Positions 1 through 59,956 of a DNA stretch of 59,956 nucleotides are shown piece by piece. The number at the start of each line of letters is the position of its first letter. Positions within the stretch are counted from its first letter, which is position 1. The notes below the pieces were generated by a model. It saw only the letters and a program-made list of their open reading frames with translations. It was not told the origin of the DNA and ran no database searches. A program made the translations under genes and the position numbers. Source of the DNA: Alphaproteobacteria bacterium (GTDB lineage Bacteria; Pseudomonadota; Alphaproteobacteria; UBA7985; JAUIBT01); the NCBI GenBank assembly GCA_030428255.1, contig JAUIBT010000022.1:1-59956 (forward strand), given 5' to 3'.

Positions 1-124
1 CCTACCTAAAGGCAACCCTTGAGGCAATCGCCGCGGGCCACCCCGCTAGCAGGCTTGACGAATTGCTGCCTTGGAACTTCCAGCAGTCAAGATGAAATCC
101 CTGTGGGACCCAGGCAACGCATAC
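1..124 (+). mobile_element. Right end of an IS66-family insertion sequence, cut by the window edge
   Basis: The first 95 bases encode the last residues of an IS66-type transposase. They are followed by a short non-coding end whose last bases, ggcaacgcatac (113-124), read on the other strand as GTATGCGTTGCC. That resembles the GTAAGCG-type terminal inverted repeats of IS66 elements. From 125 the sequence changes abruptly into a TadG-like reading frame. The left end is outside the window, so the 8-bp target duplication usual for this family (expected to involve attggacc, 125-132) cannot be checked. The exact right boundary is inferred from the terminal motif. Confidence 0.6.
3..95 (+). CDS. IS66-family transposase, C-terminal 30 residues only
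   Basis: The frame is open from the window edge to TGA at 93-95 and contains GHPASRLDELLPWNF. The ending RxDELLPWN(F/W) is characteristic of the C-terminal element of IS66 transposases (TnpC), the DDE enzyme that moves the element. Only the extreme C-terminus is visible, so nothing can be said about the catalytic residues or whether the element is intact. Its orientation is the same as that of the interrupted gene to its right. Confidence 0.6.
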   Translation, partial: YLKATLEAIAAGHPASRLDELLPWNFQQSR

Positions 125-554
125 ATTGGACCCGGGCATCTATGTGATCAACGGCGGCAAGCTTTCGTTTGATGCCAATTCCGAGATCGTCGGCGAGGGC
201 GTGAGCTTCTTGCTGACCAACAACGCCGAACTGGTGGTCAATGGCACGTCTGATGTCAAGCTGAGCGGTCCGGTTAGTGGCAGCACGCAAGGCATGGTTT
301 TTTTGACCGACGGTTACGACGACGGGCGATCGGTCGAGCATCTCATCAACGGCAATGCCAACACCGAGATCGACGGCGTGGTCTATCTGCCTGGTGATTC
401 GGTTGAAGTGACCGGCAATGCGGTGGTCAGCCGCTCTTGCGTTCAGATTTTGGCCGACGCGGTCAAAGTGTCTGGCAGCTTGGAGTTGAAGATCGGCTGC
501 TTGCCCAGTGATCGCGACCCAAGAACCAACGGCAAGGTTGCACTAGTGGACTGA
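125..554 (+). pseudogene. TadG-like pilus-assembly protein, C-terminal remnant next to IS66
   Basis: The reading frame runs from the IS66 end as L-D-P-G-I-Y-V-I-N-G-G, then a beta-rich region with G-V-S-F-L-L-T-N-N-A and ends after CVQILADAVKVSGSLEL. PGxYxIxGG followed by GVtFyLTN is typical of the C-terminal beta-solenoid-like part of TadG-like proteins linked to Flp pili. Such proteins start with a TadE-like membrane segment and are usually over 400 residues, so about 140 residues here are only the end. The nominal TTG start at 126 is a by-product of the junction. The gene converges on the minus-strand Tad operon. The upstream half, if it survives, should lie beyond the IS element, outside the window. 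Confidence 0.6.
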
Positions 555-651
555 TTCGAACGCCGCGCGGTAGCGATGGCACTGCTGATAGATAGGCTGG
601 CGCCATATAGGTCGGATCATAGTTTTGCACGACAGGGAGCGACGCGGCTTT
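550..651 (-). repeat. 102-bp dispersed repeat, copy A0
   Basis: First of two abutting copies of a repeat found five times in the window. On the minus strand it reads as 34 open codons beginning KAASLPVVQNYDPTY and ending PRGVRIS. The most conserved stretch, gggagcgacgcggctttgg on the plus strand, is shared exactly with copy A. It overlaps the last five bases of the TadG remnant. Together with copy A it fills most of the space between the convergent ends of tadG and the Tad operon. Confidence 0.7.
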
Positions 652-653
652 GG

Positions 654-755
654 TATTATACGAGCGCCGCGCCACAGTGACCGCTGAGCCGTCTGATGGG
701 GCATGGCCAAACAAGTCAAATCAAAGCCTTGCACGGCAGGGAGCGACGCGGCTTT
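654..755 (-). repeat. 102-bp dispersed repeat, copy A
   Basis: Second tandem copy, two bases from copy A0 but in a different reading frame. On the minus strand it reads KAASLPAVQGFDLTC ... QRSLWRGARII without a stop. It lies about 80 bp beyond the stop codon of the last Tad gene, in the same sense. No promoter or start codon of its own is evident. Confidence 0.7.
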
Positions 756-834
756 GGCGTCACGTTTTGATGGTGCCGCAAGTGCACCCAAGGCCGCTTT
801 CGGCACCGTCCAAGGCGACTGCTCAGGCTTGGCG

Positions 835-1281
835 CTAAAATCCCAGTTTAGGAACGATGCTGTCGTGGGTTATGACGTGGGTGTCTACGGTCGTCTCAGG
901 ATCGTACATCTTCAAGATGCCGTCGAAGGACACCAGCAGATCAAACTGATAATCGACCCGAATGCGGTAGCGCTCGCCCGAGGTCAGCGCGGTTTCTTCT
1001 GAAACGCTGATGTCCAGCTTTTGTGGGTCCAGCATGAGCCCGTAATTGTCCTTGGCAGCCTGCGGGGTAATCACCTTCAGCCTCTGGCTGTCGATGACGG
1101 CATCGCGCGCAAGGATGTCGGTTAGCCGGCTTACTTCCTGGCGGGCAATCATCATACGCCCCGTCTCGAGCAGGCCATAGACCATGGCCAAGACAAGCGG
1201 AAAAACCAATGAGGCTTCGACAGCCGTGACGCCGCGGCAATCGCCGAGCCAGCGCCCCCAAGGTGTTGTGCTAGCAGCCAA
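835..1281 (-). CDS. TadE-like pseudopilin, distal gene of the Tad operon
   Basis: A 148-residue protein with a short cytoplasmic N-terminus and the TadE signature GVTAVEASLVFPLVLAMVYG at about residues 17-36. This contains the conserved Glu after the processing site and a single hydrophobic helix; the rest is periplasmic. TadE-like proteins are minor pseudopilins, cleaved by the TadV/CpaA prepilin peptidase and needed for Flp pilus assembly. The start is a TTG at 1281, chosen because GGGAG lies about 7 bases upstream and no ATG or GTG is available before the conserved domain. It overlaps the preceding gene by 11 bp, which implies translational coupling. Confidence 0.75.
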   Translation of the reverse strand: MAASTTPWGRWLGDCRGVTAVEASLVFPLVLAMVYGLLETGRMMIARQEVSRLTDILARDAVIDSQRLKVITPQAAKDNYGLMLDPQKLDISVSEETALTSGERYRIRVDYQFDLLVSFDGILKMYDPETTVDTHVITHDSIVPKLGF

Positions 1282-1741
1282 AAGCAGTCTCCCGCTTGAC
1301 CTTCAGCTCAACGCCGATGAATTGTTCGCCGCGCCAAACGGTCTTGACCTGGCCCAGATTGTGGATCGAGAGGGTTTGCAAATTGGCTTCACAGCCCGAG
1401 CCATCGGATGCTTGCAGGCACTCGCAGCCTTCGACGCGCACTTTGGTTTGTGGATATTCGGTGCTGTCGGCAAAGAAGGTGCCCAGCAGCTCCTGCTGTG
1501 CAATTTCGAAGGTCGGATAATCGTAGTTGGCCACCACATTAGAGGCCATGGCGCGCGTCACCTGATGCAGGCGGCGTTTCTTGGCCTCCATTTGGAACAG
1601 GTCCACCACGACGATCAGCATGGGGACCAAAAGCAGCATCAGCAGCGAGACCTCAACCGCCGTGACGCCACGGCGATCTTGGATCAGAGCGAGTAAGTTC
1701 TTTTTCTCGGTCTTGCTGCCGCGCAAAGCGCCAAGCAACAT
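1271..1741 (-). CDS. TadE-like pseudopilin, second copy
   Basis: This 156-residue protein carries RRGVTAVEVSLLMLLLVPML at about residues 23-42, the TadE-type prepilin signature with conserved Glu and membrane helix, followed by a periplasmic domain. Four cysteines occur (CECLQASDGSGCEANL and the C-terminal residue), so disulfides are possible. Tad loci commonly hold two or three TadE/F/G-like proteins. This one and the downstream TadE overlap and share the motif but diverge beyond it. ATG at 1741 has AAGG about 6 bases upstream. It is separated from cpaE by 17 bp. Confidence 0.75.
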   Translation of the reverse strand: MLLGALRGSKTEKKNLLALIQDRRGVTAVEVSLLMLLLVPMLIVVVDLFQMEAKKRRLHQVTRAMASNVVANYDYPTFEIAQQELLGTFFADSTEYPQTKVRVEGCECLQASDGSGCEANLQTLSIHNLGQVKTVWRGEQFIGVELKVKRETAFGC

Positions 1742-1758
1742 AATTGACCTTGTCCTGT

Positions 1759-2913
1759 TTACCAGAATTTGAAGGCTTTCTTCTTACCTGATTCGCGCAA
1801 GGAATCCAACTCTAGTGCTTGAGCCAGGCTTTGCAGGCCGGGGGCGAACGGCTTGGGGATCGTCACATGCGTGGCTTTGGCCAGGTCCAGCCGCTCTTGA
1901 TGCTCCAGGGGTTTGGCAAGCGCTGGCAAAGTTGCCTTGAGCTGTGGGCCGAGCAGCGTCTTAAGCTCGTCCTCGCTGAACTTGGGCTTGATAGGCTGCT
2001 TGTTCAGCACCAGGGCGTAGGAGACGGTCTCCGTTTCCGCCACCCAGGTCTTAAGATTGCGCAGATTGCGCAGGCCGACCAAATCCGGGGTCGCCACCAC
2101 CACCAGGTCGTCGATGGCCTTCAGCAGGTCGATGTCAAAGCCGGTCATGCGCGTTGGAATGTCCAGCACCGTCACTGGATAGGTGGCGCGCAGGGTCTGC
2201 AAAAAGCTCGTCGCCGCCTCAAAGTCGCTGATGTCGGACAGGCTTAGCGTGTGCGGCGCCGCAAAGACGTGCAAGCCGTCAGCGCTTTCTTGGAACAAGC
2301 CATCAACCGTCGAGTTGCCGGTCGGGTCCTCGGCATAGCTTTGCGCATAGCTGCCCTTGAAGCTGAGGCCAAAATCCACCGCTTGGCGGCCCAAGGTCAA
2401 ATCGAAATCCACCAGGGCAACCGGGTGCTTCTTTTCTTTGACGATCTGCAGCGCGAAGAGCTGTGCCACGGTCGAGCAGCCCGTGCCCGCTCCAACCCCG
2501 GTGAAACCAATAATCTTACGGTCCAACAGCGCGCGTTGACCGACTTTGCCAAGGCTATCGATCAGGTCTTCTTCAAAGTCAGCCTCGGCCACGTAGTCCA
2601 GCGCCCCTGCGGCGATGATTTTGCGCGAGACATGCACAGAATCCAGGCTTGAGACAATCACGATGTCGCCGGGCAGGCTGTCAAAGTCAGTCTGATAGGC
2701 CTGCTCGATTTCGCTGTCCAGCACATGCAGCAAAGAGGCGCGATGACCGTCGCCGTCCTTGCGCGGCTGGTCTTGGAGCATGCGCAAGGCATCGTTGAAA
2801 TCGAATTCCAGCACCTTGGCAGAGATGTTCATGCGCGATAGGTGCGGTGCCAGAGCCTCGAATTTTTCTCTCAACTCAGCGTCTTTGGTCATGAACTGCA
2901 GCAGAGTTGACAC
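1759..2913 (-). CDS. cpaE: Flp pilus assembly protein CpaE/TadZ (ParA-like)
   Basis: A 384-residue protein with an N-terminal receiver-like region (about 1-130) and a ParA/MinD-type P-loop domain from about 138. CpaE/TadZ localises the Tad secretion machinery at the pole or on the membrane. The P-loop reads GFTGVGAGTGCSTVAQ, followed by VALVDFDLTLGRQAVDFGL. Both lysines of the deviant Walker A motif (KGGxGK) are absent, which fits the atypical ATPases of the TadZ group. The start is GTG at 2913, with AAGGAGA 6-7 bases upstream; an in-frame ATG lies eight codons further in. It follows cpaB by 86 bp. Confidence 0.85.
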   Translation of the reverse strand: MSTLLQFMTKDAELREKFEALAPHLSRMNISAKVLEFDFNDALRMLQDQPRKDGDGHRASLLHVLDSEIEQAYQTDFDSLPGDIVIVSSLDSVHVSRKIIAAGALDYVAEADFEEDLIDSLGKVGQRALLDRKIIGFTGVGAGTGCSTVAQLFALQIVKEKKHPVALVDFDLTLGRQAVDFGLSFKGSYAQSYAEDPTGNSTVDGLFQESADGLHVFAAPHTLSLSDISDFEAATSFLQTLRATYPVTVLDIPTRMTGFDIDLLKAIDDLVVVATPDLVGLRNLRNLKTWVAETETVSYALVLNKQPIKPKFSEDELKTLLGPQLKATLPALAKPLEHQERLDLAKATHVTIPKPFAPGLQSLAQALELDSLRESGKKKAFKFW

Positions 2914-2999
2914 GCATGTCTCCTTTTCATGTCTTGTACTGCGCCGCTATGAGCAAACCGGCCCCAAGGGGATCAGCGCTCAGGAGGCCAGACCGCTGG

Positions 3000-3845
3000 T
3001 TAGTCGGTCGAAACGATTGTCACGCCCTTGGAGGTAATGACCCGAACTTTGCTCTTTTGCAGCGAAACCAGGCTGCCGGTCTCGGGGCGACCGCCTTCAC
3101 CGGCCTCAACGGGCCGCAGAGCAAAGGTCAATGACCCCGTAGTGGTGGCTTCATAGAGCAGGTTGGATTGTTCTTCTGACAGCTCCAGCGTGATGGTTTC
3201 GGCCTTGGCAGCGACCTTGTTGTTAAGCCGCTCGCGGTCGGTTTCCTGTTGGCTGACGGTCTTGGCAACCACAGCGCCGGTCGGCACGTCGCCCACCGCC
3301 AAAACCCGCACGTTGCGCAAAATGGTCTCGCTGACGCCTTCCGTGGCCCCTTGGCCCTCGGCGTCGCTCACCACCACCAGGGTATGAATGATGTCGATGC
3401 GGTCCTCAGGCTGGATAAAGCCACCGGCAATCTGGACAGCGCTGGTGCGCACCGCGATGGCGCGCAAGCCGGGCTGGATGGCCAGGGCCATAAAGCCAGC
3501 GGTGGATTCCAGAACCGAATCAAACCGAGCGACATCGCCATCTTCAACCGACTTGGTCAGGAACTTGTCCTGCAAATCGCGCGGCGCGTTGGGGCTGGCG
3601 CTGCGCAGGATGGACCCGGCAGGGATGTCAGCTTCGGTACGCAGCACCCAAGACAGATCGCCGCTGCTCACCTTGGTACCGCGCACCAGCGTCTTGTTGT
3701 ACACCAGGATTTCGGACAGCTTGTTTTCTTGGCGGGTTTGTTGTTGGACCTGCTGTTCGACTTGGCGGAAATAGGATTGCGACAGGACGTAGGCTCCAGC
3801 GCCGCCGATCACAATGAACAAAACAAAAATAATACGAATTAGCAC
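3000..3845 (-). CDS. cpaB: Flp pilus assembly protein CpaB (RcpC)
   Basis: A 281-residue protein with an N-terminal membrane anchor (IRIIFVLFIVIGGAGAYVL) and then an SAF-like domain: L-V-R-G-T-K-V-S-S-G-D-L-S-W and the typical stretch PGLRAIAVRTSAVQIAGGFI followed by PEDRIDI. CpaB/RcpC is a periplasmic component that works with the CpaC secretin in Flp pilus export. Length and motif order match the family. The GTG start lies seven bases after the stop of the upstream gene and has no clear ribosome-binding site, so coupled translation is likely. Confidence 0.9.
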   Translation of the reverse strand: MLIRIIFVLFIVIGGAGAYVLSQSYFRQVEQQVQQQTRQENKLSEILVYNKTLVRGTKVSSGDLSWVLRTEADIPAGSILRSASPNAPRDLQDKFLTKSVEDGDVARFDSVLESTAGFMALAIQPGLRAIAVRTSAVQIAGGFIQPEDRIDIIHTLVVVSDAEGQGATEGVSETILRNVRVLAVGDVPTGAVVAKTVSQQETDRERLNNKVAAKAETITLELSEEQSNLLYEATTTGSLTFALRPVEAGEGGRPETGSLVSLQKSKVRVITSKGVTIVSTD

Positions 3846-3852
3846 GTTAAAA

Positions 3853-4659
3853 TCACTCGGCTAGTTTGCCGGCCCTATTGTTGACCCGCGCGCAGCGCTC
3901 GTCGCAGCTGTATGAAATTTCTTTGCCGCCAGCGCGAATGACGACGTTAATATCTTGCTTCTCTTCTTCGCTGGTTTCGATTTTCTTGTCCAAGTCGCCT
4001 TGCAGGCTCTTCAACCCGCCAAGGAAACTGGTGAGATTGTTGAGCAGCGGTCCACCGGCGCTTGAAGGCGTGGTCGCCTGGCCTGAAAATTGAGTCTCGA
4101 AGGGGGCGACAGTGGACAAGGGACTCAGCGCTGGGTTGGCCACCGCAACGGGGTTCAGCGTGAAGTCGGGGCGATTGACAACATTAATGGTCACAATCTT
4201 CACCAGGTCGCCGCGTCGTGTGAAGAACTGCACGTTTGTCGCCCCGGTCTCTACCCCGGTGATGCTCAGCATCTGGGAGTTGATCACCGCAACCGACACG
4301 ATTTCATCATCGCCGACGATCACGGTCTCAAAGGTCTCGTCGCTCGATAAAGTGGTCGAGAAGCCTTCGCACAAGCTCATGTAGGTCTGGCGCTCGCCGA
4401 TTTCTTGCTCGGCGGTAAATTCCAACGAGCATGGCACAACGGCGGTCTGGCGCAGCGGGTTGTCTTGCTGGCCCAGCAAGGGGTTTTCTTGTCCCAACAG
4501 CGGGTTGTTGAAGCCCAGGCTCAGATTGTCGCCTTGGTTGATGGCGGAGCCGAAGGTGCCGCCGCTCTGGGCCATGCCAGCGCCCGAGACCGCCAACCAC
4601 AGACCCAAGGTCGCGGGAAGCAACGAAGCCAAGATTGCAAGAAGGGCTCTAGTCCGCAC
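3853..4659 (-). CDS. Secreted pilus protein with a secretin-N-type domain
   Basis: About 268 residues. A signal peptide (LLAILASLLPATLGLWLAV) precedes an Asn/Gln/Pro-rich linker with repeats of NPLLGQ. Then comes TLSSDETFETVIVGDDEIV ... TGATNVQFFTRRGDLVKIV, resembling the N-terminal domain of type II/III pilus secretins that also begins CpaC. It has no secretin pore domain, so it may cap or pilot the neighbouring secretin (inference). The C-terminal part has a Cys pair (SCDERC). I prefer GTG at 4659, since AAGGAG lies 6 bases upstream; an in-frame GTG at 4677 is possible. It overlaps cpaC by 11 bp. Confidence 0.65.
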   Translation of the reverse strand: MRTRALLAILASLLPATLGLWLAVSGAGMAQSGGTFGSAINQGDNLSLGFNNPLLGQENPLLGQQDNPLRQTAVVPCSLEFTAEQEIGERQTYMSLCEGFSTTLSSDETFETVIVGDDEIVSVAVINSQMLSITGVETGATNVQFFTRRGDLVKIVTINVVNRPDFTLNPVAVANPALSPLSTVAPFETQFSGQATTPSSAGGPLLNNLTSFLGGLKSLQGDLDKKIETSEEEKQDINVVIRAGGKEISYSCDERCARVNNRAGKLAE

Positions 4660-6271
4660 GGAACACTCCTTGCCCACCCGAGGAGATCATAGGGCCAAAG
4701 CGCCCGGTGACACCCACACCTTGCATCAGGTCGTTGACGTCAAAGCCTCGCTCCATGTAGCCGCGCAAGTAGAAATCCTTGGCGTCTGCGGCGTTGGCAG
4801 CTTCAAAGGCCGCAACGCTGCGGCGCTGCTGAGCCTCGTCGGGCACGTCATAGCTGGGGGTCACCACAAACAGGATCTGAGTCTCGTCGTCGCGGGAATC
4901 AGAGCGGCGGAACAAATTGCCCAAACCGCGCAGGCCGCCCAGGCCAGGAACTTGCTTTTTGCGACGATCTTGGCGCTTTTGATACAGGCCCGCGATGATC
5001 AAGGTTTGGTTGTTTTCCATCTCAACAGTGGTCTTGGCCCGGCGAACATCGAAGGTGTCCAAATCATTGTATTTGTTGATGTTATCAATGCTGCTGACCT
5101 CGGGCTCCAAAAGCAACTTGATTCGGCCGTCGATCTTAACGGTGGGTGTAAACTTCAGGCTGGTGCCGAATTGTTTGAACTCGGTCTTCCTGGTCACTTG
5201 GCCATCTTCATCGACCGAGGTTCCGGTCACAATTTGCACCTCGCCGCCGGCGTGGAATTCGGCGGACTCGCCCGAAAGAGCGGTCAAGGTGGGCTCGGCC
5301 AGGTACTTGGCATAGCCCTGTTCTTCTAGCAGCTTGAGATAAAGATCAATATTGATGGTCGGGCTGATCAGCGTGAAGCGCGCGATCATGTCGGCAGCGA
5401 TTTGCAGCAAGGTGGTGACGGGTGAATCGCCCGCGCTGCTTCCAAAGGTCTTTTGCCCTGTAGCGCCTGCGCCGTAGAGGCCTAAGTCGCCCTCCAGTGA
5501 GCGCGAGACTTCGATCACGCGAACTTTCAGCGTCACTTGCTCGGCGTTATCAACCACCAGGTTTGAGACGGGGTCTTGTCCGGTGATGGCTTTGACCGCC
5601 GCCTCAAGCAGCTTCTTGGTCTCCTCGTTTGGCGCACTGCCGCGCATCTGCACCGCGTCGTTGACGTAGTCGATTTGCACATCTGCGCCGGGCACCAAGC
5701 GTTGCAATGCATCTTCAATCAGCGAGGCATTGGGCTGGATCTGCAGGGCAGAGATGGGCTTGGTTCCGGTCATTTCTTCGGCGGCACTGACGATGAGCTC
5801 TTCGGTTTTAGTGTCCGGTACGCTGCCCTGGATTTGAAGCGAGGTGTTGACGAAATTGAGCTCAATTTGGGCGCCAGGGGCCAGGCGCCACAAGGACTTC
5901 TTGAGCTGCGCCAGGTCCGGTCCGACCTGCACGTCATAGCTGGCTAGCGTGGTCACGCCGTCTTCGCCCAGCACCAGCACCACGGTCGAGCCGAAGGCGC
6001 GCGCGATCAGGTTGAGCTTCTTTTGGGTGAAGGGCAGGGCCTCGATCACCTTGGGATCTGCGACCGAGATCTGGCCAAAGGGCACGTCAAAACTCAGCAG
6101 GCGTTCGCTGCCAATCGGGATGTAGAGCTTACGGCCCTCGGACGAGGCGGGCGCTGGGCTCGCCAGCATGACACCAAAGCAGAGCAGCAGCGCCATGAGC
6201 CAGCGCAGCCCCGGTCTGGTTTGTAAGGCACTGGCCTGCGACGGTGGCGTGGAAATCAAACAGGCCATCAT
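4649..6271 (-). CDS. cpaC: Type IV/Flp pilus secretin CpaC (RcpA)
   Basis: A 540-residue outer-membrane secretin. After a signal peptide (LMALLLCFGVMLASPAPAS) comes the pilus N domain (LLSFDVPFGQISVADPKVIE). Two BON-like repeats (QIQGSVPDTKTEELIVSAA and VQMRGSAPNEETKKLLEAA) follow, then the secretin core with LAEPTLTALSGESAEFHAGG and the C-terminal ETQILFVVTPSYDVP. It forms the channel through which Flp pili leave the cell. The start ATG overlaps the upstream stop in an ATGA arrangement; a second ATG follows immediately. Length and domain order are normal for the family. Confidence 0.92.
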   Translation of the reverse strand: MMACLISTPPSQASALQTRPGLRWLMALLLCFGVMLASPAPASSEGRKLYIPIGSERLLSFDVPFGQISVADPKVIEALPFTQKKLNLIARAFGSTVVLVLGEDGVTTLASYDVQVGPDLAQLKKSLWRLAPGAQIELNFVNTSLQIQGSVPDTKTEELIVSAAEEMTGTKPISALQIQPNASLIEDALQRLVPGADVQIDYVNDAVQMRGSAPNEETKKLLEAAVKAITGQDPVSNLVVDNAEQVTLKVRVIEVSRSLEGDLGLYGAGATGQKTFGSSAGDSPVTTLLQIAADMIARFTLISPTINIDLYLKLLEEQGYAKYLAEPTLTALSGESAEFHAGGEVQIVTGTSVDEDGQVTRKTEFKQFGTSLKFTPTVKIDGRIKLLLEPEVSSIDNINKYNDLDTFDVRRAKTTVEMENNQTLIIAGLYQKRQDRRKKQVPGLGGLRGLGNLFRRSDSRDDETQILFVVTPSYDVPDEAQQRRSVAAFEAANAADAKDFYLRGYMERGFDVNDLMQGVGVTGRFGPMISSGGQGVFRAD

Positions 6272-6915
6272 CCGCCCCAGAAATAACGGTTGGTGGGCTT
6301 AGGGGCCGGGCGGCGATCACGCGCAATCTTCTTGCCCTCTTGCAACATGGCGAGAAGCTGCAAGTTGTTGGCGACCGTCGTCGATCCGGGGGCTTGGCGC
6401 TGAGCGGCTAGCAAGTAGATCTGCGCCTTGTCGGTCTCACCGCGCAGAGCCAGGGAAAAACCGTAGTCGTTCAAAAAGGCCAGATCTTCGCCAAAGTGGC
6501 GGCTGTAGAGGCCGAAATAGACATCCGCGCGGTCAAAGTGGCCCAGCATGCTAAAGGCCGAAGCCGCGCCAAGGTAGGCATCTTTCAGCTTGGGGCTGCG
6601 GGTGATCGACAGCTCGTAGTAGGTGGCGGCTTGCGCATAGTCGCGACGGGCCAAGGCCAGGCGGCCTTCGATATCGGGCGCGGTGACGTTGCCCGGAACG
6701 CTGGCTTGCTCCAGCGCTTGCTGGGCGACGCGTTGCGCATTGGGGGCCGTGGTGAATTTGAAGGCAGAATTGTTGCAGCTCGATAGCAGCAAGACCAGGG
6801 CGAGCGGGGCGGCTTTCAGCCCGAGCCGGGCGGCGCTGCGCACCCCAGAGCCTGCTCCAGAAATCAACTGAAAGCGCTTCAATCCTTGCGGACTTGATCC
6901 TTGCATGCGCGGCAT
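6268..6915 (-). CDS. TadD-like TPR lipoprotein, first gene of the Tad operon
   Basis: A 215-residue lipoprotein. The hydrophobic segment ends in a lipobox (LLLSSC, Cys about residue 47) after an unusually long N-terminal extension, so the true start may be further in. Tetratricopeptide repeats run from about residue 80 (ARRDYAQAATYYELSITRSP; LKDAYLGAASAFSMLGHFDR; DLAFLNDYGFSLALRGETDK). TadD-type TPR lipoproteins help assemble the Tad secretin in the outer membrane. It is followed by cpaC with a 4-bp overlap. In most Tad loci tadD is near the end; here it leads. flp, cpaF/tadA, tadB and tadC are absent from the window. Confidence 0.75.
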   Translation of the reverse strand: MPRMQGSSPQGLKRFQLISGAGSGVRSAARLGLKAAPLALVLLLSSCNNSAFKFTTAPNAQRVAQQALEQASVPGNVTAPDIEGRLALARRDYAQAATYYELSITRSPKLKDAYLGAASAFSMLGHFDRADVYFGLYSRHFGEDLAFLNDYGFSLALRGETDKAQIYLLAAQRQAPGSTTVANNLQLLAMLQEGKKIARDRRPAPKPTNRYFWGG

Positions 6916-7824
6916 AGAGAGCCTTTGTTCACGTCACTGTAATCCCAGGGCCGCCGCCGTGTCGGCGGCGTTGGCTCGATTAACAACTTTGTGGATAAGA
7001 TTTTTCTTGCGCACGAAGTGTTTTACGCTGAGCCTATTTGTTTGCCGAAAACTAGCCAATTTCCACCCAGAAATCTTGTGCGAAGTATCTGCAGTTGTAG
7101 CAGATTCAAGGCACTAGCTTTGCGGTTTAATTTGCCCTGCTTTATCCACAGTGACAGCAATTGTTGCGAGCCGGTTCCGCAAGTCGCGTGAGGACGGATT
7201 GGCGGTCCTTGCGCCCCTTGGGACTTGGCGGGGCCCAGCGGGGACGCAATCGAACCGCAGTCAGGTGACCGAGGACGCGTGCAAAGCTGACTGGGATTAC
7301 ACGATAGTGCAAGATAAGCATATGAAATTACGCAATAAAAATTCAATGATCGCAAGCTCATGGGCCGTGCCGTGCGCGTCCACCACCACGGAAGCGGCAT
7401 TCTGGTGAGGCTTAGAGCCTGCTGCCCCTGTTGTGCGCCTCTTGCTGTGGCGCTGAAGGGGGAGCGCTGACGCGGGCTCGGAGCTTTTAATGCAACGCCA
7501 AAACCGAAGTACCCAACGCGTGAACCTGGCGGAGGTGATACCGGGGCCGGCCTCATGGTGGGCGGTGTCGAGCAATACGCCAACCGCCTCGCAATGCGGG
7601 GGCAGGCAAGTGGGGCGTACTTTGGGCTTGCTGTATTGGGCATCGCGAACGGGCATCTGTTAGGTCAGCGCCGTGCGAAAACACCCTCGACCGGGCAAAG
7701 TGCAGTCTTGGGCGACGCGCAATCTCAAGGTCAGCGATCCAATCCTCCCCTTAGTACAGTCCGGAGCATCGGTATAGATTGTCATAATCTAACGGCATCT
7801 AATTAAAGCAATAGAGCATGAAAA
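6916..7824. other. Long intergenic region upstream of the Tad operon and first porin
   Basis: About 900 bases in which I recognise no gene. Open frames exist (for example 7023-7643 on the minus strand) but their translations are Pro/Arg/Ser-rich and resemble no family. The part next to the Tad operon (about 6990-7160) must hold its promoter. From about 7750 the base composition becomes markedly AT-rich, and stays so into the porin leader, unlike the rest of the window. Confidence 0.4.
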
Positions 7825-7842
7825 TGTTGCGAGTATGCAACA
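7825..7842 (+). promoter_or_regulatory. Inverted repeat upstream of porin P1
   Basis: TGTTGC and GCAACA flank GAGTAT, giving a compact inverted repeat 117 bases before the P1 start codon. The same half-sites, with a wider gap, occur upstream of porins P4 and P5 and partly upstream of P2 and P3, at comparable distance. It is probably a regulator or promoter-associated site; the protein that binds it is unknown. Confidence 0.45.
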
Positions 7843-7959
7843 GTGATAGAAATATAAAAGGTAGCATATATTTCGTATTCAGAATGTTATTGGGTTTCTT
7901 GTAGGAAAAATGCAGATAACGATCAAAAATCTGTGTAATTTTTCTTAAGGGATAAACAA

Positions 7960-9132
7960 GTGAAGAGAGTAACTCTGTCAGCGGCGACGCTGATTGCATT
8001 TGCTGGCGCTGCCCAGGCTCAAGACCTAACAGTCGGAGGCTTTGTTGCCTTTGAAGCTATTTACGGCGAGAATTATGACGTGAATGCTGCGGAAAGAATC
8101 CCCTGCGCTTATGGCTTTTTGGGTAATGTGAATTGCGCTGGAAATGGGCGCTAAATCGACAGCTTGGATTATGGTGTCGATGGCCGATTGGACTTTGACT
8201 ATTCAAACTCTACCAAGTCGGGCCTGGAATATGGCATGCACTTCGAGCTGGACCTCTACCAGTCAGATGGAACCACGCTGGTGGTCGAGAACATGCCAGC
8301 AGCGGCGGTACGGGCGGAAGGCGATACTGGCGGCGGCCCAAGCTCACTGTATGGGATCACCAGCGAAGATCGCCTGATTGGTGACGGGGTCAGCTTTAAC
8401 GACGGGTATGTGTTTATCAATTCCGCCCTTGGTAACGTTAAGCTGGGTGATGCTGGCGCTGCCGGTTCTGCTTCAAATCAATTGCACGTCCCCTATTTGG
8501 TGAATGCGCTTGAGCGTGACCAGTACGCAACCGCTGAAAACGAGCTGGTCAAGTATGAAAACGCCTTCTTGGGCGTAGGCTTTGCCGCGTCGGTTGACGA
8601 TGATTCCAATTGGAACTTGGGCATCGGCTATGCGGCCGATGTCGGTGGTGTCGCCGTCGCTCTGGGCCTATCAGCAGGCGAAGAGACCTTGGCTGGATCT
8701 ATTGCAGCAACTGTTGGCGGTCTGGCATTCGGCCTGAACTACGCGATGGAGGAGGTTGGCTCAACAACCGAGTACGTCTCGACCGGCGTTAGCTACACCA
8801 TGGGTGCTTTAGTCATTGGCACCGGTGTTGAAACAGAAATCCGCCATGGTGACATTGGTTCCTATGGTGAACCGTTTGTTCATGGCAGCGCAATTGGACA
8901 AGAGCACGAAACAAACTACTTCGTTGGGGCTACATACGAATTGGCTGATGGTCTGCTCTTGAGCGCAGGTGTGGCCAACCTTGATAGCGATAGCGCAAAA
9001 AACTGGTCTGAGTCTTGTTTTGGCCGTTCTGGACGTGGCTGGGATGTCAACGCAATCAATGTGGGCCCAGGTCCACAGTGCAAAGAAGGGCGCGCATGGA
9101 CTGCAGGAGCGTCTGTTAAAGTTAGCTTCTAA
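7960..9132 (+). pseudogene. Porin P1, interrupted by an in-frame TAA at codon 65
   Basis: A Gram-negative porin gene (16-stranded barrel family). It has a signal peptide (LSAATLIAFAGAAQAQ), the mature start DLTVGGFVAFEAIYGENYD, the core YGVDGRLDFDYSNSTKSGLE and a C-terminal strand WTAGASVKVSF. A single TAA at 8152-8154 follows N-C-A-G-N-G-R and the same frame continues as IDSLDYGVDG to 9132, so one nonsense codon splits an otherwise intact 390-codon gene. The break lies in a loop insertion with two Cys absent from the paralogues. GTG start at 7960, preceded by AAGGGA. Codon use is less biased than in P2, P4 and P5. Readthrough or internal restart cannot be excluded. Confidence 0.8.
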
Positions 9133-9158
9133 CTGTTTTGCGCAAGAGAATGCAGATG

Positions 9159-9186
9159 AAAGGGTCCTTCGGGGCCCTTTCTTTTT
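9159..9186 (+). terminator. Rho-independent terminator after porin P1
   Basis: Stem AAAGGGTCC, loop TTCG, then GGGCCCTTT and a CTTTTT tract. The same stem-loop core ends porins P2, P4, P5 and P6, which shows common descent of the porin cassettes. Confidence 0.85.
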
Positions 9187-9492
9187 GTAGGACCTTGGGC
9201 CCAAGAGCGCTGCAGGCCTGCCGACAGGCGAGGATTGCAGGACGCAAGGGCTCAGTCAGGCTTGACACGCTTGTGGCTGGGCAGTCGAGGGATAGCCGAT
9301 ACCGGGGCTTCGGGCTGGTATCCAACAGCCAAGGCAATCTTAGCCACGATTATCTCATCCAAGACAATCACTGCGACCTGATATCGTTTCGCGAAGGTGG
9401 CACACAAGAATTGGGACTTGCTTCGCGCCCTTCGGCTCACACTCCGATAAGACCTGCAAAAGCAGATCCTTAGTGAGGTGCTAAGAGAAGTG
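9187..9492. other. Intergenic region between porin P1 and tRNA-Leu
   Basis: About 300 bases with no supported gene. An imperfect inverted repeat (AAGACCTGC ... GCAGATCCTT, about 9449-9471) lies downstream of the minus-strand tRNA gene but has no T-tract, so its role as a terminator is doubtful. Confidence 0.3.
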
Positions 9493-9578
9493 TGGTGCCC
9501 CAGGCCCGACTCGAACGGGCACTTCCAGAGGAAAGCAGATTTTGAATCTACCGCGTCTACCGATTCCGCCACTGGGGC
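9493..9578 (-). tRNA. tRNA-Leu (anticodon CAA)
   Basis: Read on the minus strand, the 86-nt gene starts GCCCCAGTGGCGGAATCGGT, with the usual tRNA-Leu D-arm (GGTAGACGCG). The anticodon arm AGATTCAAAATCT has CAA in the loop. There is a long variable arm (CTTTCCTCTGGAAG), a T-arm CCCGTTCGAGTCGGG and an acceptor CTGGGGC-A-CCA. The 7-bp acceptor stem pairs fully and CCA is encoded. It decodes UUG leucine codons. Confidence 0.95.
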
Positions 9579-9729
9579 AATGCGGAACCGTCGTATGAAC
9601 CAACTCGCTCAATCTGGCAAGCCAAAACTCTTGATTCGCGTCACAAAGTTGCGTCTGCTACCGGCGTCCTTTTGAGGCTCGCGGCTGCCCAAAGGCCATG
9701 CCTGCTTCTGAGGCGACCCTTGCAAAGGA

Positions 9730-10716
9730 ATGTTCGTGCCCAGTTCCCGCGACGATCATCGTGAGCCCCGCTTTCAGCTCCGTCGCATCACCCCTGCGAC
9801 CCTGCCGGCGGCCCTGGGTTTGTTGCGCCGCCTGGCTGAGGAGGAGGGCGCTGCTCTGCCGCGCTGCTTTCGCGCGCAAGATCCGCAGCACGCTGGACTG
9901 TGCCACTATCTGACCCATCCCCCGGTGAGCCACTGGCACTTGGGCATTCACAACGCCAACGCTTTGGGGAGGCAGGGGCAATTTGGAGGAGATCAAAAAG
10001 CGCCGCTGCTGGGCCTTGTGTCCGGCTTCATGATCCCTGATCCACAACCTGATCCGCAACCTGATCCGCAACCTGATTTGGCGTCGCGCCCGGGTGGGCG
10101 GCGTTCTGGTGAGGCCGCCTTCTTCATCAATAGCTTGATCATTGCTCCCCACCTTCGTCGCCAAGGCCTCGGCAGGGTCTGCGTGGAAAGCCTGGGTCGC
10201 TTGGCGCTGGCACGGGGCGCACACCGCCTCTATCTGGCCCTATCGCACTTTAACCTGGCCGCCTTGCCCTTTTATCAACGGCAGGGTTTTCAGCCTAGCG
10301 CGCTGGTCTATTGGAGCTTGAGCCAGGCTGGCACTTTGCGCAGTCTCCAACGCTTGCAGAGCCAGCCGCTCATGTTGCATCGCAGCCAGGCTGGCGTTCA
10401 GCCTGGCTTGGTGCAGATCAGCCATCCAGGCGGCTCGCGGTTGCACCAGCCTGGACCAGCGATCGAGCTGGGATTTGGCTTCGATTTTGGCTTGGCGGCT
10501 TGGGAGGCTTGGATTGCCCCGCCAGCGCTCAGCGATCCCCAGGCTTGGCAAGCCCAGGTCTACGCCCTTGCGCTCCGTCAGCTTCAGCTCTGGCATGCGG
10601 CGCACTGTTGGCAGGGCCAAGTCGCACCCAAATTCGGGCTCACCGGCCTGGCTCCACGCAGTCCCGACGCTGGCGAGGCCGCCGAAGCGCGGGTCTTGCA
10701 TCTGGATTTGGTCTAA
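9730..10716 (+). CDS. GNAT-family N-acetyltransferase
   Basis: A 328-residue protein. The central part has the GNAT acetyl-CoA fold: NSLIIAPHLRRQGLGRVCVE (motif A, with RRQGLG binding the cofactor pyrophosphate) and LSHFNLAALPFYQRQGFQPS (motif B). The substrate is unknown. Unusual are a (PDPQ)n insertion encoded by a 12-bp tandem repeat (about 10040-10080) and a C-terminal extension of about 130 residues with no recognised domain. ATG at 9730 directly follows an AAAGGA motif that is closer than usual. The stop overlaps that of the convergent phosphoesterase gene by three bases. Confidence 0.75.
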   Translation: MFVPSSRDDHREPRFQLRRITPATLPAALGLLRRLAEEEGAALPRCFRAQDPQHAGLCHYLTHPPVSHWHLGIHNANALGRQGQFGGDQKAPLLGLVSGFMIPDPQPDPQPDPQPDLASRPGGRRSGEAAFFINSLIIAPHLRRQGLGRVCVESLGRLALARGAHRLYLALSHFNLAALPFYQRQGFQPSALVYWSLSQAGTLRSLQRLQSQPLMLHRSQAGVQPGLVQISHPGGSRLHQPGPAIELGFGFDFGLAAWEAWIAPPALSDPQAWQAQVYALALRQLQLWHAAHCWQGQVAPKFGLTGLAPRSPDAGEAAEARVLHLDLV

Positions 10717-11525
10717 GGCAGGGCTGGCGTCGATGCAAACGCCTCGGACCAGTGATATCGCTGACAACGGGCCGCCAAACCGGTCGCGTCGTCGGTGTCG
10801 ATCAACAGCCCGTTGAGCGAAGACGCCCCGCTGGCCTGCCCGACCCGGCCCTTGCGCTTGCCGCCCAGGATGGCCAGCGCTTGGGCGACATCGAAGCCAA
10901 CAATCGAGTGGTTTGGGCCGCACATGCCAAGATCGGTTTGATAGGCGGTGCCGGCCTGCAAGATCTGGCTATCGGCTGTTGGCACGTGGGTGTGGGTCCC
11001 GAACACTGCGGTGACGCGGCCATCAGCCATATGCGCTACGATTTGCTTTTCCGAGTTACACTCCGCGTGCACGTCGATCAGAATGGCGTCGGCGGTTTGC
11101 CCCAACTCCTGGCCTTGCAAGGCTTCCTCCAGCACCTGGTAGAGCGGGCGGCACTTGCGCATGAACAAATTGCCGTGGAGCTGCACCACCAGCACACGCT
11201 TACCACCCTGCGCGGTGATCAACGCCTTGCCGCGCCCGGCTGCGCTGGTCTCAAAGTTGAGCGGGCGGACCAGACGCGGTTGCGTCCAGATGTAATCCTT
11301 CAGCTCGCTGCGGTCCCAGGCGTGATTGCCCAAGGTCAGAGCATCTGCGCCCGCTTCCAGCAAGGCGTCGGCCTGATGGGGCCACAAGCCATGGCCCTCG
11401 GCCGCATTCTCGGCATTGACCAGCACAAAATCGAGGGCAAGCTCCCCGCGCAGCTCTGGCAGTCGGCGAAGAACCAGCTCATAGCCGCTGGTTGTGCAAA
11501 CGTCGCCCAGGCACAAGATCCGCAT
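10713..11525 (-). CDS. YmdB-family metallophosphoesterase
   Basis: A 270-residue protein of the TIGR00282/YmdB family, which hydrolyses 2',3'-cyclic nucleotides in characterised members. Metal-binding motifs are visible: LCLGDV near the N-terminus, VNAENAAEGHG, LGNHAWD, VDVHAE and GTHTHVPTAD. The residue spacing is that of the family. I chose ATG at 11525 because MRILCLGDV begins the conserved domain; the upstream 47 codons have no family resemblance. The gene is divergent from a membrane-protein gene. Confidence 0.85.
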   Translation of the reverse strand: MRILCLGDVCTTSGYELVLRRLPELRGELALDFVLVNAENAAEGHGLWPHQADALLEAGADALTLGNHAWDRSELKDYIWTQPRLVRPLNFETSAAGRGKALITAQGGKRVLVVQLHGNLFMRKCRPLYQVLEEALQGQELGQTADAILIDVHAECNSEKQIVAHMADGRVTAVFGTHTHVPTADSQILQAGTAYQTDLGMCGPNHSIVGFDVAQALAILGGKRKGRVGQASGASSLNGLLIDTDDATGLAARCQRYHWSEAFASTPALP

Positions 11526-11721
11526 TTCGCCCTCATTCTTTTTGCACGCTTTGAGGGCAAGGCTAGGCCGTTGCAGCCTGGCTGTCCAGCACCCATGCCG
11601 CGCTAACCGGGGCCAAATCACCGGCCTACCTGCAGCAAAGACTTGCGGGCTAGTCCTTGCAGGCAAGCGCCAGGCTTGCTACCTGCTTGCTGACACGGAT
11701 CTTGAGGGAAGGAAGCGACTT

Positions 11722-12693
11722 TTGTCCGAACTTTTGGGCCTGGCTCCCTATGCAGCCCTGGGCATCTTTCTGATTTTCGTTGTCTACCCTGTGATCATCG
11801 CGGGCAGCACGATCCGCTTTTCTGCCATGGCCACGTTGCTTTGGACGGCAGCGACCTTGGCCTGGCTAATCCCTGTGGTCTGGGCGCAAGTCAGCCTGCC
11901 CAGTGGTGCGCGGACCATTTCCTTGCAGCTCGGCTTCCTGGCCATGTTCTGCCTGTTCGGGCTAATCTTGATCATGGTAGTGGCCTGGCGTCTGAACGCG
12001 GTCGGCAAAACGCGCTGGCTGGCCGTTTTGACCCCTTTGTTGCCCTTCAGCTTGATCTTGATTGGCTACATATGTTTGCTGCCCGGCGACACGCGCCAGA
12101 TTAGCCGCGCCGAACGTCGGCAGGAGAAGGCCCAAGCCCGCGCCGCTGCCAAAGCCGCCAAGCGCGCGAACAAGCAAGCCAAGCGGCAGGGTCGTGCGCA
12201 GGCCGCGCCCGCTGCATCTGACCAGCAATTCGAACCACACCTTGCGCCGCATATGAGTATGCCGCCGCTTCCAGGCCATGGCGACGACACCCAGACCTTG
12301 GTTGGCGGGCATCGTTTGCCGCCGCTGCGCGCTGGGCAAGCTGGACCTCATGCCAGCCATCAACCGGCCACTGGCCACACGCCTCAGCCCGCCCGCCGCC
12401 CTCCGGCCATGCCGCCGTTGCCTCAGGGCCAAATTCAGGGCCAGAGACAAGGTGCTGCGCCATCTGGACCCCAGCCGCCGCGCTTGCCGCAAGATCAAGT
12501 TAGGCAGCAAGGCCCAGCGCCTCACCAACCAGCGCCTCACCACCAAAGACCCCAGCAGCAGGGACACCAGCAGCAGGGACACCAGAGCCCGCCGCAATTT
12601 CCTCAAGCGCGACCAAGGCAGGGGCAAGGCGCAGCGCCCCGCGGCTCTGCTGCGGGCATGCCGCCCCCTTTGCCGCCCAAGCGTCGAGGATAA
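11722..12693 (+). CDS. Membrane protein with basic coiled region and proline-rich tail
   Basis: About 323 residues. Three or four hydrophobic helices occupy roughly residues 1-115 (PYAALGIFLIFVVYPVIIAG; LGFLAMFCLFGLILIMVVAW; WLAVLTPLLPFSLILIGYIC). An Ala/Lys/Arg-rich segment follows (RAERRQEKAQARAAAKAAKR), then a long disordered Pro/Gln/His-rich tail with QQQGH repeats ending MPPPLPPKRRG. The tail resembles that of the unrelated membrane protein at 28400-29884. I prefer the TTG at 11722, with AGGGAAGGAAG just upstream, over longer forms that would overlap the divergent gene. Function unknown. Confidence 0.6.
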   Translation: MSELLGLAPYAALGIFLIFVVYPVIIAGSTIRFSAMATLLWTAATLAWLIPVVWAQVSLPSGARTISLQLGFLAMFCLFGLILIMVVAWRLNAVGKTRWLAVLTPLLPFSLILIGYICLLPGDTRQISRAERRQEKAQARAAAKAAKRANKQAKRQGRAQAAPAASDQQFEPHLAPHMSMPPLPGHGDDTQTLVGGHRLPPLRAGQAGPHASHQPATGHTPQPARRPPAMPPLPQGQIQGQRQGAAPSGPQPPRLPQDQVRQQGPAPHQPAPHHQRPQQQGHQQQGHQSPPQFPQARPRQGQGAAPRGSAAGMPPPLPPKRRG

Positions 12694-12806
12694 AGACAGG
12701 TCCAAAGCGCGAGCCCAAGAGCAGAGTTTTGCAGCAGCAACCCAGCTCGGTCTGGCGGGGCTGTCTGGTGTCTAAAGGCCGCTCGGGGCTTGTTGGTTTG
12801 CGGGAT

Positions 12807-12908
12807 CAAGCCGCGTCGCTCCATGCCGAGCCACGCTATGACTCGACTTGTGGCGCGGCAGCCTATCAGACCGACGGTTGGTCGCTGCGGCGCGGCGCTA
12901 ACACCAAC
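12807..12908 (+). repeat. 102-bp dispersed repeat, copy D
   Basis: Plus-strand copy of the five-member family. It reads as open codons QAASLHAEPRYDSTC ... WSLRRGANTN. It lies about 110 bp beyond the stop of the membrane-protein gene, in the same sense, and runs into the 35-bp hairpin repeat at 12912. Confidence 0.65.
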
Positions 12909-12911
12909 GGC

Positions 12912-12969
12912 GCAAATCCACCTTCGGGGTTTGCTGGTTTATTTCCGCAAATCCACCTTCGAGCTTTGC
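12912..12969 (+). repeat. Two 35-bp hairpin repeat units
   Basis: The units at 12912 and 12947 have period 35. Each is an inverted repeat: GCAAATCC, a short loop, then GGGGTTTGC (second unit GAGCTTTGC). The plus-strand RNA can form an 8-bp hairpin. The second unit touches the stop codon of the convergent ispB gene. The same unit on the opposite strand forms the array at 26791-26920. Confidence 0.75.
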
Positions 12970-13985
12970 TAGTGCCCGCGCTGGACGCAGAAATCGGCCA
13001 CGTCGATCATCGCCTGGCGCAGATCCCCATCCGGGAACAAGGCCAGATCGTCTTTGGCCATATTGACGTAGTGCTGCGCGCGTTCCAGCGTTGCTGCCAG
13101 CGTGTCGTGGCGCGCCATGATCTGCATGGCTTGCTCCAGGTCGCCGTCTTCTTGCTCGCCGCGAGCGATGACCCGCTCCCAAAAGGCGCGCTCGTCGGCA
13201 TCGCCGCGACGGTAGGCCAGCAACAGCGGCAAGGTCACTTTGCCCTCGCGGAAGTCATCACCGATTTCCTTGCCCAGCTCGGCCTGCTGCGCCGAATAAT
13301 CCAAAGCGTCATCAACCAGCTGGAAGGCAATACCCAGGTTCATGCCGTAAGAGCGCAAGGCGGCTTGATGCGCGGCGGGCTGCTCAGCCACCACCGCGCC
13401 GACTTCACAGGCAGCGGCGAACAAAGCGGCGGTCTTCGCGGCAATGACCTGTAAGTAGTCCTGCTCGTTGATGCCCAGATCGCTGATTACGGAAAGCTGG
13501 TGGACCTCGCCTTCCGCGATGGTGGCAGAGGCGGCGGACAGAATGCGCAGCACCTCCAGCGAGCCATCGGTCACCATCAGCTCAAAGGCGCGCGAGAACA
13601 GGAAATCACCGACCAAGACGCTGGCCTGGTTGCCCCAAACTTCGTTGGCTGAGGCTTTGCCCCTGCGCATGGCGCTCTCGTCCACCACGTCGTCGTGCAG
13701 CAAGGTGGCGGTGTGGATGAATTCGACGCAAGCCGCCAAGCCCATGTGACGCTGGCCCGTAAAGCCGCACAGCCGCGCAGAGGCCAGGGTCAAAACTGGA
13801 CGCAGGCGTTTGCCGCCGGCGTTGACCAGATAGCCCGCCAGCTCGGGGATCAGCGGTACATGGCTGTGCATGCGCTCTATGATTAACTGATTGGTGCCGT
13901 TCAGATCCTCTTTGACCAGGGCCAACAAGCGGTCCATGGCTGAGGCGGCCTTCTCCTTGGCTTTTAGGGCGACGACGTTGCTCAC
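12969..13985 (-). CDS. ispB: Polyprenyl diphosphate synthase
   Basis: A 338-residue trans-polyprenyl synthase that extends farnesyl diphosphate with isopentenyl diphosphate to make the side chain of ubiquinone. The first aspartate-rich motif is LLHDDVVDE (about residues 94-102) and the second is FQLVDDALDY (about 226). GGKRLRP at about 57 binds the allylic substrate. Length and motif spacing match octaprenyl/decaprenyl synthases; product length cannot be told from sequence. The gene is divergent from a tRNA methyltransferase gene. Confidence 0.92.
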   Translation of the reverse strand: MSNVVALKAKEKAASAMDRLLALVKEDLNGTNQLIIERMHSHVPLIPELAGYLVNAGGKRLRPVLTLASARLCGFTGQRHMGLAACVEFIHTATLLHDDVVDESAMRRGKASANEVWGNQASVLVGDFLFSRAFELMVTDGSLEVLRILSAASATIAEGEVHQLSVISDLGINEQDYLQVIAAKTAALFAAACEVGAVVAEQPAAHQAALRSYGMNLGIAFQLVDDALDYSAQQAELGKEIGDDFREGKVTLPLLLAYRRGDADERAFWERVIARGEQEDGDLEQAMQIMARHDTLAATLERAQHYVNMAKDDLALFPDGDLRQAMIDVADFCVQRGH

Positions 13986-14285
13986 CGTAACTTCCTTGTA
14001 GTTGGGCGCTTAGCCCGGCGTTTTGAATTGGCCACGTTTGTGCTGCGGCGACAGAGGCTTGCAGCGCCTACGCAACGTTAAGGCCCAATTCTGGTCCATA
14101 ACAGGGGTCTTAGCGGGAAATTTCCCTTACGACCAGAGGGCAGAGCGCCTTGCACCCACTTTGCCGCGCCCTTGTGCGCGAAAAGCGGCTCACAAAGTGG
14201 TCATCGCGGCCTAGGTGGCTTGCCAATTCCGGTCAAAGCACGGCTTAATGCAAGCCCGCGCTCTTGATGTTCGTAATCCAGGCCC
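13986..14285. other. Divergent promoter region with palindromes
   Basis: This 300-bp region separates ispB from the divergent methyltransferase gene. It holds a perfect 12-bp palindrome GGGAAATTTCCC (14115-14126) and a longer inverted repeat, CCACTTTG at 14156-14163 with CAAAGTGG at 14193-14200. No credible gene is present. Either element could be an operator. Confidence 0.4.
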
Positions 14286-15125
14286 ATGTCCGCAAGCACC
14301 GATCCCACCGCCTTTGCAGCGCCGCTCGACGATAGCCCGTTAGAACGCACCGCCGCAGCCGTACAGACGACCCGCGATGCCTTTTGGGGCGGGCAATTGG
14401 AGCTGCGCCAGCCGCGTAAAGGCTTTCGAGCGGGCACGGCATCGGTGTTGCTGGCCGCCTGGTTGGAGCCGCAAACGCGGGGGTTGGTGATCGACTTGGG
14501 CGCTGGCGTCGGCAGCGTTGGCTTGATGGCCGCCAAGCGCCTGCCCAACATCCAGGTGCTGGGGCTCGAACGCGACCCTCAGATGGCCGCGCTCGGCCAA
14601 GACAATGCGCGGGCGTTGGACCTAGATCAGCGGGTTCGCCTGCAAGCTTTGGATGTGTTCGACGCCCAGGGTCTGGCGACAGCCTGCCCTGAACCCGCCG
14701 CAGCTTTGGTCTGCAATCCGCCCTTTATGCAGCAAGGGCAGGGTCGCCAAGCCCAGGACGCCTACCGCGCCAGCGCCCACCAAAGCCCCTGGAATCTGGA
14801 GGACTGGATGGGCGTAGCCAAGCGCTGTGTGAGGGCCGGCGGCTGGCAATATTGGGTACTGCCTGCCAGCCAACTGCAAAGCGCTCTGACGGCAGCGGCG
14901 CGCTTGGATCTGGGGGCGGCGAAGATCTTGCCGGTACAGTCCTTTGCTGATCGCCCCGCGCGGCTGGCTCTGTTGGCGCTGCGCAAGAACCGTCGTGGCG
15001 ACACGCTGATAATGCCGCCGCTCTGTCTCTATGAGGCTGCGGGGCAGCATAGCGTCCAAGCGCGAGCGATCTTGCAGGACGGGCGCGGCATTTGGGAGGC
15101 TAGTCTTGGGGCCAGCGAGGCCTAG
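14286..15125 (+). CDS. TrmN6-like tRNA adenine-N6 methyltransferase
   Basis: A 279-residue SAM-dependent methyltransferase. Motif I is VIDLGAGVGSVGLMAA, the acidic ribose-binding residue follows in LGLERD, and the catalytic motif ALVCNPPFM (NPPF) marks N6-adenine enzymes. The pre-domain QLELRQPRKGFRAGTASVLL matches the tRNA1(Val) A37 methyltransferase group. The SAM fold ends at about residue 190, followed by a family-typical C-terminal extension. The ribosome-binding site is weak. The adjacent DUF2244 gene starts 10 bp downstream. Confidence 0.8.
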   Translation: MSASTDPTAFAAPLDDSPLERTAAAVQTTRDAFWGGQLELRQPRKGFRAGTASVLLAAWLEPQTRGLVIDLGAGVGSVGLMAAKRLPNIQVLGLERDPQMAALGQDNARALDLDQRVRLQALDVFDAQGLATACPEPAAALVCNPPFMQQGQGRQAQDAYRASAHQSPWNLEDWMGVAKRCVRAGGWQYWVLPASQLQSALTAAARLDLGAAKILPVQSFADRPARLALLALRKNRRGDTLIMPPLCLYEAAGQHSVQARAILQDGRGIWEASLGASEA

Positions 15126-15135
15126 TGTCACGCAG

Positions 15136-15714
15136 ATGAACGGACAGATGAATGGACAGGCAGCCATGAGACCCGGCCAAGCAAACCCGGCAGGAAACGG
15201 CACTAATGAAGCGCCCAAGACCGTCTCAACCGGCGGGCGGGCCTGTTTTTTCAGCGCCACCATCCGGCCGCATCGCAGCTTGAGCCAGGCCGGGTTCCGT
15301 CGGCTCTTCACTCTGCTCGCCCTGACCTTTACAGCGGTCTCCGGGGTGTTTTTCGCTCTGGGTGCCTGGCCGATCATCGGGTTTATGGGCCTGGAGTGGC
15401 TGGGGCTCTATTGGGCCTTTCGCGTCTCCTATCGCCAAGCAGAAGCGCGTGAGATTGTTGAGGTGTGGCGCGACGAAACCCGGCTGACCCGCATTTCAGC
15501 CAAGGGCGAGGCCGAGCAAGTCAGCCTCAACACGGCTTGGGTGCAGGTGGTGAACGAGGAGAGCCAGGACACGCCGCGCCCCTTGTTTTTGCGCTCGCAT
15601 GGCAGGCGCTATGCCTTTGCCGCTGCGCTGACACCGCCCGAACGTCGCGGCTTGGCGCGGGCTCTGCGCAATGGGCTGGCCGATGCGCGCCGGTCCTGGT
15701 CTGGGCAGCCTTGA
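15136..15714 (+). CDS. DUF2244 membrane protein
   Basis: About 192 residues, with two hydrophobic helices (LFTLLALTFTAVSGVFFALG; IIGFMGLEWLGLYWAF) joined by a tight turn. A soluble domain follows with W-R-D-E-T-R-L-T-R-I and ending LTPPERRGLARALRNGLADA. This architecture is that of DUF2244, common in alphaproteobacteria; its function is not known. Three in-frame ATGs (15136, 15148, 15166) could start it. An upstream extension would overlap the methyltransferase. Its stop lies inside a 15-bp tandem repeat. Confidence 0.7.
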   Translation: MNGQMNGQAAMRPGQANPAGNGTNEAPKTVSTGGRACFFSATIRPHRSLSQAGFRRLFTLLALTFTAVSGVFFALGAWPIIGFMGLEWLGLYWAFRVSYRQAEAREIVEVWRDETRLTRISAKGEAEQVSLNTAWVQVVNEESQDTPRPLFLRSHGRRYAFAAALTPPERRGLARALRNGLADARRSWSGQP

Positions 15715-15760
15715 TCTGGGTAGCCTTGATCTGGGCGGCTTTGGATCTGGGTGCCTCCGC
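15700..15760 (+). repeat. 15-bp tandem repeat at a gene end
   Basis: Four degenerate units of TCTGGGNAGCCTTGA begin at 15700, overlap the stop of the DUF2244 gene and run into the spacer before xthA. Further on, 15874-15909 has repeated ACTTGCAAGTGG units. I see no gene between 15761 and 16002. Confidence 0.65.
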
Positions 15761-16002
15761 ACAAGAATCAGGCAGGAGCCCGCCGGTGTCGCTTTTGATA
15801 CATGTCACAAGCTGAAACACTCGCAGGTGGGGCCCCTCTCGCCTGTTCGGTTGGCTTCATCTGCGCCAAGGACTTGCAAGTGGACTTGCAAGTGGGCTTG
15901 CAACATCATTACAACCCCTAGGCGGGCCCACAGCCAGCATGCTCCCCCAGGCATGCAGGGCGAGATCGCGCCCGCCGGGAAGACGGATACAAAGGACACC
16001 CT

Positions 16003-16785
16003 ATGCGCATAGCAACTTGGAATGTGAACGGCATTCGCCCGCGCTTGGAGCAAATCCAGCGGCTCTTGAGCGAACAGAACCTGGACGTGCTCTGCATGCA
16101 GGAAGTGAAGATTGCTGAGGAGATCTTCCCGCACGATGTGTTCGAGGCGCTTGGCTATAGCCATCGCGCGGTGGTCAGCCAAAAAGCCAATCATGGTGTG
16201 GCGATTGTCTCGCGCTTGCCGTTTGATGCCGACTGGCGGCAGGTCTTCTGGGATAAGGACGACAAGCGCCACGTGGCGGTGCGTTTTGGCGATCTTATGC
16301 TGCACAACTTCTATATGCCTGCAGGCGGCGACAAGCCCGACCCCGAGGTCAACGATAAATTCGCGCACAAGCTGGGCTTTTATGACCACCTGATCGACTG
16401 GAGCCCGCAACAGCACAAAGCGGGCGAGAAGGTGCTCTATATGGGCGACTTTAATATTGCGCCGCTGGAGACCGATGTCTGGAACCACAAAAAACTGGTC
16501 CGATCGGTGGGGCACTCGCCGGGTGAGACGGCGTTGTGGGGCAAGCTGAAGGACAGCCTGGATTTCGTCGATCTGCCGCGCCGTGGCCTCAGCGATGAAC
16601 AGTCGCTCTATACCTGGTGGGGCTATCGCTATCCCCAAGCCTTTGCCAAGGATTATGGCTGGCGCTTGGACCATGCCTTTGCCACCCAGCCGCTGAGCCA
16701 GGGCGTGCGTTCGGTCGAGGTGCTGAAGGACACCCGCTCGTGGGACAAGCCCAGCGACCATATCCCGATCATTGTGGAGCTGTAG
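16003..16785 (+). CDS. xthA: Exodeoxyribonuclease III
   Basis: A 260-residue AP endonuclease/3'-5' exonuclease of base-excision repair. All catalytic motifs of the family are present: TWNVNGIRPR (metal-site Asn), LCMQEVKI (metal-binding Glu), a central YMPAGGD, YMGDFNIAP (Asp/Asn pair) and the C-terminal SDHIPIIVEL (catalytic Asp-His). ATG at 16003 has AAAGGA about 7 bases upstream. A membrane-protein gene follows after one base, so the two are likely co-transcribed. Confidence 0.95.
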   Translation: MRIATWNVNGIRPRLEQIQRLLSEQNLDVLCMQEVKIAEEIFPHDVFEALGYSHRAVVSQKANHGVAIVSRLPFDADWRQVFWDKDDKRHVAVRFGDLMLHNFYMPAGGDKPDPEVNDKFAHKLGFYDHLIDWSPQQHKAGEKVLYMGDFNIAPLETDVWNHKKLVRSVGHSPGETALWGKLKDSLDFVDLPRRGLSDEQSLYTWWGYRYPQAFAKDYGWRLDHAFATQPLSQGVRSVEVLKDTRSWDKPSDHIPIIVEL

Positions 16786-16786
16786 C

Positions 16787-17377
16787 ATGCAGGTGCAACG
16801 CTGGCAGCGCTATGCCGCCTGGAGTACCTTGGGCGATATGGCTCTGGCGTTGCCGACGCTGGGCTTTTTCGCTTTTATTCTGATGGTCCGGCCCTTGGCT
16901 TGGTGGGGCTATGGCCTGGTGGTGGTGATTATGCTGGCCAGCGCCTGGTTCTTTGCCCTGGCCTTGGTGCGCGCCCTGACGCGGGTGGCTTGGAACCAAC
17001 AAGCTTTGGCTGTGGCGCTGCCGGGGCGGGCGGTGCTGAACCTTGACTGGTCCGCACTGACGGCGGTTCGTCTGCGCCACTTCGGCAGCCGTCGCAAGCA
17101 CGAGGCAGGCCGCGGCCGCTTTGAGCTGCGATTGAGCTTTATTGCCTCTGGCGAGCGACCGGTTGTGCTGACCTTTGATTCTTTTGTCAGTGACTTTCCG
17201 AAACTGGCAGCGCTGGTCGAGGCGCAAGCAAAAAAAAACCGCCTCACATTGGACGAGGCGGTTTGGGAAGGTTTGGCTGTGGTGGCGTCCTTAGGGGAGG
17301 AAGAGCCGTCCAGCCTTGGGGAGGAGACAGAGGAAGAAAAAGGGGTTGAGGGTGACGATAAAAACGAGAAATCTTAG
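16787..17377 (+). CDS. Two-helix membrane protein, family not recognised
   Basis: About 196 residues. Two hydrophobic segments (LALPTLGFFAFILMVRPLAW; GYGLVVVIMLASAWFFALAL) are followed by a basic beta-rich domain reminiscent of bacterial PH-like membrane domains. The tail is strongly acidic (EEEPSSLGEETEEEKG). I chose ATG at 16787, one base after the xthA stop, over a GTG inside xthA. Codons for A-K-K-N-R-L-T-L-D-E-A-V-W coincide with a perfect minus-strand terminator, so this region serves both coding and termination. Confidence 0.6.
   Translation: MQVQRWQRYAAWSTLGDMALALPTLGFFAFILMVRPLAWWGYGLVVVIMLASAWFFALALVRALTRVAWNQQALAVALPGRAVLNLDWSALTAVRLRHFGSRRKHEAGRGRFELRLSFIASGERPVVLTFDSFVSDFPKLAALVEAQAKKNRLTLDEAVWEGLAVVASLGEEEPSSLGEETEEEKGVEGDDKNEKS
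17229..17265 (-). terminator. Terminator of the regulator gene, inside the convergent coding region
   Basis: On the minus strand: stem AACCGCCTC, short loop, GAGGCGGTT, then an uninterrupted run of T. It lies about 185-220 bases after the response-regulator stop, within the C-terminal codons of the convergent membrane-protein gene. Confidence 0.8.
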
Positions 17378-17450
17378 AGGGTTAAGGTCTTAGCTTCTGG
17401 TCCCAGGGTGGAAGTGGCAGGCGAAAAACTGCGCGGAGCCAGCACCCGTC

Positions 17451-18149
17451 CTAAGACGAGAGGCGATAGCCGCCAGGCTCGGTGATCAAAATCGTGGCCT
17501 CGGCTGGGTTGGGCTCGATCTTCTGGCGCAAGCGGTAGACGTGGGTTTCAAGCGTGTGGGTGTTGACCCCCGCATTGTAGCCCCAGACCTCGTTCAGCAG
17601 GGTGTCGCGGGGCACCACGGCGTTGCCGGAACGGTAGAGGTACTTTAGAATCGCGGTCTCTTTTTCGGTCAGCCGCACCTTCTTGTCGTTCTCGACTTCG
17701 ACCAGCATTTTCAGCGCAGGCTTGAAGGAATAAGGGCCGACCGAGAAAACCGCATCGTCGGATTGTTCGTGCTGACGCAATTGGGCGCGCAAGCGGGCGA
17801 GCAAGACGTTCAGCTTAAAGGGCTTGGTCACATAGTCGTTGGCGCCAGCGTCCAGGCCCAAGATGGTGTCGGCATCGGAATCCGCGCCGGTCAGCATGAG
17901 GATCGGCGACTTGACGTTTTGTTTGCGCAGCAGGCGGCAGACGTCGCGGCCATCCATATCGCCCAAAGTCACATCGAGCAGAATAAGGTCAAAGGTCTTG
18001 TCCTTGGCGATCTCGACCGCTTGCTGTCCGCTGGAGGCTTGGGTGACATTATAGTCATCGTGCAGCACCAGTTGTTCGGCCAGGGTTTCTCTGAGGGCGT
18101 CGTCGTCGTCAACGATCAGCAAATTTTTGTTTTTGGTGACGTCGTTCAT
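17451..18149 (-). CDS. OmpR/PhoB-family response regulator
   Basis: A 232-residue two-component response regulator. The receiver domain has the acidic pocket LLIVDDDDA, the phospho-acceptor Asp in LILLDVTLGD, Thr in LMLTGAD and Lys in YVTKPF. A winged-helix DNA-binding domain follows (LTEKETAILKYLYRSGNAVV; HTLETHVYRLRQKIEPNP; GGYRL). No kinase gene is adjacent. ATG at 18149 begins the conserved domain; upstream codons lack similarity. Paired 10-bp direct repeats 130 bp upstream suggest autoregulation. Confidence 0.9.
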   Translation of the reverse strand: MNDVTKNKNLLIVDDDDALRETLAEQLVLHDDYNVTQASSGQQAVEIAKDKTFDLILLDVTLGDMDGRDVCRLLRKQNVKSPILMLTGADSDADTILGLDAGANDYVTKPFKLNVLLARLRAQLRQHEQSDDAVFSVGPYSFKPALKMLVEVENDKKVRLTEKETAILKYLYRSGNAVVPRDTLLNEVWGYNAGVNTHTLETHVYRLRQKIEPNPAEATILITEPGGYRLSS

Positions 18150-18280
18150 GGCTCTTGGGTCTCCAGTGACGGGCTTGGTGTCGTCCAGAGCAGCGCTGCT
18201 CTTATCATTATAATAGGCGCAGGCAGGCACGTCGCCTAGAGCCTGAATGCTGACGCCCAGCCACACTGTTGTGAGCCTTT

Positions 18281-18300
18281 TTGTTACAATTGTTTACAAT
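18281..18300. promoter_or_regulatory. Tandem 10-bp direct repeats upstream of the response regulator
   Basis: TTGTTACAAT and TGTTTACAAT lie head to tail with a 10-bp period, about one helical turn. OmpR/PhoB-type dimers usually bind such direct repeats. The site is 131-150 bp upstream of the regulator's start. That the regulator binds here is inference. Confidence 0.35.
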
Positions 18301-18343
18301 GTGTGTGGCGGGGGCTGGGAAACCCGCTATTACGGTGCTGTGA

Positions 18344-19018
18344 TCAGTCGCGCGCACCGAACAGCGCCGAGCCCACCCGCACATGGGTGGCGCCGATCTG
18401 GACCGCGGTCTCGAAGTCACCGCTCATGCCCATAGAGAGCTGGCTCAAACCGTTGCGTTCGGCCAGGACGCGCAACAAGGCAAAGTGCGGGGCGGGCTCT
18501 TCATCAAAGGGCGGAATGCACATCAGACCAGCGATGGTGAGGCCTAGGTCACGACAGAGCTGGATGAAGCTGGCCAGTTCACCGGGGGCGATGCCAGCTT
18601 TCTGTGGCTCCTCACCTGTGTTGACCTGGATAAAGCAGGGGAGGTTGCGGTCTTGCTTGTCCATCTCGGCCTTGAGGGCGCGCGCCAGCTTCTCGCGATC
18701 AACACTATGTATGGCGTCAAACAGCGCGACGGCCTCCTTGACCTTGTTGGTTTGCAGCGGGCCAATGAGGTGAAGCACCAGATCCGGATATGCGGCTTGC
18801 AGCTCTGGAAACTTTCCCTGCGCTTCTTGGACCCGGTTTTCAGCAAAGTGGCGCTGACCCTGGTCGATCAGGGCCTGAACCGCCGAGGCGGGTTTGGTCT
18901 TGGAAACCGCGAGCAACTGGGGCAAGGGCTGGCCGATCCGCTCAGGCGGGATTGCGGCCTGAATGCGCGCCAGCACATTCTGCAGGGCCGTCGGAGCGGG
19001 GGTGGTGTTTTGATCCAC
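18344..19018 (-). CDS. yggS: PLP homeostasis protein (YggS family)
   Basis: A 224-residue single-domain PLP-binding protein of the YggS/PLPBP family. It has a TIM-barrel fold, no known catalysis and a role in pyridoxal-phosphate homeostasis. The PLP lysine is in LLAVSKTKPA, followed by FAENRVQEAQGK. HLIGPLQTNKVKEAV, CFIQVNTGEEPQKAG and the phosphate-binding C-terminal LSMGMSGDFETAVQIGATHV are all intact. Confidence 0.93.
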   Translation of the reverse strand: MDQNTTPAPTALQNVLARIQAAIPPERIGQPLPQLLAVSKTKPASAVQALIDQGQRHFAENRVQEAQGKFPELQAAYPDLVLHLIGPLQTNKVKEAVALFDAIHSVDREKLARALKAEMDKQDRNLPCFIQVNTGEEPQKAGIAPGELASFIQLCRDLGLTIAGLMCIPPFDEEPAPHFALLRVLAERNGLSQLSMGMSGDFETAVQIGATHVRVGSALFGARD

Positions 19019-19425
19019 GAGGCAGCCTTTCTAATAGAGTTGCGCTGAGGGTAGAGTTGCGCTGAGGGCGCGCAGCTTGCGAACAGTGCGATTACGGCCC
19101 GCAGCGTTCAGTGGCTTTTAGGAAAGCCTGAGGCCACCCGCAAGCACTCAGGCCGCCAAAAGACTCGTATATCGCCCGCTAAGGTGGCGGCCAGAAACCG
19201 GGCAGAACGTGGCGTTGAACAGCCCTAGGGTGAGATGGGGTTTCGGCCACCCACTAGAAAGCGAATTTACCCGGCTTTTGTGCTGTTTGTGCAACAGTCG
19301 ACCAGAAAAGTCGCACATCTGTGCATTTCTTCTCGTGCTGGGGCGGCCAAGATCGCTAACTAAGGTCACGACGGGCGGCGACAGATCGCCTGCGTTGAAC
19401 GGACCCTTATCTTTAGGAGATACAA
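19019..19425. other. Leader region of porin P2 with conserved upstream element
   Basis: About 400 bases without a supported gene. GCAACA at 19291-19296 and AAAAGTCGCACA at 19306-19317 match parts of the element seen upstream of P4 and P5, about 110 bases before the P2 start. The ribosome-binding site TAGGAGA lies directly upstream of the ATG. Confidence 0.4.
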
Positions 19426-20430
19426 ATGAAAAAGGTACTGTTGGCGACAACTGCTGTTGTTGCATTTGCAGGCGTTGCTGCGGCACAAGACCTGACCATC
19501 GGCGGCTTCTTGGAGTTTGAAGCAGCTTACGGCACTAACTACGACTTGGGCGCAGGCGTTCGCTCTGTTGACGACCTGGATTTCGGTGTCGACGGTCGTT
19601 TGAACTTTGACTACTCCAACTCAACTAAGTCAGGCCTGGAATACGGCATGCACTTCGAGCTGGACCTGTACTCATCAGACCACAGCTCTCCTGTTGACTA
19701 TCTGAACGGCCCGCAAAGCGGCGTCGCGTTCAACGACGGCTACGTGTTCATCAACTCTTCACTGGGTAACGTGAGCATGGGTGACACTGGTACTGCTGGT
19801 GAAGCTGCTAACCAACTGCACACTCCTTTCCTGGCACCTGGTGCGATCGAAGGCGACAACTACGCAGCTCTGGAAAAAGAGCAGGTTTTCTACTCTAACT
19901 CTTTCGTTGGTGTAGACTTCGAAGCGTCTGTTGACGACGACTCTAACTGGGCTCTGGGCCTGGGCTACTCTGCTGATGTTGGCGGCGTAAACATCGCTCT
20001 GGGCTTGTCAGCTGCTGACGAAGCTCTGGCTGGTTCTATCGGCGCAACCGTTGGCGGTCTGGCTTTCGGCGTAAACTACGCTCATGAAGAAGTTATGGCG
20101 ACAACTGAGTACGTTGCTGCTGGCGTTGGCTACTCAATGGGCGCTCTGTCTGTTGGTACCGGTGTTGAGACTGAAATCCGTCACGGTGCAGTATCTGGCC
20201 AAGAAATGGAAACCAACTACGTAGTTGGTGCGACCTACGAACTGGCTGATGGCCTGGTTCTGGGTGTTGGTGCAGCGAACCTGGACAGCGACAGCTGTTC
20301 TAACTGGACTGCAACCGGTGGTGCAAACAACACTTGTGCAAGCCCCACACTGACTGGCCGTGGCTCACACCTGGGTGCTGCCGAAGGCCGCACTTGGACA
20401 GCTGGCGCGTCTGTAACTGTTTCTTACTAA
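19426..20430 (+). CDS. Porin P2
   Basis: A 334-residue outer-membrane porin. Signal peptide LLATTAVVAFAGVAAA, mature N-terminus QDLTIGGFLEFEAAYGTNYD, conserved core LDFGVDGRLNFDYSNSTKSG and constriction-loop-like region with FNDGYVFINSSLGN. The C-terminal strand WTAGASVTVSY ends in an aromatic, as the BAM complex requires. The first surface loop is H-S-S-P-V-D-Y-L-N-G-P. The last carries two Cys (SDSCSN and NNTCAS) that could form a disulfide. Heavy use of GCT, TCT, GTT, CTG and GAC codons suggests very high expression. Confidence 0.9.
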   Translation: MKKVLLATTAVVAFAGVAAAQDLTIGGFLEFEAAYGTNYDLGAGVRSVDDLDFGVDGRLNFDYSNSTKSGLEYGMHFELDLYSSDHSSPVDYLNGPQSGVAFNDGYVFINSSLGNVSMGDTGTAGEAANQLHTPFLAPGAIEGDNYAALEKEQVFYSNSFVGVDFEASVDDDSNWALGLGYSADVGGVNIALGLSAADEALAGSIGATVGGLAFGVNYAHEEVMATTEYVAAGVGYSMGALSVGTGVETEIRHGAVSGQEMETNYVVGATYELADGLVLGVGAANLDSDSCSNWTATGGANNTCASPTLTGRGSHLGAAEGRTWTAGASVTVSY

Positions 20431-20454
20431 TCTCCCGATTAGAGCGACAGATAG

Positions 20455-20485
20455 GAGAGGGTCCTTCGGGGCCCTCTCTTTTTTT
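20455..20485 (+). terminator. Rho-independent terminator after porin P2
   Basis: Stem GAGAGGGTCC, loop TTCG, GGGCCCTCTC, then seven T. It is nearly identical to the terminators of P4 and P5. Confidence 0.9.
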
Positions 20486-20631
20486 GTGCCCGATTGGATC
20501 TATGCAGCCGGATGGCAACACGGGCCTCACCACATTGTGGCCGTCAATGCGTCTTGGTCTCGGCGCTTGGACTTGAGATCAAGAATGCGCGGATCGGCGC
20601 AGCGGGATACCTTCGGGGTCGGTTGACCGAA

Positions 20632-20713
20632 TGTTGCAAAAATAGCACATTGTTAGAAAATAGATTAAAGATTGGCATCTTGGAATTGATTTCGTTTCAA
20701 AGCCGGCTATAGT
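20632..20713 (+). promoter_or_regulatory. Upstream element and promoter of porin P3
   Basis: TGTTGCAAAAATAGCACA at 20632-20649 resembles the element before P4 and P5. Downstream, TTGATT (20686-20691) and TATAGT (20708-20713) are spaced by 16 bases and form a plausible sigma-70-type promoter about 57 bases before the start codon. Confidence 0.45.
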
Positions 20714-20770
20714 AAAGATCTCGAGCCTCTCTATTTTTAAGGCTCAAGGACGATACTTTGGATATTTTTT

Positions 20771-21748
20771 ATGAAAAAGCTCCTTACTGTGGGCCTGGCT
20801 GCAGGCCTTTTGGCCGGGGCTGTGAACAGCCAAGAACTGGTTCTCAGCGGATTTGTTGAATTTGAGGGCTACGCGCTGGATGACGTTGATGCGGACAGCC
20901 GCGTGTCTTACCTGGATGCGGCCGTCGATGCTGGCTTGACCTTTGACTATAGCAACAGCTCCAAAGCGGGTCTGGCCTACGGTGCGCATTTCGAGCTGGA
21001 TCTTTTCCAGTCCGATGATGATCGCGATGGCGAAAACCTGATTGACAATGAGGACGTGGTCGAAGGCGACAGCGTCGACTTCAATGACGGCTATGTCTTT
21101 ATCGATTCTGCGCTTGGCTACGTTGGGTTGGGAGACACGGGTACGGCGGGTCGTGCGGACAACCAATTGCGCGTCCCTCTTTTGCCTTTGGGCGCGCTAG
21201 ACCTGGACGACTATTCCGCTTTGGAGGCCGAGCAGGTCTTTTATGCAAACTCTTATGCAGGCGTCAGGCTAGAAGGCTCGGTCGACGATGATGCAAGATG
21301 GTCGCTGGGCGCAGAATACCGCGCACCAATGGGCCCCTGGGATGTGGCTTTGGGCGGCGCGCTGTCGGAAGACGGTGGCGCGGGCTCGGTGTCCATGGGC
21401 TTGGGCGACTTGACCGCAGGACTGCATTTGGCAGGCACCTCGGCCAACAGCATCTCGGCTGGTGTTGCGACCACCGCGCAAACCTATGTCTCTATGGGGG
21501 TCGATTATGACCTCGGAGTTTTGAAGCTGGGTTTGGGTACCGAGAGCCAGGTCACCTACCTTTATACCCTGGCCACCGCGACCAAGACCAAGGATACCAT
21601 CTCCAATTTCTTTGCCGGTGCGGTCTATGAGATGGCGGATGGCCTGGAGCTGGGCATGGGAGTCGGCCTACTTGACGCTGACAGTGCTTTTGCTCTGAAC
21701 AGCAGCGACACGGTTTCAGGCAAGGCTTCGGTGACGGTACACTTCTAA
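20771..21748 (+). CDS. Porin P3, divergent member
   Basis: A 325-residue porin with signal peptide LLTVGLAAGLLAGAVNS and mature start QELVLSGFVEFEGYALDDVD. The conserved core DAGLTFDYSNSSKAGLAYG is followed by an acidic first loop (DDDRDGENLIDNED), then FNDGYVFIDSALG and the C-terminal strand KASVTVHF. It is the most divergent of the array, lacks the paired Cys of the last surface loop, and uses ordinary GC-rich codons. It also lacks the shared stem-loop terminator. No good ribosome-binding site precedes the ATG, so expression may be low. Confidence 0.85.
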   Translation: MKKLLTVGLAAGLLAGAVNSQELVLSGFVEFEGYALDDVDADSRVSYLDAAVDAGLTFDYSNSSKAGLAYGAHFELDLFQSDDDRDGENLIDNEDVVEGDSVDFNDGYVFIDSALGYVGLGDTGTAGRADNQLRVPLLPLGALDLDDYSALEAEQVFYANSYAGVRLEGSVDDDARWSLGAEYRAPMGPWDVALGGALSEDGGAGSVSMGLGDLTAGLHLAGTSANSISAGVATTAQTYVSMGVDYDLGVLKLGLGTESQVTYLYTLATATKTKDTISNFFAGAVYEMADGLELGMGVGLLDADSAFALNSSDTVSGKASVTVHF

Positions 21749-21982
21749 TACGCCGTTTCTCGCACCGGGCGAGGGCACGGTCTGCGCGTGCGTCTCTGGT
21801 CAGCGCGCAAGGGTTGAGTTCAGCGGCTGGTTTTGGGGCGCGCTGGGTTGGACTCTCTGTGTAGATTCTCTGCTGCAACGATGGGAACCTGTGGACAACT
21901 TGAGCTTCTCGGGGCTCAAGCACGCGTAAACCGTGAAAAATGGCGGCTCTTAGGTGTGAAACCGACCAATGCGCTCAACATT

Positions 21983-22020
21983 TGTTGCGCAAAAGTCACA
22001 CTCTTTCAAAAAATGCAACA
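21983..22020 (+). promoter_or_regulatory. Conserved 38-bp inverted-repeat element upstream of porin P4
   Basis: TGTTGC (21983-21988) and GCAACA (22015-22020) flank a core with AAAAGTCACA. The same 38-bp layout lies before P5 at almost the same distance from the start (about 102-104 bases). It could be an operator or an upstream activator site; alternatively it may include the -35 region. Confidence 0.5.
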
Positions 22021-22106
22021 CATCCTTTGATTGAGCCTTGCTTAGTTCGAGGGCTCTACAGTACCACAACTCCAGGGCGCACAAGCGCTCTGGATCAAAT
22101 GAACAA

Positions 22107-22123
22107 GTGATTGGAGATATCAC
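22107..22123 (+). promoter_or_regulatory. Small hairpin carrying the P4 ribosome-binding site
   Basis: GTGAT (22107-22111) pairs with ATCAC (22119-22123), placing the Shine-Dalgarno GGAG in the 7-nt loop and ending directly at the ATG. The same structure precedes P5 (23579-23595) and P6 (25007-25023), while P2 and P3 lack it. Confidence 0.5.
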
Positions 22124-23119
22124 ATGAAAAAGGTACTGTTGGCGACAACTGCTGTTGTTGCATTCGCAGGCGCTGCTGCAGCGCAAGACCTGAGCATCAG
22201 CGGTTTCGTAGCTTTTGAAGCAGCTTACGGCGAAAACTACGACCTCGGCGCTGGCACACGCTCAGTTGACGATCTGGACTTCGGCGTCGATGCACGCCTG
22301 AACTTCGACTACTCTAACTCTACCAAGTCTGGCCTGGAATACGGCGCTCACTTGGAGTTGGACATGTACTCCTCAGACGCAACCGATCCTGCTGATATCT
22401 GGAACGGCGCGCAAAGCGGTGTTGGCTTCAACGACGGCTACGTTTTCATCAACTCAGCTCTGGGTAACGTGAAGATGGGTGACACTGGTACTGCCGGTGC
22501 TGCGTCTAACCAGTTGAACGTTCCTAAGTTGGCACCTGGTGCGATCGAAGAGAGCAACTACGCAGCTCTGGAAAAAGAGCAGGTTCACTACTCTAACTCT
22601 TTCCTGGGTGTAGACTTCGCAGCGTCTGTTGACGACGACTCTAACTGGGCTCTGGGCCTGGGCTACTCTGCTGATGTTGGCGGCGTAAGCGTTTCTCTGG
22701 GTCTGTCAGCTGCTGAAGAAGCTCTGGCTGGTTCAATCGGCGCATCTGCTGGCGGCCTGTCTTTCGGCGTAAACTACGCTCATGAAGAAGTAATGGCGAC
22801 TACTGAGTACGTTGCTGCTGGCGTTGGCTACTCAATGGGCGCCCTGTCTATCGGTACTGGCGTTGAGACTGAAATCCGTCACGGTGCAGTATCTGGCCAA
22901 GAGATCGAGAGCAACTACTTCGCTGGTGCAACCTACGAACTGGCTGATGGCCTGGTTCTGGGTGTTGGCGTAGGCAACCTGGACAGCGACAGCGGTTCTA
23001 ACTGTTCTGCAACTGGCGGCGCTGCTTGTGCCGGTGGTTCTACCGGTAAAGGCGCTGACCTGGGCGACAACGAAGGCCGCAGCTGGACTGCTGGCGCATC
23101 TGTCACCGTTTCTTTCTAA
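22124..23119 (+). CDS. Porin P4
   Basis: A 331-residue porin: signal peptide LLATTAVVAFAGAAAA, mature start QDLSISGFVAFEAAYGENYD, core LDFGVDARLNFDYSNSTKSG, FNDGYVFINSALGN and C-terminal WTAGASVTVSF. It differs from P5 mainly in one surface-loop stretch (SSDATDPADIWNGAQSG) and a few residues near the last loop; the rest and both flanks are virtually identical. Two Cys lie in the last loop. Codon use is strongly biased toward T-ending Ala, Ser and Val codons, as in P2 and P5. Confidence 0.92.
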   Translation: MKKVLLATTAVVAFAGAAAAQDLSISGFVAFEAAYGENYDLGAGTRSVDDLDFGVDARLNFDYSNSTKSGLEYGAHLELDMYSSDATDPADIWNGAQSGVGFNDGYVFINSALGNVKMGDTGTAGAASNQLNVPKLAPGAIEESNYAALEKEQVHYSNSFLGVDFAASVDDDSNWALGLGYSADVGGVSVSLGLSAAEEALAGSIGASAGGLSFGVNYAHEEVMATTEYVAAGVGYSMGALSIGTGVETEIRHGAVSGQEIESNYFAGATYELADGLVLGVGVGNLDSDSGSNCSATGGAACAGGSTGKGADLGDNEGRSWTAGASVTVSF

Positions 23120-23143
23120 TCACCTGATTAGATCGACAGATTG

Positions 23144-23175
23144 GAGAGGGTCCTTCGGGGCCCTCTCTTTTTTTG
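23144..23175 (+). terminator. Rho-independent terminator after porin P4
   Basis: Stem GAGAGGGTCC, loop TTCG, GGGCCCTCTC and seven T. Confidence 0.9.
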
Positions 23176-23456
23176 TTTGAGGGCCATTTTTCTGGGACGC
23201 TTACCAGGCAGCAACACTTGGGCCCGCAGGCGATAATCTGAGATTGCTTGGGTCTCAAGACAGGCAGAACTCAAGCCTGGCGCGCCCAACTGTCGGGGAG
23301 TCTTACTCCACTTGAAGTGGCGCGTTTCAGGATGTGCGGCGGCGGCGGTTTTCGAGCGAGTCGGTCTGAATGGCAGGAATTCGGCGGGAGATGGGCAGCG
23401 AAACCCTAAGCTTTTCCTCGAATTCGCTCACTGATGCCCGGCCGACCTTGGCTATA

Positions 23457-23494
23457 TGTTGCGAAAAAGTCACGACTGCTGAAAAAATGCAACA
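23457..23494 (+). promoter_or_regulatory. Conserved 38-bp inverted-repeat element upstream of porin P5
   Basis: TGTTGC and GCAACA with the core GAAAAAGTCACGAC have the same spacing as before P4. The sequence between this element and the last 38 bases before the ATG is not conserved with P4, so the element is retained while its surroundings drift. Confidence 0.5.
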
Positions 23495-23578
23495 GAGCGT
23501 GTCTTCTCCCTTGGCGCGGCAGGCCGAGGCGCGCTATACAACCTGCAAGCGATATATCGCTCTGGATCAAATGAACAA

Positions 23579-23595
23579 GTGATTGGAGATATCAC
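23579..23595 (+). promoter_or_regulatory. Small hairpin carrying the P5 ribosome-binding site
   Basis: GTGAT pairs with ATCAC around the loop TGGAGAT, immediately before the ATG at 23596; identical to P4. Confidence 0.5.
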
Positions 23596-24585
23596 ATGAA
23601 AAAGGTACTGTTGGCGACAACTGCTGTTGTTGCATTCGCAGGCGCTGCTGCAGCGCAAGACCTGACCATCAGCGGTTTCGTAGCTTTTGAAGCAGCTTAC
23701 GGCGAAAACTACGACCTCGGCGCTGGCATCCGCTCAGTTGACGATCTGGACTTCGGTGTCGATGCACGCCTGAACTTCGACTACTCTAACTCTACCAAGT
23801 CTGGCCTGGAATACGGCGCTCACTTGGAGCTGGACATGTACTCGTCTGACGAGACTCCGGCCGATATTCTGTGGGGCCAAAGCCTGGTTGGCTTCAACGA
23901 CGGCTACGTTTTCATCAACTCAGCTCTGGGTAACGTGAAGATGGGTGACACTGGTACTGCCGGTGCTGCGTCTAACCAGTTGAACGTTCCTAAGTTGGCA
24001 CCTGGTGCGATCGAAGAGAGCAACTACGCAGCTCTGGAAAAAGAGCAGGTTCACTACTCTAACTCTTTCCTGGGTGTAGACTTCGCAGCGTCTGTTGACG
24101 ACGACTCTAACTGGGCTCTGGGCCTGGGCTACTCTGCTGATGTTGGCGGCGTAAGCGTTTCTCTGGGTCTGTCAGCTGCTGAAGAAGCTCTGGCTGGTTC
24201 AATCGGCGCATCTGCTGGCGGCCTGTCTTTCGGCGTAAACTACGCTCATGAAGAAGTAATGGCGACTACTGAGTACGTTGCTGCTGGCGTTGGCTACTCA
24301 ATGGGCGCCCTGTCTATCGGTACTGGCGTTGAGACTGAAATCCGTCACGGTGCAGTATCTGGCCAAGAGATCGAGAGCAACTACTTCGCTGGTGCAACCT
24401 ACGAACTGGCTGATGGCCTGGTTCTGGGTGTTGGCGTAGGCAACCTGGACAGCGACAGCGGTTCTAACTGTTCTGCAACTGGCGGCGCTGCTTGTGCCGG
24501 TGGCCACACTGGCAAAGGTGCTGACCTCGGCGACGGCGAAGGCCGCAGCTGGACTGCTGGCGCATCTGTCACCGTTTCTTTCTAA
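23596..24585 (+). CDS. Porin P5, near-duplicate of P4
   Basis: A 329-residue porin. It matches P4 almost base for base from 38 bases before the ATG to the terminator. Changes cluster in the first surface loop (SSDETPADILWGQSLVG) and near the last loop (GHTGKGADLGDGEG). The barrel core, paired Cys and C-terminal Phe are the same. Such clustered difference within an otherwise homogenised gene suggests recent duplication or gene conversion with selection on exposed loops (inference). Confidence 0.92.
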   Translation: MKKVLLATTAVVAFAGAAAAQDLTISGFVAFEAAYGENYDLGAGIRSVDDLDFGVDARLNFDYSNSTKSGLEYGAHLELDMYSSDETPADILWGQSLVGFNDGYVFINSALGNVKMGDTGTAGAASNQLNVPKLAPGAIEESNYAALEKEQVHYSNSFLGVDFAASVDDDSNWALGLGYSADVGGVSVSLGLSAAEEALAGSIGASAGGLSFGVNYAHEEVMATTEYVAAGVGYSMGALSIGTGVETEIRHGAVSGQEIESNYFAGATYELADGLVLGVGVGNLDSDSGSNCSATGGAACAGGHTGKGADLGDGEGRSWTAGASVTVSF

Positions 24586-24609
24586 TCACCTGATTAGATC
24601 GACAGATTG

Positions 24610-24640
24610 GAGAGGGTCCTTCGTGGCCCTCTCTTTTTTT
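24610..24640 (+). terminator. Rho-independent terminator after porin P5
   Basis: Same stem-loop as after P4, with one loop-proximal change (TTCGTGG), followed by seven T. Confidence 0.9.
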
Positions 24641-24862
24641 GTGCCTGATGCATTGGGTTAACGCGGCTTGGGGTTAACGAGGCTTGTCTGCCAGCAAGCA
24701 AGGTATCGCGGATGTCCGGCCACCGGTTTGGCACCGGACCCAAATAGCAGTGCCTCGGTAGCCGGGCGTCAATGTCTGGCCTTATCTGCAGAACGAGTCG
24801 GCACAAGAATCGCACGAATGGGCGCAAATCTGCCAGTTGTGCAGCCCCTGGCGCGCCACAGG

Positions 24863-25023
24863 TGTGCAAAGAGTCACAGTTAATATGGCGCAAGGATCAC
24901 AAGTGCTGGAGGTCTACCACAGTCCTGGGGGCGGGACCTAGGGAGGGCCTGGGGCCTGGTGTAATCTTATTAGTCAGCGATTTTTCGCTCTGGATCACAT
25001 GCAATGGTGATTGGAGATATCAC
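24863..25023 (+). promoter_or_regulatory. Leader of porin P6
   Basis: TGTGCAAAGAGTCACA (24863-24878) is a weaker match to the element before P4 and P5. The last bases before the ATG repeat the ribosome-binding-site hairpin (GTGAT 25007-25011, ATCAC 25019-25023). The preceding 220 bases (24641-24862) contain no supported gene. Confidence 0.4.
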
Positions 25024-26025
25024 ATGAAAAAAGTACTGTTGGCTACTACGGCTTGGGTCGTTTTGGCGGGAGTTTCCGCCGCACAAGACCTGACGATCGG
25101 CGGCTTTTTGGAGTTCGAAGCCGCGCTGGGCGACAACTATGACCTTGGCGGCGGTGCGCGGTCCTTTGACAGTTTGGACTTCGGCGTCGATGCGCGCTTG
25201 AACTTTGACTACGCCAATTCGACGAAATCAGGCCTGGACTATGGCATGCACTTCGAGCTGGACATGTACCAGTCTGACCCCGGCGACGTCCTGGCTCTTG
25301 ATTCCGTTGACTTCAACGATGGCTATGTCTTCGTGAATTCGGCCCTGGGCAACTTCAAAATGGGCGACACGGGCACCGCCGGTGAGGCGTCAAACCAGCT
25401 CAACACGCCTTTCTTAGTGACCGGCGCAATTGAAGGTGACACCTACGCCGGATTGGAAGCCGAGCAAGTGTTCTACTCAAATGCCTTCGCGGGAATCGAC
25501 TTCGAAGCCTCGATCGATGACGATTCGAACTGGGCACTTGGTCTTGGCTATGCGGCGGACGTCGGCGGGGTCGGTGTTGACCTGGGGCTGTCCGCAGCGG
25601 ACGAGGCGCTGGCTGCTTCAGTCGGCGCATCGATTGGCGGGCTGGCCTTTGGCCTTAACTATGCCTACGAGGACGTGGGTGCGACCACCGAATACATCGC
25701 GACTGGTCTTGGTTACACCATGGGCGCTCTGTCGATTGGTACAGGCGTCGAGACCGAAATCCGCCATGCTCCGGTTGCCGGTCAGGAAATGGAGACCAAC
25801 TACTTTGCTGGCGCGACCTACGAGCTGGCTGACGGTTTGGTCTTTGGGGTCGGTGTAGCCAACCTGGATAGTGACAGTTGCTCGAATTGGACCGCGACCG
25901 GCGGTGCGGCGGTCCCCGGCGTTTGCGGCGCAGCGGGTAATGCTATGTCGGGCGCGGGCCAGAATCTTGCCGCCGGTGAAGGCCGTACCTGGACGGCTGG
26001 CGCGTCTGTCACCGTTTCTTTCTGA
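25024..26025 (+). CDS. Porin P6
   Basis: A 333-residue porin. Signal peptide LLATTAWVVLAGVSAA, mature start QDLTIGGFLEFEAALGDNYD, core LDFGVDARLNFDYANSTKSG, short first loop (SDPGDVLALDS), FNDGYVFVNSALGN and C-terminal WTAGASVTVSF. The last loop has paired Cys (DSCSN and GVCGA). The open frame extends upstream to 24772, but ATG at 25024 is the start because it opens the signal peptide and follows the conserved leader. Codons are GC-ending, unlike those of P4 and P5, so divergence is older or expression lower. Confidence 0.9.
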   Translation: MKKVLLATTAWVVLAGVSAAQDLTIGGFLEFEAALGDNYDLGGGARSFDSLDFGVDARLNFDYANSTKSGLDYGMHFELDMYQSDPGDVLALDSVDFNDGYVFVNSALGNFKMGDTGTAGEASNQLNTPFLVTGAIEGDTYAGLEAEQVFYSNAFAGIDFEASIDDDSNWALGLGYAADVGGVGVDLGLSAADEALAASVGASIGGLAFGLNYAYEDVGATTEYIATGLGYTMGALSIGTGVETEIRHAPVAGQEMETNYFAGATYELADGLVFGVGVANLDSDSCSNWTATGGAAVPGVCGAAGNAMSGAGQNLAAGEGRTWTAGASVTVSF

Positions 26026-26049
26026 TCTTCCCATTAGATCGACAAACGG

Positions 26050-26080
26050 CAGAGGGTCCTTCAGGGCCCTCTGTTTTTTT
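26050..26080 (+). terminator. Rho-independent terminator after porin P6
   Basis: Stem CAGAGGGTCC, loop TTCA, GGGCCCTCTG and seven T. The outer base pair has changed on both sides compared with P4, a compensatory substitution that supports the stem. Confidence 0.9.
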
Positions 26081-26272
26081 GTGCCTTGCTGTCTTGGGTT
26101 CAGGGGGCTAAGCATGGTCCTGATACGGTTGCTGTTGACGGCAGCTTTGCCCGGGTGGCTGTTGCCGTTATAAAGGGCCCCGCCTGTTGACCAACCGGGC
26201 GAGTTGGCTGGGCTGCTGCTTCTTTGCCCGCCCGTCCGTGTGGCTCTATTTGTTGAGAGGAACGTGCTGATC

Positions 26273-26788
26273 ATGGCTTTGATGCGTCGCTTGCCTGTGA
26301 TCGCGATTGTGGCTTTTGGGCTCCTGTCCGCTTGCAACAACGGCCTGGCGCCACGCCCGGATCAAACGCGAGATGACAAAGAGCTGCAGGGCACCTCCAT
26401 TTTTGGTGGCGAACGCGGCATCAACGTTGGCAAGCTGATGCGCGGCGAAGGCCGTGGCGGCGGCGAGCGCCTGTCAGCGGTCAACAAATATCTGTGGCGT
26501 GCTAGCCTACAGACCCTGTCCTTTTTGCCGATCCGCTATGCTGATCCGGTCTCGGGATTCATGCAGACCGAGTGGTATCAATCCTCACCCTACGAGCGTT
26601 TGCGGGTGGATGTTTTCATCCTCTCGACCGATTTGGAAACCGAGGCCTTGGAGGTCGCGGTCCACAATCAGGTCCAGCAAAACGGAGCCTGGATTTCCAC
26701 CCAGACCGACGAAAGTACCAAGCTGTCAATCGAGAACGCCATCTTGTTGCGCGCTCGCCAATTGCGCGTCGCGGACTTGAGGCGCTAA
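26273..26788 (+). CDS. DUF3576 lipoprotein
   Basis: About 171 residues, with a signal peptide and lipobox (VAFGLLSAC). The conserved region of DUF3576 follows: LWRASLQTLSFLPIRYADPV, GFMQTEWYQSS, ERLRVDVFILSTDLETEAL and the C-terminal IENAILLRARQLRVADLRR. The family is found in alphaproteobacteria, anchored to a membrane, with unknown function. ATG at 26273 follows GAGAGGA; the open frame begins earlier but lacks a signal-peptide start. It converges on the alcohol-dehydrogenase gene across the 35-bp repeat array. Confidence 0.85.
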   Translation: MALMRRLPVIAIVAFGLLSACNNGLAPRPDQTRDDKELQGTSIFGGERGINVGKLMRGEGRGGGERLSAVNKYLWRASLQTLSFLPIRYADPVSGFMQTEWYQSSPYERLRVDVFILSTDLETEALEVAVHNQVQQNGAWISTQTDESTKLSIENAILLRARQLRVADLRR

Positions 26789-26790
26789 CG

Positions 26791-26920
26791 CAAACCCCAT
26801 AGGTGGATTTGCGGGATTAACCGAGCAAACCCCATAGGTGGATTTGCGGGATTAACCGAGCAAACCCCATAGGTGGACTTGCGGGATTAACCGAGCAAAC
26901 CCCATAGGTGGACTTGCGGG
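26791..26920 (-). repeat. Array of 35-bp hairpin repeats (3.7 units)
   Basis: Units start at 26791, 26826, 26861 and 26896 and are almost identical; only one T/C change is seen. There are no unique spacers, so this is not a CRISPR array. On the minus strand each unit gives GCAAATCC, loop, GGGGTTTGC, an 8-bp hairpin, and lies in the 3' untranslated region of the alcohol-dehydrogenase transcript. The same unit occurs at 12912-12969. Confidence 0.85.
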
Positions 26921-26966
26921 GCAGATGTTCGCACGCGGTCGGAGCATGCCGTCGGGGAACCGCAGT

Positions 26967-28001
26967 CTACCCACCAAAATCGGTAATCACCGCAGTTCCC
27001 GGTGGCGTCGGGCCGCCCATAGCGCGCAGTTCGGCGCTCGCGTCCGATAGGCTGACTTCGCGATCCAGCATGGGGCTCAGATCAACCGCGCCGCGCTCGA
27101 TCATGCCCAACAGCGCGGGGTATTTCCAGGCCGGCATGCCGCGCGTGCCATAGAAGGCCAACTGCTTGGCGTAGATGGCGCGCATGTTGATCTCCATCCG
27201 TCCATCGCCTGCGGGCATTCCCACATGAACATGACGGCCGAGGGTGGCCAGGCACTCGACCGAGGCGTTGGTGGTGGCCTCGATCCCCAGCGCCTCCAGA
27301 GAGACCTGCGCGCCGCCGCCGGTTATGTCGCGAATGGCCGCAGCGGCATCCGTGGTCAGCGCGTTGACGGCGGCATCAGCTCCCAGGCTTTCGGCATGGG
27401 CGAGCTTTTCTTCAACGATGTCCACCACCACCACCCGTGCGCCCAGCATCTTTGCCAACAACAGAGCAGACAGCCCGATCCCGCCGGTGCCGTGGATCGC
27501 GACCCACTCGCCCGCGCGGACATTGGCGCGATCGGTCAGCGCGTGCCAGGCGGTGGTGACGCGGCAACCCAAGCCCGCCGCTAAGGCGGGCGACAGGCTC
27601 TCGGGCAGGTGAACCAGGTTGTGATCGAAGGGGACCGCCACGTATTGGGCATAGGCTCCAGGTGCGCCAAAGCCGGGCACGATTGCGTGCGCGCAGGTAT
27701 TCGAGACCCCGGTCCGACAGGCAGGACAGTCGCCACAGCCCAAGATGAAGGGCGCAATCAGGCGATCCCCCACCTTGTGCTTGGCTTGAGCGCCAGCCTC
27801 GACCACGGTGCCGCAGTATTCGTGGCCGAGAATGGAGCCGTTCGACACCTTGGGATGCCCGCCGACCCAGCCGTGGTAGTCTGAGCGGCAGACACCGCAA
27901 GCCGCGACCTCAAGCACCACGCCATTGATGGGGCAGTCTGGGTCGGGAAGGCTCTCTATGGACAGGTCTTCGTTGAAGGCCCTGACGACAGCAGCACGCA
28001 T
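26967..28001 (-). CDS. Zinc-dependent alcohol dehydrogenase
   Basis: A 344-residue medium-chain dehydrogenase. Catalytic zinc ligands: Cys in ACGVCRSDYHGW and the His-Glu of ILGHEYCGTVVE. A structural-zinc loop with four Cys follows (CGDCPACRTGVSNTC). The Rossmann motif is IHGTGGIGLSALLLAK with VVVDIVEEK, the acidic end suggesting NAD. The alcohol substrate cannot be told. I chose ATG at 28001, which has GGAAAG and AAGGA motifs upstream and opens the family domain. An AT-rich stretch at 28090-28140 probably holds its promoter. Confidence 0.92.
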   Translation of the reverse strand: MRAAVVRAFNEDLSIESLPDPDCPINGVVLEVAACGVCRSDYHGWVGGHPKVSNGSILGHEYCGTVVEAGAQAKHKVGDRLIAPFILGCGDCPACRTGVSNTCAHAIVPGFGAPGAYAQYVAVPFDHNLVHLPESLSPALAAGLGCRVTTAWHALTDRANVRAGEWVAIHGTGGIGLSALLLAKMLGARVVVVDIVEEKLAHAESLGADAAVNALTTDAAAAIRDITGGGAQVSLEALGIEATTNASVECLATLGRHVHVGMPAGDGRMEINMRAIYAKQLAFYGTRGMPAWKYPALLGMIERGAVDLSPMLDREVSLSDASAELRAMGGPTPPGTAVITDFGG

Positions 28002-28247
28002 CCTTGCTTCTTTCCTGTTTGGCACGCGCATCGGACAGACGCGCAGGGTCTGCATTCCGCGGACCGAAGGTCTGAAGGCTAATCGTAAGGGAGAATTTGA
28101 TACAGCGAAAATTTATCAAACTTTGTGTAATAAAGTCTTACTCTAATGCCAGATCTGGATGCTGTCGCGGGATGGGAAGACGCAAATGCCCTCGTTTGTG
28201 CCAAAGATCCGCAGGGAGCACTTGGGTCAAAATGAAATCGTGAAGCC

Positions 28248-28349
28248 AAAACCGTGTCGCTTCACGCCGTGCAAGGTCTTGATTCGATGTGTATTTCACC
28301 GACGTATCCGACCACAGGGCGGTTACGGCGGCGCGGCGCTCGTATAAGC
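28248..28349 (+). repeat. 102-bp dispersed repeat, copy B
   Basis: Plus-strand copy. It reads KTVSLHAVQGLDSMC ... LRRRGARIS without a stop. It ends 50 bp before the convergent end of the membrane-protein gene and lies upstream of the alcohol-dehydrogenase promoter. The string gcggcgctcgtata at its end is shared with copy A (there on the other strand, as tatacgagcgccgc). Confidence 0.65.
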
Positions 28350-28399
28350 GCGTTGAGCGACCGCAAGTCAACGGAACCCACTTGAAAATAACGGAAACT

Positions 28400-29884
28400 C
28401 TAGCCTTTGGGCCGCAATGGTGGCGGCATCTCGCTTGCTTCGGCCGGATCGGACGGAGCATGCGGGGCGTCAGGGTTTTCGCCCGGCGACAAGCTTGAGA
28501 AGACGGGATCCAGGGGCGGCGGTGCTGGCGGCGGCACCTCACTGGGCAGCGGGGCGACGTTGGTCGGCACCAGAGGATCTTCAAACGGAATGTCAGGCTC
28601 CGCGTTCAAATCATGCGCCTTGGACCAGGCGCGTTCGGGCAAGGGTTCGATCTGGAAGGGGCTGGTATCGAAGTCTTGATCCTCCAAGCCAGCCGGGCCC
28701 GTTTGCGGTGCTGAGCCAGCCTCAGGAAGCGCCGGGGGGGCTCCAAACTCGGTCACTGGGCTTGCCGCAGTGACGTGTTTTTGAGCCCGCTGTGCCTCGC
28801 GCGCGGCTTGGGCTTCTTGCTTTGCTGCCCGCTTGGCCTCGCGCTCGCGCTCTTTTTGCGCCTGCCTTTGGGCATGGCGTTCAGCCTGTTCGGCAGCCTG
28901 CTTGGCGGCCTTTTCTGCTTGAGCTTGCTGGCGCGCCTCGACTCGCTCGCGTGCTTTGGCACGGCGGTCAGCGCGCAACTCTGCCTTGCGCTCGGGGCTT
29001 TGACCGCCCAAGGATTCTGCTAAGGCCTGCAGGGGTGCAATGACCGCGCCCAAATTGGGGACGCGACGCTCGCCCGTGGCCGGTCCGGGCGGCGTGGCGG
29101 CGTCCGAGCCGCTGCTCGCGATGGTCAGCGGGGCTGCCAGGGAGCGGCGCAGCACCCACAGTCCTTGCCAAAACGCCATCAGCACGAACCCTGGCCCGAT
29201 CAGGCCATAGTTCAGCACATGCGGATAGCCCAACAGGCCTTGTGGGTCCAAGGGCAGATAGAAGAGGCTGAAGGCTAGCCCTAGGCTTTGGTTCATGATG
29301 CCCAAGCGCGGCACCAACAGAAGCAGGGCACCAATCGTCAACCAGGCAAACAAGGCCCGGGGCCCCATCCAGGACTTGGCCACCAGCAGGGCAACGACCA
29401 GGGCCGAGGCCCCATACAGCAGGTCAAGTCCGGCAAGTGCAAAGGGCAAGGGCTCGGCCAGCAGGGCACGGCCCAGGTCTTCGGCCCCCAAGCGCGCGTA
29501 GTGCGGCCACAGCGCCCAAAGGCCAACCAGGCGCAGGGCTTGCAACAGCGGCAGCAGCCAGATCGGCGTGCGATCCAGCAGCCGCAGGCTGTGGCTCCGC
29601 AGGCTGGGCAAGACAAGCAGGCTGAGTGCCACCAGGGCATAGGGCACCAGGCCGAACCATAGCACCGGCCGCAAACCGGCGACCACGGGGCTCCGCAGTA
29701 GGCCCGCCAGCGCGGCCGCTGATAGGCCCGCGGCCCAAATCAACATGAGGCAGGCCAGCGCAACGGCGTCGCGCTCCACCTCGTCGGTGATGCCTGCGCG
29801 CAGGCGCGCGGAACGCACGATCCAAACCCAAGCACCAACTTGCGCCAGCAGCAAAAAGGGTGTCAGGGACAGATCGGATAGCAT
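28400..29884 (-). CDS. Polytopic membrane protein with coiled-coil and proline-rich tail
   Basis: A 494-residue protein. Six or seven hydrophobic helices occupy about residues 1-250 (LTPFLLLAQVGAWVWIV; ALVALSLLVLPSL; LFAWLTIGALLLLVPRLGIM). A highly charged Ala/Glu/Lys/Arg region (about 295-375), probably a long coiled coil, is followed by a disordered Pro-rich tail ending MPPPLRPKG. No family recognised. The start codon abuts the thyX stop with no gap, so it is translated from the thyX transcript. The tail architecture parallels the protein at 11722-12693. Confidence 0.65.
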   Translation of the reverse strand: MLSDLSLTPFLLLAQVGAWVWIVRSARLRAGITDEVERDAVALACLMLIWAAGLSAAALAGLLRSPVVAGLRPVLWFGLVPYALVALSLLVLPSLRSHSLRLLDRTPIWLLPLLQALRLVGLWALWPHYARLGAEDLGRALLAEPLPFALAGLDLLYGASALVVALLVAKSWMGPRALFAWLTIGALLLLVPRLGIMNQSLGLAFSLFYLPLDPQGLLGYPHVLNYGLIGPGFVLMAFWQGLWVLRRSLAAPLTIASSGSDAATPPGPATGERRVPNLGAVIAPLQALAESLGGQSPERKAELRADRRAKARERVEARQQAQAEKAAKQAAEQAERHAQRQAQKEREREAKRAAKQEAQAAREAQRAQKHVTAASPVTEFGAPPALPEAGSAPQTGPAGLEDQDFDTSPFQIEPLPERAWSKAHDLNAEPDIPFEDPLVPTNVAPLPSEVPPPAPPPLDPVFSSLSPGENPDAPHAPSDPAEASEMPPPLRPKG

Positions 29885-30817
29885 TTAGCCCAGCACCTCA
29901 ATCAGCTCCGCCCACTCGCGGGATGACAGGCCGGAATCGGCTTGGGTCACGGTCTCGCCCGCCAGGCGACGACGCAAGACCTCGATCATTTTGGCCGACA
30001 GCGAAAAGCTGCCGAGCCGGTAGTCTTCAAACGCGCCGGTGGCCAGCGGCACCCATCGTTTGACCAGCTCGATCATGGCGTCGGCGTAGGCTCTGATCTC
30101 GTACTGGGCGTGAGGATCGCCGCGCAGCGACAGGAAGTGGAACAAGTTGTGCAGGTCAATCTTCCAATACCACTGGGTATAGACGTTGATCGGCAGGCGC
30201 ATGCGGGCCAGCTCGCGCGCCAAGCCGTTGCGTGCGGGGTCAATGATCTGGCCATCGTCGTCTTGGTTCAACAGCTCCAAGTAATGGTCATAGGCCTGGC
30301 CGGATTGCAGTTTGAGTTGCCTCAGCACCTCTTCGGCCTCAGCGCCTTCCAGCACCTGGCCGCGTCCTTGTCGGTTGACGGCAGACTGGGCGGCCAGATT
30401 TTCGGGCGCAGGCACATAGAACTCTTTATCCAGCACCGAATAGCGCGCAGAGATCTCGTTGACGTTGGCGGTGCGGTGGCGAATCCATTGGCGGGCGACA
30501 AACACCGGCAGTTTGACGTGGAACTTGATCTCGCACATCTCGAAAGGGGTCGAGTGGCGGTGGCGCATGAGATAGCGGATCAGGCCCTCATCAGAGCTGA
30601 CCGACTTGGTGCCGCGGCCATAGGAGACGCGCGCGGCCTGCACAATGGCGGCATCATCGCCCATATAGTCCACCACCCGCACGAAGCCGTGGTCCAGCAC
30701 GGGCACGGCGGTATAGAGCAGCTCTTCCAACGCGGGCGCGGTGGCTCTGCGGGTCTGGTGGCTCTGGGCGCGCGCGTCTTGCAGGTCGTCTTGCTGGTCT
30801 TGTGTCAGGTTTTGCAT
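29885..30817 (-). CDS. thyX: FAD-dependent thymidylate synthase ThyX
   Basis: A 310-residue flavin-dependent thymidylate synthase, which makes dTMP from dUMP with methylenetetrahydrofolate and NADPH. The ThyX signature [15 protein letters not shown] (RHR-x7-S) is at about residues 108-122. [20 protein letters not shown] precedes it, and [18 protein letters not shown] and [12 protein letters not shown] follow. It is somewhat longer than minimal ThyX owing to N-terminal residues. ATG at 30817 is preferred over a TTG eleven codons upstream. No thyA is seen in the window. Confidence 0.95.
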
Positions 30818-30984
30818 AGGAAGGGCCTTAACGAGGACGTGTGGTCTCAATACAATCTTAGGTAATCGGCGTCTAGCAAGAATGCTGCGCCTGGGCTCAA
30901 GCTCTGCTTAGCAGCCCGCAGCGCGCTTGTCCCGCCACAAAGCCGGGGTGCAACGACTTGCGGCAGTCGTTCATTTGGGGCTGG

Positions 30985-31355
30985 AAATCTGGGGCCAGAG
31001 CGCCTAACTTAGGGACGTGGGCAACCACTATGGTGATAAACCTGCGTTTGACTAGGCGTTTTGGACCCGGGGGCAGTACCCGGCGTCTCCACCAAATCCT
31101 CCGCAGCGCGCTTTCGGGCTACCGCTGTCGGGTCTTAAGGGGACGACACAGGATCGACATGCGTTGAAAGGCCGTGGCTTTACCCGGACTGATCCCGCGT
31201 TAAAGGGGTCGAGTAAATATAGTTGCAAACGACAACTTTGCTCCGGTTCGTGCTGCCGCTTAAGCGGTATCGCATCCGAAACTTTAATTCCTAGGCTCTA
31301 GCAAGCTATAGGTGGGGGGTGGGGCACCTAGCAACAGAACGCCCCATTTTCTTAT
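30985..31355 (+). ncRNA. ssrA: Circularly permuted two-piece tmRNA gene
   Basis: The 3' acceptor piece comes first. CGCCTA (31001-31006) pairs with TAGGCG (31053-31058), then a T-arm CCGGG-GGCAGTA-CCCGG, then GTCTCC-A-CCA ending at 31094. The coding piece starts at about 31139 with GGGGACGACACAGGATCGAC; its first seven bases pair with the acceptor strand CGTCTCC. It contains the tag frame (31225-31263). Downstream, TAGGTG/CACCTA and GGGGC/GCCCC stems with a T-rich end mark the 3' end. tmRNA frees stalled ribosomes. Permuted ssrA genes are typical of alphaproteobacteria. Outer boundaries are estimates. Confidence 0.9.
31225..31263 (+). other. tmRNA tag reading frame, ANDNFAPVRAAA
   Basis: Codons GCA AAC GAC AAC TTT GCT CCG GTT CGT GCT GCC GCT, then TAA. 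ANDN is the conserved start of alphaproteobacterial tags, likely preceded by the alanine carried on tmRNA itself. The final AAA offers the small hydrophobic C-terminus recognised by ClpX. GCA at 31225 is taken as the resume codon by analogy. Confidence 0.88.
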
Positions 31356-31525
31356 GTGAATAGACAACAGACGTGCGTGGCGCTCCAACGTGCGCGATAA
31401 ACAGCTTTGGCCACTTGTCCGTTGCCACCTCAAGGGCTAGGGTAGCGGCACCGCTTCTGCTGGATGGTTTGTGTGACCCTCGGCTGAGGCAGCCTTGACA
31501 CACCCTTGCGAGCCGACACGAGCCT

Positions 31526-32248
31526 ATGAGCGACTCCTCTTCTGGTCAGACCCCGCCCCCCGAGAGCCTAATTGACTATCCAGGGCTGGTGGATCGGGCC
31601 TTGCGGCAAGTGGTACGCTTGGCGCTGGAGCAAGCCGACGGCGGAGAATTGCCCGGCCAGCACTATTTCTACATCTCGTTTTCCACCCAGTATCCGGGCG
31701 TGGTGATGGACGACGATCTGCGCGCAGGGCACCCCAAGACACTCTCGATCGTCCTGCAGTACCAGTTTGAAAACCTGGTTGTGGGCAGCGATCATTTTGA
31801 AGTGACGCTCTATTTCGGTGGCGATGCCAAGCACCTGTCGGTGCCCTACGACGCCGTGTTGGGCTTCGTCGATCCTTACATCAGTTTTGCGCTGCAATTC
31901 CCGCCGTTAGACGAAGAGGGCGACGGGGAGGTTCAGGACTTGGCGGACGGCAGCCAAGCACGCCCGGCCTACCTGCGCGCGCTGTCGGACGATGACGTGC
32001 CCGAGGCCATCGGGACATCGGAGCCCGATCAGCCGCTTGAGACCCCAGAGACGAAAAGCAGGGCAAAGCCGAAAGGCAAAGCGGCAGGCAAGGCCAAGAA
32101 AGCTGGCGCCAAGTCGAACAGCGGCCAGGCCACTCTGGCACCTGAAGTAGGGGACACGGTGGCCGATCAAGAGCCGTCAGGGAGCAGCGATCAGACGGCG
32201 GATGATGGCTCGAACGTGGTGTCACTGGACCAGTTCCGCAAGAAATAG
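31526..32248 (+). CDS. sspB: ClpXP adaptor SspB, alpha type
   Basis: A 240-residue homologue of SspB-alpha, which binds ssrA tags and delivers the substrates to ClpXP. The tag-binding domain covers about residues 15-130: IDYPGLVDRALRQVVRLAL, HYFYISFSTQYPGVVMDDDL, FEVTLYFGGDAKHLSVPYDA and FVDPYISFALQF. A long flexible Lys/Ala/Pro-rich linker follows. The C-terminal tail NVVSLDQFRKK matches the ClpX-docking (XB) motif. It lies about 170 bp downstream of ssrA on the same strand. Confidence 0.92.
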   Translation: MSDSSSGQTPPPESLIDYPGLVDRALRQVVRLALEQADGGELPGQHYFYISFSTQYPGVVMDDDLRAGHPKTLSIVLQYQFENLVVGSDHFEVTLYFGGDAKHLSVPYDAVLGFVDPYISFALQFPPLDEEGDGEVQDLADGSQARPAYLRALSDDDVPEAIGTSEPDQPLETPETKSRAKPKGKAAGKAKKAGAKSNSGQATLAPEVGDTVADQEPSGSSDQTADDGSNVVSLDQFRKK

Positions 32249-32269
32249 GACTGGTCGCACCGGTTGTCC

Positions 32270-32328
32270 CCAGTCGGATTTGCCCAATAACCAGTCGGAT
32301 TGGCCCAATAACCAGTCGGATTTGCCCC
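32270..32328. repeat. 21-bp tandem repeat between convergent genes
   Basis: Units of CCAGTCGGATTTGCCCAATAA start at 32270, 32291 and 32312 (last partial). They lie just after the sspB stop and before the convergent VOC gene. Confidence 0.8.
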
Positions 32329-32406
32329 AAAAGGATTTTCGCTCGCGATATTGTCTTGCAAAGCAAATCTTTGATCGCAAATCGAGCCACTTGATCACAG
32401 AGTGCG

Positions 32407-33195
32407 TCAGGCCAGATGGTCGTGGCGTTCAAACCAGAGTTCTTGGCCGTTCTTTTCCAAACCAAACGCCAGACCTTCGCCGCCGTGGCCACAGAAAATC
32501 TCGGGCCGGGCCAAGCTGCCTTGCAGCCGCTCCAGCGCGCGTGGCAGGCGTAGGCACTGCAAATGCCAGCCCAGATCGGGCATAGCGCGCCAGGGCTCCT
32601 GGCCATCGCTCCAGTGAATAAGGCTCGGCAAGCCGCCGCCCGCAGCGGGCCGACCGCTCTGGGCCAGCGCCATGTCCCATTGCAGATGATCGCGCCACAA
32701 ACGGCAGACCATATAGCCGTCTTGCTGGTCTTGCTGAGCCAGTGGCAAGGTCTCCAGCGCCTCACGCAGGTCCGGGCAGCGCAGTACCCAATTGAGCGGC
32801 ACCAGCTCATCTTGCAAGCGAGCACGAATGTCGGGTTCATCCAAGCCAAACCAGCGGGCATGCGGCGGTGAGGGCGCGTCGGGATTGATGGCGATCAGCT
32901 CAAAATATTGGCGTGGACCCAGGCGCATCAGTGCGTTGTGGGTGCCCATTTGCAGGTGCTTGCCGCCCAAAGGCAGCGGCTCGCCTAGCAAGGCCTCCAG
33001 CATGGCGCGCCCCTGTGCCAGTTCAGCACAGCCTAGAACCAGGTGGTCGATCTCAAAGACCGGTTGCCCGGACAAGCCCGCACGTGCGGCGGCCTCATGG
33101 GCGCCGAGCTGGGCCGCGTTTCCCAGCGGCAAGGCACCGGCGGCCCGCTTGGGCGCGGGAGGTGGGCTGCTCTGAGAGCCTGGCTTGTTGGTCAT
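32407..33195 (-). CDS. VOC-family (glyoxalase-like) protein
   Basis: About 262 residues. After a Pro/Ala-rich N-terminus, a glyoxalase-3-type VOC domain begins with VFEIDHLVLGCAELAQG and contains LGGKHLQMGTHNALMRLGP and QYFELIAINPDAPSPP. His residues in DHLVLG and the Glu in YFELI match metal-ligand positions of the fold. The substrate is unknown. ATG at 33195 is chosen because GGAAGAAGG lies upstream; the frame is open 14 codons further. Confidence 0.75.
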   Translation of the reverse strand: MTNKPGSQSSPPPAPKRAAGALPLGNAAQLGAHEAAARAGLSGQPVFEIDHLVLGCAELAQGRAMLEALLGEPLPLGGKHLQMGTHNALMRLGPRQYFELIAINPDAPSPPHARWFGLDEPDIRARLQDELVPLNWVLRCPDLREALETLPLAQQDQQDGYMVCRLWRDHLQWDMALAQSGRPAAGGGLPSLIHWSDGQEPWRAMPDLGWHLQCLRLPRALERLQGSLARPEIFCGHGGEGLAFGLEKNGQELWFERHDHLA

Positions 33196-33269
33196 GCGCG
33201 GGCCTTCTTCCGTCGGTTTTAGTTGACGCTTCGCCAAGCGAGCTTAGCATAGCAAGGCCCCCCTAAGGA

Positions 33270-33572
33270 ATGCTGGCTATGCTTGAAACGCTCCGCATCG
33301 ACAAAAACATCAAGCGCGCGAAACTGGTGCGCTTCACCTTCAACGAAACCGAGATTGAGGCCCACTTGGGAGAACCCTTGGTCGCGGCTCTGTGGGTCGC
33401 CGGTGTGCGCAGCCTGCGTTATGCCCCGCGCGATGAAAAGCCGCGCGGCCTGTATTGCGCTATGGGCAACTGCCAGGAGTGCGCCGTGATGATCAACGGC
33501 ATGAAAGCCGAAGCCTGCCGCGTTGTGGTCAACGAGGGCATGGTGGTCACCAGTCTGCGAGGCCCCCGATGA
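33270..33572 (+). CDS. 2Fe-2S ferredoxin-like subunit of an FAD dehydrogenase
   Basis: A 100-residue protein with a ferredoxin fold (Fer2_4 type). FTFNETEIEAHLGEPLVAAL is followed by the cluster ligands YCAMGNCQECAVMINGMKAE with a fourth Cys in EACR. This small subunit accompanies opine, octopine/nopaline and D-hydroxyproline dehydrogenases (OoxA/HcnA-like). It overlaps the next gene by ATGA. ATG at 33270 or 33279 may start it. Confidence 0.85.
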   Translation: MLAMLETLRIDKNIKRAKLVRFTFNETEIEAHLGEPLVAALWVAGVRSLRYAPRDEKPRGLYCAMGNCQECAVMINGMKAEACRVVVNEGMVVTSLRGPR

Positions 33573-35074
33573 CCCAGCCCCGCGCTCGCGCTGATGCGGG
33601 GCGTGCCGCCGCCAGCCGTACCGCCGGCGAGCCGCGCCGCGAGCAGGTTGAAAAGTTCGATCTGATTGTGCTGGGCGCTGGCCCGGCCGGGATCGAGGCG
33701 GCCTTGACCGCGCGTTCGCTTGGTATGCGGGTGCTGATCATTGATGAAGCGCCCCAGGCGGGCGGGCAATACTACCGCGCGCCTAATCTGGCGGTGCAAG
33801 ACATGCCCTCCACTCCCGAAAAGCGCGAGGGCGACCGCTTGCGGATGCGCCTGGCTGAAGCTGACGTACAGACCTGGTTCAATCACCGCATCTGGTCGAT
33901 CGAGCCGTCCTATCGTGTTGCATGTGCGACCGGCATCCACAATCGCTTGGCCGAGGCTCCGGCGATGATCATCGCCACCGGCGTGGTGGAAAAGGTGCGC
34001 CCGGTACCGGGCTGGACCCAGCCGGGCGTCATGGGCTTGGCCGCCGCGGCGATTATGGTCAAATCTTATAAGGTGGTGCCCGGCAAGCGGGTGCTGCTGA
34101 CTGGGTCTGGACCCCTGCTGTATGACGTGGCGACCAAGATCTGTGCAGCGGGCGGCGACATCGCTGCGGTCGTCGATGCGGTGCCCTTATCCACCTGGAT
34201 GCAGCAAACGACTCGCCTGGCGCGCAAACCCAAATTGCTGGCCAAAGGGCTGGGCTGGATGGCCTACCTGCGCGCGCGGGGCGTTAAGATCTATCGCGGC
34301 CATGCCCTGTGCGAGGTGCTGGGCAGCGGCGAAGCCGACGGCGCGTTGATCCGCAAAGTAGATGCCGACTGGTACCCCGTTGAGGGTCAAGAGCCAATCC
34401 AGATCGACTGCGACACGGTTTGCTATGGCTATGGCCTACAACCGGGCCTGGACATGAGCCGCCTTCTGGGTGCCGAGCACGTCTATAAGCGCTCACGCGG
34501 GGGCTGGACGCTAAAGACCGACCGCTTCTTGCGCACCTCTTTGCGCAAGGTCTATGCAGCGGGCGATGTCGCCGGGGCCTTTGGCATTGACTTGGCGGGC
34601 ATGCGCGGGCGGCTGGCCGCCTACACCGCCGCCATGGATGGCCGCTTTATCGAACCCAAGCGCTTTCGCCTGGAGGCCAAGCCGCTGAAAGACGCGCTGC
34701 CGCACTCGGCCAGCTTTGGCCGTGCGGTCAATCGCTTGTCCATGCCGCGGCGGGGGTTGGTGGCCTTCATCACGCCCGAGACCACGATTTGCCGCTGTGA
34801 GAGCATCACGCGCTCCAAGCTGGAGATGGCGATCCAACAAGGTGCGCATTCGCTGACGACGCTGCGCTCGGCCACGCGCTGTGGCATGGGGCCTTGCGGT
34901 GGGCGCTATTGCCTGTCGGCGGCCTCAACCATCTTGCGCGAGGAGCTGGAGATCGACTTCGGCGATATCGGTATCGTCAAGGGCCGCTCGCCCATGCGTC
35001 CGGTCCACATTCGCACCTTTACACAGGACTTCGCCTATTCCGACCTACCACAGCGCAAGCCGCCGCCCCTGTGA
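33569..35074 (+). CDS. FAD/NAD(P)-binding subunit with BFD-like 2Fe-2S domain
   Basis: A 501-residue flavoprotein. FAD motif FDLIVLGAGPAGIEAALTAR at about residue 30, YRAPN downstream, a second nucleotide motif GKRVLLTGSGPLLYDVA and the late FAD motif KVYAAGDVAGAFG. The C-terminal part has Cys ligands ICRCES and TRCGMGPCGGRYC of a BFD-like 2Fe-2S domain. This is the alpha-type subunit of opine or D-hydroxyproline dehydrogenases. ATG at 33569 overlaps the previous stop. An N-terminal Arg/Ala-rich extension is unusual and may not be part of the mature protein. Confidence 0.85.
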   Translation: MTQPRARADAGRAAASRTAGEPRREQVEKFDLIVLGAGPAGIEAALTARSLGMRVLIIDEAPQAGGQYYRAPNLAVQDMPSTPEKREGDRLRMRLAEADVQTWFNHRIWSIEPSYRVACATGIHNRLAEAPAMIIATGVVEKVRPVPGWTQPGVMGLAAAAIMVKSYKVVPGKRVLLTGSGPLLYDVATKICAAGGDIAAVVDAVPLSTWMQQTTRLARKPKLLAKGLGWMAYLRARGVKIYRGHALCEVLGSGEADGALIRKVDADWYPVEGQEPIQIDCDTVCYGYGLQPGLDMSRLLGAEHVYKRSRGGWTLKTDRFLRTSLRKVYAAGDVAGAFGIDLAGMRGRLAAYTAAMDGRFIEPKRFRLEAKPLKDALPHSASFGRAVNRLSMPRRGLVAFITPETTICRCESITRSKLEMAIQQGAHSLTTLRSATRCGMGPCGGRYCLSAASTILREELEIDFGDIGIVKGRSPMRPVHIRTFTQDFAYSDLPQRKPPPL

Positions 35075-35129
35075 CGGCCCGCACCAAGCCTGCCATGTTT
35101 CCACCTGCAACAAGTGATCTACATAAACC

Positions 35130-36242
35130 GTGAGCCAAGACTTTGACATAGCCGTGATTGGCGGCGGCATCATGGGATGCTGTACCGCGCTGGAGCTGGC
35201 GCGCTCAAACATGCGGGTCTTGCTGATCGAACAGCGCGCGTTGGGCGGCGGCACCAGCCGCTCGAACATGGGCACTCTGCTGTTGCAAACCCACCGCCTA
35301 GCGCTCTTACCCTATGCGCGAGCGGGCTATAGCTTCTGGCAAGATCTGGGCTATGAGGCAGGCTTTGTTGCCAAGGGCAGCATCAACCTGGCCTTTGCAC
35401 CCGACGAGGCGGCCTTGCTGGAGCGGCGCACCAAACTGCGCCAAGATGCGGGCGTGGGGGTTGAGATGATCTCGCTCGAACGCCTGAGTGAGCTGGAGCC
35501 GGGGCTGTCGGGCAAGCCGATTGCTGCGGCCTATGCGCCTGAGGATGCGGCGGTCAACTCCAACCGCCACCACCAGGTCTTCACCAAGCTGTTGGCCGAT
35601 GCCGGCGTGCATGTCCTGGAGAATACAGGCGTCTACCGCATTTCAGTCGAAGATCAAGGCGTGGCGATCTTGAGCGCAGGCGAGTGCCGTCGGGTCAAGC
35701 GCTTGGTGGTGGCCAGCGGTGCGGCCAGCGGCGGCATGCTGGAGCGTATGGGGCTGGGCCTGCCCTTGCAGACCAAGGTGCTAACATTGTCCGTGACCGA
35801 ACGCACCCAAAAGCGCTTGTCGCACGTCATCACCCACGCGCTGGGCGCGCTGAAGCTGTCGCAAACGCCGATCGGCGCGACCCTGATCGGGGGCGATTGG
35901 GAAGGTTTGCCTGACGAGCGCGGCGGCTCGGGACGGGTTGATCTGGATACCTTGCTGCCCAATTTGCGCCTGGCACAGTACGCAGCGCCCTATCTCAATG
36001 ACCTGCGGTTGGTGCGCTCTTGGACCGCGTTGGAGGCTGTGACGCCCGATGCTTTTCCGCTGGTGGGATCGGTGGTGCATGACCCGGATGTGTATGTGCT
36101 GGCGGGCTGCCCGGATGGCTACTTGGCCGGGCCGGGCCTGGCGACGGCTTTGGCCTCGCGGGTTCTGGAGCGGGCCTGCACCTTTGACGTATCGACCTTC
36201 TCGCCGCTGCGGTTTCAAGCCTCTGCTTTGGCGGGCGCCTAA
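35130..36242 (+). CDS. DAO-type FAD oxidoreductase (catalytic subunit)
   Basis: A 370-residue amine/amino-acid oxidase of the DAO superfamily. DIAVIGGGIMGCCTALELAR binds FAD, GGGTSRSNMG follows the first strand, and the C-terminal PLVGSVVHDPDVYVLAGCPD closes the flavin site. Together with the two preceding genes it forms an operon like opine or D-hydroxyproline dehydrogenases, which oxidise a secondary amine and pass electrons through the Fe-S subunits to the respiratory chain. The exact substrate is unknown. GTG start at 35130, 55 bp after the previous stop. Confidence 0.85.
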   Translation: MSQDFDIAVIGGGIMGCCTALELARSNMRVLLIEQRALGGGTSRSNMGTLLLQTHRLALLPYARAGYSFWQDLGYEAGFVAKGSINLAFAPDEAALLERRTKLRQDAGVGVEMISLERLSELEPGLSGKPIAAAYAPEDAAVNSNRHHQVFTKLLADAGVHVLENTGVYRISVEDQGVAILSAGECRRVKRLVVASGAASGGMLERMGLGLPLQTKVLTLSVTERTQKRLSHVITHALGALKLSQTPIGATLIGGDWEGLPDERGGSGRVDLDTLLPNLRLAQYAAPYLNDLRLVRSWTALEAVTPDAFPLVGSVVHDPDVYVLAGCPDGYLAGPGLATALASRVLERACTFDVSTFSPLRFQASALAGA

Positions 36243-36261
36243 GAGCGACCGTTATGAGTCC

Positions 36262-36363
36262 AAGGCAGCGTCGCTCCCTGCGGTGCTGAGCTTTGACCAG
36301 ATCTTTTGTGCAACGAGATGCCAGGCGGCAGAGCGGTCATTGTGGCAGAGCGGTCATATGCGG
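36262..36363 (+). repeat. 102-bp dispersed repeat, copy C
   Basis: Begins 20 bp after the DAO gene stop, in the same sense. It reads KAASLPAVLSFDQIF ... ERSLWQSGHM with no stop; in fact the frame immediately after the DAO stop codon runs through it to 36384. Confidence 0.65.
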
Positions 36364-36372
36364 TATGGCCAC

Positions 36373-36424
36373 AAACAAAAATAGCCCGCCACCGCAGGCT
36401 CAACGAAGAGCAAACGAGGCGGGC
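36373..36424 (-). terminator. Rho-independent terminator of metY
   Basis: On the minus strand GCCCGCC (36418-36424) pairs with GGCGGGC (36384-36390) across a long loop, followed by TATTTTTGTTTG. It lies 40 bp beyond the metY stop. Confidence 0.75.
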
Positions 36425-36464
36425 CAGCAGGGCAGGCAAATGCGGGGCAAATCGAATGGGTCGA

Positions 36465-37745
36465 TCAGCCCAGTGCTTGATCCAGGTCTGCGATCAAATC
36501 GTCGGCATTCTCAATACCGATGGACAAACGCACCGCATCAGGCGCAACGCCAGCGGCTTCTTGCTGCGCTGCCGAGAGCTGACGGTGGGTGGTCGAGGCC
36601 GGGTGAATGACCAGCGATTTGGCATCTCCCAAGTTGGCGACGTGGCTGAAGATCTCCAGGTTCTTGACCAAGGACAAGCAGGCGTCATAGCCGCCCTTCA
36701 GCTTGATCGACAGCAGGGCCCCAGCGCCTTTGGGCGTGATGCGCTGCTTAACATCCTTGTAGGCCGAGCTGTCTAGACCGGCGTAAGACACACTGCTGAC
36801 GCGCGGATCATTTTCAAGCCAAGCGGCGATCTTTTCGGCATTCGCCACGTGCTCACGCATACGCAAAGACAAGGTTTCAATACCCAACAGCGTGTAGTGC
36901 GCGCCTTGCGGGTTCATGGTCATGCCCAGATCGCGCAAGCCCACGGCAATGCCATAGAAGGTGAAGGCCAGCCCGCCAAAGGTCTCGTGAAACTTCAGGC
37001 CGTGGTAGGCCTCGCAGGGTTCGCTGAGCTTGGGGTACTTGCCAGACGCGCTCCAGTCAAACGCGCCGCTGTCGACGATACAGCCGCCGGTCACCGTGCC
37101 GTTGCCGGTCAGGTACTTGGTGGTGGAATGCACAACCAAAGTTGCACCGAAGGTAAAGGGCTGGCAGAGGTAGGGCGTCGCCAAGGTGTTATCGACGATC
37201 AGCGGGACGCCGACGCGCTGCGCCAAAGCGCCAATGGCCTCCAGGTCGGTGATGGCACCGCCGGGGTTGGCGATGCTCTCACAAAACAGTGCACGGGTTT
37301 GCTCGTCGATGGCCGCTTCAACCGCTGCTGGGTCGTCGAAATCGACAAAGGTCGCGCTCCAGCCAAAGGACTTGATGGTCTGGCTGAACTGGGTGACCGT
37401 TCCGCCATACAGCTTGTCAGAGGCCACCAGGTTTGTGCCGGGCTCCATGAGCGCGAACAAAGCCATGATTTGTGCCGCATGGCCCGAGCTGCAAGCCACC
37501 GCGCCGACGCCACCTTCAAGCACCGCGATCCGCTCTTGCAGCGCGGCAACCGTGGGGTTGGTCAGGCGCGAGTAGATATAGCCAAGCTCTTGCAGGTTGA
37601 ACAGGCGCGCGGCGTGGTCAACGTCTTTAAAGCCAAAGGCGGTCGATTGGTAAATGGGGATCTGACGGGCACCGGTGGCTTCGTCAAACTTGGCGCCGCC
37701 GTGAATCTGTTTGGTTTGAAAGCCAGCCTTGCTGAGATCGATCAT
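36465..37745 (-). CDS. metY: O-acetylhomoserine sulfhydrylase (MetY)
   Basis: A 426-residue PLP enzyme of the Cys/Met metabolism family. It forms homocysteine from O-acetylhomoserine and sulfide. Motifs: QIPIYQSTAFGF near the N-terminus, YSRLTNPT, the aspartate of VGVPLIVDNTLATPYLCQP, and the PLP lysine in VVHSTTKYLTGNG, followed by VTGGCIVDSG. The insertion with K-Y-P-K-L-S-E-P-C-E-A-Y-H-G distinguishes MetY from cystathionine enzymes. I chose ATG at 37745, with GGGAGAA upstream, over a 54-codon extension that overlaps a structured leader. Confidence 0.93.
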   Translation of the reverse strand: MIDLSKAGFQTKQIHGGAKFDEATGARQIPIYQSTAFGFKDVDHAARLFNLQELGYIYSRLTNPTVAALQERIAVLEGGVGAVACSSGHAAQIMALFALMEPGTNLVASDKLYGGTVTQFSQTIKSFGWSATFVDFDDPAAVEAAIDEQTRALFCESIANPGGAITDLEAIGALAQRVGVPLIVDNTLATPYLCQPFTFGATLVVHSTTKYLTGNGTVTGGCIVDSGAFDWSASGKYPKLSEPCEAYHGLKFHETFGGLAFTFYGIAVGLRDLGMTMNPQGAHYTLLGIETLSLRMREHVANAEKIAAWLENDPRVSSVSYAGLDSSAYKDVKQRITPKGAGALLSIKLKGGYDACLSLVKNLEIFSHVANLGDAKSLVIHPASTTHRQLSAAQQEAAGVAPDAVRLSIGIENADDLIADLDQALG

Positions 37746-37784
37746 GCTATTCTCCCTGAGCACATAGTTGCTGGTGTGATAGCC

Positions 37785-37838
37785 AATGATTTTGTGTCGT
37801 GCAAATTGATCTCGCGAAACAAGATTTGCTAAATCATT
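37785..37838 (-). promoter_or_regulatory. Structured leader of metY
   Basis: On the minus strand AATGATTT (37831-37838) pairs perfectly with AAATCATT (37785-37792). Nested inside are GCAAAT and ATTTGC, with ATCT/AGAT as a further stem around TTTCGCG. The element ends 40 bases before the metY ATG. metY genes in alphaproteobacteria often sit behind SAM-II or SAM-V riboswitches, but I do not see a convincing consensus for either. It may be a novel or degenerate leader, or an operator. Confidence 0.4.
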
Positions 37839-38000
37839 CAGCATAGCTAACCATGTTCTGCAAAATCGACCTTTTGCGGGCCGCAGCATGGTGCCCAGCG
37901 GGTACAATTCCAGGACAAAGACCTTATCTTTCGCGGGGCCGACCGAAGGCAGCTTTCACCCTGCCAGCGATCAGCCAACAGTCTCTTTGCCCGCTTGGGG

Positions 38001-39356
38001 CTAACCTTGGGACGGCCAGGCGTGGTGCTCGTCGTCGATGACGAAGACGTGGCGATGGCCGGTCTTGCCGTGCTGCTGCAAATGGGGGTGGTCGGGGGGC
38101 AAGTCAGGGTGGCTGTGCTCCAGCTCGCGTGCTGCTCTAGCTGGCCAGACCAACCGCGCGGCGACGACACCCGCGACAGCTAGAGCGCCAAGCAACAACA
38201 ACGCCACGCCCAGCCCCAGCACTTGCCCCGCCCAGCCCGCCAGCGGATAGGTCAGCAGCCAGCAGGCGTGCGAGAGAGCAAACTGCGCGGCAAACAATGC
38301 CGAACGGTCTTCAGGGTGGCTCGAACGCCGCAGCAGCCGACCCGAAGGGGTCAGAACCGAGGTATAAAGCGCGCCGCTGAGCGCCCAAGTCGCCAGAAGC
38401 AGCGGCCAGCTCAGCAGTCCAGCGGTGAGCATGACGAGGCCATGGGTCAGGGTCGCGCCCGCCAGGCCGACACCCGCCGCGATCATCACCCTTCGGTCGC
38501 TCAGATGGTCGAGCAGGCGCGGCAGCAGCAGGGCCGCCAGCATGGAGCCCGCCCCAAAGGCGGCCAGCGCAGAGGCGACCCGCACCTCCCCGCCGCCATA
38601 GCCCAGGCGCACCAGCACCACCGTGTTGACGATGACAAAGGCTCCGCCAGCCGCCGCCGCCATGTTGAGCGACAGCAGCCCGCGCAGCCGCGGGGTGGCT
38701 ACATAGATACGCAAGCCACGGGTCAAGCGTTCGGCAAAACTGCGCGCGCGGGCGGCCGTCTTGCGCTGCGGGAGCTGGGCGTTGGCGACCAGCAAAGCCG
38801 AGCCTAAGAACCCGGCCACCGTGCCCAAGAACAAGCTGCTGTAGCTCATGACAAGCAAGGCCGCCGCGGCCAGGGTCGGACTGATCAGGTTTTCCAAATC
38901 ATAGGCGAGCCGAGATAAGGATAGGGCTTGGGTGTAGTCGTCCTCGTCCTCAAGGATGTCGGGGATGAGGGCCTGAAACGCGGGGGTGAAGGTGGCGGAG
39001 GCCGCTTGCAACACAAAGATCAGTGCATAGACCTGCCACACCGCGTCGATAAAGGGCAGCAACAACGCCACGGCGGCGCGGATCACATCGGCCCCAATCA
39101 GTACGGCTTTGCGCGGCAGCCGCTCGGCCAGGGCGTTGGCCAGGGGGGCAAGGCCGACATAGGCGATCATCTTGATTGCGAGCGCCGTGCCCAAGACCGC
39201 GCCTGCTGCCTCGCCTGCCAGATCGTAGGCCAGCAAGCCCAGGGCGACCGTCATCAGGCCGGTACCTAGCAAGGCGATGACCTGGGCTGAAAAGAGCCGG
39301 GCGTAGCTGGGATTTATCAGTGGCCGAAACACGGGTGGAGGTCCCAAATGGGTCAA
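38001..39356 (-). CDS. MFS exporter with a histidine-rich C-terminal tail
   Basis: A 451-residue major-facilitator transporter with 12 likely helices; the family A-motif region appears as ALAERLPRKAVLIGADVIRA after helix 2. The order and DILEDEDDYTQALSLSRLAY resemble MFS drug or metabolite exporters. The cytoplasmic tail has His clusters (HSHPDLPPDHPHLQQHG and HRHVFVIDDEHHAW), suggesting metal binding. The substrate is unknown. Start is TTG at 39356; no strong ribosome-binding site is seen. The gene lies 255 bp upstream of metY on the same strand. Confidence 0.75.
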   Translation of the reverse strand: MTHLGPPPVFRPLINPSYARLFSAQVIALLGTGLMTVALGLLAYDLAGEAAGAVLGTALAIKMIAYVGLAPLANALAERLPRKAVLIGADVIRAAVALLLPFIDAVWQVYALIFVLQAASATFTPAFQALIPDILEDEDDYTQALSLSRLAYDLENLISPTLAAAALLVMSYSSLFLGTVAGFLGSALLVANAQLPQRKTAARARSFAERLTRGLRIYVATPRLRGLLSLNMAAAAGGAFVIVNTVVLVRLGYGGGEVRVASALAAFGAGSMLAALLLPRLLDHLSDRRVMIAAGVGLAGATLTHGLVMLTAGLLSWPLLLATWALSGALYTSVLTPSGRLLRRSSHPEDRSALFAAQFALSHACWLLTYPLAGWAGQVLGLGVALLLLGALAVAGVVAARLVWPARAARELEHSHPDLPPDHPHLQQHGKTGHRHVFVIDDEHHAWPSQG

Positions 39357-39446
39357 GGATGGAAGCCGTCAGCCTAGGCCAAAGCTTGGGGTTTTGAAAT
39401 CCCTCAATTGCTTGGGGCGCGCGAGCAATGTCAGCTCGACGCGGCG

Positions 39447-40106
39447 CTAATTCTGATAGACCTGGATTTGCAGCCAGTCGCGCAGGGGCTTTAAGCGGTC
39501 AAGTTGGCCGGCGATGGCCTGCACAGCGCCCGGGCCATAAATCAACGCCGGATCAGGGCTGGGCAACCAGACGCTGAAGCTCTTACGTCGCAGCAGATCG
39601 GCGCGGGGGTGATCGCCAGCATAGGGCGCTGGGACCCGCTTAAGCTCGGCTGCGGGAAGATCGAGCGATTGGGCCTCCAGCGCAGCCATCAGCGCAGCGC
39701 CCGCCGGGCCATCGACCGCCTGACGCCAGGCTTCAAGGTGCGCTTTATCAAAGCCAAAGCAGCCATAGCCGATATGCAACTGCGCGCGGCCTTGCGATAC
39801 CTCAAGCCCGACCATCCAGCCAGGGCCCGTGTCACCATCCATGACCGCCATATGCAGGTGCGTGTTGTAGGGGCGCTTGTCCTTTGCAAAGCGCAGGTCG
39901 CGATGCATGCGGAAGATCTTGGCCCGACCGTCCACGGCATAGCGCGCTGAGATGAGCGCGCTGAGCGCGTCGATAAAGCTCTCAGACGGCGCCTTGATCG
40001 CTGCTTGATAGCGTGGCTTGTGGGCGGTGAACCAGTTGCGGTCGTTGTTTTCGGCCAAATCGCTCAAGAAGGCGTAGGCATCGGCAGTAAAGGGCGTTGG
40101 GCACAT
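39447..40106 (-). CDS. DUF2461 domain protein
   Basis: A 219-residue protein with the DUF2461 (TIGR02453) pattern: FLSDLAENNDRNWFTAHKPR, KIFRMHRDLRFAKDKRPYNT, HIGYGCFGFDKAHLEAWRQA and the C-terminal RRKSFSVWLP. Function unknown. ATG at 40106 has AAGGAG 9 bases upstream, and the start lies 43 bp inside the preceding tfoX-like gene, so expression is coupled. Confidence 0.85.
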   Translation of the reverse strand: MCPTPFTADAYAFLSDLAENNDRNWFTAHKPRYQAAIKAPSESFIDALSALISARYAVDGRAKIFRMHRDLRFAKDKRPYNTHLHMAVMDGDTGPGWMVGLEVSQGRAQLHIGYGCFGFDKAHLEAWRQAVDGPAGAALMAALEAQSLDLPAAELKRVPAPYAGDHPRADLLRRKSFSVWLPSPDPALIYGPGAVQAIAGQLDRLKPLRDWLQIQVYQN

Positions 40107-40456
40107 GATTTGGGCTCCTTGGGCGGCAGACTGAGGGCGTGTGAGACGGCAAGGCTGAGCCAATTGGCAAAGCGATCCGGCGCACAATCCTCGGCCTCGA
40201 CAAAGTAGAATCCGCGCATGTGGCGCCCGCCCTGCACGAGTTTTTCTCCTCCGCCGATGGCCTCGGCTCGCGCGACGTTGCCCAGGCCAACGCGGAACAT
40301 GAAGAGGCGACGGCCGCTCTTATCACGGTGCGCACCGCCGACCATGTGGTCGTTGACAAAGAAACAAACACCACCCATCATGGTTTTTTCCGATACACTC
40401 GGCAGGCCTTCCATGGCGTCGCGAAAGATTTGTGACAAAGGTTCATCAACGGCCAT
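40064..40456 (-). CDS. TfoX/Sxy N-terminal domain protein
   Basis: About 130 residues with the TfoX N-terminal domain: TMMGGVCFFVNDHMVGGAHR, GRRLFMFRVG and a C-terminal RGFYFVEAEDCAPDRFANWL. The full-length Sxy protein regulates competence in Gammaproteobacteria; single-domain homologues such as this have no proven role. ATG at 40456 has AAGGAGAG upstream. The end overlaps the DUF2461 gene. Confidence 0.85.
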   Translation of the reverse strand: MAVDEPLSQIFRDAMEGLPSVSEKTMMGGVCFFVNDHMVGGAHRDKSGRRLFMFRVGLGNVARAEAIGGGEKLVQGGRHMRGFYFVEAEDCAPDRFANWLSLAVSHALSLPPKEPKSCAQRPLLPMPTPS

Positions 40457-40552
40457 GGTGCGGCTCTCCTTCGCGAGCAAGGTGATTGGGTGGCGGAAGA
40501 CTAACGCCATTTGCCCTGCAAAGGCAAAGCAAGCCGTGGCAAATCTGAAGAG

Positions 40553-40648
40553 CAACACGGCGGGTCACACACCGCTGAACGACACGGCGGGTCACACACC
40601 GCTGAACGACACGGCGGGTCTCACACCGCTGAGCGACACGGCGGGTCA
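40553..40648. repeat. 27-bp tandem repeat
   Basis: About 3.6 units of ACACGGCGGGTCACACACCG plus CTGAACG, period 27. CGGCGG and CCGCTG in each unit can pair. The array lies between the divergent TfoX-like gene and the secreted-protein gene at 40679. Confidence 0.85.
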
Positions 40649-40678
40649 GGGCGCTAAGTAAAAAAGGAGCAAGGGATC

Positions 40679-41323
40679 ATGTCTCGCCAAACAACCGGTT
40701 CCCCAGTGGCCACGCGGAGCGGTCTTTGCCTTGGCAGGAAGTCTGCACGTCGCGCTTGGGGGCTGAGCTTTGGTGTGGCGCTGGTGCTATTGACCGCCAG
40801 CAGCGCCCAAGCCCAGTGCGCTGCGTTTGATTTTTACTGCTTGTTCGGGGCCTACGGTCAAGACGGCGGTTATCGGGATAGCCAAGATTTCGAGCCGCCC
40901 TATCCCGCGCCTAGCCCCGGCGCGCGCTGGGCGGATCCTTATGCCAGCAATCCTGCGCGGATTGTCGATCAGTATGGCAACTACTACGGTCGCTACTCGG
41001 CCAACCCCTATTTGGAAGACTCGGTCACCAACCCAGAAGGGCGCTATGGTCCCAATGGCATTGGGCAGACCTATGGCTATACTGGCGGCTACAGCAATTC
41101 TCCCAGCAACGGTTACAACAACGGTTACAGCAGCGGTTACAGCAGCAGAAACGGAAACCGCGACCCTTATGGCCTCCACTCAGGCAATGGCGATCCCTAT
41201 GGCTTGAACTCGGGCAACGACTACGGTTACGGCTATAATCCTGGCGGCAGCACGATCTATAACGAGTTGAACAGAGGTTCGGCCAACGGGCGGCAGTTTT
41301 ATTTGGTGCCGTCGGAAGACTAG
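40679..41323 (+). CDS. Secreted Tyr/Gly/Asn/Ser-rich low-complexity protein
   Basis: A 214-residue protein with a long signal peptide (LSFGVALVLLTASSAQAQ). The mature N-terminus has two close Cys (CAAFDFYC). The rest is rich in Tyr, Gly, Asn and Ser, with repeats such as NGYNNGYSSGYSS and GNGDPYGL. No family recognised. The composition suggests a disordered or adhesive envelope protein (inference). ATG has AAGGAG 9 bases upstream. Confidence 0.65.
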   Translation: MSRQTTGSPVATRSGLCLGRKSARRAWGLSFGVALVLLTASSAQAQCAAFDFYCLFGAYGQDGGYRDSQDFEPPYPAPSPGARWADPYASNPARIVDQYGNYYGRYSANPYLEDSVTNPEGRYGPNGIGQTYGYTGGYSNSPSNGYNNGYSSGYSSRNGNRDPYGLHSGNGDPYGLNSGNDYGYGYNPGGSTIYNELNRGSANGRQFYLVPSED

Positions 41324-41472
41324 CTTCCATTGATAGTCATGAGTCACCTCAGCGCCATGTGGGTTCGTGGGTGTCCTAGGTCACGGAACGAGAGCCCGCG
41401 CCAAGGCGTTGCCTTGCCAAACCTCGGCCTTCGTCGTAGCCTTTTTGTTTTGAAAGAGGAGGAAGGTTCGCC

Positions 41473-41907
41473 ATGGTGATGGTCAAGCAGATACTTGCCG
41501 ATAAGGGCTCGGATGTCTTTACGCTGTCGTTGGACGCTAGTGGATGGGACGCTGTTGAAGCGTTGACCCAGTCCAATGTTGGTGCGTTGATTGTCACCAC
41601 GTCCGACAAGGTTATTAAAGGCATTGTTTCGGAGCGCGATATCGTCCGCGTCTTGGGCCAAAAAGGCAAGGATGCCTTGGACGCCTCGATCACCGAACTG
41701 ATGACAGCCAAGGTGCAGACCTGTACCGAGGATGCCAGCGTTCCCGAACTGATGGCGCTGATGACCGAAGGCCGCTTTCGCCATTTGCCCGTCGAGCGAG
41801 ACGGCAAGCTGGTTGGTGTGGTGTCCATCGGTGACATCGTTAAACATCGGATCGCCGAAATTGAGCGCGAGGCGGAGGACATTCGCTCTTACATCACGGC
41901 AGCCTGA
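41473..41907 (+). CDS. CBS-domain-pair protein
   Basis: A 144-residue protein made of two CBS domains: TSDKVIKGIVSERDIVRVLG, then FRHLPVERDGKLVGVVSIGD. CBS pairs bind adenosyl ligands and regulate partner proteins; with no effector domain its target is unknown. It is the commonest small CBS protein type in alphaproteobacteria. GAGGAGGAAGG precedes the ATG. It stands alone, followed by a convergent small gene. Confidence 0.9.
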   Translation: MVMVKQILADKGSDVFTLSLDASGWDAVEALTQSNVGALIVTTSDKVIKGIVSERDIVRVLGQKGKDALDASITELMTAKVQTCTEDASVPELMALMTEGRFRHLPVERDGKLVGVVSIGDIVKHRIAEIEREAEDIRSYITAA

Positions 41908-42006
41908 TCGGCCAGTCGCACACACCAGTGTTAGGCATGCTGCGCCGGGCATCCTTTAGGTGTCGGTCGCAGCACGCGCGAAGGCTGAGATTAGCGGGGC
42001 GATGTA

Positions 42007-42240
42007 TTAATCCGGCGAGTCGGATGGCGGCGGAGTTTGCGGTGGAGGTGGCGTCTCCGGCGATTCTACGACCGGCGGGGTCCTGGGGGCGGGAAAGCTA
42101 TTCACGAAAAAAACAGGACCGCGAAGTTTCACGCAGGTGCCAAGCGCGAGCACGCAGGATCGCTTGGTTACGACCAGGCCCGCAGATGCGTTTGACGCCA
42201 TGAAAGCGAGTGCCGTTGCGATCAATATAAGGGACTTCAT
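42007..42240 (-). CDS. Small secreted proline-rich protein
   Basis: A 77-residue product with a signal peptide (LILIATALAFMASNASA), two Cys (SCVLALGTC) that may pair, and a Pro/Ser/Glu tail (PPVVESPETPPPPQTPPPS). ATG at 42240 has AAGGAG upstream, which supports it over the longer open frame. Function unknown. Confidence 0.6.
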   Translation of the reverse strand: MKSLILIATALAFMASNASAGLVVTKRSCVLALGTCVKLRGPVFFVNSFPAPRTPPVVESPETPPPPQTPPPSDSPD

Positions 42241-42717
42241 CAGACTTCTCCTTTGAGCAATGCCTGTGCTTTGCCTTTGCTCTGGGCTCGAAGTCATGGA
42301 CCTTCTGTGCTGGGGCGCATCAGGGATCCTTCGACGAGCAAAGGAACACACGGTCCATGAAAATCTAGACCTCTAACCAGGATCTTGATAGGGCTATGCC
42401 GCGCTTGTGATGCAATCGTGAAGCAAATTGACCCTGCATAAGCCTCTGGGCACATTGAATACTCTACTTTGGAGAGGGTATTGCTCAGGATATACGAATT
42501 TATGGGGATTTGCGCGATCGATTAAGACTCCAGTGCCATAGCAGCGCATCCGCTTGCTCGAGGGCACATGGTGTTATTGGCGAACTTGCAAACAATTGTG
42601 GGCCGATCTTGCTGGATCTTACCAATCCTCGAGGCTGGCAGAACGTGCCCGGCTGCCGTCGCTCGCGAACCCAAGCGCTGCGCCCCAAAGCGGGCGTTGG
42701 CACCCTTGGCCCCAGCA
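42241..42717. other. Intergenic region upstream of the cobN end
   Basis: About 480 bases without a supported gene. The part near 42440-42510 is relatively AT-rich. I see no RNA gene or family-like translation. Confidence 0.3.
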
Positions 42718-42773
42718 CCCAGCCCTTAACGCCCAGCCCTTAACGCCCGGCCCTTAACCCTGAGCCCTTAACC
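42718..42773. repeat. 14-bp tandem repeat at the cobN stop codon
   Basis: Four units of CCCAGCCCTTAACG with increasing divergence, period 14. The last overlaps the cobN stop (42768). Confidence 0.8.
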
Positions 42774-45700
42774 CCGAGCTTGAGCCAACTCCGCTAGGCG
42801 CGCTGGGGCTTGGTTCCACTTGGGTCGCCACAGGCCGCGTTCAATCGCCTCCTGCAAGCGCTCGGCCATTTCAGCCAAGGCCGCCGGGTTGTGCTGTTCA
42901 AAGAAGTTCAGCACCGCCTGGTCCTCGATATAGGCCTGATAGACCGCATCGAAATGGTGATGACCCACCGCGCCCGTCGTGGCGGCAAAGGCAAACATAT
43001 AGTCCACGGTCGCCGCCATCTCGAACGCGCCTTTATAGCCGTGACGCATGACGCCCGCGATCCACTTGGGATTGACAACGCGCGCACGCACCACGCGGCC
43101 AATTTCCTCAGACAGGCTGCGCACCTGCGGGCGTTCCGGGCGCGAGTGGTCGTTGTGGTAGACTTGGGGTTGCTGACCGCTGAGGGTCTTGATCGATACC
43201 GCAAGGCCGCCTTCAAACTGGTAGTAATCATCAGAGTCCAGCAAGTCGTGCTCGCGGTTATCCTGGTTGTGCAGCACCGCCTGCACGCCCGCCAAGCGTT
43301 GCTTGAAGGTCTCGTGCAGCGCCGCGCCCTCAATGGCTTGACCGTAGGCATAGCCCGACCAAGCCAGATAGGCCCCGGCCAAGTCCTCGGGCTGCTGCCA
43401 GCCCTTTTCGTCGATCATGGCTTGCAGGCCCGCGCCGTAGGCTCCGGGCTTTGAGCCAAACACGCGGTAGGTGGCGTGACGCTCGTCCTGGCCCGCGGCC
43501 CGTGCTTCGGCCAGCGCGCCCGCCAGCGGGTTTTGTTCGCCGGGCTCGTCCAGAGCCGCCAGCGCCTGCACCGCCTGGTCGAACAGGGCGATTTGGGCCG
43601 GGAAGGCGTCGCGAAAGAAGCCCGAGACGCGCAGCGTTACGTCCACGCGCGGGCGGCCCAAGTGGCGCAGGTCGATGATCTCAAAACCGGTGACGCGGCC
43701 CGAATTGGCATCCCAAACGGGCTTGACCCCCATCAAGGCCATGGCTTGCGCCAAGTCATCGCCGCCGGTGCGCATGTTGGCGGTGCCCCAGGCCGACAGC
43801 GCCAGCCGACGCGGCCAATCGCCGTGATCTTGCACAAAGCGCTCCACCACCTTGGCAGCCGAGGCTTGGCCCAGGCGCCAGGCGGCTTGCGTCGGCAGGC
43901 TGCGCGAATCAATCGAAAAGAAGTTGCGTCCGGTCGGCAGCACATCGGGGCGGCCACGCGTCGGCGCGCCCGAGGGCCCGGGTGGTACAAAGCGCCCCTC
44001 AAGCGCGCGCAGGCTTTGGGCCAATTCTTGATCGGCGGATTGCGACAGGGCGGGGCGCAAGGTGGCCGCGACGGCCTCAAGCACCGCAGCGGTCGCCTGC
44101 CAAGCGGGATGGCACGCGGCGCGCTGCTCGATCAGCTTCAGGGCCAGGATCTCCAACCGCTCGACCGTATCGCCGCAGGTGCGCCAAGGCTGGTCGTCGA
44201 TTTTGGCCAAAGCGCTGGGGCGTGGCCCGGTCCAGGGCGCGGCCATGACGCAATCCAGCGGGTCGAAGTCTGCTGGGTCTAGGCCCAGATCTTCGGCCAG
44301 CGCGCGGGTCAGGCCCTGGTTGCCGCCTTTGCCGTCATAACGCGGCAGGCGCGCCAGAGCCGACAGCAAGCTTGCAGCCTGTTCGCCGTCGGGGGCCTGG
44401 CCAAAGATATGCAGACCGTCGCGGATTTGCAGCTCCTTGAGGTCGCAAAGGTGGTTGTCGAGCTTCAGCAGCGCCTCGTCCAAGGGCGTGTCATCGCGAA
44501 TGCCCATGTCTTGATCCAGACCCAGCGCGCGGGTTAGGTCCAGAATATCGCGTTGCAGCAGGGCGGCGCGTCGGGCATCGCTGCCGCTGGCCTCGGCGTA
44601 TTCGTCCACCAAGCGCTCAAGCTGGGCCAGCTCGCCATAGGACTCCGCGCGGGCAAGAGGCGGGGTCAGGTGGTCCAGGATCACCGCCGATGTGCGGCGC
44701 TTGGCCTGCGCGCCCTCGCCAGGATCGTTGACGATGAAAGGGTAGAGGTGGGGCAGCGGGCCCAAAATAGCCTCGGGCCAGCAGTCGGCGGACAGCGCCA
44801 GAGCCTTGCCGGGCAGCCACTCCAGATTGCCGTGCTTGCCGACGTGCATCACGGCCTGGGCGCCAAAGCTGGTCCGCAGCCAGAAATAGGCGGCCAGGTA
44901 GCCGTGGGGTGGCACCAAATCGGGATCGTGGTAGGTGGTTTCAGGGTCGATGTTATAGCCGCGCGCGGGCTGAATGCCGACCACCAGATTGCCAAAGCGA
45001 TGGAAAGGCAGCACCAAATCGCTGCCAACGACAAAGGGGTCAGCCTCGGGCGCGCCCCAGCGCTGGGTCACGGCGTCTTGCAGGGTTTGGGGCAGTGCCG
45101 CAAAGGCCGCTTTGTAGTCGGCCAGCGGCCAACGCTCGCCCGCCAAATCGGCGCGGTCGCGGGTCAGATCGTTGGTCGCGCCTTGACCCAAAAGCTGCAT
45201 GAGCGCTTGCGGGTCACTCGGCGCATGACCCACCTGGTAACCGGCCTTGCTCAGGGTTTGGATCAGGCGGCAGGTCGAGGCCGGGGTGTCCAGGCCGACG
45301 CCGTTGGCCAAGCGTCCGTTGCGGTTGGGATAGTTGGCCAAAATCAGCGCCAGGTGCTTGTCGCTGGCGGGCGTGCTGCGCAGCGCGACCCAGTTGGCGG
45401 CCAGCGCAGCCACCCAGGCGGCGCGATCGGGCAAAGCCTCGTAGCGCGACAGAGCGCATTGGCTGGCCTGGTGGTACTGCGGCGCGGCCTTGAAAGACAC
45501 TGCGCGGGTCAAAATGCGCCCGTCGATTTCAGGCAAGCTGACGTGCATGGCGATATCGCGCGGCGACAGGCCTTGCGGGTTGGCCTGCCAGGCGGCCTGC
45601 GTTGAGGAGCCCAGCACGACTTGAAACACCGGTGCATCCAGGCCGTCAAAGGGCGTTGCCGTGCTGCTGTCGGGCGTGCCAATCGCAAAGGCCGTGGTGT

Positions 45701-46481
45701 TGAGCACCGCGCCGCAGGAAAAACGCTCCAGCAGTTCGGCCACCATAGCAGCGCAGCGTGGGTCCTTCAGCGAGGCCGCGAAGATCGACACGGCGGCCAG
45801 GCCTTGGGCAGCGCAGGCCTCGATCAGCGCGTCGATGGGTGCCAAATTGCCCGCCTGGAAGTGAGCGCGATAGAAGACCAGCCCGACCCGCGGTCTGGGG
45901 TCGTCTTCGGCGGGTAGGCGGTAGCCGCCAGCTTCGATCAGCGGCTGGGGCGGGCGCGCCTCTTGGTCGCTGAGCGCCAGCAACAGGTGGCGCATGTTGT
46001 CCGGGCCGCCCTGGTTGAAATAGTCCCAGACTTGCTGCACCAGCGCCGCGTCGGCGGTGCTGAAGGCCATGAGTTCGGGATCGGGCTTGGCGTCGCCGGG
46101 CAGCACGATCAAGCGCGCACCGCTGGCCTTGGCGATCTCTCGGGCTTGCTCGACGCCATAGCGCCAATAGCCCAGGCCGCCCAGAACGCGCAGCACAATG
46201 GTTTTGGCATGAGCCCAGATGTCTTGCGCATAGAGGTCCACCGAATAGGGGTGGCGCAGTTGCATCATGTTGGCCAGGCGCAGGTCGGGGGCGCTCGTAC
46301 CTTCGCCAGCCAAGCCATTCCCAGCAAGACCGTCCCCAGCAAGACCATCCAGGGCAGCGGCCAGCGCCGCCAGCTCGGTATCTGCGGCGGAGATGATCAC
46401 CAGATCGCCGGGCGTTTGGCCCAGATCGACCGCTTCTCCATCGCTTTGGTCGTGACTGACGTTGCCTCGGAGCAGGTGCAT
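42768..46481 (-). CDS. cobN: Cobaltochelatase large subunit CobN
   Basis: A 1237-residue CobN, the ATP-dependent enzyme subunit that inserts cobalt into hydrogenobyrinate a,c-diamide in aerobic cobalamin synthesis with CobS and CobT. Family motifs include GLGYWRYGVEQ, LILANYPNRNGRLANGVGLD, YFWLRTSFGAQAVMHVGKHG, NLEWLPGKALALS and the C-terminal NPKWIAGVMRHGYKGAFEMA. Length is normal. An N-terminal DGLAGDGLAGNGLAG run comes from a 15-bp tandem duplication (about 46305-46365). ATG at 46481 opens MHLLRG as in relatives. No other cob gene is in the window. Confidence 0.95.
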   Translation of the reverse strand: MHLLRGNVSHDQSDGEAVDLGQTPGDLVIISAADTELAALAAALDGLAGDGLAGNGLAGEGTSAPDLRLANMMQLRHPYSVDLYAQDIWAHAKTIVLRVLGGLGYWRYGVEQAREIAKASGARLIVLPGDAKPDPELMAFSTADAALVQQVWDYFNQGGPDNMRHLLLALSDQEARPPQPLIEAGGYRLPAEDDPRPRVGLVFYRAHFQAGNLAPIDALIEACAAQGLAAVSIFAASLKDPRCAAMVAELLERFSCGAVLNTTAFAIGTPDSSTATPFDGLDAPVFQVVLGSSTQAAWQANPQGLSPRDIAMHVSLPEIDGRILTRAVSFKAAPQYHQASQCALSRYEALPDRAAWVAALAANWVALRSTPASDKHLALILANYPNRNGRLANGVGLDTPASTCRLIQTLSKAGYQVGHAPSDPQALMQLLGQGATNDLTRDRADLAGERWPLADYKAAFAALPQTLQDAVTQRWGAPEADPFVVGSDLVLPFHRFGNLVVGIQPARGYNIDPETTYHDPDLVPPHGYLAAYFWLRTSFGAQAVMHVGKHGNLEWLPGKALALSADCWPEAILGPLPHLYPFIVNDPGEGAQAKRRTSAVILDHLTPPLARAESYGELAQLERLVDEYAEASGSDARRAALLQRDILDLTRALGLDQDMGIRDDTPLDEALLKLDNHLCDLKELQIRDGLHIFGQAPDGEQAASLLSALARLPRYDGKGGNQGLTRALAEDLGLDPADFDPLDCVMAAPWTGPRPSALAKIDDQPWRTCGDTVERLEILALKLIEQRAACHPAWQATAAVLEAVAATLRPALSQSADQELAQSLRALEGRFVPPGPSGAPTRGRPDVLPTGRNFFSIDSRSLPTQAAWRLGQASAAKVVERFVQDHGDWPRRLALSAWGTANMRTGGDDLAQAMALMGVKPVWDANSGRVTGFEIIDLRHLGRPRVDVTLRVSGFFRDAFPAQIALFDQAVQALAALDEPGEQNPLAGALAEARAAGQDERHATYRVFGSKPGAYGAGLQAMIDEKGWQQPEDLAGAYLAWSGYAYGQAIEGAALHETFKQRLAGVQAVLHNQDNREHDLLDSDDYYQFEGGLAVSIKTLSGQQPQVYHNDHSRPERPQVRSLSEEIGRVVRARVVNPKWIAGVMRHGYKGAFEMAATVDYMFAFAATTGAVGHHHFDAVYQAYIEDQAVLNFFEQHNPAALAEMAERLQEAIERGLWRPKWNQAPARLAELAQARG

Positions 46482-46520
46482 AGCAGGGAGCCTATCGCTG
46501 GGACGTAATTTTGGGCCAAG

Positions 46521-46553
46521 AAAAAAGGGACACTGCAAGCCAGGTCCCTTTTT
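46521..46553 (-). terminator. Bidirectional terminator after rpoD
   Basis: AAAAAGGGAC and GTCCCTTTTT flank a 12-base loop. It lies 32 bp after the rpoD stop and upstream of cobN, so cobN has its own promoter or depends on readthrough. Confidence 0.85.
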
Positions 46554-46584
46554 ATCCAGTCTTTTTTGCGAGTTCTGCCTGGGT

Positions 46585-48552
<1,968 letters not shown>

Positions 48553-48691
48553 GGGCCAAGCACTCCAATCGGGCAAGAAGGTTATAGCGTGAGAGAGATC
48601 GAACGGTTCGCACAAGCGCCAACAGCCACGACGCCCGCAGGACGGTGGAGCAAGAGGGGCCAGCAGGGCAAAGAGAGGGGGCTAGAGGTGC

Positions 48692-50572
48692 TTATGTCTG
48701 TTCACCCGACACACGTTGCTTGAGCTGCTCGATCTGTGATCGCTTCTGTTCATCCCGGGCCTGTTGTTCTTGCAGCTTGGTCAAGAACTCTTCGATACCA
48801 CTTCTGGCCACGTCGTCAGAGCTTTCACGCGATGCGTAGGGAGCCAAGGAATTGGCCAAGGTTTGCAACCTTTCCGTTTCGCCATAGGCTTCCAGCGCCG
48901 CATTCAGGTGGCACTGAAGCGCCTCAGTGTCAAGGTCGGCGGCCGTTTCTTCGATCATCAAGGCGGCATCCAGCAGCTCAGCGGACCATGTAGCCAGCTT
49001 AGGGCGCGGAAAATGCACCTTTGATAGGGCTTCGGCGTAGTCCGGCAGCAAGGTCGGGTGCTGGGTCAGTGCAAGCAGCAGGCCTTCCAGGCCGCGAACC
49101 AGCAGCGAGTCGCGTGCTGGAGTCGCAGCTCGAGTCGCGGCTCGCGGCGCACCTGGAGCAAAGCTTGGGGTTGGCGCGCGCGAGACTTGAAAGCGCGTGT
49201 CTTGGCCGCGCAGATTAAAACGACCAGTCTGGTTCCTGGCAGCAAAGGTGCGCTGGGCAGGGGCCTTGGGCGCAAAGAACTGCGCCTCGTACCAGCCGCG
49301 CCAAAGCTGGTGATAGCCGCGCCGCACTTCGGGGTCTTGGATGCTGTCGGCCAGTGCGCGCAGGCGGTTCCAAAACGCGGCCTGGCGTTCGGGGCTGTCG
49401 GTGGGGGCTTCGGCCAGGCAGGCGCTCCAAAGCTGCTCGGACATGGGCCGGGCGCCCTCCATGGCCTGGCTAAAGGCGCTGGCCCCCTGATCTTTCAAGA
49501 AGTCGTCCGGGTCTTGGCCCTCGGGCAGGCTCAAGAAGCGCAGCGATTGGCCGGGTTTTAGCAAGGGCAGGGCGCGTTCACCGGCGCGCTGAGCGGCCGC
49601 CTGCCCAGCGCTGTCGCCATCCAGGCAGAGTATGGGCTCAGGGGCCAGGCGCCACAACAAGCCCAGGTGCTGTTCAGTCATCGCGGTGCCCAAAGGGGCC
49701 AGGGCGTAGCGAAAGCCGGCTTGCGCCAAAGCCAGCACGTCCATATAGCCCTCGGCAACCAACAGGGTCTTGTTGGCGTGGATGGCCTGGCGCGCTTGGG
49801 CCAGGCCAAACAGGGTCTCGGACTTATTGAACAACGGCGTATCCGAGGAGTTGAGATACTTAGGCTTGCCGTCGCCCAGCACGCGGCCGCCGAAGGCAAT
49901 GATCCGCCCTTGGCGGTCGCTGATAGGGAACATCAGCCGGTCGCGGAAAAAGTCGAAGGGCGCTCTGCCGTCCTCGGGCTTTTTGATCAAGCCCAGCTCC
50001 AGCATGTCGGCTTCGCTCACCCCACGCGCTTCCAAAGCGGTCTTGAGCTGGTTGCCCGGCGGCGCGTAGCCGACGCGGTACAGCGCCAAGGTCTGGGGCG
50101 AGAGCGCACGCAACTGGATGTAGTCTTGGACCGCACGATGATTGCCGGATTTGAGCTGGGCTTCAAAGAAGCGGCAGGCCAGCTCCATGATCTCATGATA
50201 GGACTTGCGTTTGTCGGCGCGTTCGGCGGCTTTGGGGTCTGGTGCCGGCAACTCTAGCCCGGCCAAGTTGGCCAGACGCTCAACGGCCTCGGGGAAACTG
50301 TGGCCTTCGGTTTCCATGACAAAGGTGACGATGTCGCCATCCTTGCCACAGCCAAAACAGTGGTAGCGGCCCCGATCGTCATTGACCTTGAAGGAGGGCG
50401 ATTTTTCGTGGTGAAAGGGGCACAGGCCCCAGTGTTCCTTGCCCTTGCGGTTCAGTTTGACGCGTTGACCCACGACTTGCGAGACCGGCAGTTGGTCGCG
50501 CAAGCGCTCTAAAAAATGGGGGTCAAAACGAGCCAAGCGAGCCTCAGGTGGCGGGCTGGGGGCGACCAGCAA
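48692..50572 (-). CDS. dnaG: DNA primase DnaG
   Basis: A 626-residue primase that makes RNA primers at the replication fork. The CHC2 zinc-binding motif has Cys51, His54, Cys72 and Cys75 (CPFHHEKSPSF; HCFGCGKDGD). The catalytic TOPRIM core has VAEGYMDVLALAQAG and LCLDGDSAGQAAAQRAG. The C-terminal helicase-binding domain is divergent. The annotated start at 50572 is a TTG with no strong ribosome-binding site; the family usually starts close to F-D-P-H-F-L-E-R-L, so the start may lie up to 15 codons further in. Confidence 0.95.
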   Translation of the reverse strand: MLVAPSPPPEARLARFDPHFLERLRDQLPVSQVVGQRVKLNRKGKEHWGLCPFHHEKSPSFKVNDDRGRYHCFGCGKDGDIVTFVMETEGHSFPEAVERLANLAGLELPAPDPKAAERADKRKSYHEIMELACRFFEAQLKSGNHRAVQDYIQLRALSPQTLALYRVGYAPPGNQLKTALEARGVSEADMLELGLIKKPEDGRAPFDFFRDRLMFPISDRQGRIIAFGGRVLGDGKPKYLNSSDTPLFNKSETLFGLAQARQAIHANKTLLVAEGYMDVLALAQAGFRYALAPLGTAMTEQHLGLLWRLAPEPILCLDGDSAGQAAAQRAGERALPLLKPGQSLRFLSLPEGQDPDDFLKDQGASAFSQAMEGARPMSEQLWSACLAEAPTDSPERQAAFWNRLRALADSIQDPEVRRGYHQLWRGWYEAQFFAPKAPAQRTFAARNQTGRFNLRGQDTRFQVSRAPTPSFAPGAPRAATRAATPARDSLLVRGLEGLLLALTQHPTLLPDYAEALSKVHFPRPKLATWSAELLDAALMIEETAADLDTEALQCHLNAALEAYGETERLQTLANSLAPYASRESSDDVARSGIEEFLTKLQEQQARDEQKRSQIEQLKQRVSGEQT

Positions 50573-50660
50573 AGGCTGGCCGAACGCAGCGGGTTGGGCG
50601 CGCAGCTCTGCACACGCGCAAGGGCTCTAAGATGTAAGGGCTTGGCCGCTTTGACTCAAT

Positions 50661-50714
50661 GGTAAAGGCGCAATACGCGCCGTCAAAGGTAAAGGCGCAA
50701 TACGCGCCGTCAAA
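50661..50714. repeat. 27-bp repeat, two units with internal hairpin
   Basis: Two exact units of GGTAAAGGCGCAATACGCGC plus CGTCAAA. GGCGC and GCGCC inside each unit pair. They lie between the yqeY stop and dnaG and may act as a weak terminator or processing site. Confidence 0.8.
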
Positions 50715-50732
50715 GCGGGTTGGTTGTGCGAC

Positions 50733-51194
50733 TTAGGCAGCGGCCAACGCGGCCTTGACCAGTGGTGCGGCCTTGGCCATGTCCACCCGGCCGACGAAGC
50801 GCTCTTTCAGCGCACCGACGACTTTGCCCATGTCCTGCATGCCGCTGGCGCCCAGCTCTTCGACCAGCGCGGCAATGGCAGCTTCGGTTTCTTCAGGGCT
50901 CAAAGGCTGGGGCAAGAAGCGTTCGATGATTGCGATCTCTTCGGCTTCGGCGGCGGCGGCCTCGGCCTTGTCGGCATCTTCGTACATCTTGATGCTTTCG
51001 CGGCGCTGCTTAATCATCTTCTGCAACAGCGCCATGATGGCTGCATCGTCAAGGCCGTCTTCCTGGCCTTCGGTACGGGCCACGATGTCTTGGTCTTTCA
51101 GGGCGGCCATGACCAGGCGCAGGGTCGAAACCGTCTTGGTTTCGCGCGCTTTCATAGCGGTCTTGAGGGTCGAATTGATTTGCTCGCGTAGCAT
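50733..51194 (-). CDS. GatB/YqeY domain protein
   Basis: A 153-residue protein of the YqeY family: TLKTAMKARETKTVSTLRLV, the MIKQRRESIKMYEDADKAEA helix, IIERFLPQPLSPEE and the C-terminal MGKVVGALKERFVGRVDMAK domain shared with GatB. Its cellular role is uncertain; a link to tRNA amidation is inferred from the domain only. ATG at 51194 is chosen by homology over a longer frame. Position upstream of dnaG and divergent from carA is common in alphaproteobacteria. Confidence 0.9.
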   Translation of the reverse strand: MLREQINSTLKTAMKARETKTVSTLRLVMAALKDQDIVARTEGQEDGLDDAAIMALLQKMIKQRRESIKMYEDADKAEAAAAEAEEIAIIERFLPQPLSPEETEAAIAALVEELGASGMQDMGKVVGALKERFVGRVDMAKAAPLVKAALAAA

Positions 51195-51458
51195 AGGCTT
51201 GGCTGAGATCTCGCTTGCTGGGTTGGGTCTGATTGTGGTTTGCGGCCGCACATTCCAGGCGCGGGCCTGCCCCTTGCCAGCGCGCCAGCAAGGACCTCAA
51301 GCGATGACAGATAGGGGGTATCACTGTCAATTGACGTTTGCGCGGGTCTGCCCTGCGGCGAAAACGAACTCTTTGTCGGGGACAAGTGAGGCTCTGCGGT
51401 CTTGTCTTGCTGGGCCTGCACGCGTATCTAGGGGCAACTTCCAAAGAATGAGACTGCC

Positions 51459-52631
51459 ATGCCAAGCCTTGCCCCAAGCCCGCGTCCTGCCTCTGCCTCC
51501 GCTGCCTTGCTGTTGAGCGACGGGAGTGTTTTTTGGGGTAAAGCCCTTGGAAAGAAAGCGACTTTCGCGGCTGAACTCTGTTTCAACACGGGCCTTACCG
51601 GCTATCAAGAGGTGATGACCGACCCGTCTTATGCCGGTCAGACCATTACCTTTACTTTTCCGCACATCGGCATTGTCGGCACCAACGATGAGGACATCGA
51701 GTGTCTGACCGCTCATGCGCGCGGCGCGGTTTTGGCGGCAGACATTACCCGCCCGTCGTCTTGGCGCGAGCAGCAGCACTTCAACGACTGGCTTATCAGC
51801 CAAGGGCTTCCTGCTATCTGTGGTGTGGATACCCGCGAAATCACCCGCAAGCTGCGCGACGGCGGCGCGCTGGGTTGTGTGATCTTGCATCAAGAGGCCG
51901 ATGGCAGCATTGACCTGGAGGCAGGCCAAGCAGTGCTGAACGCCTGGGGCGGACTGGAGGGCGCGGATCTTGCCGCCCAAGTGTCTTGCACGCAATCCTA
52001 TACCTGGGACGAGACCTTGTGGGACTTGGGCCAGGGCTACGGCAGTATGCAGACACCGCAGCGCCACGTGGTGGCGGTGGACTTCGGCGCCAAGCGCAAC
52101 ATTCTGCGCTGCCTGGCCAACGAGGGCTGCCAGGTGACGGTGGTCCCGGCCAATACCGATGCTGATACGATCCTGGCGCTGAAGCCCGACGGCGTCTTCT
52201 TGTCCAACGGCCCCGGCGATCCGGCGGCCACCGGCGTGTATGCCGAAGCGATGATCAAGGGCGTTCTGGCCTCTGGCACGCCGCTGTTTGGCATTTGCTT
52301 GGGGCACCAGTTGCTGGCCCGCTCGCTGGGCGCGCAGACCAAAAAGATGCACATGGGCCACCGCGGCGCGAACCATCCGGTCAAAGACCTGACCACCGGC
52401 AAGGTCGAGATCACCTCGCAAAATCACGGCTTTGCTGTGGACGCGGACAGCCTGCCTGCGGGCGTCAGCCAGACCCACATCTCCTTGTTCGACAAGACCA
52501 ACGAGGGCCTAGCCGTTGACGGCAAGCCAGTGTTCAGCGTGCAGTACCACCCTGAAGCCTCGCCAGGCCCGCAAGATTCGCACTATTTGTTCAAGCGCTT
52601 TGTGGACCTGATCGACCAGGCGCGAGCCTGA
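51459..52631 (+). CDS. carA: Carbamoyl-phosphate synthase small subunit
   Basis: A 390-residue glutamine amidotransferase subunit that hydrolyses glutamine and channels ammonia to CarB for pyrimidine and arginine synthesis. N-terminal domain: FNTGLTGYQEVMTDPSYAGQ. Class-I glutaminase: the Cys nucleophile near residue 280 (FGICLGHQLLA), SQNHGFAVD and the His-Glu of QYHPEASPGP. The first 12 residues are Pro/Ser/Ala-rich. It is followed after 27 bp by an ABC exporter gene. Confidence 0.96.
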   Translation: MPSLAPSPRPASASAALLLSDGSVFWGKALGKKATFAAELCFNTGLTGYQEVMTDPSYAGQTITFTFPHIGIVGTNDEDIECLTAHARGAVLAADITRPSSWREQQHFNDWLISQGLPAICGVDTREITRKLRDGGALGCVILHQEADGSIDLEAGQAVLNAWGGLEGADLAAQVSCTQSYTWDETLWDLGQGYGSMQTPQRHVVAVDFGAKRNILRCLANEGCQVTVVPANTDADTILALKPDGVFLSNGPGDPAATGVYAEAMIKGVLASGTPLFGICLGHQLLARSLGAQTKKMHMGHRGANHPVKDLTTGKVEITSQNHGFAVDADSLPAGVSQTHISLFDKTNEGLAVDGKPVFSVQYHPEASPGPQDSHYLFKRFVDLIDQARA

Positions 52632-52658
52632 GGCGGACGATGAGCCAGGTGGCCGCTC

Positions 52659-54515
52659 ATGTCGCGTAAGAGCGCCATAGGTCAGTGGCCGCGCAGCCAA
52701 GCGGGCAATCGCACGACGCGCTTAAGCTGGCGACAGATTGTCTGGCTGGTCGGACAAATCGTCTGGCCGGACCAGCGGGCCTTGCGTCGGCCCGGCTTGT
52801 TGCTGGCGGTGCTGACCATCTTGATTGTGTCGCGCTCTTTCGTCGTTCTGGTGCCAGCCTTGCAAGCGGCCATCGTCGGCCAGCTCGACCGTTCCTTAAA
52901 CGGCGGCTTGTCGAGCCCGCAAGTGCTTTGGCTCAGCCTGCCGATCCTGCTGGTGATCGCCTTTGGCGTTACCCGCTCCTTGCAAAACACGCTGGAAGGC
53001 CTGGCCGATTTGCTGGTGGACTTCCTGTCCTTACCGGCCATTCGCCGCATTACCCTGCGTTCGTTTGAACACGTCTTGAACCTGCCCATGGCCTATCACC
53101 TGGACGCCAAGGCGGGCACCCTGTCGCAAGGCCTAAAGCGCGGCCTGTCGGCGGCTGAGAACCTGGCCAACCGCCTGCTGTTGACCCTGGGCCCAGTGCT
53201 GTTTGAGCTGAGCGCGGCGACGCTGGTGGTCTGGCTGTGGTTCGGTTGGTACGAGGCGGCGATTATCATCGCGATTGCCCTGGGCTATCTGGGCATTACC
53301 CGGCTGTTCGATCCCATCCGCAATACAGCGCTGATGACCGTCAATGCAGCCGAGGACCGGGTCAACGGTACGCTGATCGAAAGCTTGACCCATATCGAGA
53401 GTGTCAAGGTGTTCGGGGCCGCCCCGCGCCAACTTGAGGAGACCAACGCCGGGCTGCGTGATTATCAGCATGCCTCGATCAAGGTGTCGATCCACTGGCT
53501 GTTTCGCATCATGGCGGTTTGGTCTTTGTTGGGGCTGGGCTTGATCTTGATCCTGCTCGGCGTCACGCAGGAGATTATGGCCGGTGAGCGCGCGCTGGGT
53601 GACTTCGTCTTTCTGTCCGGCGTGACCATGGGCCTGTTTCGCCCGATTGCCATCTTGGCCATGATCGGGCGGCGCATCCAAGATGATATGATTCACACCG
53701 AGCGCCTCTTCGCCCTGCTGGATGAGCCCAACCCTTTGGCGGACGTTGCCGATGCCCCGGACCTGGTCTTGACCGAAGGCGCTCTGCGCATTGAGGCTGT
53801 GAGCCTTTGCTATCAGCCAGGCCGCGCGGTGCTGCAAGACCTGAGCTTGGAGCTGCCCGCAGGCAGCTTGATCGGCGTTGCGGGCCCCACGGGAGCCGGA
53901 AAATCGAGCCTGATCAAGCTGTTGTTCCGGCTCTACAAGCCTGAGAGTGGCCGCATTACCATCGACGGTCAGGACATATGGCAGGTCAGCGGTCTCAGTT
54001 TGATGCGCAACATGGTGCTGGTGCCCCAAGATACGGTGCTGCTGAACGACAGCATCGAGGCCAATTTGCGCTTCGCCAAACCCGATGCCACGCCCCAGGA
54101 GATGCAAGAAGCTCTGTGGGTGGCCTGCATTGATGATTTTGTCGCCCGCCAACCCCAGGGCCTAGCGACCCTGATCGGCGAACGCGGCCTCAAACTGTCA
54201 GGCGGTGAGCGTCAGCGCATGGCCATTGCCCGCGCGGTGCTCAAACGCCCGCGCATCTATGTGTTCGACGAGGCCACGTCTTCGCTGGATTCCAAGACCG
54301 AAGCCTTGGTGCAACAGCGCCTGGCGGCCGTGACCCAGGGCGCGACGCGGTTGGTGATCGCCCACCGCCTGTCCACCATCCAGGCCGCCGACAGCATCGC
54401 CGTGCTGGACCAGGGCCGCTTGGTCGAACACGGCAACCACACCGCGCTGTTAGAGGCAGGCGGGCTCTATGCCGCACTCTGGCAGAGGCAAAGCGACGGC
54501 ACGCAAGGCTCATAG
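52659..54515 (+). CDS. Atm1-type ABC exporter (fused membrane and ATPase domains)
   Basis: A 618-residue half-transporter. Six membrane helices (about residues 48-340) precede the ATPase domain with Walker A GPTGAGKSS near 409, LVPQDTVLLNDSI, signature LSGGERQRMAIARA near 512, Walker B YVFDEATSSLD and H-loop VIAHRLSTI. In the membrane part VNAAEDRVNGTLIESLTHIE and SVKVFGA resemble Atm1/HMT1 exporters of glutathione-related compounds and metal homeostasis. The substrate is not certain. It sits between carA and carB in the same direction, which is unusual. ATG at 52659 may be shorter by some codons. Confidence 0.9.
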   Translation: MSRKSAIGQWPRSQAGNRTTRLSWRQIVWLVGQIVWPDQRALRRPGLLLAVLTILIVSRSFVVLVPALQAAIVGQLDRSLNGGLSSPQVLWLSLPILLVIAFGVTRSLQNTLEGLADLLVDFLSLPAIRRITLRSFEHVLNLPMAYHLDAKAGTLSQGLKRGLSAAENLANRLLLTLGPVLFELSAATLVVWLWFGWYEAAIIIAIALGYLGITRLFDPIRNTALMTVNAAEDRVNGTLIESLTHIESVKVFGAAPRQLEETNAGLRDYQHASIKVSIHWLFRIMAVWSLLGLGLILILLGVTQEIMAGERALGDFVFLSGVTMGLFRPIAILAMIGRRIQDDMIHTERLFALLDEPNPLADVADAPDLVLTEGALRIEAVSLCYQPGRAVLQDLSLELPAGSLIGVAGPTGAGKSSLIKLLFRLYKPESGRITIDGQDIWQVSGLSLMRNMVLVPQDTVLLNDSIEANLRFAKPDATPQEMQEALWVACIDDFVARQPQGLATLIGERGLKLSGGERQRMAIARAVLKRPRIYVFDEATSSLDSKTEALVQQRLAAVTQGATRLVIAHRLSTIQAADSIAVLDQGRLVEHGNHTALLEAGGLYAALWQRQSDGTQGS

Positions 54516-54602
54516 CCGCTTGCCTCTTGCGGGCAGGGCCGCTAAACAGGCGTGATTTATCCCGACAGCCTCTTCACACGCTCCCCCAGAGAAGGCCTCA
54601 GC

Positions 54603-57600
54603 ATGCCCAAACGCACCGACCTCCAGTCCATCATGATTATCGGGGCTGGGCCCATCGTTATCGGTCAAGCTTGCGAGTTCGATTATTCCGGTGCCCAAGC
54701 GGTCAAGGCTCTGCGCCAAGAAGGCTATCGGGTCATTTTGGTCAACTCCAACCCCGCCACCATCATGACCGACCCCGAGCTGGCGGACGCGACCTATATC
54801 GAGCCCATCACCCCCGCCGTGGTGGCCAAGATCATCGAAAAAGAGCGCCCCGACGCACTGCTGCCAACCATGGGCGGCCAGACCGCGCTGAATACCGGTT
54901 TGGCGTTGGAGCAAGACGGCACCCTGGCCAAGTTCGGGGTTGAGCTGATCGGTGCCAAAGCGGAGTCGATCGAAAAGGCCGAAGACCGCCAGTTGTTCCG
55001 CGACGCCATGGACAAAATTGGTCTGGAGAGCCCACGCTCGATCCTGACCACCACCATCGACGAAGCCCGCGCGGCAGCCAAAGAGATCGGCTTTCCGCTG
55101 ATCCTGCGGCCCTCTTTCACGCTGGGCGGCCAAGGCGGCGGCATCGCCTATAACCAGGACGAGTTTGAAAAGCTGATCGTTCAGGGCCTGGACCTGTCGC
55201 CCAACACCCAGGTGCTGGTCGAGGAGTCCGTGCTGGGCTGGAAAGAGTACGAGATGGAAGTGGTGCGCGATTCGGCGGACAACTGCATCATTATTTGCTC
55301 GATTGAGAACATCGATCCCATGGGCATTCACACCGGCGATTCGGTGACCGTTGCGCCTGCGCTGACCCTGACCGACAAAGAATACCAAATCATGCGCAAC
55401 GCCTCGCTGGCGGTGCTGCGAGAAATCGGCGTCGATACCGGCGGCTCGAACGTGCAGTTTGCTTTGAACCCCGCGACCGGCCGCCTGGTGGTGATCGAGA
55501 TGAACCCGCGCGTCTCGCGCTCTTCGGCGCTGGCCTCCAAAGCCACCGGCTTCCCGATTGCCAAGATCGCAGCCAAGCTGGCAGTGGGCTACACCCTGGA
55601 CGAGCTGCAAAACGACATCACCGAGGTCACCCCGGCCTCCTTTGAACCGACCATCGACTATGTGGTCACCAAGATGCCGCGCTTCACTTTTGAGAAGTTC
55701 AAGGGCACGCCCGCTGAGCTGTCCACCTCGATGAAGTCGGTGGGTGAGGCCATGGCTGTCGGCCGTAGCTTTGCTGAGAGCCTGCAAAAAGCGCTGCGCT
55801 CGATGGAAACTGGTCTGACCGGGCTCAACGAGGTCGAGATCCCCGGCGCGCTGGCCGCAGACGGCAGCGTGAATACCGCCGCCATTTTGTCTGAGCTGGC
55901 CAAGCAAAAGCCCGACCGTTTGCTGACCGTTGCCCAAGCCTTCCGCTTGGGTCTGAACGAGGCGCAGATCGCGGGCGCGACCAAAATCGACCCCTGGTTC
56001 TTGCGTCAGGTCGAACACCTGGTGGCCGAAGAGCAAAGGATCATCAAGACCGGCCTGCCCAGCGACGCCGAGAGCTGGCAGGATGTCAAACAGCAGGGCT
56101 TTAGCGATGCGCGCCTGGCGCAGTTGACCAAGCACGACGAAGGGCTGGTGCGCGCGCGCCGGCTGTCAGCGGGCGTCGCTCCGGTTTACAAACGCATTGA
56201 TACCTGTGCGGCTGAGATCCCCTCAGACACCTCCTACATGTACTCTTGTTATGAGGGCACGGGTCTGGCTCCGGGCGAGAACGAGGCCGACCCGAGCGAA
56301 CGCGAAAAGATCATGATCTTGGGTGGCGGTCCCAACCGTATCGGCCAGGGCATCGAGTTCGACTATTGCTGTGTGCACGCGGCCTATGCCCTGCGCGAGG
56401 CGGGTTATGAGACCATCATGGTCAACTGTAACCCTGAAACGGTCTCGACCGACTACGACACCTCTGACCGCTTGTACTTTGAGCCGCTGACGCCCGAAGA
56501 CGTGCTGGCCATCGCCCGCACAGAGCAGTCCAAGGGCAGCCTGAAGGGCGTGATCGTACAATTCGGGGGCCAAACGCCGCTGAAACTGGCCGCGACCCTT
56601 GAGCGCGAGATGATCCCTATTCTGGGCACCTCGCCCGATGCAATCGACTTGGCCGAAGACCGCGAGCGCTTCCAGGCACTGTTGCACGATTTGGGGCTGA
56701 AGCAGCCTGAGAACGCCATCGCCACCACCGAAGACGGCGTGCGCAAAGCCGCCGACGACATTGGCTATCCGGTGTTGCTGCGCCCCTCCTACGTTCTGGG
56801 TGGCCGTGGCATGGAGATCGTCAACGACCGCGAGCAACTGGAAACCTATGTGCGCGAGGCCGTGCGGGTGTCCGGCGACCAGCCGGTGTTGATCGATTCC
56901 TACCTGCGCGACGCGACTGAGGTGGACGTGGACGCCCTGTGTGACGGCGAGCAGGTCTTTGTCGCTGGCATCATGGAGCATATCGAAGAAGCGGGCGTGC
57001 ATTCCGGCGATTCTGCCTGTTCTCTGCCACCCCACTCGCTGCCCGCCGACGTGATCGCTGAGTTGGAGCGCCAAGCGCACCTGCTGGCCCATGCGCTGAA
57101 GGTGCGCGGCCTGATGAACATCCAGTTCGCGGTTAAGGACGGCGAGGTCTACCTGATCGAGGTCAACCCGCGCGCCTCGCGTACCGTGCCGTTTGTCGCC
57201 AAGGCCACCGGCTTGCCGATTGCCAAGATTGCAGCCCAAGTCATGGCGGGCGCTAAGTTGGCTGATTTCGACCTGGCGCCTAAGACCAAGGGCCAGATCG
57301 CGATCAAAGAAGCGGTCTTCCCCTTCGAGCGGTTCCCCGGCGTCGATGTTATGCTGGGCCCAGAAATGCGCTCAACCGGTGAGGTCATGGGCCTGGATGC
57401 CGACTTCGGCCACGCCTTCTTAAAGGCCCAGATGGGCGCGGGCGTCAAGCTGCCGACCAGCGGTAAGGTCTTCATCTCGGTGCGCGATCACGACAAGGCG
57501 CGCGCGGCCCTGGTGGCCAAACGCTTTGTCGAGCTTGGCTTTGAGGTCTTCGCAACGGCGGGCACGGCGGCGGCGCTGGACGCGGCGGGCGTTGCCAACG

Positions 57601-57857
57601 AGCGGGTGAACAAGGTGCTGGAGGGACGCCCGCACATCGTTGATCGCATGAAGAACGGCGAGGTGGCGTTGTTGATCAACACCACCGAGGGCCGCGAAGC
57701 GATTCAGGACTCGTTTGAGATCCGCCAGACCGCTTTGATGCAGCGCATGCCCTACTTTACCACCATGGCCGGTGCCGAAGCAGTGGTGCAGGCGATTGCC
57801 GCACTGCAAAACCAGGACCTTGAAGTTGCCTCACTTCAATCCTATTCTATTGTCTAA
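54603..57857 (+). CDS. carB: Carbamoyl-phosphate synthase large subunit
   Basis: A 1084-residue synthase with two homologous halves. The first has [33 protein letters not shown] and [20 protein letters not shown]; the second has [40 protein letters not shown] and [20 protein letters not shown]. The C-terminal MGS-like domain ([20 protein letters not shown]) binds regulators such as UMP and ornithine. ATG at 54603 follows an 80-base gap after the ABC gene. All motifs are intact. Confidence 0.97.
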
Positions 57858-57867
57858 GCACGAACAG

Positions 57868-57898
57868 AGGGCTCGGCCAAGCATGGCCGCGCCCTTTT
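57868..57898 (+). terminator. Rho-independent terminator after carB
   Basis: AGGGCTCGGCC, loop AAGCAT, GGCCGCGCCC and four T, ending 41 bases before the greA start. Confidence 0.75.
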
Positions 57899-57938
57899 GC
57901 TTTGTTCAACACTAGCCTATAGAAAGTGCCATAAGAGC

Positions 57939-58412
57939 ATGCAAAAAATCCCAATTACAACCGGGGGCGTGGGCCGCTTAGAGGAAGAGCTGAAGCACCT
58001 GAAGGCCGTCGAGCGTCCCGCGGTGATCGAAGCCATTGCCGAAGCCCGCGCACACGGCGATTTGTCTGAGAACGCCGAATACCATTCGGCGCGCGAGAAG
58101 CAATCCTTTATCGAGGGCCGCATTCAGGAGCTGGAAGGCATCTTGAGCCTGGCCGATGTGATTGACGTGTCCAAGCTGTCCGGCGACACGGTGCGCTTTG
58201 GAGCCACCGTGACCGTCATCGACGAGGACACGGATGAAGAAGCCACCTATCAGATTGTTGGCGAGCAAGAGGCCGATATTAAGCTGAACCTGCTGTCGAT
58301 CTCGGCGCCCTTGTCGCGCGCGCTGATCGGGAAAGGCGCTGGCGACTCGGTCGAGGTCACGACGCCCAAGGGCACCAAGTATTATGAAGTCTCTAAGGTG
58401 GCTTTCTTGTAG
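57939..58412 (+). CDS. greA: Transcription elongation factor GreA
   Basis: A 157-residue GreA, which rescues backtracked RNA polymerase by stimulating transcript cleavage. The N-terminal coiled coil has the tip residues in [20 protein letters not shown] (Asp and Glu at the tip). The C-terminal domain has [20 protein letters not shown] and the closing [23 protein letters not shown] at 57939 opens [10 protein letters not shown] as in relatives. Confidence 0.96.
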
Positions 58413-58456
58413 CGCCTTGCTGACGGTCAGCGACCTGGCTTCTAACATCCCTTGCA

Positions 58457-58494
58457 AAACCTGCTCGAAGCCAGCGCTACGAGCAGGTTTTTTT
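58457..58494 (+). terminator. Rho-independent terminator after greA
   Basis: AAACCTGCTCG and CGAGCAGGTTT form an 11-bp stem around a 12-base loop, followed by TTTT. Confidence 0.92.
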
Positions 58495-59045
58495 GTGTCC
58501 TGCGACTGTTCCCTCATCGCCGAGACCAGTGAGGCCAAGTCGCCGCATTGGCCGAGGCGGAACGGGTCCGCAGCAGCGAAACGGCACGAAACGGCACGAA
58601 ACGGTCAAGTCACATCGACCCGCGCGCGCCATACAGCACAGCAAAAGCGATCCGCAACCCACGCATGTCTAGACCATAGGGGGCGGAAAGGTGGAAAGGG
58701 GCAGAGCAGCCCACATGCCTTAGGATAAGTCCTATCCCGGTTTGAGCGGTCCTAGCCGTATAGTTCGGATACGCGCTTATTTGATGGGATGCGCGCTGGG
58801 TTCGCCGAATCCTAGTGCTTTGGACCCTAAAAGCGAGAGCTATGAACGCTAAGATGGTTGTAAACCTATGGGGAAAACGCTGAGAAATTGAGGAGCACCG
58901 GTCGAATGCACGCCCAAAACTGCACTTTAGTTAGCGGTCGCATATCCGTTTGACTAGTTTTCCATACTGGTGGGCGGTTCGTGGGGATGACGCCTGCGCT
59001 GGTCAGGGCGATGCCCCAGGCGCATTGCAATGCAAAGGTTTTCAG
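58495..59045. other. Intergenic region upstream of the BspA-like gene
   Basis: About 550 bases with no supported gene. Repeats of GGCACGAAAC occur near 58580-58610. The stretch from 58740 to 58950 is less GC-rich and probably holds the promoter of the surface-protein gene. Confidence 0.3.
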
Positions 59046-59956
59046 GTGGATCGAATCCAAGGAACACAGTCGGTTTTTGCGCGCGCAAAGTACGCACTTG
59101 CCTTTTGGCGCTGGCTGCTCTGGAGCCTGGTTGGCCTGATGTTGGGGCTACCAGCACTGGCCTCGGCCGCCTGCTCTGGTGCTCCGGGCAGCATAGGCAA
59201 GGCAGGCGAGACTTACACCTTGGGCAACGGGACTGTTGTGTCCTGTGGCGGCCTGTTGATCGTTAACGAAGCCATGATGCGCGCGGTCATTGTATATAAT
59301 GGAGGCAACGGTACTTTCGAATTTACCGGCGGCGCTGTTTACGCTGGCGTGACGGTTGCTGGCGCTGGCTCCTACACCTTCGCCCAGATTTACACCGGCC
59401 ATGTCACCAGTTTGGTAGACATGTTCCGATTTGCCAGCACGTTCAACCAAGACATCAGCCGTTGGGACACCAGCGCGGTCACCGATATGAATACAATGTT
59501 TTTGGGTGCCACGATTTTTGACCAAGGCATCGGTGGTTGGGATACCAGCGCGGTCACGGGCATGAGAAGCATGTTCAACGACGCAAAATTTTTCAACCAG
59601 GACATCGGCGGCTGGGACACATCTCAAGTCCAGCTAATGGAATCTATGTTCCTAGGTGCCAGCGCCTTCAACCAGGACATCGGCGGCTAGGATACCAGCG
59701 CGGTCACCCACGCAAATCAGATGTTCCTCGCTGCTAAGGCCTTCAACCAAGACTTGAGCCGTTGGGACACCAGCAGCGTCATCTACATAAACAACATGTT
59801 CTACGAAGCGTTCGCCTTCAACCAAGACTTGAGCGGTTGGAACGTGTGTAATGTCATTACCCGCGACTTTTTTGCCAGCGGTGCGACCGCCTGGGTCTTG
59901 CCCAAGCCCAACTTCGGGGGCGCGCCAGCCTGCACCGGCGGCGACCGCGACATCAA
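59046..59956 (+). pseudogene. BspA-like (DUF285) surface protein with in-frame amber codon
   Basis: A signal peptide ([19 protein letters not shown]) leads into a Gly/Val-rich domain and then at least six tandem 25-residue DUF285 repeats of the form [20 protein letters not shown]. These repeats fold as short leucine-rich-like units in surface or secreted proteins. In the fourth, the conserved Trp codon TGG has become TAG (59688-59690), and the same frame stays open to the window edge. Either the gene is a recent pseudogene, or the base differs by error. GTG at 59046 with AAAGG upstream is the likely start; the frame is open from 58950. The C-terminus is outside the window. Confidence 0.75.

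Follow-up and report, generated by a model that had tools for sequence, protein, structure and literature searches.

Why should the gene for an RNA that tags proteins lie next to the gene for the adaptor that reads the tag? The question is raised by an alphaproteobacterial locus in which ssrA, encoding a two-piece tmRNA, is followed by sspB, and for which a preliminary description proposed that trans-translation and the degradation of tagged proteins are co-regulated. tmRNA, which is usually discussed together with SmpB, adds a tag of the form ANDN... to proteins on stalled ribosomes; its two-piece form arises by cleavage of a precursor. The tagged protein is then bound by SspB through its tag and taken to ClpXP. 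This pathway, in which tmRNA tags, SspB delivers and ClpXP degrades, has been reviewed (PMC3985003). We use "the window" for the whole stretch of 59,956 nucleotides that was analysed.

Identity of the two genes

The preliminary description, made from the sequence alone, had called a permuted two-piece tmRNA gene about 170 bp before sspB and had suggested a covariance-model search as a check. We found that the Rfam alpha_tmRNA model (RF01849) matches ssrA at 224.3 bits (cut-off 50, E 1e-63) over all of its 355 positions (1-355), and that RF04321, the model for permuted tmRNAs in general, gives a match of 119.1 bits as well. ARAGORN independently called a permuted tmRNA at 31002-31354 with the tag ANDNFAPVRAAA, the resume codon, tag frame and stop all being present. 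The acceptor piece lies 5' of the coding piece, with CCA at 31092-31094 and the coding piece running from 31139; GGGGACG at the 5' end of the coding piece can pair with CGTCTCC in the acceptor piece.

The call of sspB was equally sound. The downstream reading frame matches the Pfam SspB family at 120.9 bits (cut-off 27), as well as the solved SspB chains 2qas and 2qaz (E about 2e-28), which we take to be the Caulobacter SspB structures, and the solved chain 2nys (AGR_C_3712p; E 6e-22). Its C-terminal peptide is of the same type as those of other alphaproteobacterial SspBs, and is taken to be the ClpX-binding end. From the Rfam end of the tmRNA to the sspB ATG we counted 177 nt, in keeping with the distance first given. 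ssrA and sspB each have a single match in the window's genome, where smpB and clpX are also present, each off the ssrA-sspB contig.

Table 1. Features at and around the ssrA-sspB locus of the window
Feature	Coordinates	Strand	Evidence
thyX, flavin-dependent thymidylate synthase, divergent from ssrA; a neighbour, not part of the pair	29885-30850	-	Pfam PF02511, NCBIfam TIGR02170; same position in related loci
ssrA, permuted two-piece tmRNA gene	30978-31348	+	Rfam RF01849 and RF04321, ARAGORN
Tag reading frame, ANDNFAPVRAAA and stop	31225-31263	+	ARAGORN, coding part at gene positions 224-262
Terminal hairpin of the tmRNA coding piece, GGGGC / GCCCC, loop ACCTAGCAACAGAAC, short T run	31314-31353	+	Sequence, fold, related loci
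Conserved block, candidate sspB promoter: TTGTCC (31415-31420), 17 nt, TAGGGT (31438-31443)	31405-31446	+	Three-genome conservation
sspB, ClpXP adaptor for tagged proteins, C-terminus VVSLDQFRKK	31526-32248	+	Pfam PF04386, PDB relatives

Conservation of the pair in Alphaproteobacteria

We asked whether the adjacency recurs in related genomes, using a sample of 61 alphaproteobacterial genomes spread over families, mostly with one genome per family. A tmRNA was found in 53 of the 61 and SspB likewise in 53, with both present in 50. The two genes share a contig in 46 of these 50; in 45 of the 46, sspB is downstream of ssrA on the same strand, and in 36 of the 46 the two lie within 600 nt, the SspB domain starting 41-550 nt past the tmRNA.

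A second sample comprised 80 named loci that were retrieved by SspB alone. The collection scan used a close set of SspB sequences in place of an initial alignment that had proved too diverse, and the 80 loci therefore lean to Rhizobiales- and Rhodospirillales-like groups. ARAGORN placed a permuted tmRNA upstream of sspB in 65 of them (at a distance of at most 260 nt in 62 of the 80), and Rfam found three further tmRNAs among the loci negative in ARAGORN. As for the other negatives, some contigs end early and some Methylobacterium loci are without a tmRNA at that place. Nearly all tags of the linked tmRNAs in the named loci start with ANDN, and a C-terminal peptide of the type VVxLDxFRKK is near-universal among tmRNA-linked SspBs. 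We did not find smpB in the flanks of the 80 related loci.

Across the phylum the picture is different. A count made by hand from two tables gave adjacency in none of the 51 non-alphaproteobacterial Pseudomonadota genomes with confident matches for both genes. ssrA and sspB lie within 250 nt of each other in 13 of the 21 alphaproteobacterial genomes of the phylum-wide sample; the remaining ones have 2-8 kb between the two genes or carry them fully separate. Because the adjacency recurs in the class and is absent in the other Pseudomonadota sampled, it is not a matter of chance. The arrangement is thus conserved class-wide rather than unique to this genome, and we regard it as an ancient alphaproteobacterial gene pair that has been widely kept. 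A linkage that keeps its order and strand throughout the class speaks for a functional tie between the two genes.

In some alphaproteobacterial lineages ssrA and sspB are separated by 1-8 kb holding other genes, or lie far apart, which indicates that co-transcription is not obligatory in the class. Gaps of about 0.8-3.7 kb hold unrelated genes, and since these differ between most lineages, the adjacency looks ancestral.

Is the linkage part of a larger conserved gene order? Of the 70 named loci with a full upstream flank (from L062-L141), 51 carry a thymidylate synthase gene upstream of ssrA and divergent from it, and 44 carry a fumarase gene within 6 kb downstream of sspB. The conservation of these flanks weakens the argument from linkage, and part of the ssrA-sspB linkage may be general gene order. 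The step from ssrA to sspB is nevertheless the closest and most uniform, being on one strand and usually below 260 nt, whereas for the other neighbours distance, identity and presence differ between loci.

Spacing and the terminal hairpin

The median gap from the terminal hairpin to sspB is 83 nt (66 loci). We measured the most compact loci from the Rfam end of the tmRNA to the sspB start, taking by our own choice the nearest sensible start codon. The gap is 18 nt in an alphaproteobacterial MAG (L105), 22 nt in Microvirga terricola, 26 nt in Paramagnetospirillum kuznetsovii, 27 nt both in Alsobacter and in a Paracaedibacteraceae MAG, 31 nt in Azospirillum and 38 nt in Magnetospirillum sp. UT-4. 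At such gaps, a separate sspB promoter would have to sit inside the tmRNA gene; as these lineages offer no promoter space outside the RNA, read-through from ssrA is the simpler reading. We infer likely co-transcription for loci of this kind only, in which sspB starts 18-38 nt past the tmRNA. Start codons of sspB that overlapped the tmRNA in some loci, according to the 3' ends given by ARAGORN, were dropped, since Rfam boundaries give gaps of at least 18 nt.

Folded together with the G run that precedes it, the hairpin of the window's tmRNA gives -16 kcal/mol; a short T stretch follows. Such a terminal hairpin is common to the tmRNA genes of related loci, with a loop close to ACCKRGCAACAGAA. 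An arrangement of terminator plus promoter would predict a stronger T run where the gap between ssrA and sspB is longer; we found no correlation between T-run strength and gap to sspB in 66 loci (Spearman 0.01).

A candidate sspB promoter in the window's genus

In three genomes of the window's genus, the spacers between ssrA and sspB measure 178, 337 and 315 nt and diverge freely except in one block (Table 1). Within this block, 24 of 37 positions are identical in the three congeners, compared with 15 in the best of 200 shuffles. Its two hexamers stand in sigma-70 register; a transcript beginning at about 31450 would start 76 nt upstream of the sspB ATG.

A strict consensus promoter scan found none in the spacer and misses the block. 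Elsewhere in the genome the block has one other exact match and shows no enrichment. A relaxed pattern, with a spacing one base longer than that of the window's site, was no commoner than a reversed control, which is a rough one, and the second half of the block alone occurs in the window at chance level. Because the block is not enriched and escapes the strict scan, we treat the promoter as a candidate. Its conservation suggests that it is probably a separate sspB promoter in this genus. With this block in the spacer and a hairpin that leads into a short T run at the end of the tmRNA, an independent start of sspB is likely in the genus; in the window, at least part of sspB transcription probably begins there.

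How the pair might be expressed

Order, distances and conservation are shown by the sequences themselves; transcripts, the promoter and regulation are read from them. We think it fairly probable that ssrA and sspB are an ancient pair, with read-through in compact lineages, and with loose coupling and an sspB promoter of its own in the window's genus. Keeping the two genes together would allow the adaptor to be made alongside the tagging RNA. The pair would have begun as one transcript, and compact lineages would still express it so: where sspB lies within about 40 nt of the tmRNA, the ssrA transcript is probably read past the terminal hairpin. The window's genus would have loosened this connection through the sspB promoter, retaining the shared location and possibly some read-through beside a separate start from the candidate promoter at 31415-31443. 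The proposal of co-regulation is thus only partly supported. The same-strand linkage across the class favours it, and it loses ground in the window itself, where the conserved block and the hairpin with its T run point to a likely independent start of sspB, one of the two circumstances that the preliminary description had named together as counting against its proposal.

Two other explanations have to be weighed. A plain operon in the window, in which a single promoter before ssrA supplies the adaptor through read-through alone and tagging and delivery therefore co-vary, would fit the order and strand common to nearly all genomes, the very short gaps of some lineages and the strict scan that found no promoter in the spacer. 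Against it speak a spacer of 177 nt whose promoter-like block is kept in three congeners, and a hairpin that runs into a short T stretch, and we consider it unlikely. We are doubtful, though a little less so, about the alternative that the two genes are neighbours merely through a conserved stretch of chromosome, transcribed independently and adjacent without regulatory meaning. The thymidylate synthase and fumarase flanks (51 and 44 of 70) are what it would lead one to expect, and in some lineages ssrA and sspB lie apart with no sign that either has been lost; but the step between the two is closer and more uniform than those to other neighbours, and at gaps of 18-38 nt an independent promoter must lie within the tmRNA gene.

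The reading of an ancient, later loosened pair has a more specific form, which we offer tentatively as a possibility. Across the class, the adaptor would ancestrally have been the protein-coding part of the tmRNA transcript. A single precursor of stable RNA and mRNA would be made, the terminal hairpin would set how often transcription reads on, and tmRNA 3' processing would free the sspB message, such that the amount of adaptor follows tagging capacity; some genera, including that of the window, would later have added an sspB promoter.

Relation to known systems

Both parts of the locus are of known kinds, and the pairing is a well-supported observation of genomic context, not a new system; by analogy with the known families, the biochemistry of the window's pair would follow theirs. 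In the E. coli type, ssrA, smpB and sspB belong to the same pathway with the same partners. ssrA and sspB were adjacent in none of the 51 non-alphaproteobacterial genomes, whereas in the window ssrA pairs with sspB and smpB lies on another contig. The window's ssrA shares the permuted order, an ANDN-type tag and a full-length match with the alphaproteobacterial two-piece tmRNA family; its tag end, RAAA, is shorter than that of many, and it is otherwise an ordinary member. The window's SspB has the substrate-binding domain and a C-terminal VVSLDxFRKK peptide in common with 2qas, 2qaz and 2nys, and differs from the solved SspBs by ordinary sequence divergence, with a long acidic/basic linker. 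For the class, the two-piece tmRNA is represented by Caulobacter ssrA (Keiler et al. 2000) and SspB by the work of Lessner et al. (2007), both as cited in PMC3985003.

We did not come across the class-wide pairing in the literature searched, whose coverage is incomplete, so that an earlier mention is possible. The locus adds a coupling, at the level of the genome, between the tag and its reader, with SmpB, the protein that partners the RNA, encoded elsewhere. Because ssrA is linked class-wide to the tag reader and not to SmpB, the levels of tagging and of ClpXP delivery may be set together in Alphaproteobacteria, and this raises a testable question: does an ssrA-sspB transcript exist, and is it cut? 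tmRNA affects cell-cycle timing in Caulobacter (PMC8119881).

Other variation at the locus

Stretches of 0.8-3.7 kb with other genes lie between ssrA and sspB in genomes G013, G049, G032, G003, G019 and G037 (L152-L157) and at loci L109, L110 and L114. As read from translations, L154 and L157 have a cation-transporter-like and an ArsR-like gene there, and L156 and L110 a metal-dependent-hydrolase-like gene. It may be that the region 3' of ssrA serves as a site of insertion. One alphaproteobacterial genome carries a low-scoring alpha tmRNA (G085:C1:163819-164146, minus strand; 114.6 bits) that is separated from sspB by about 105 kb and lies on the opposite strand. Methylobacterium loci L111, L115 and L126 are without a tmRNA before sspB, and Methylobacterium planeticum (L112) has a weaker match there (5530-5901, 170 bits), not called by ARAGORN; ssrA may have decayed or moved in this genus.

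The slot facing ssrA is filled by ThyA, usually with DHFR behind it, in 37 of the 70 full-flank loci and by the unrelated ThyX in 14, and in none of the 70 by both together. ThyA was not found anywhere in the window's genome, which has ThyX only. It looks as though one enzyme had been replaced, in the same position, by an unrelated enzyme that does the same job. The fumarase slot after sspB holds a second pair of this kind, class II FumC in some loci and the class I enzyme, unrelated to it, in others.
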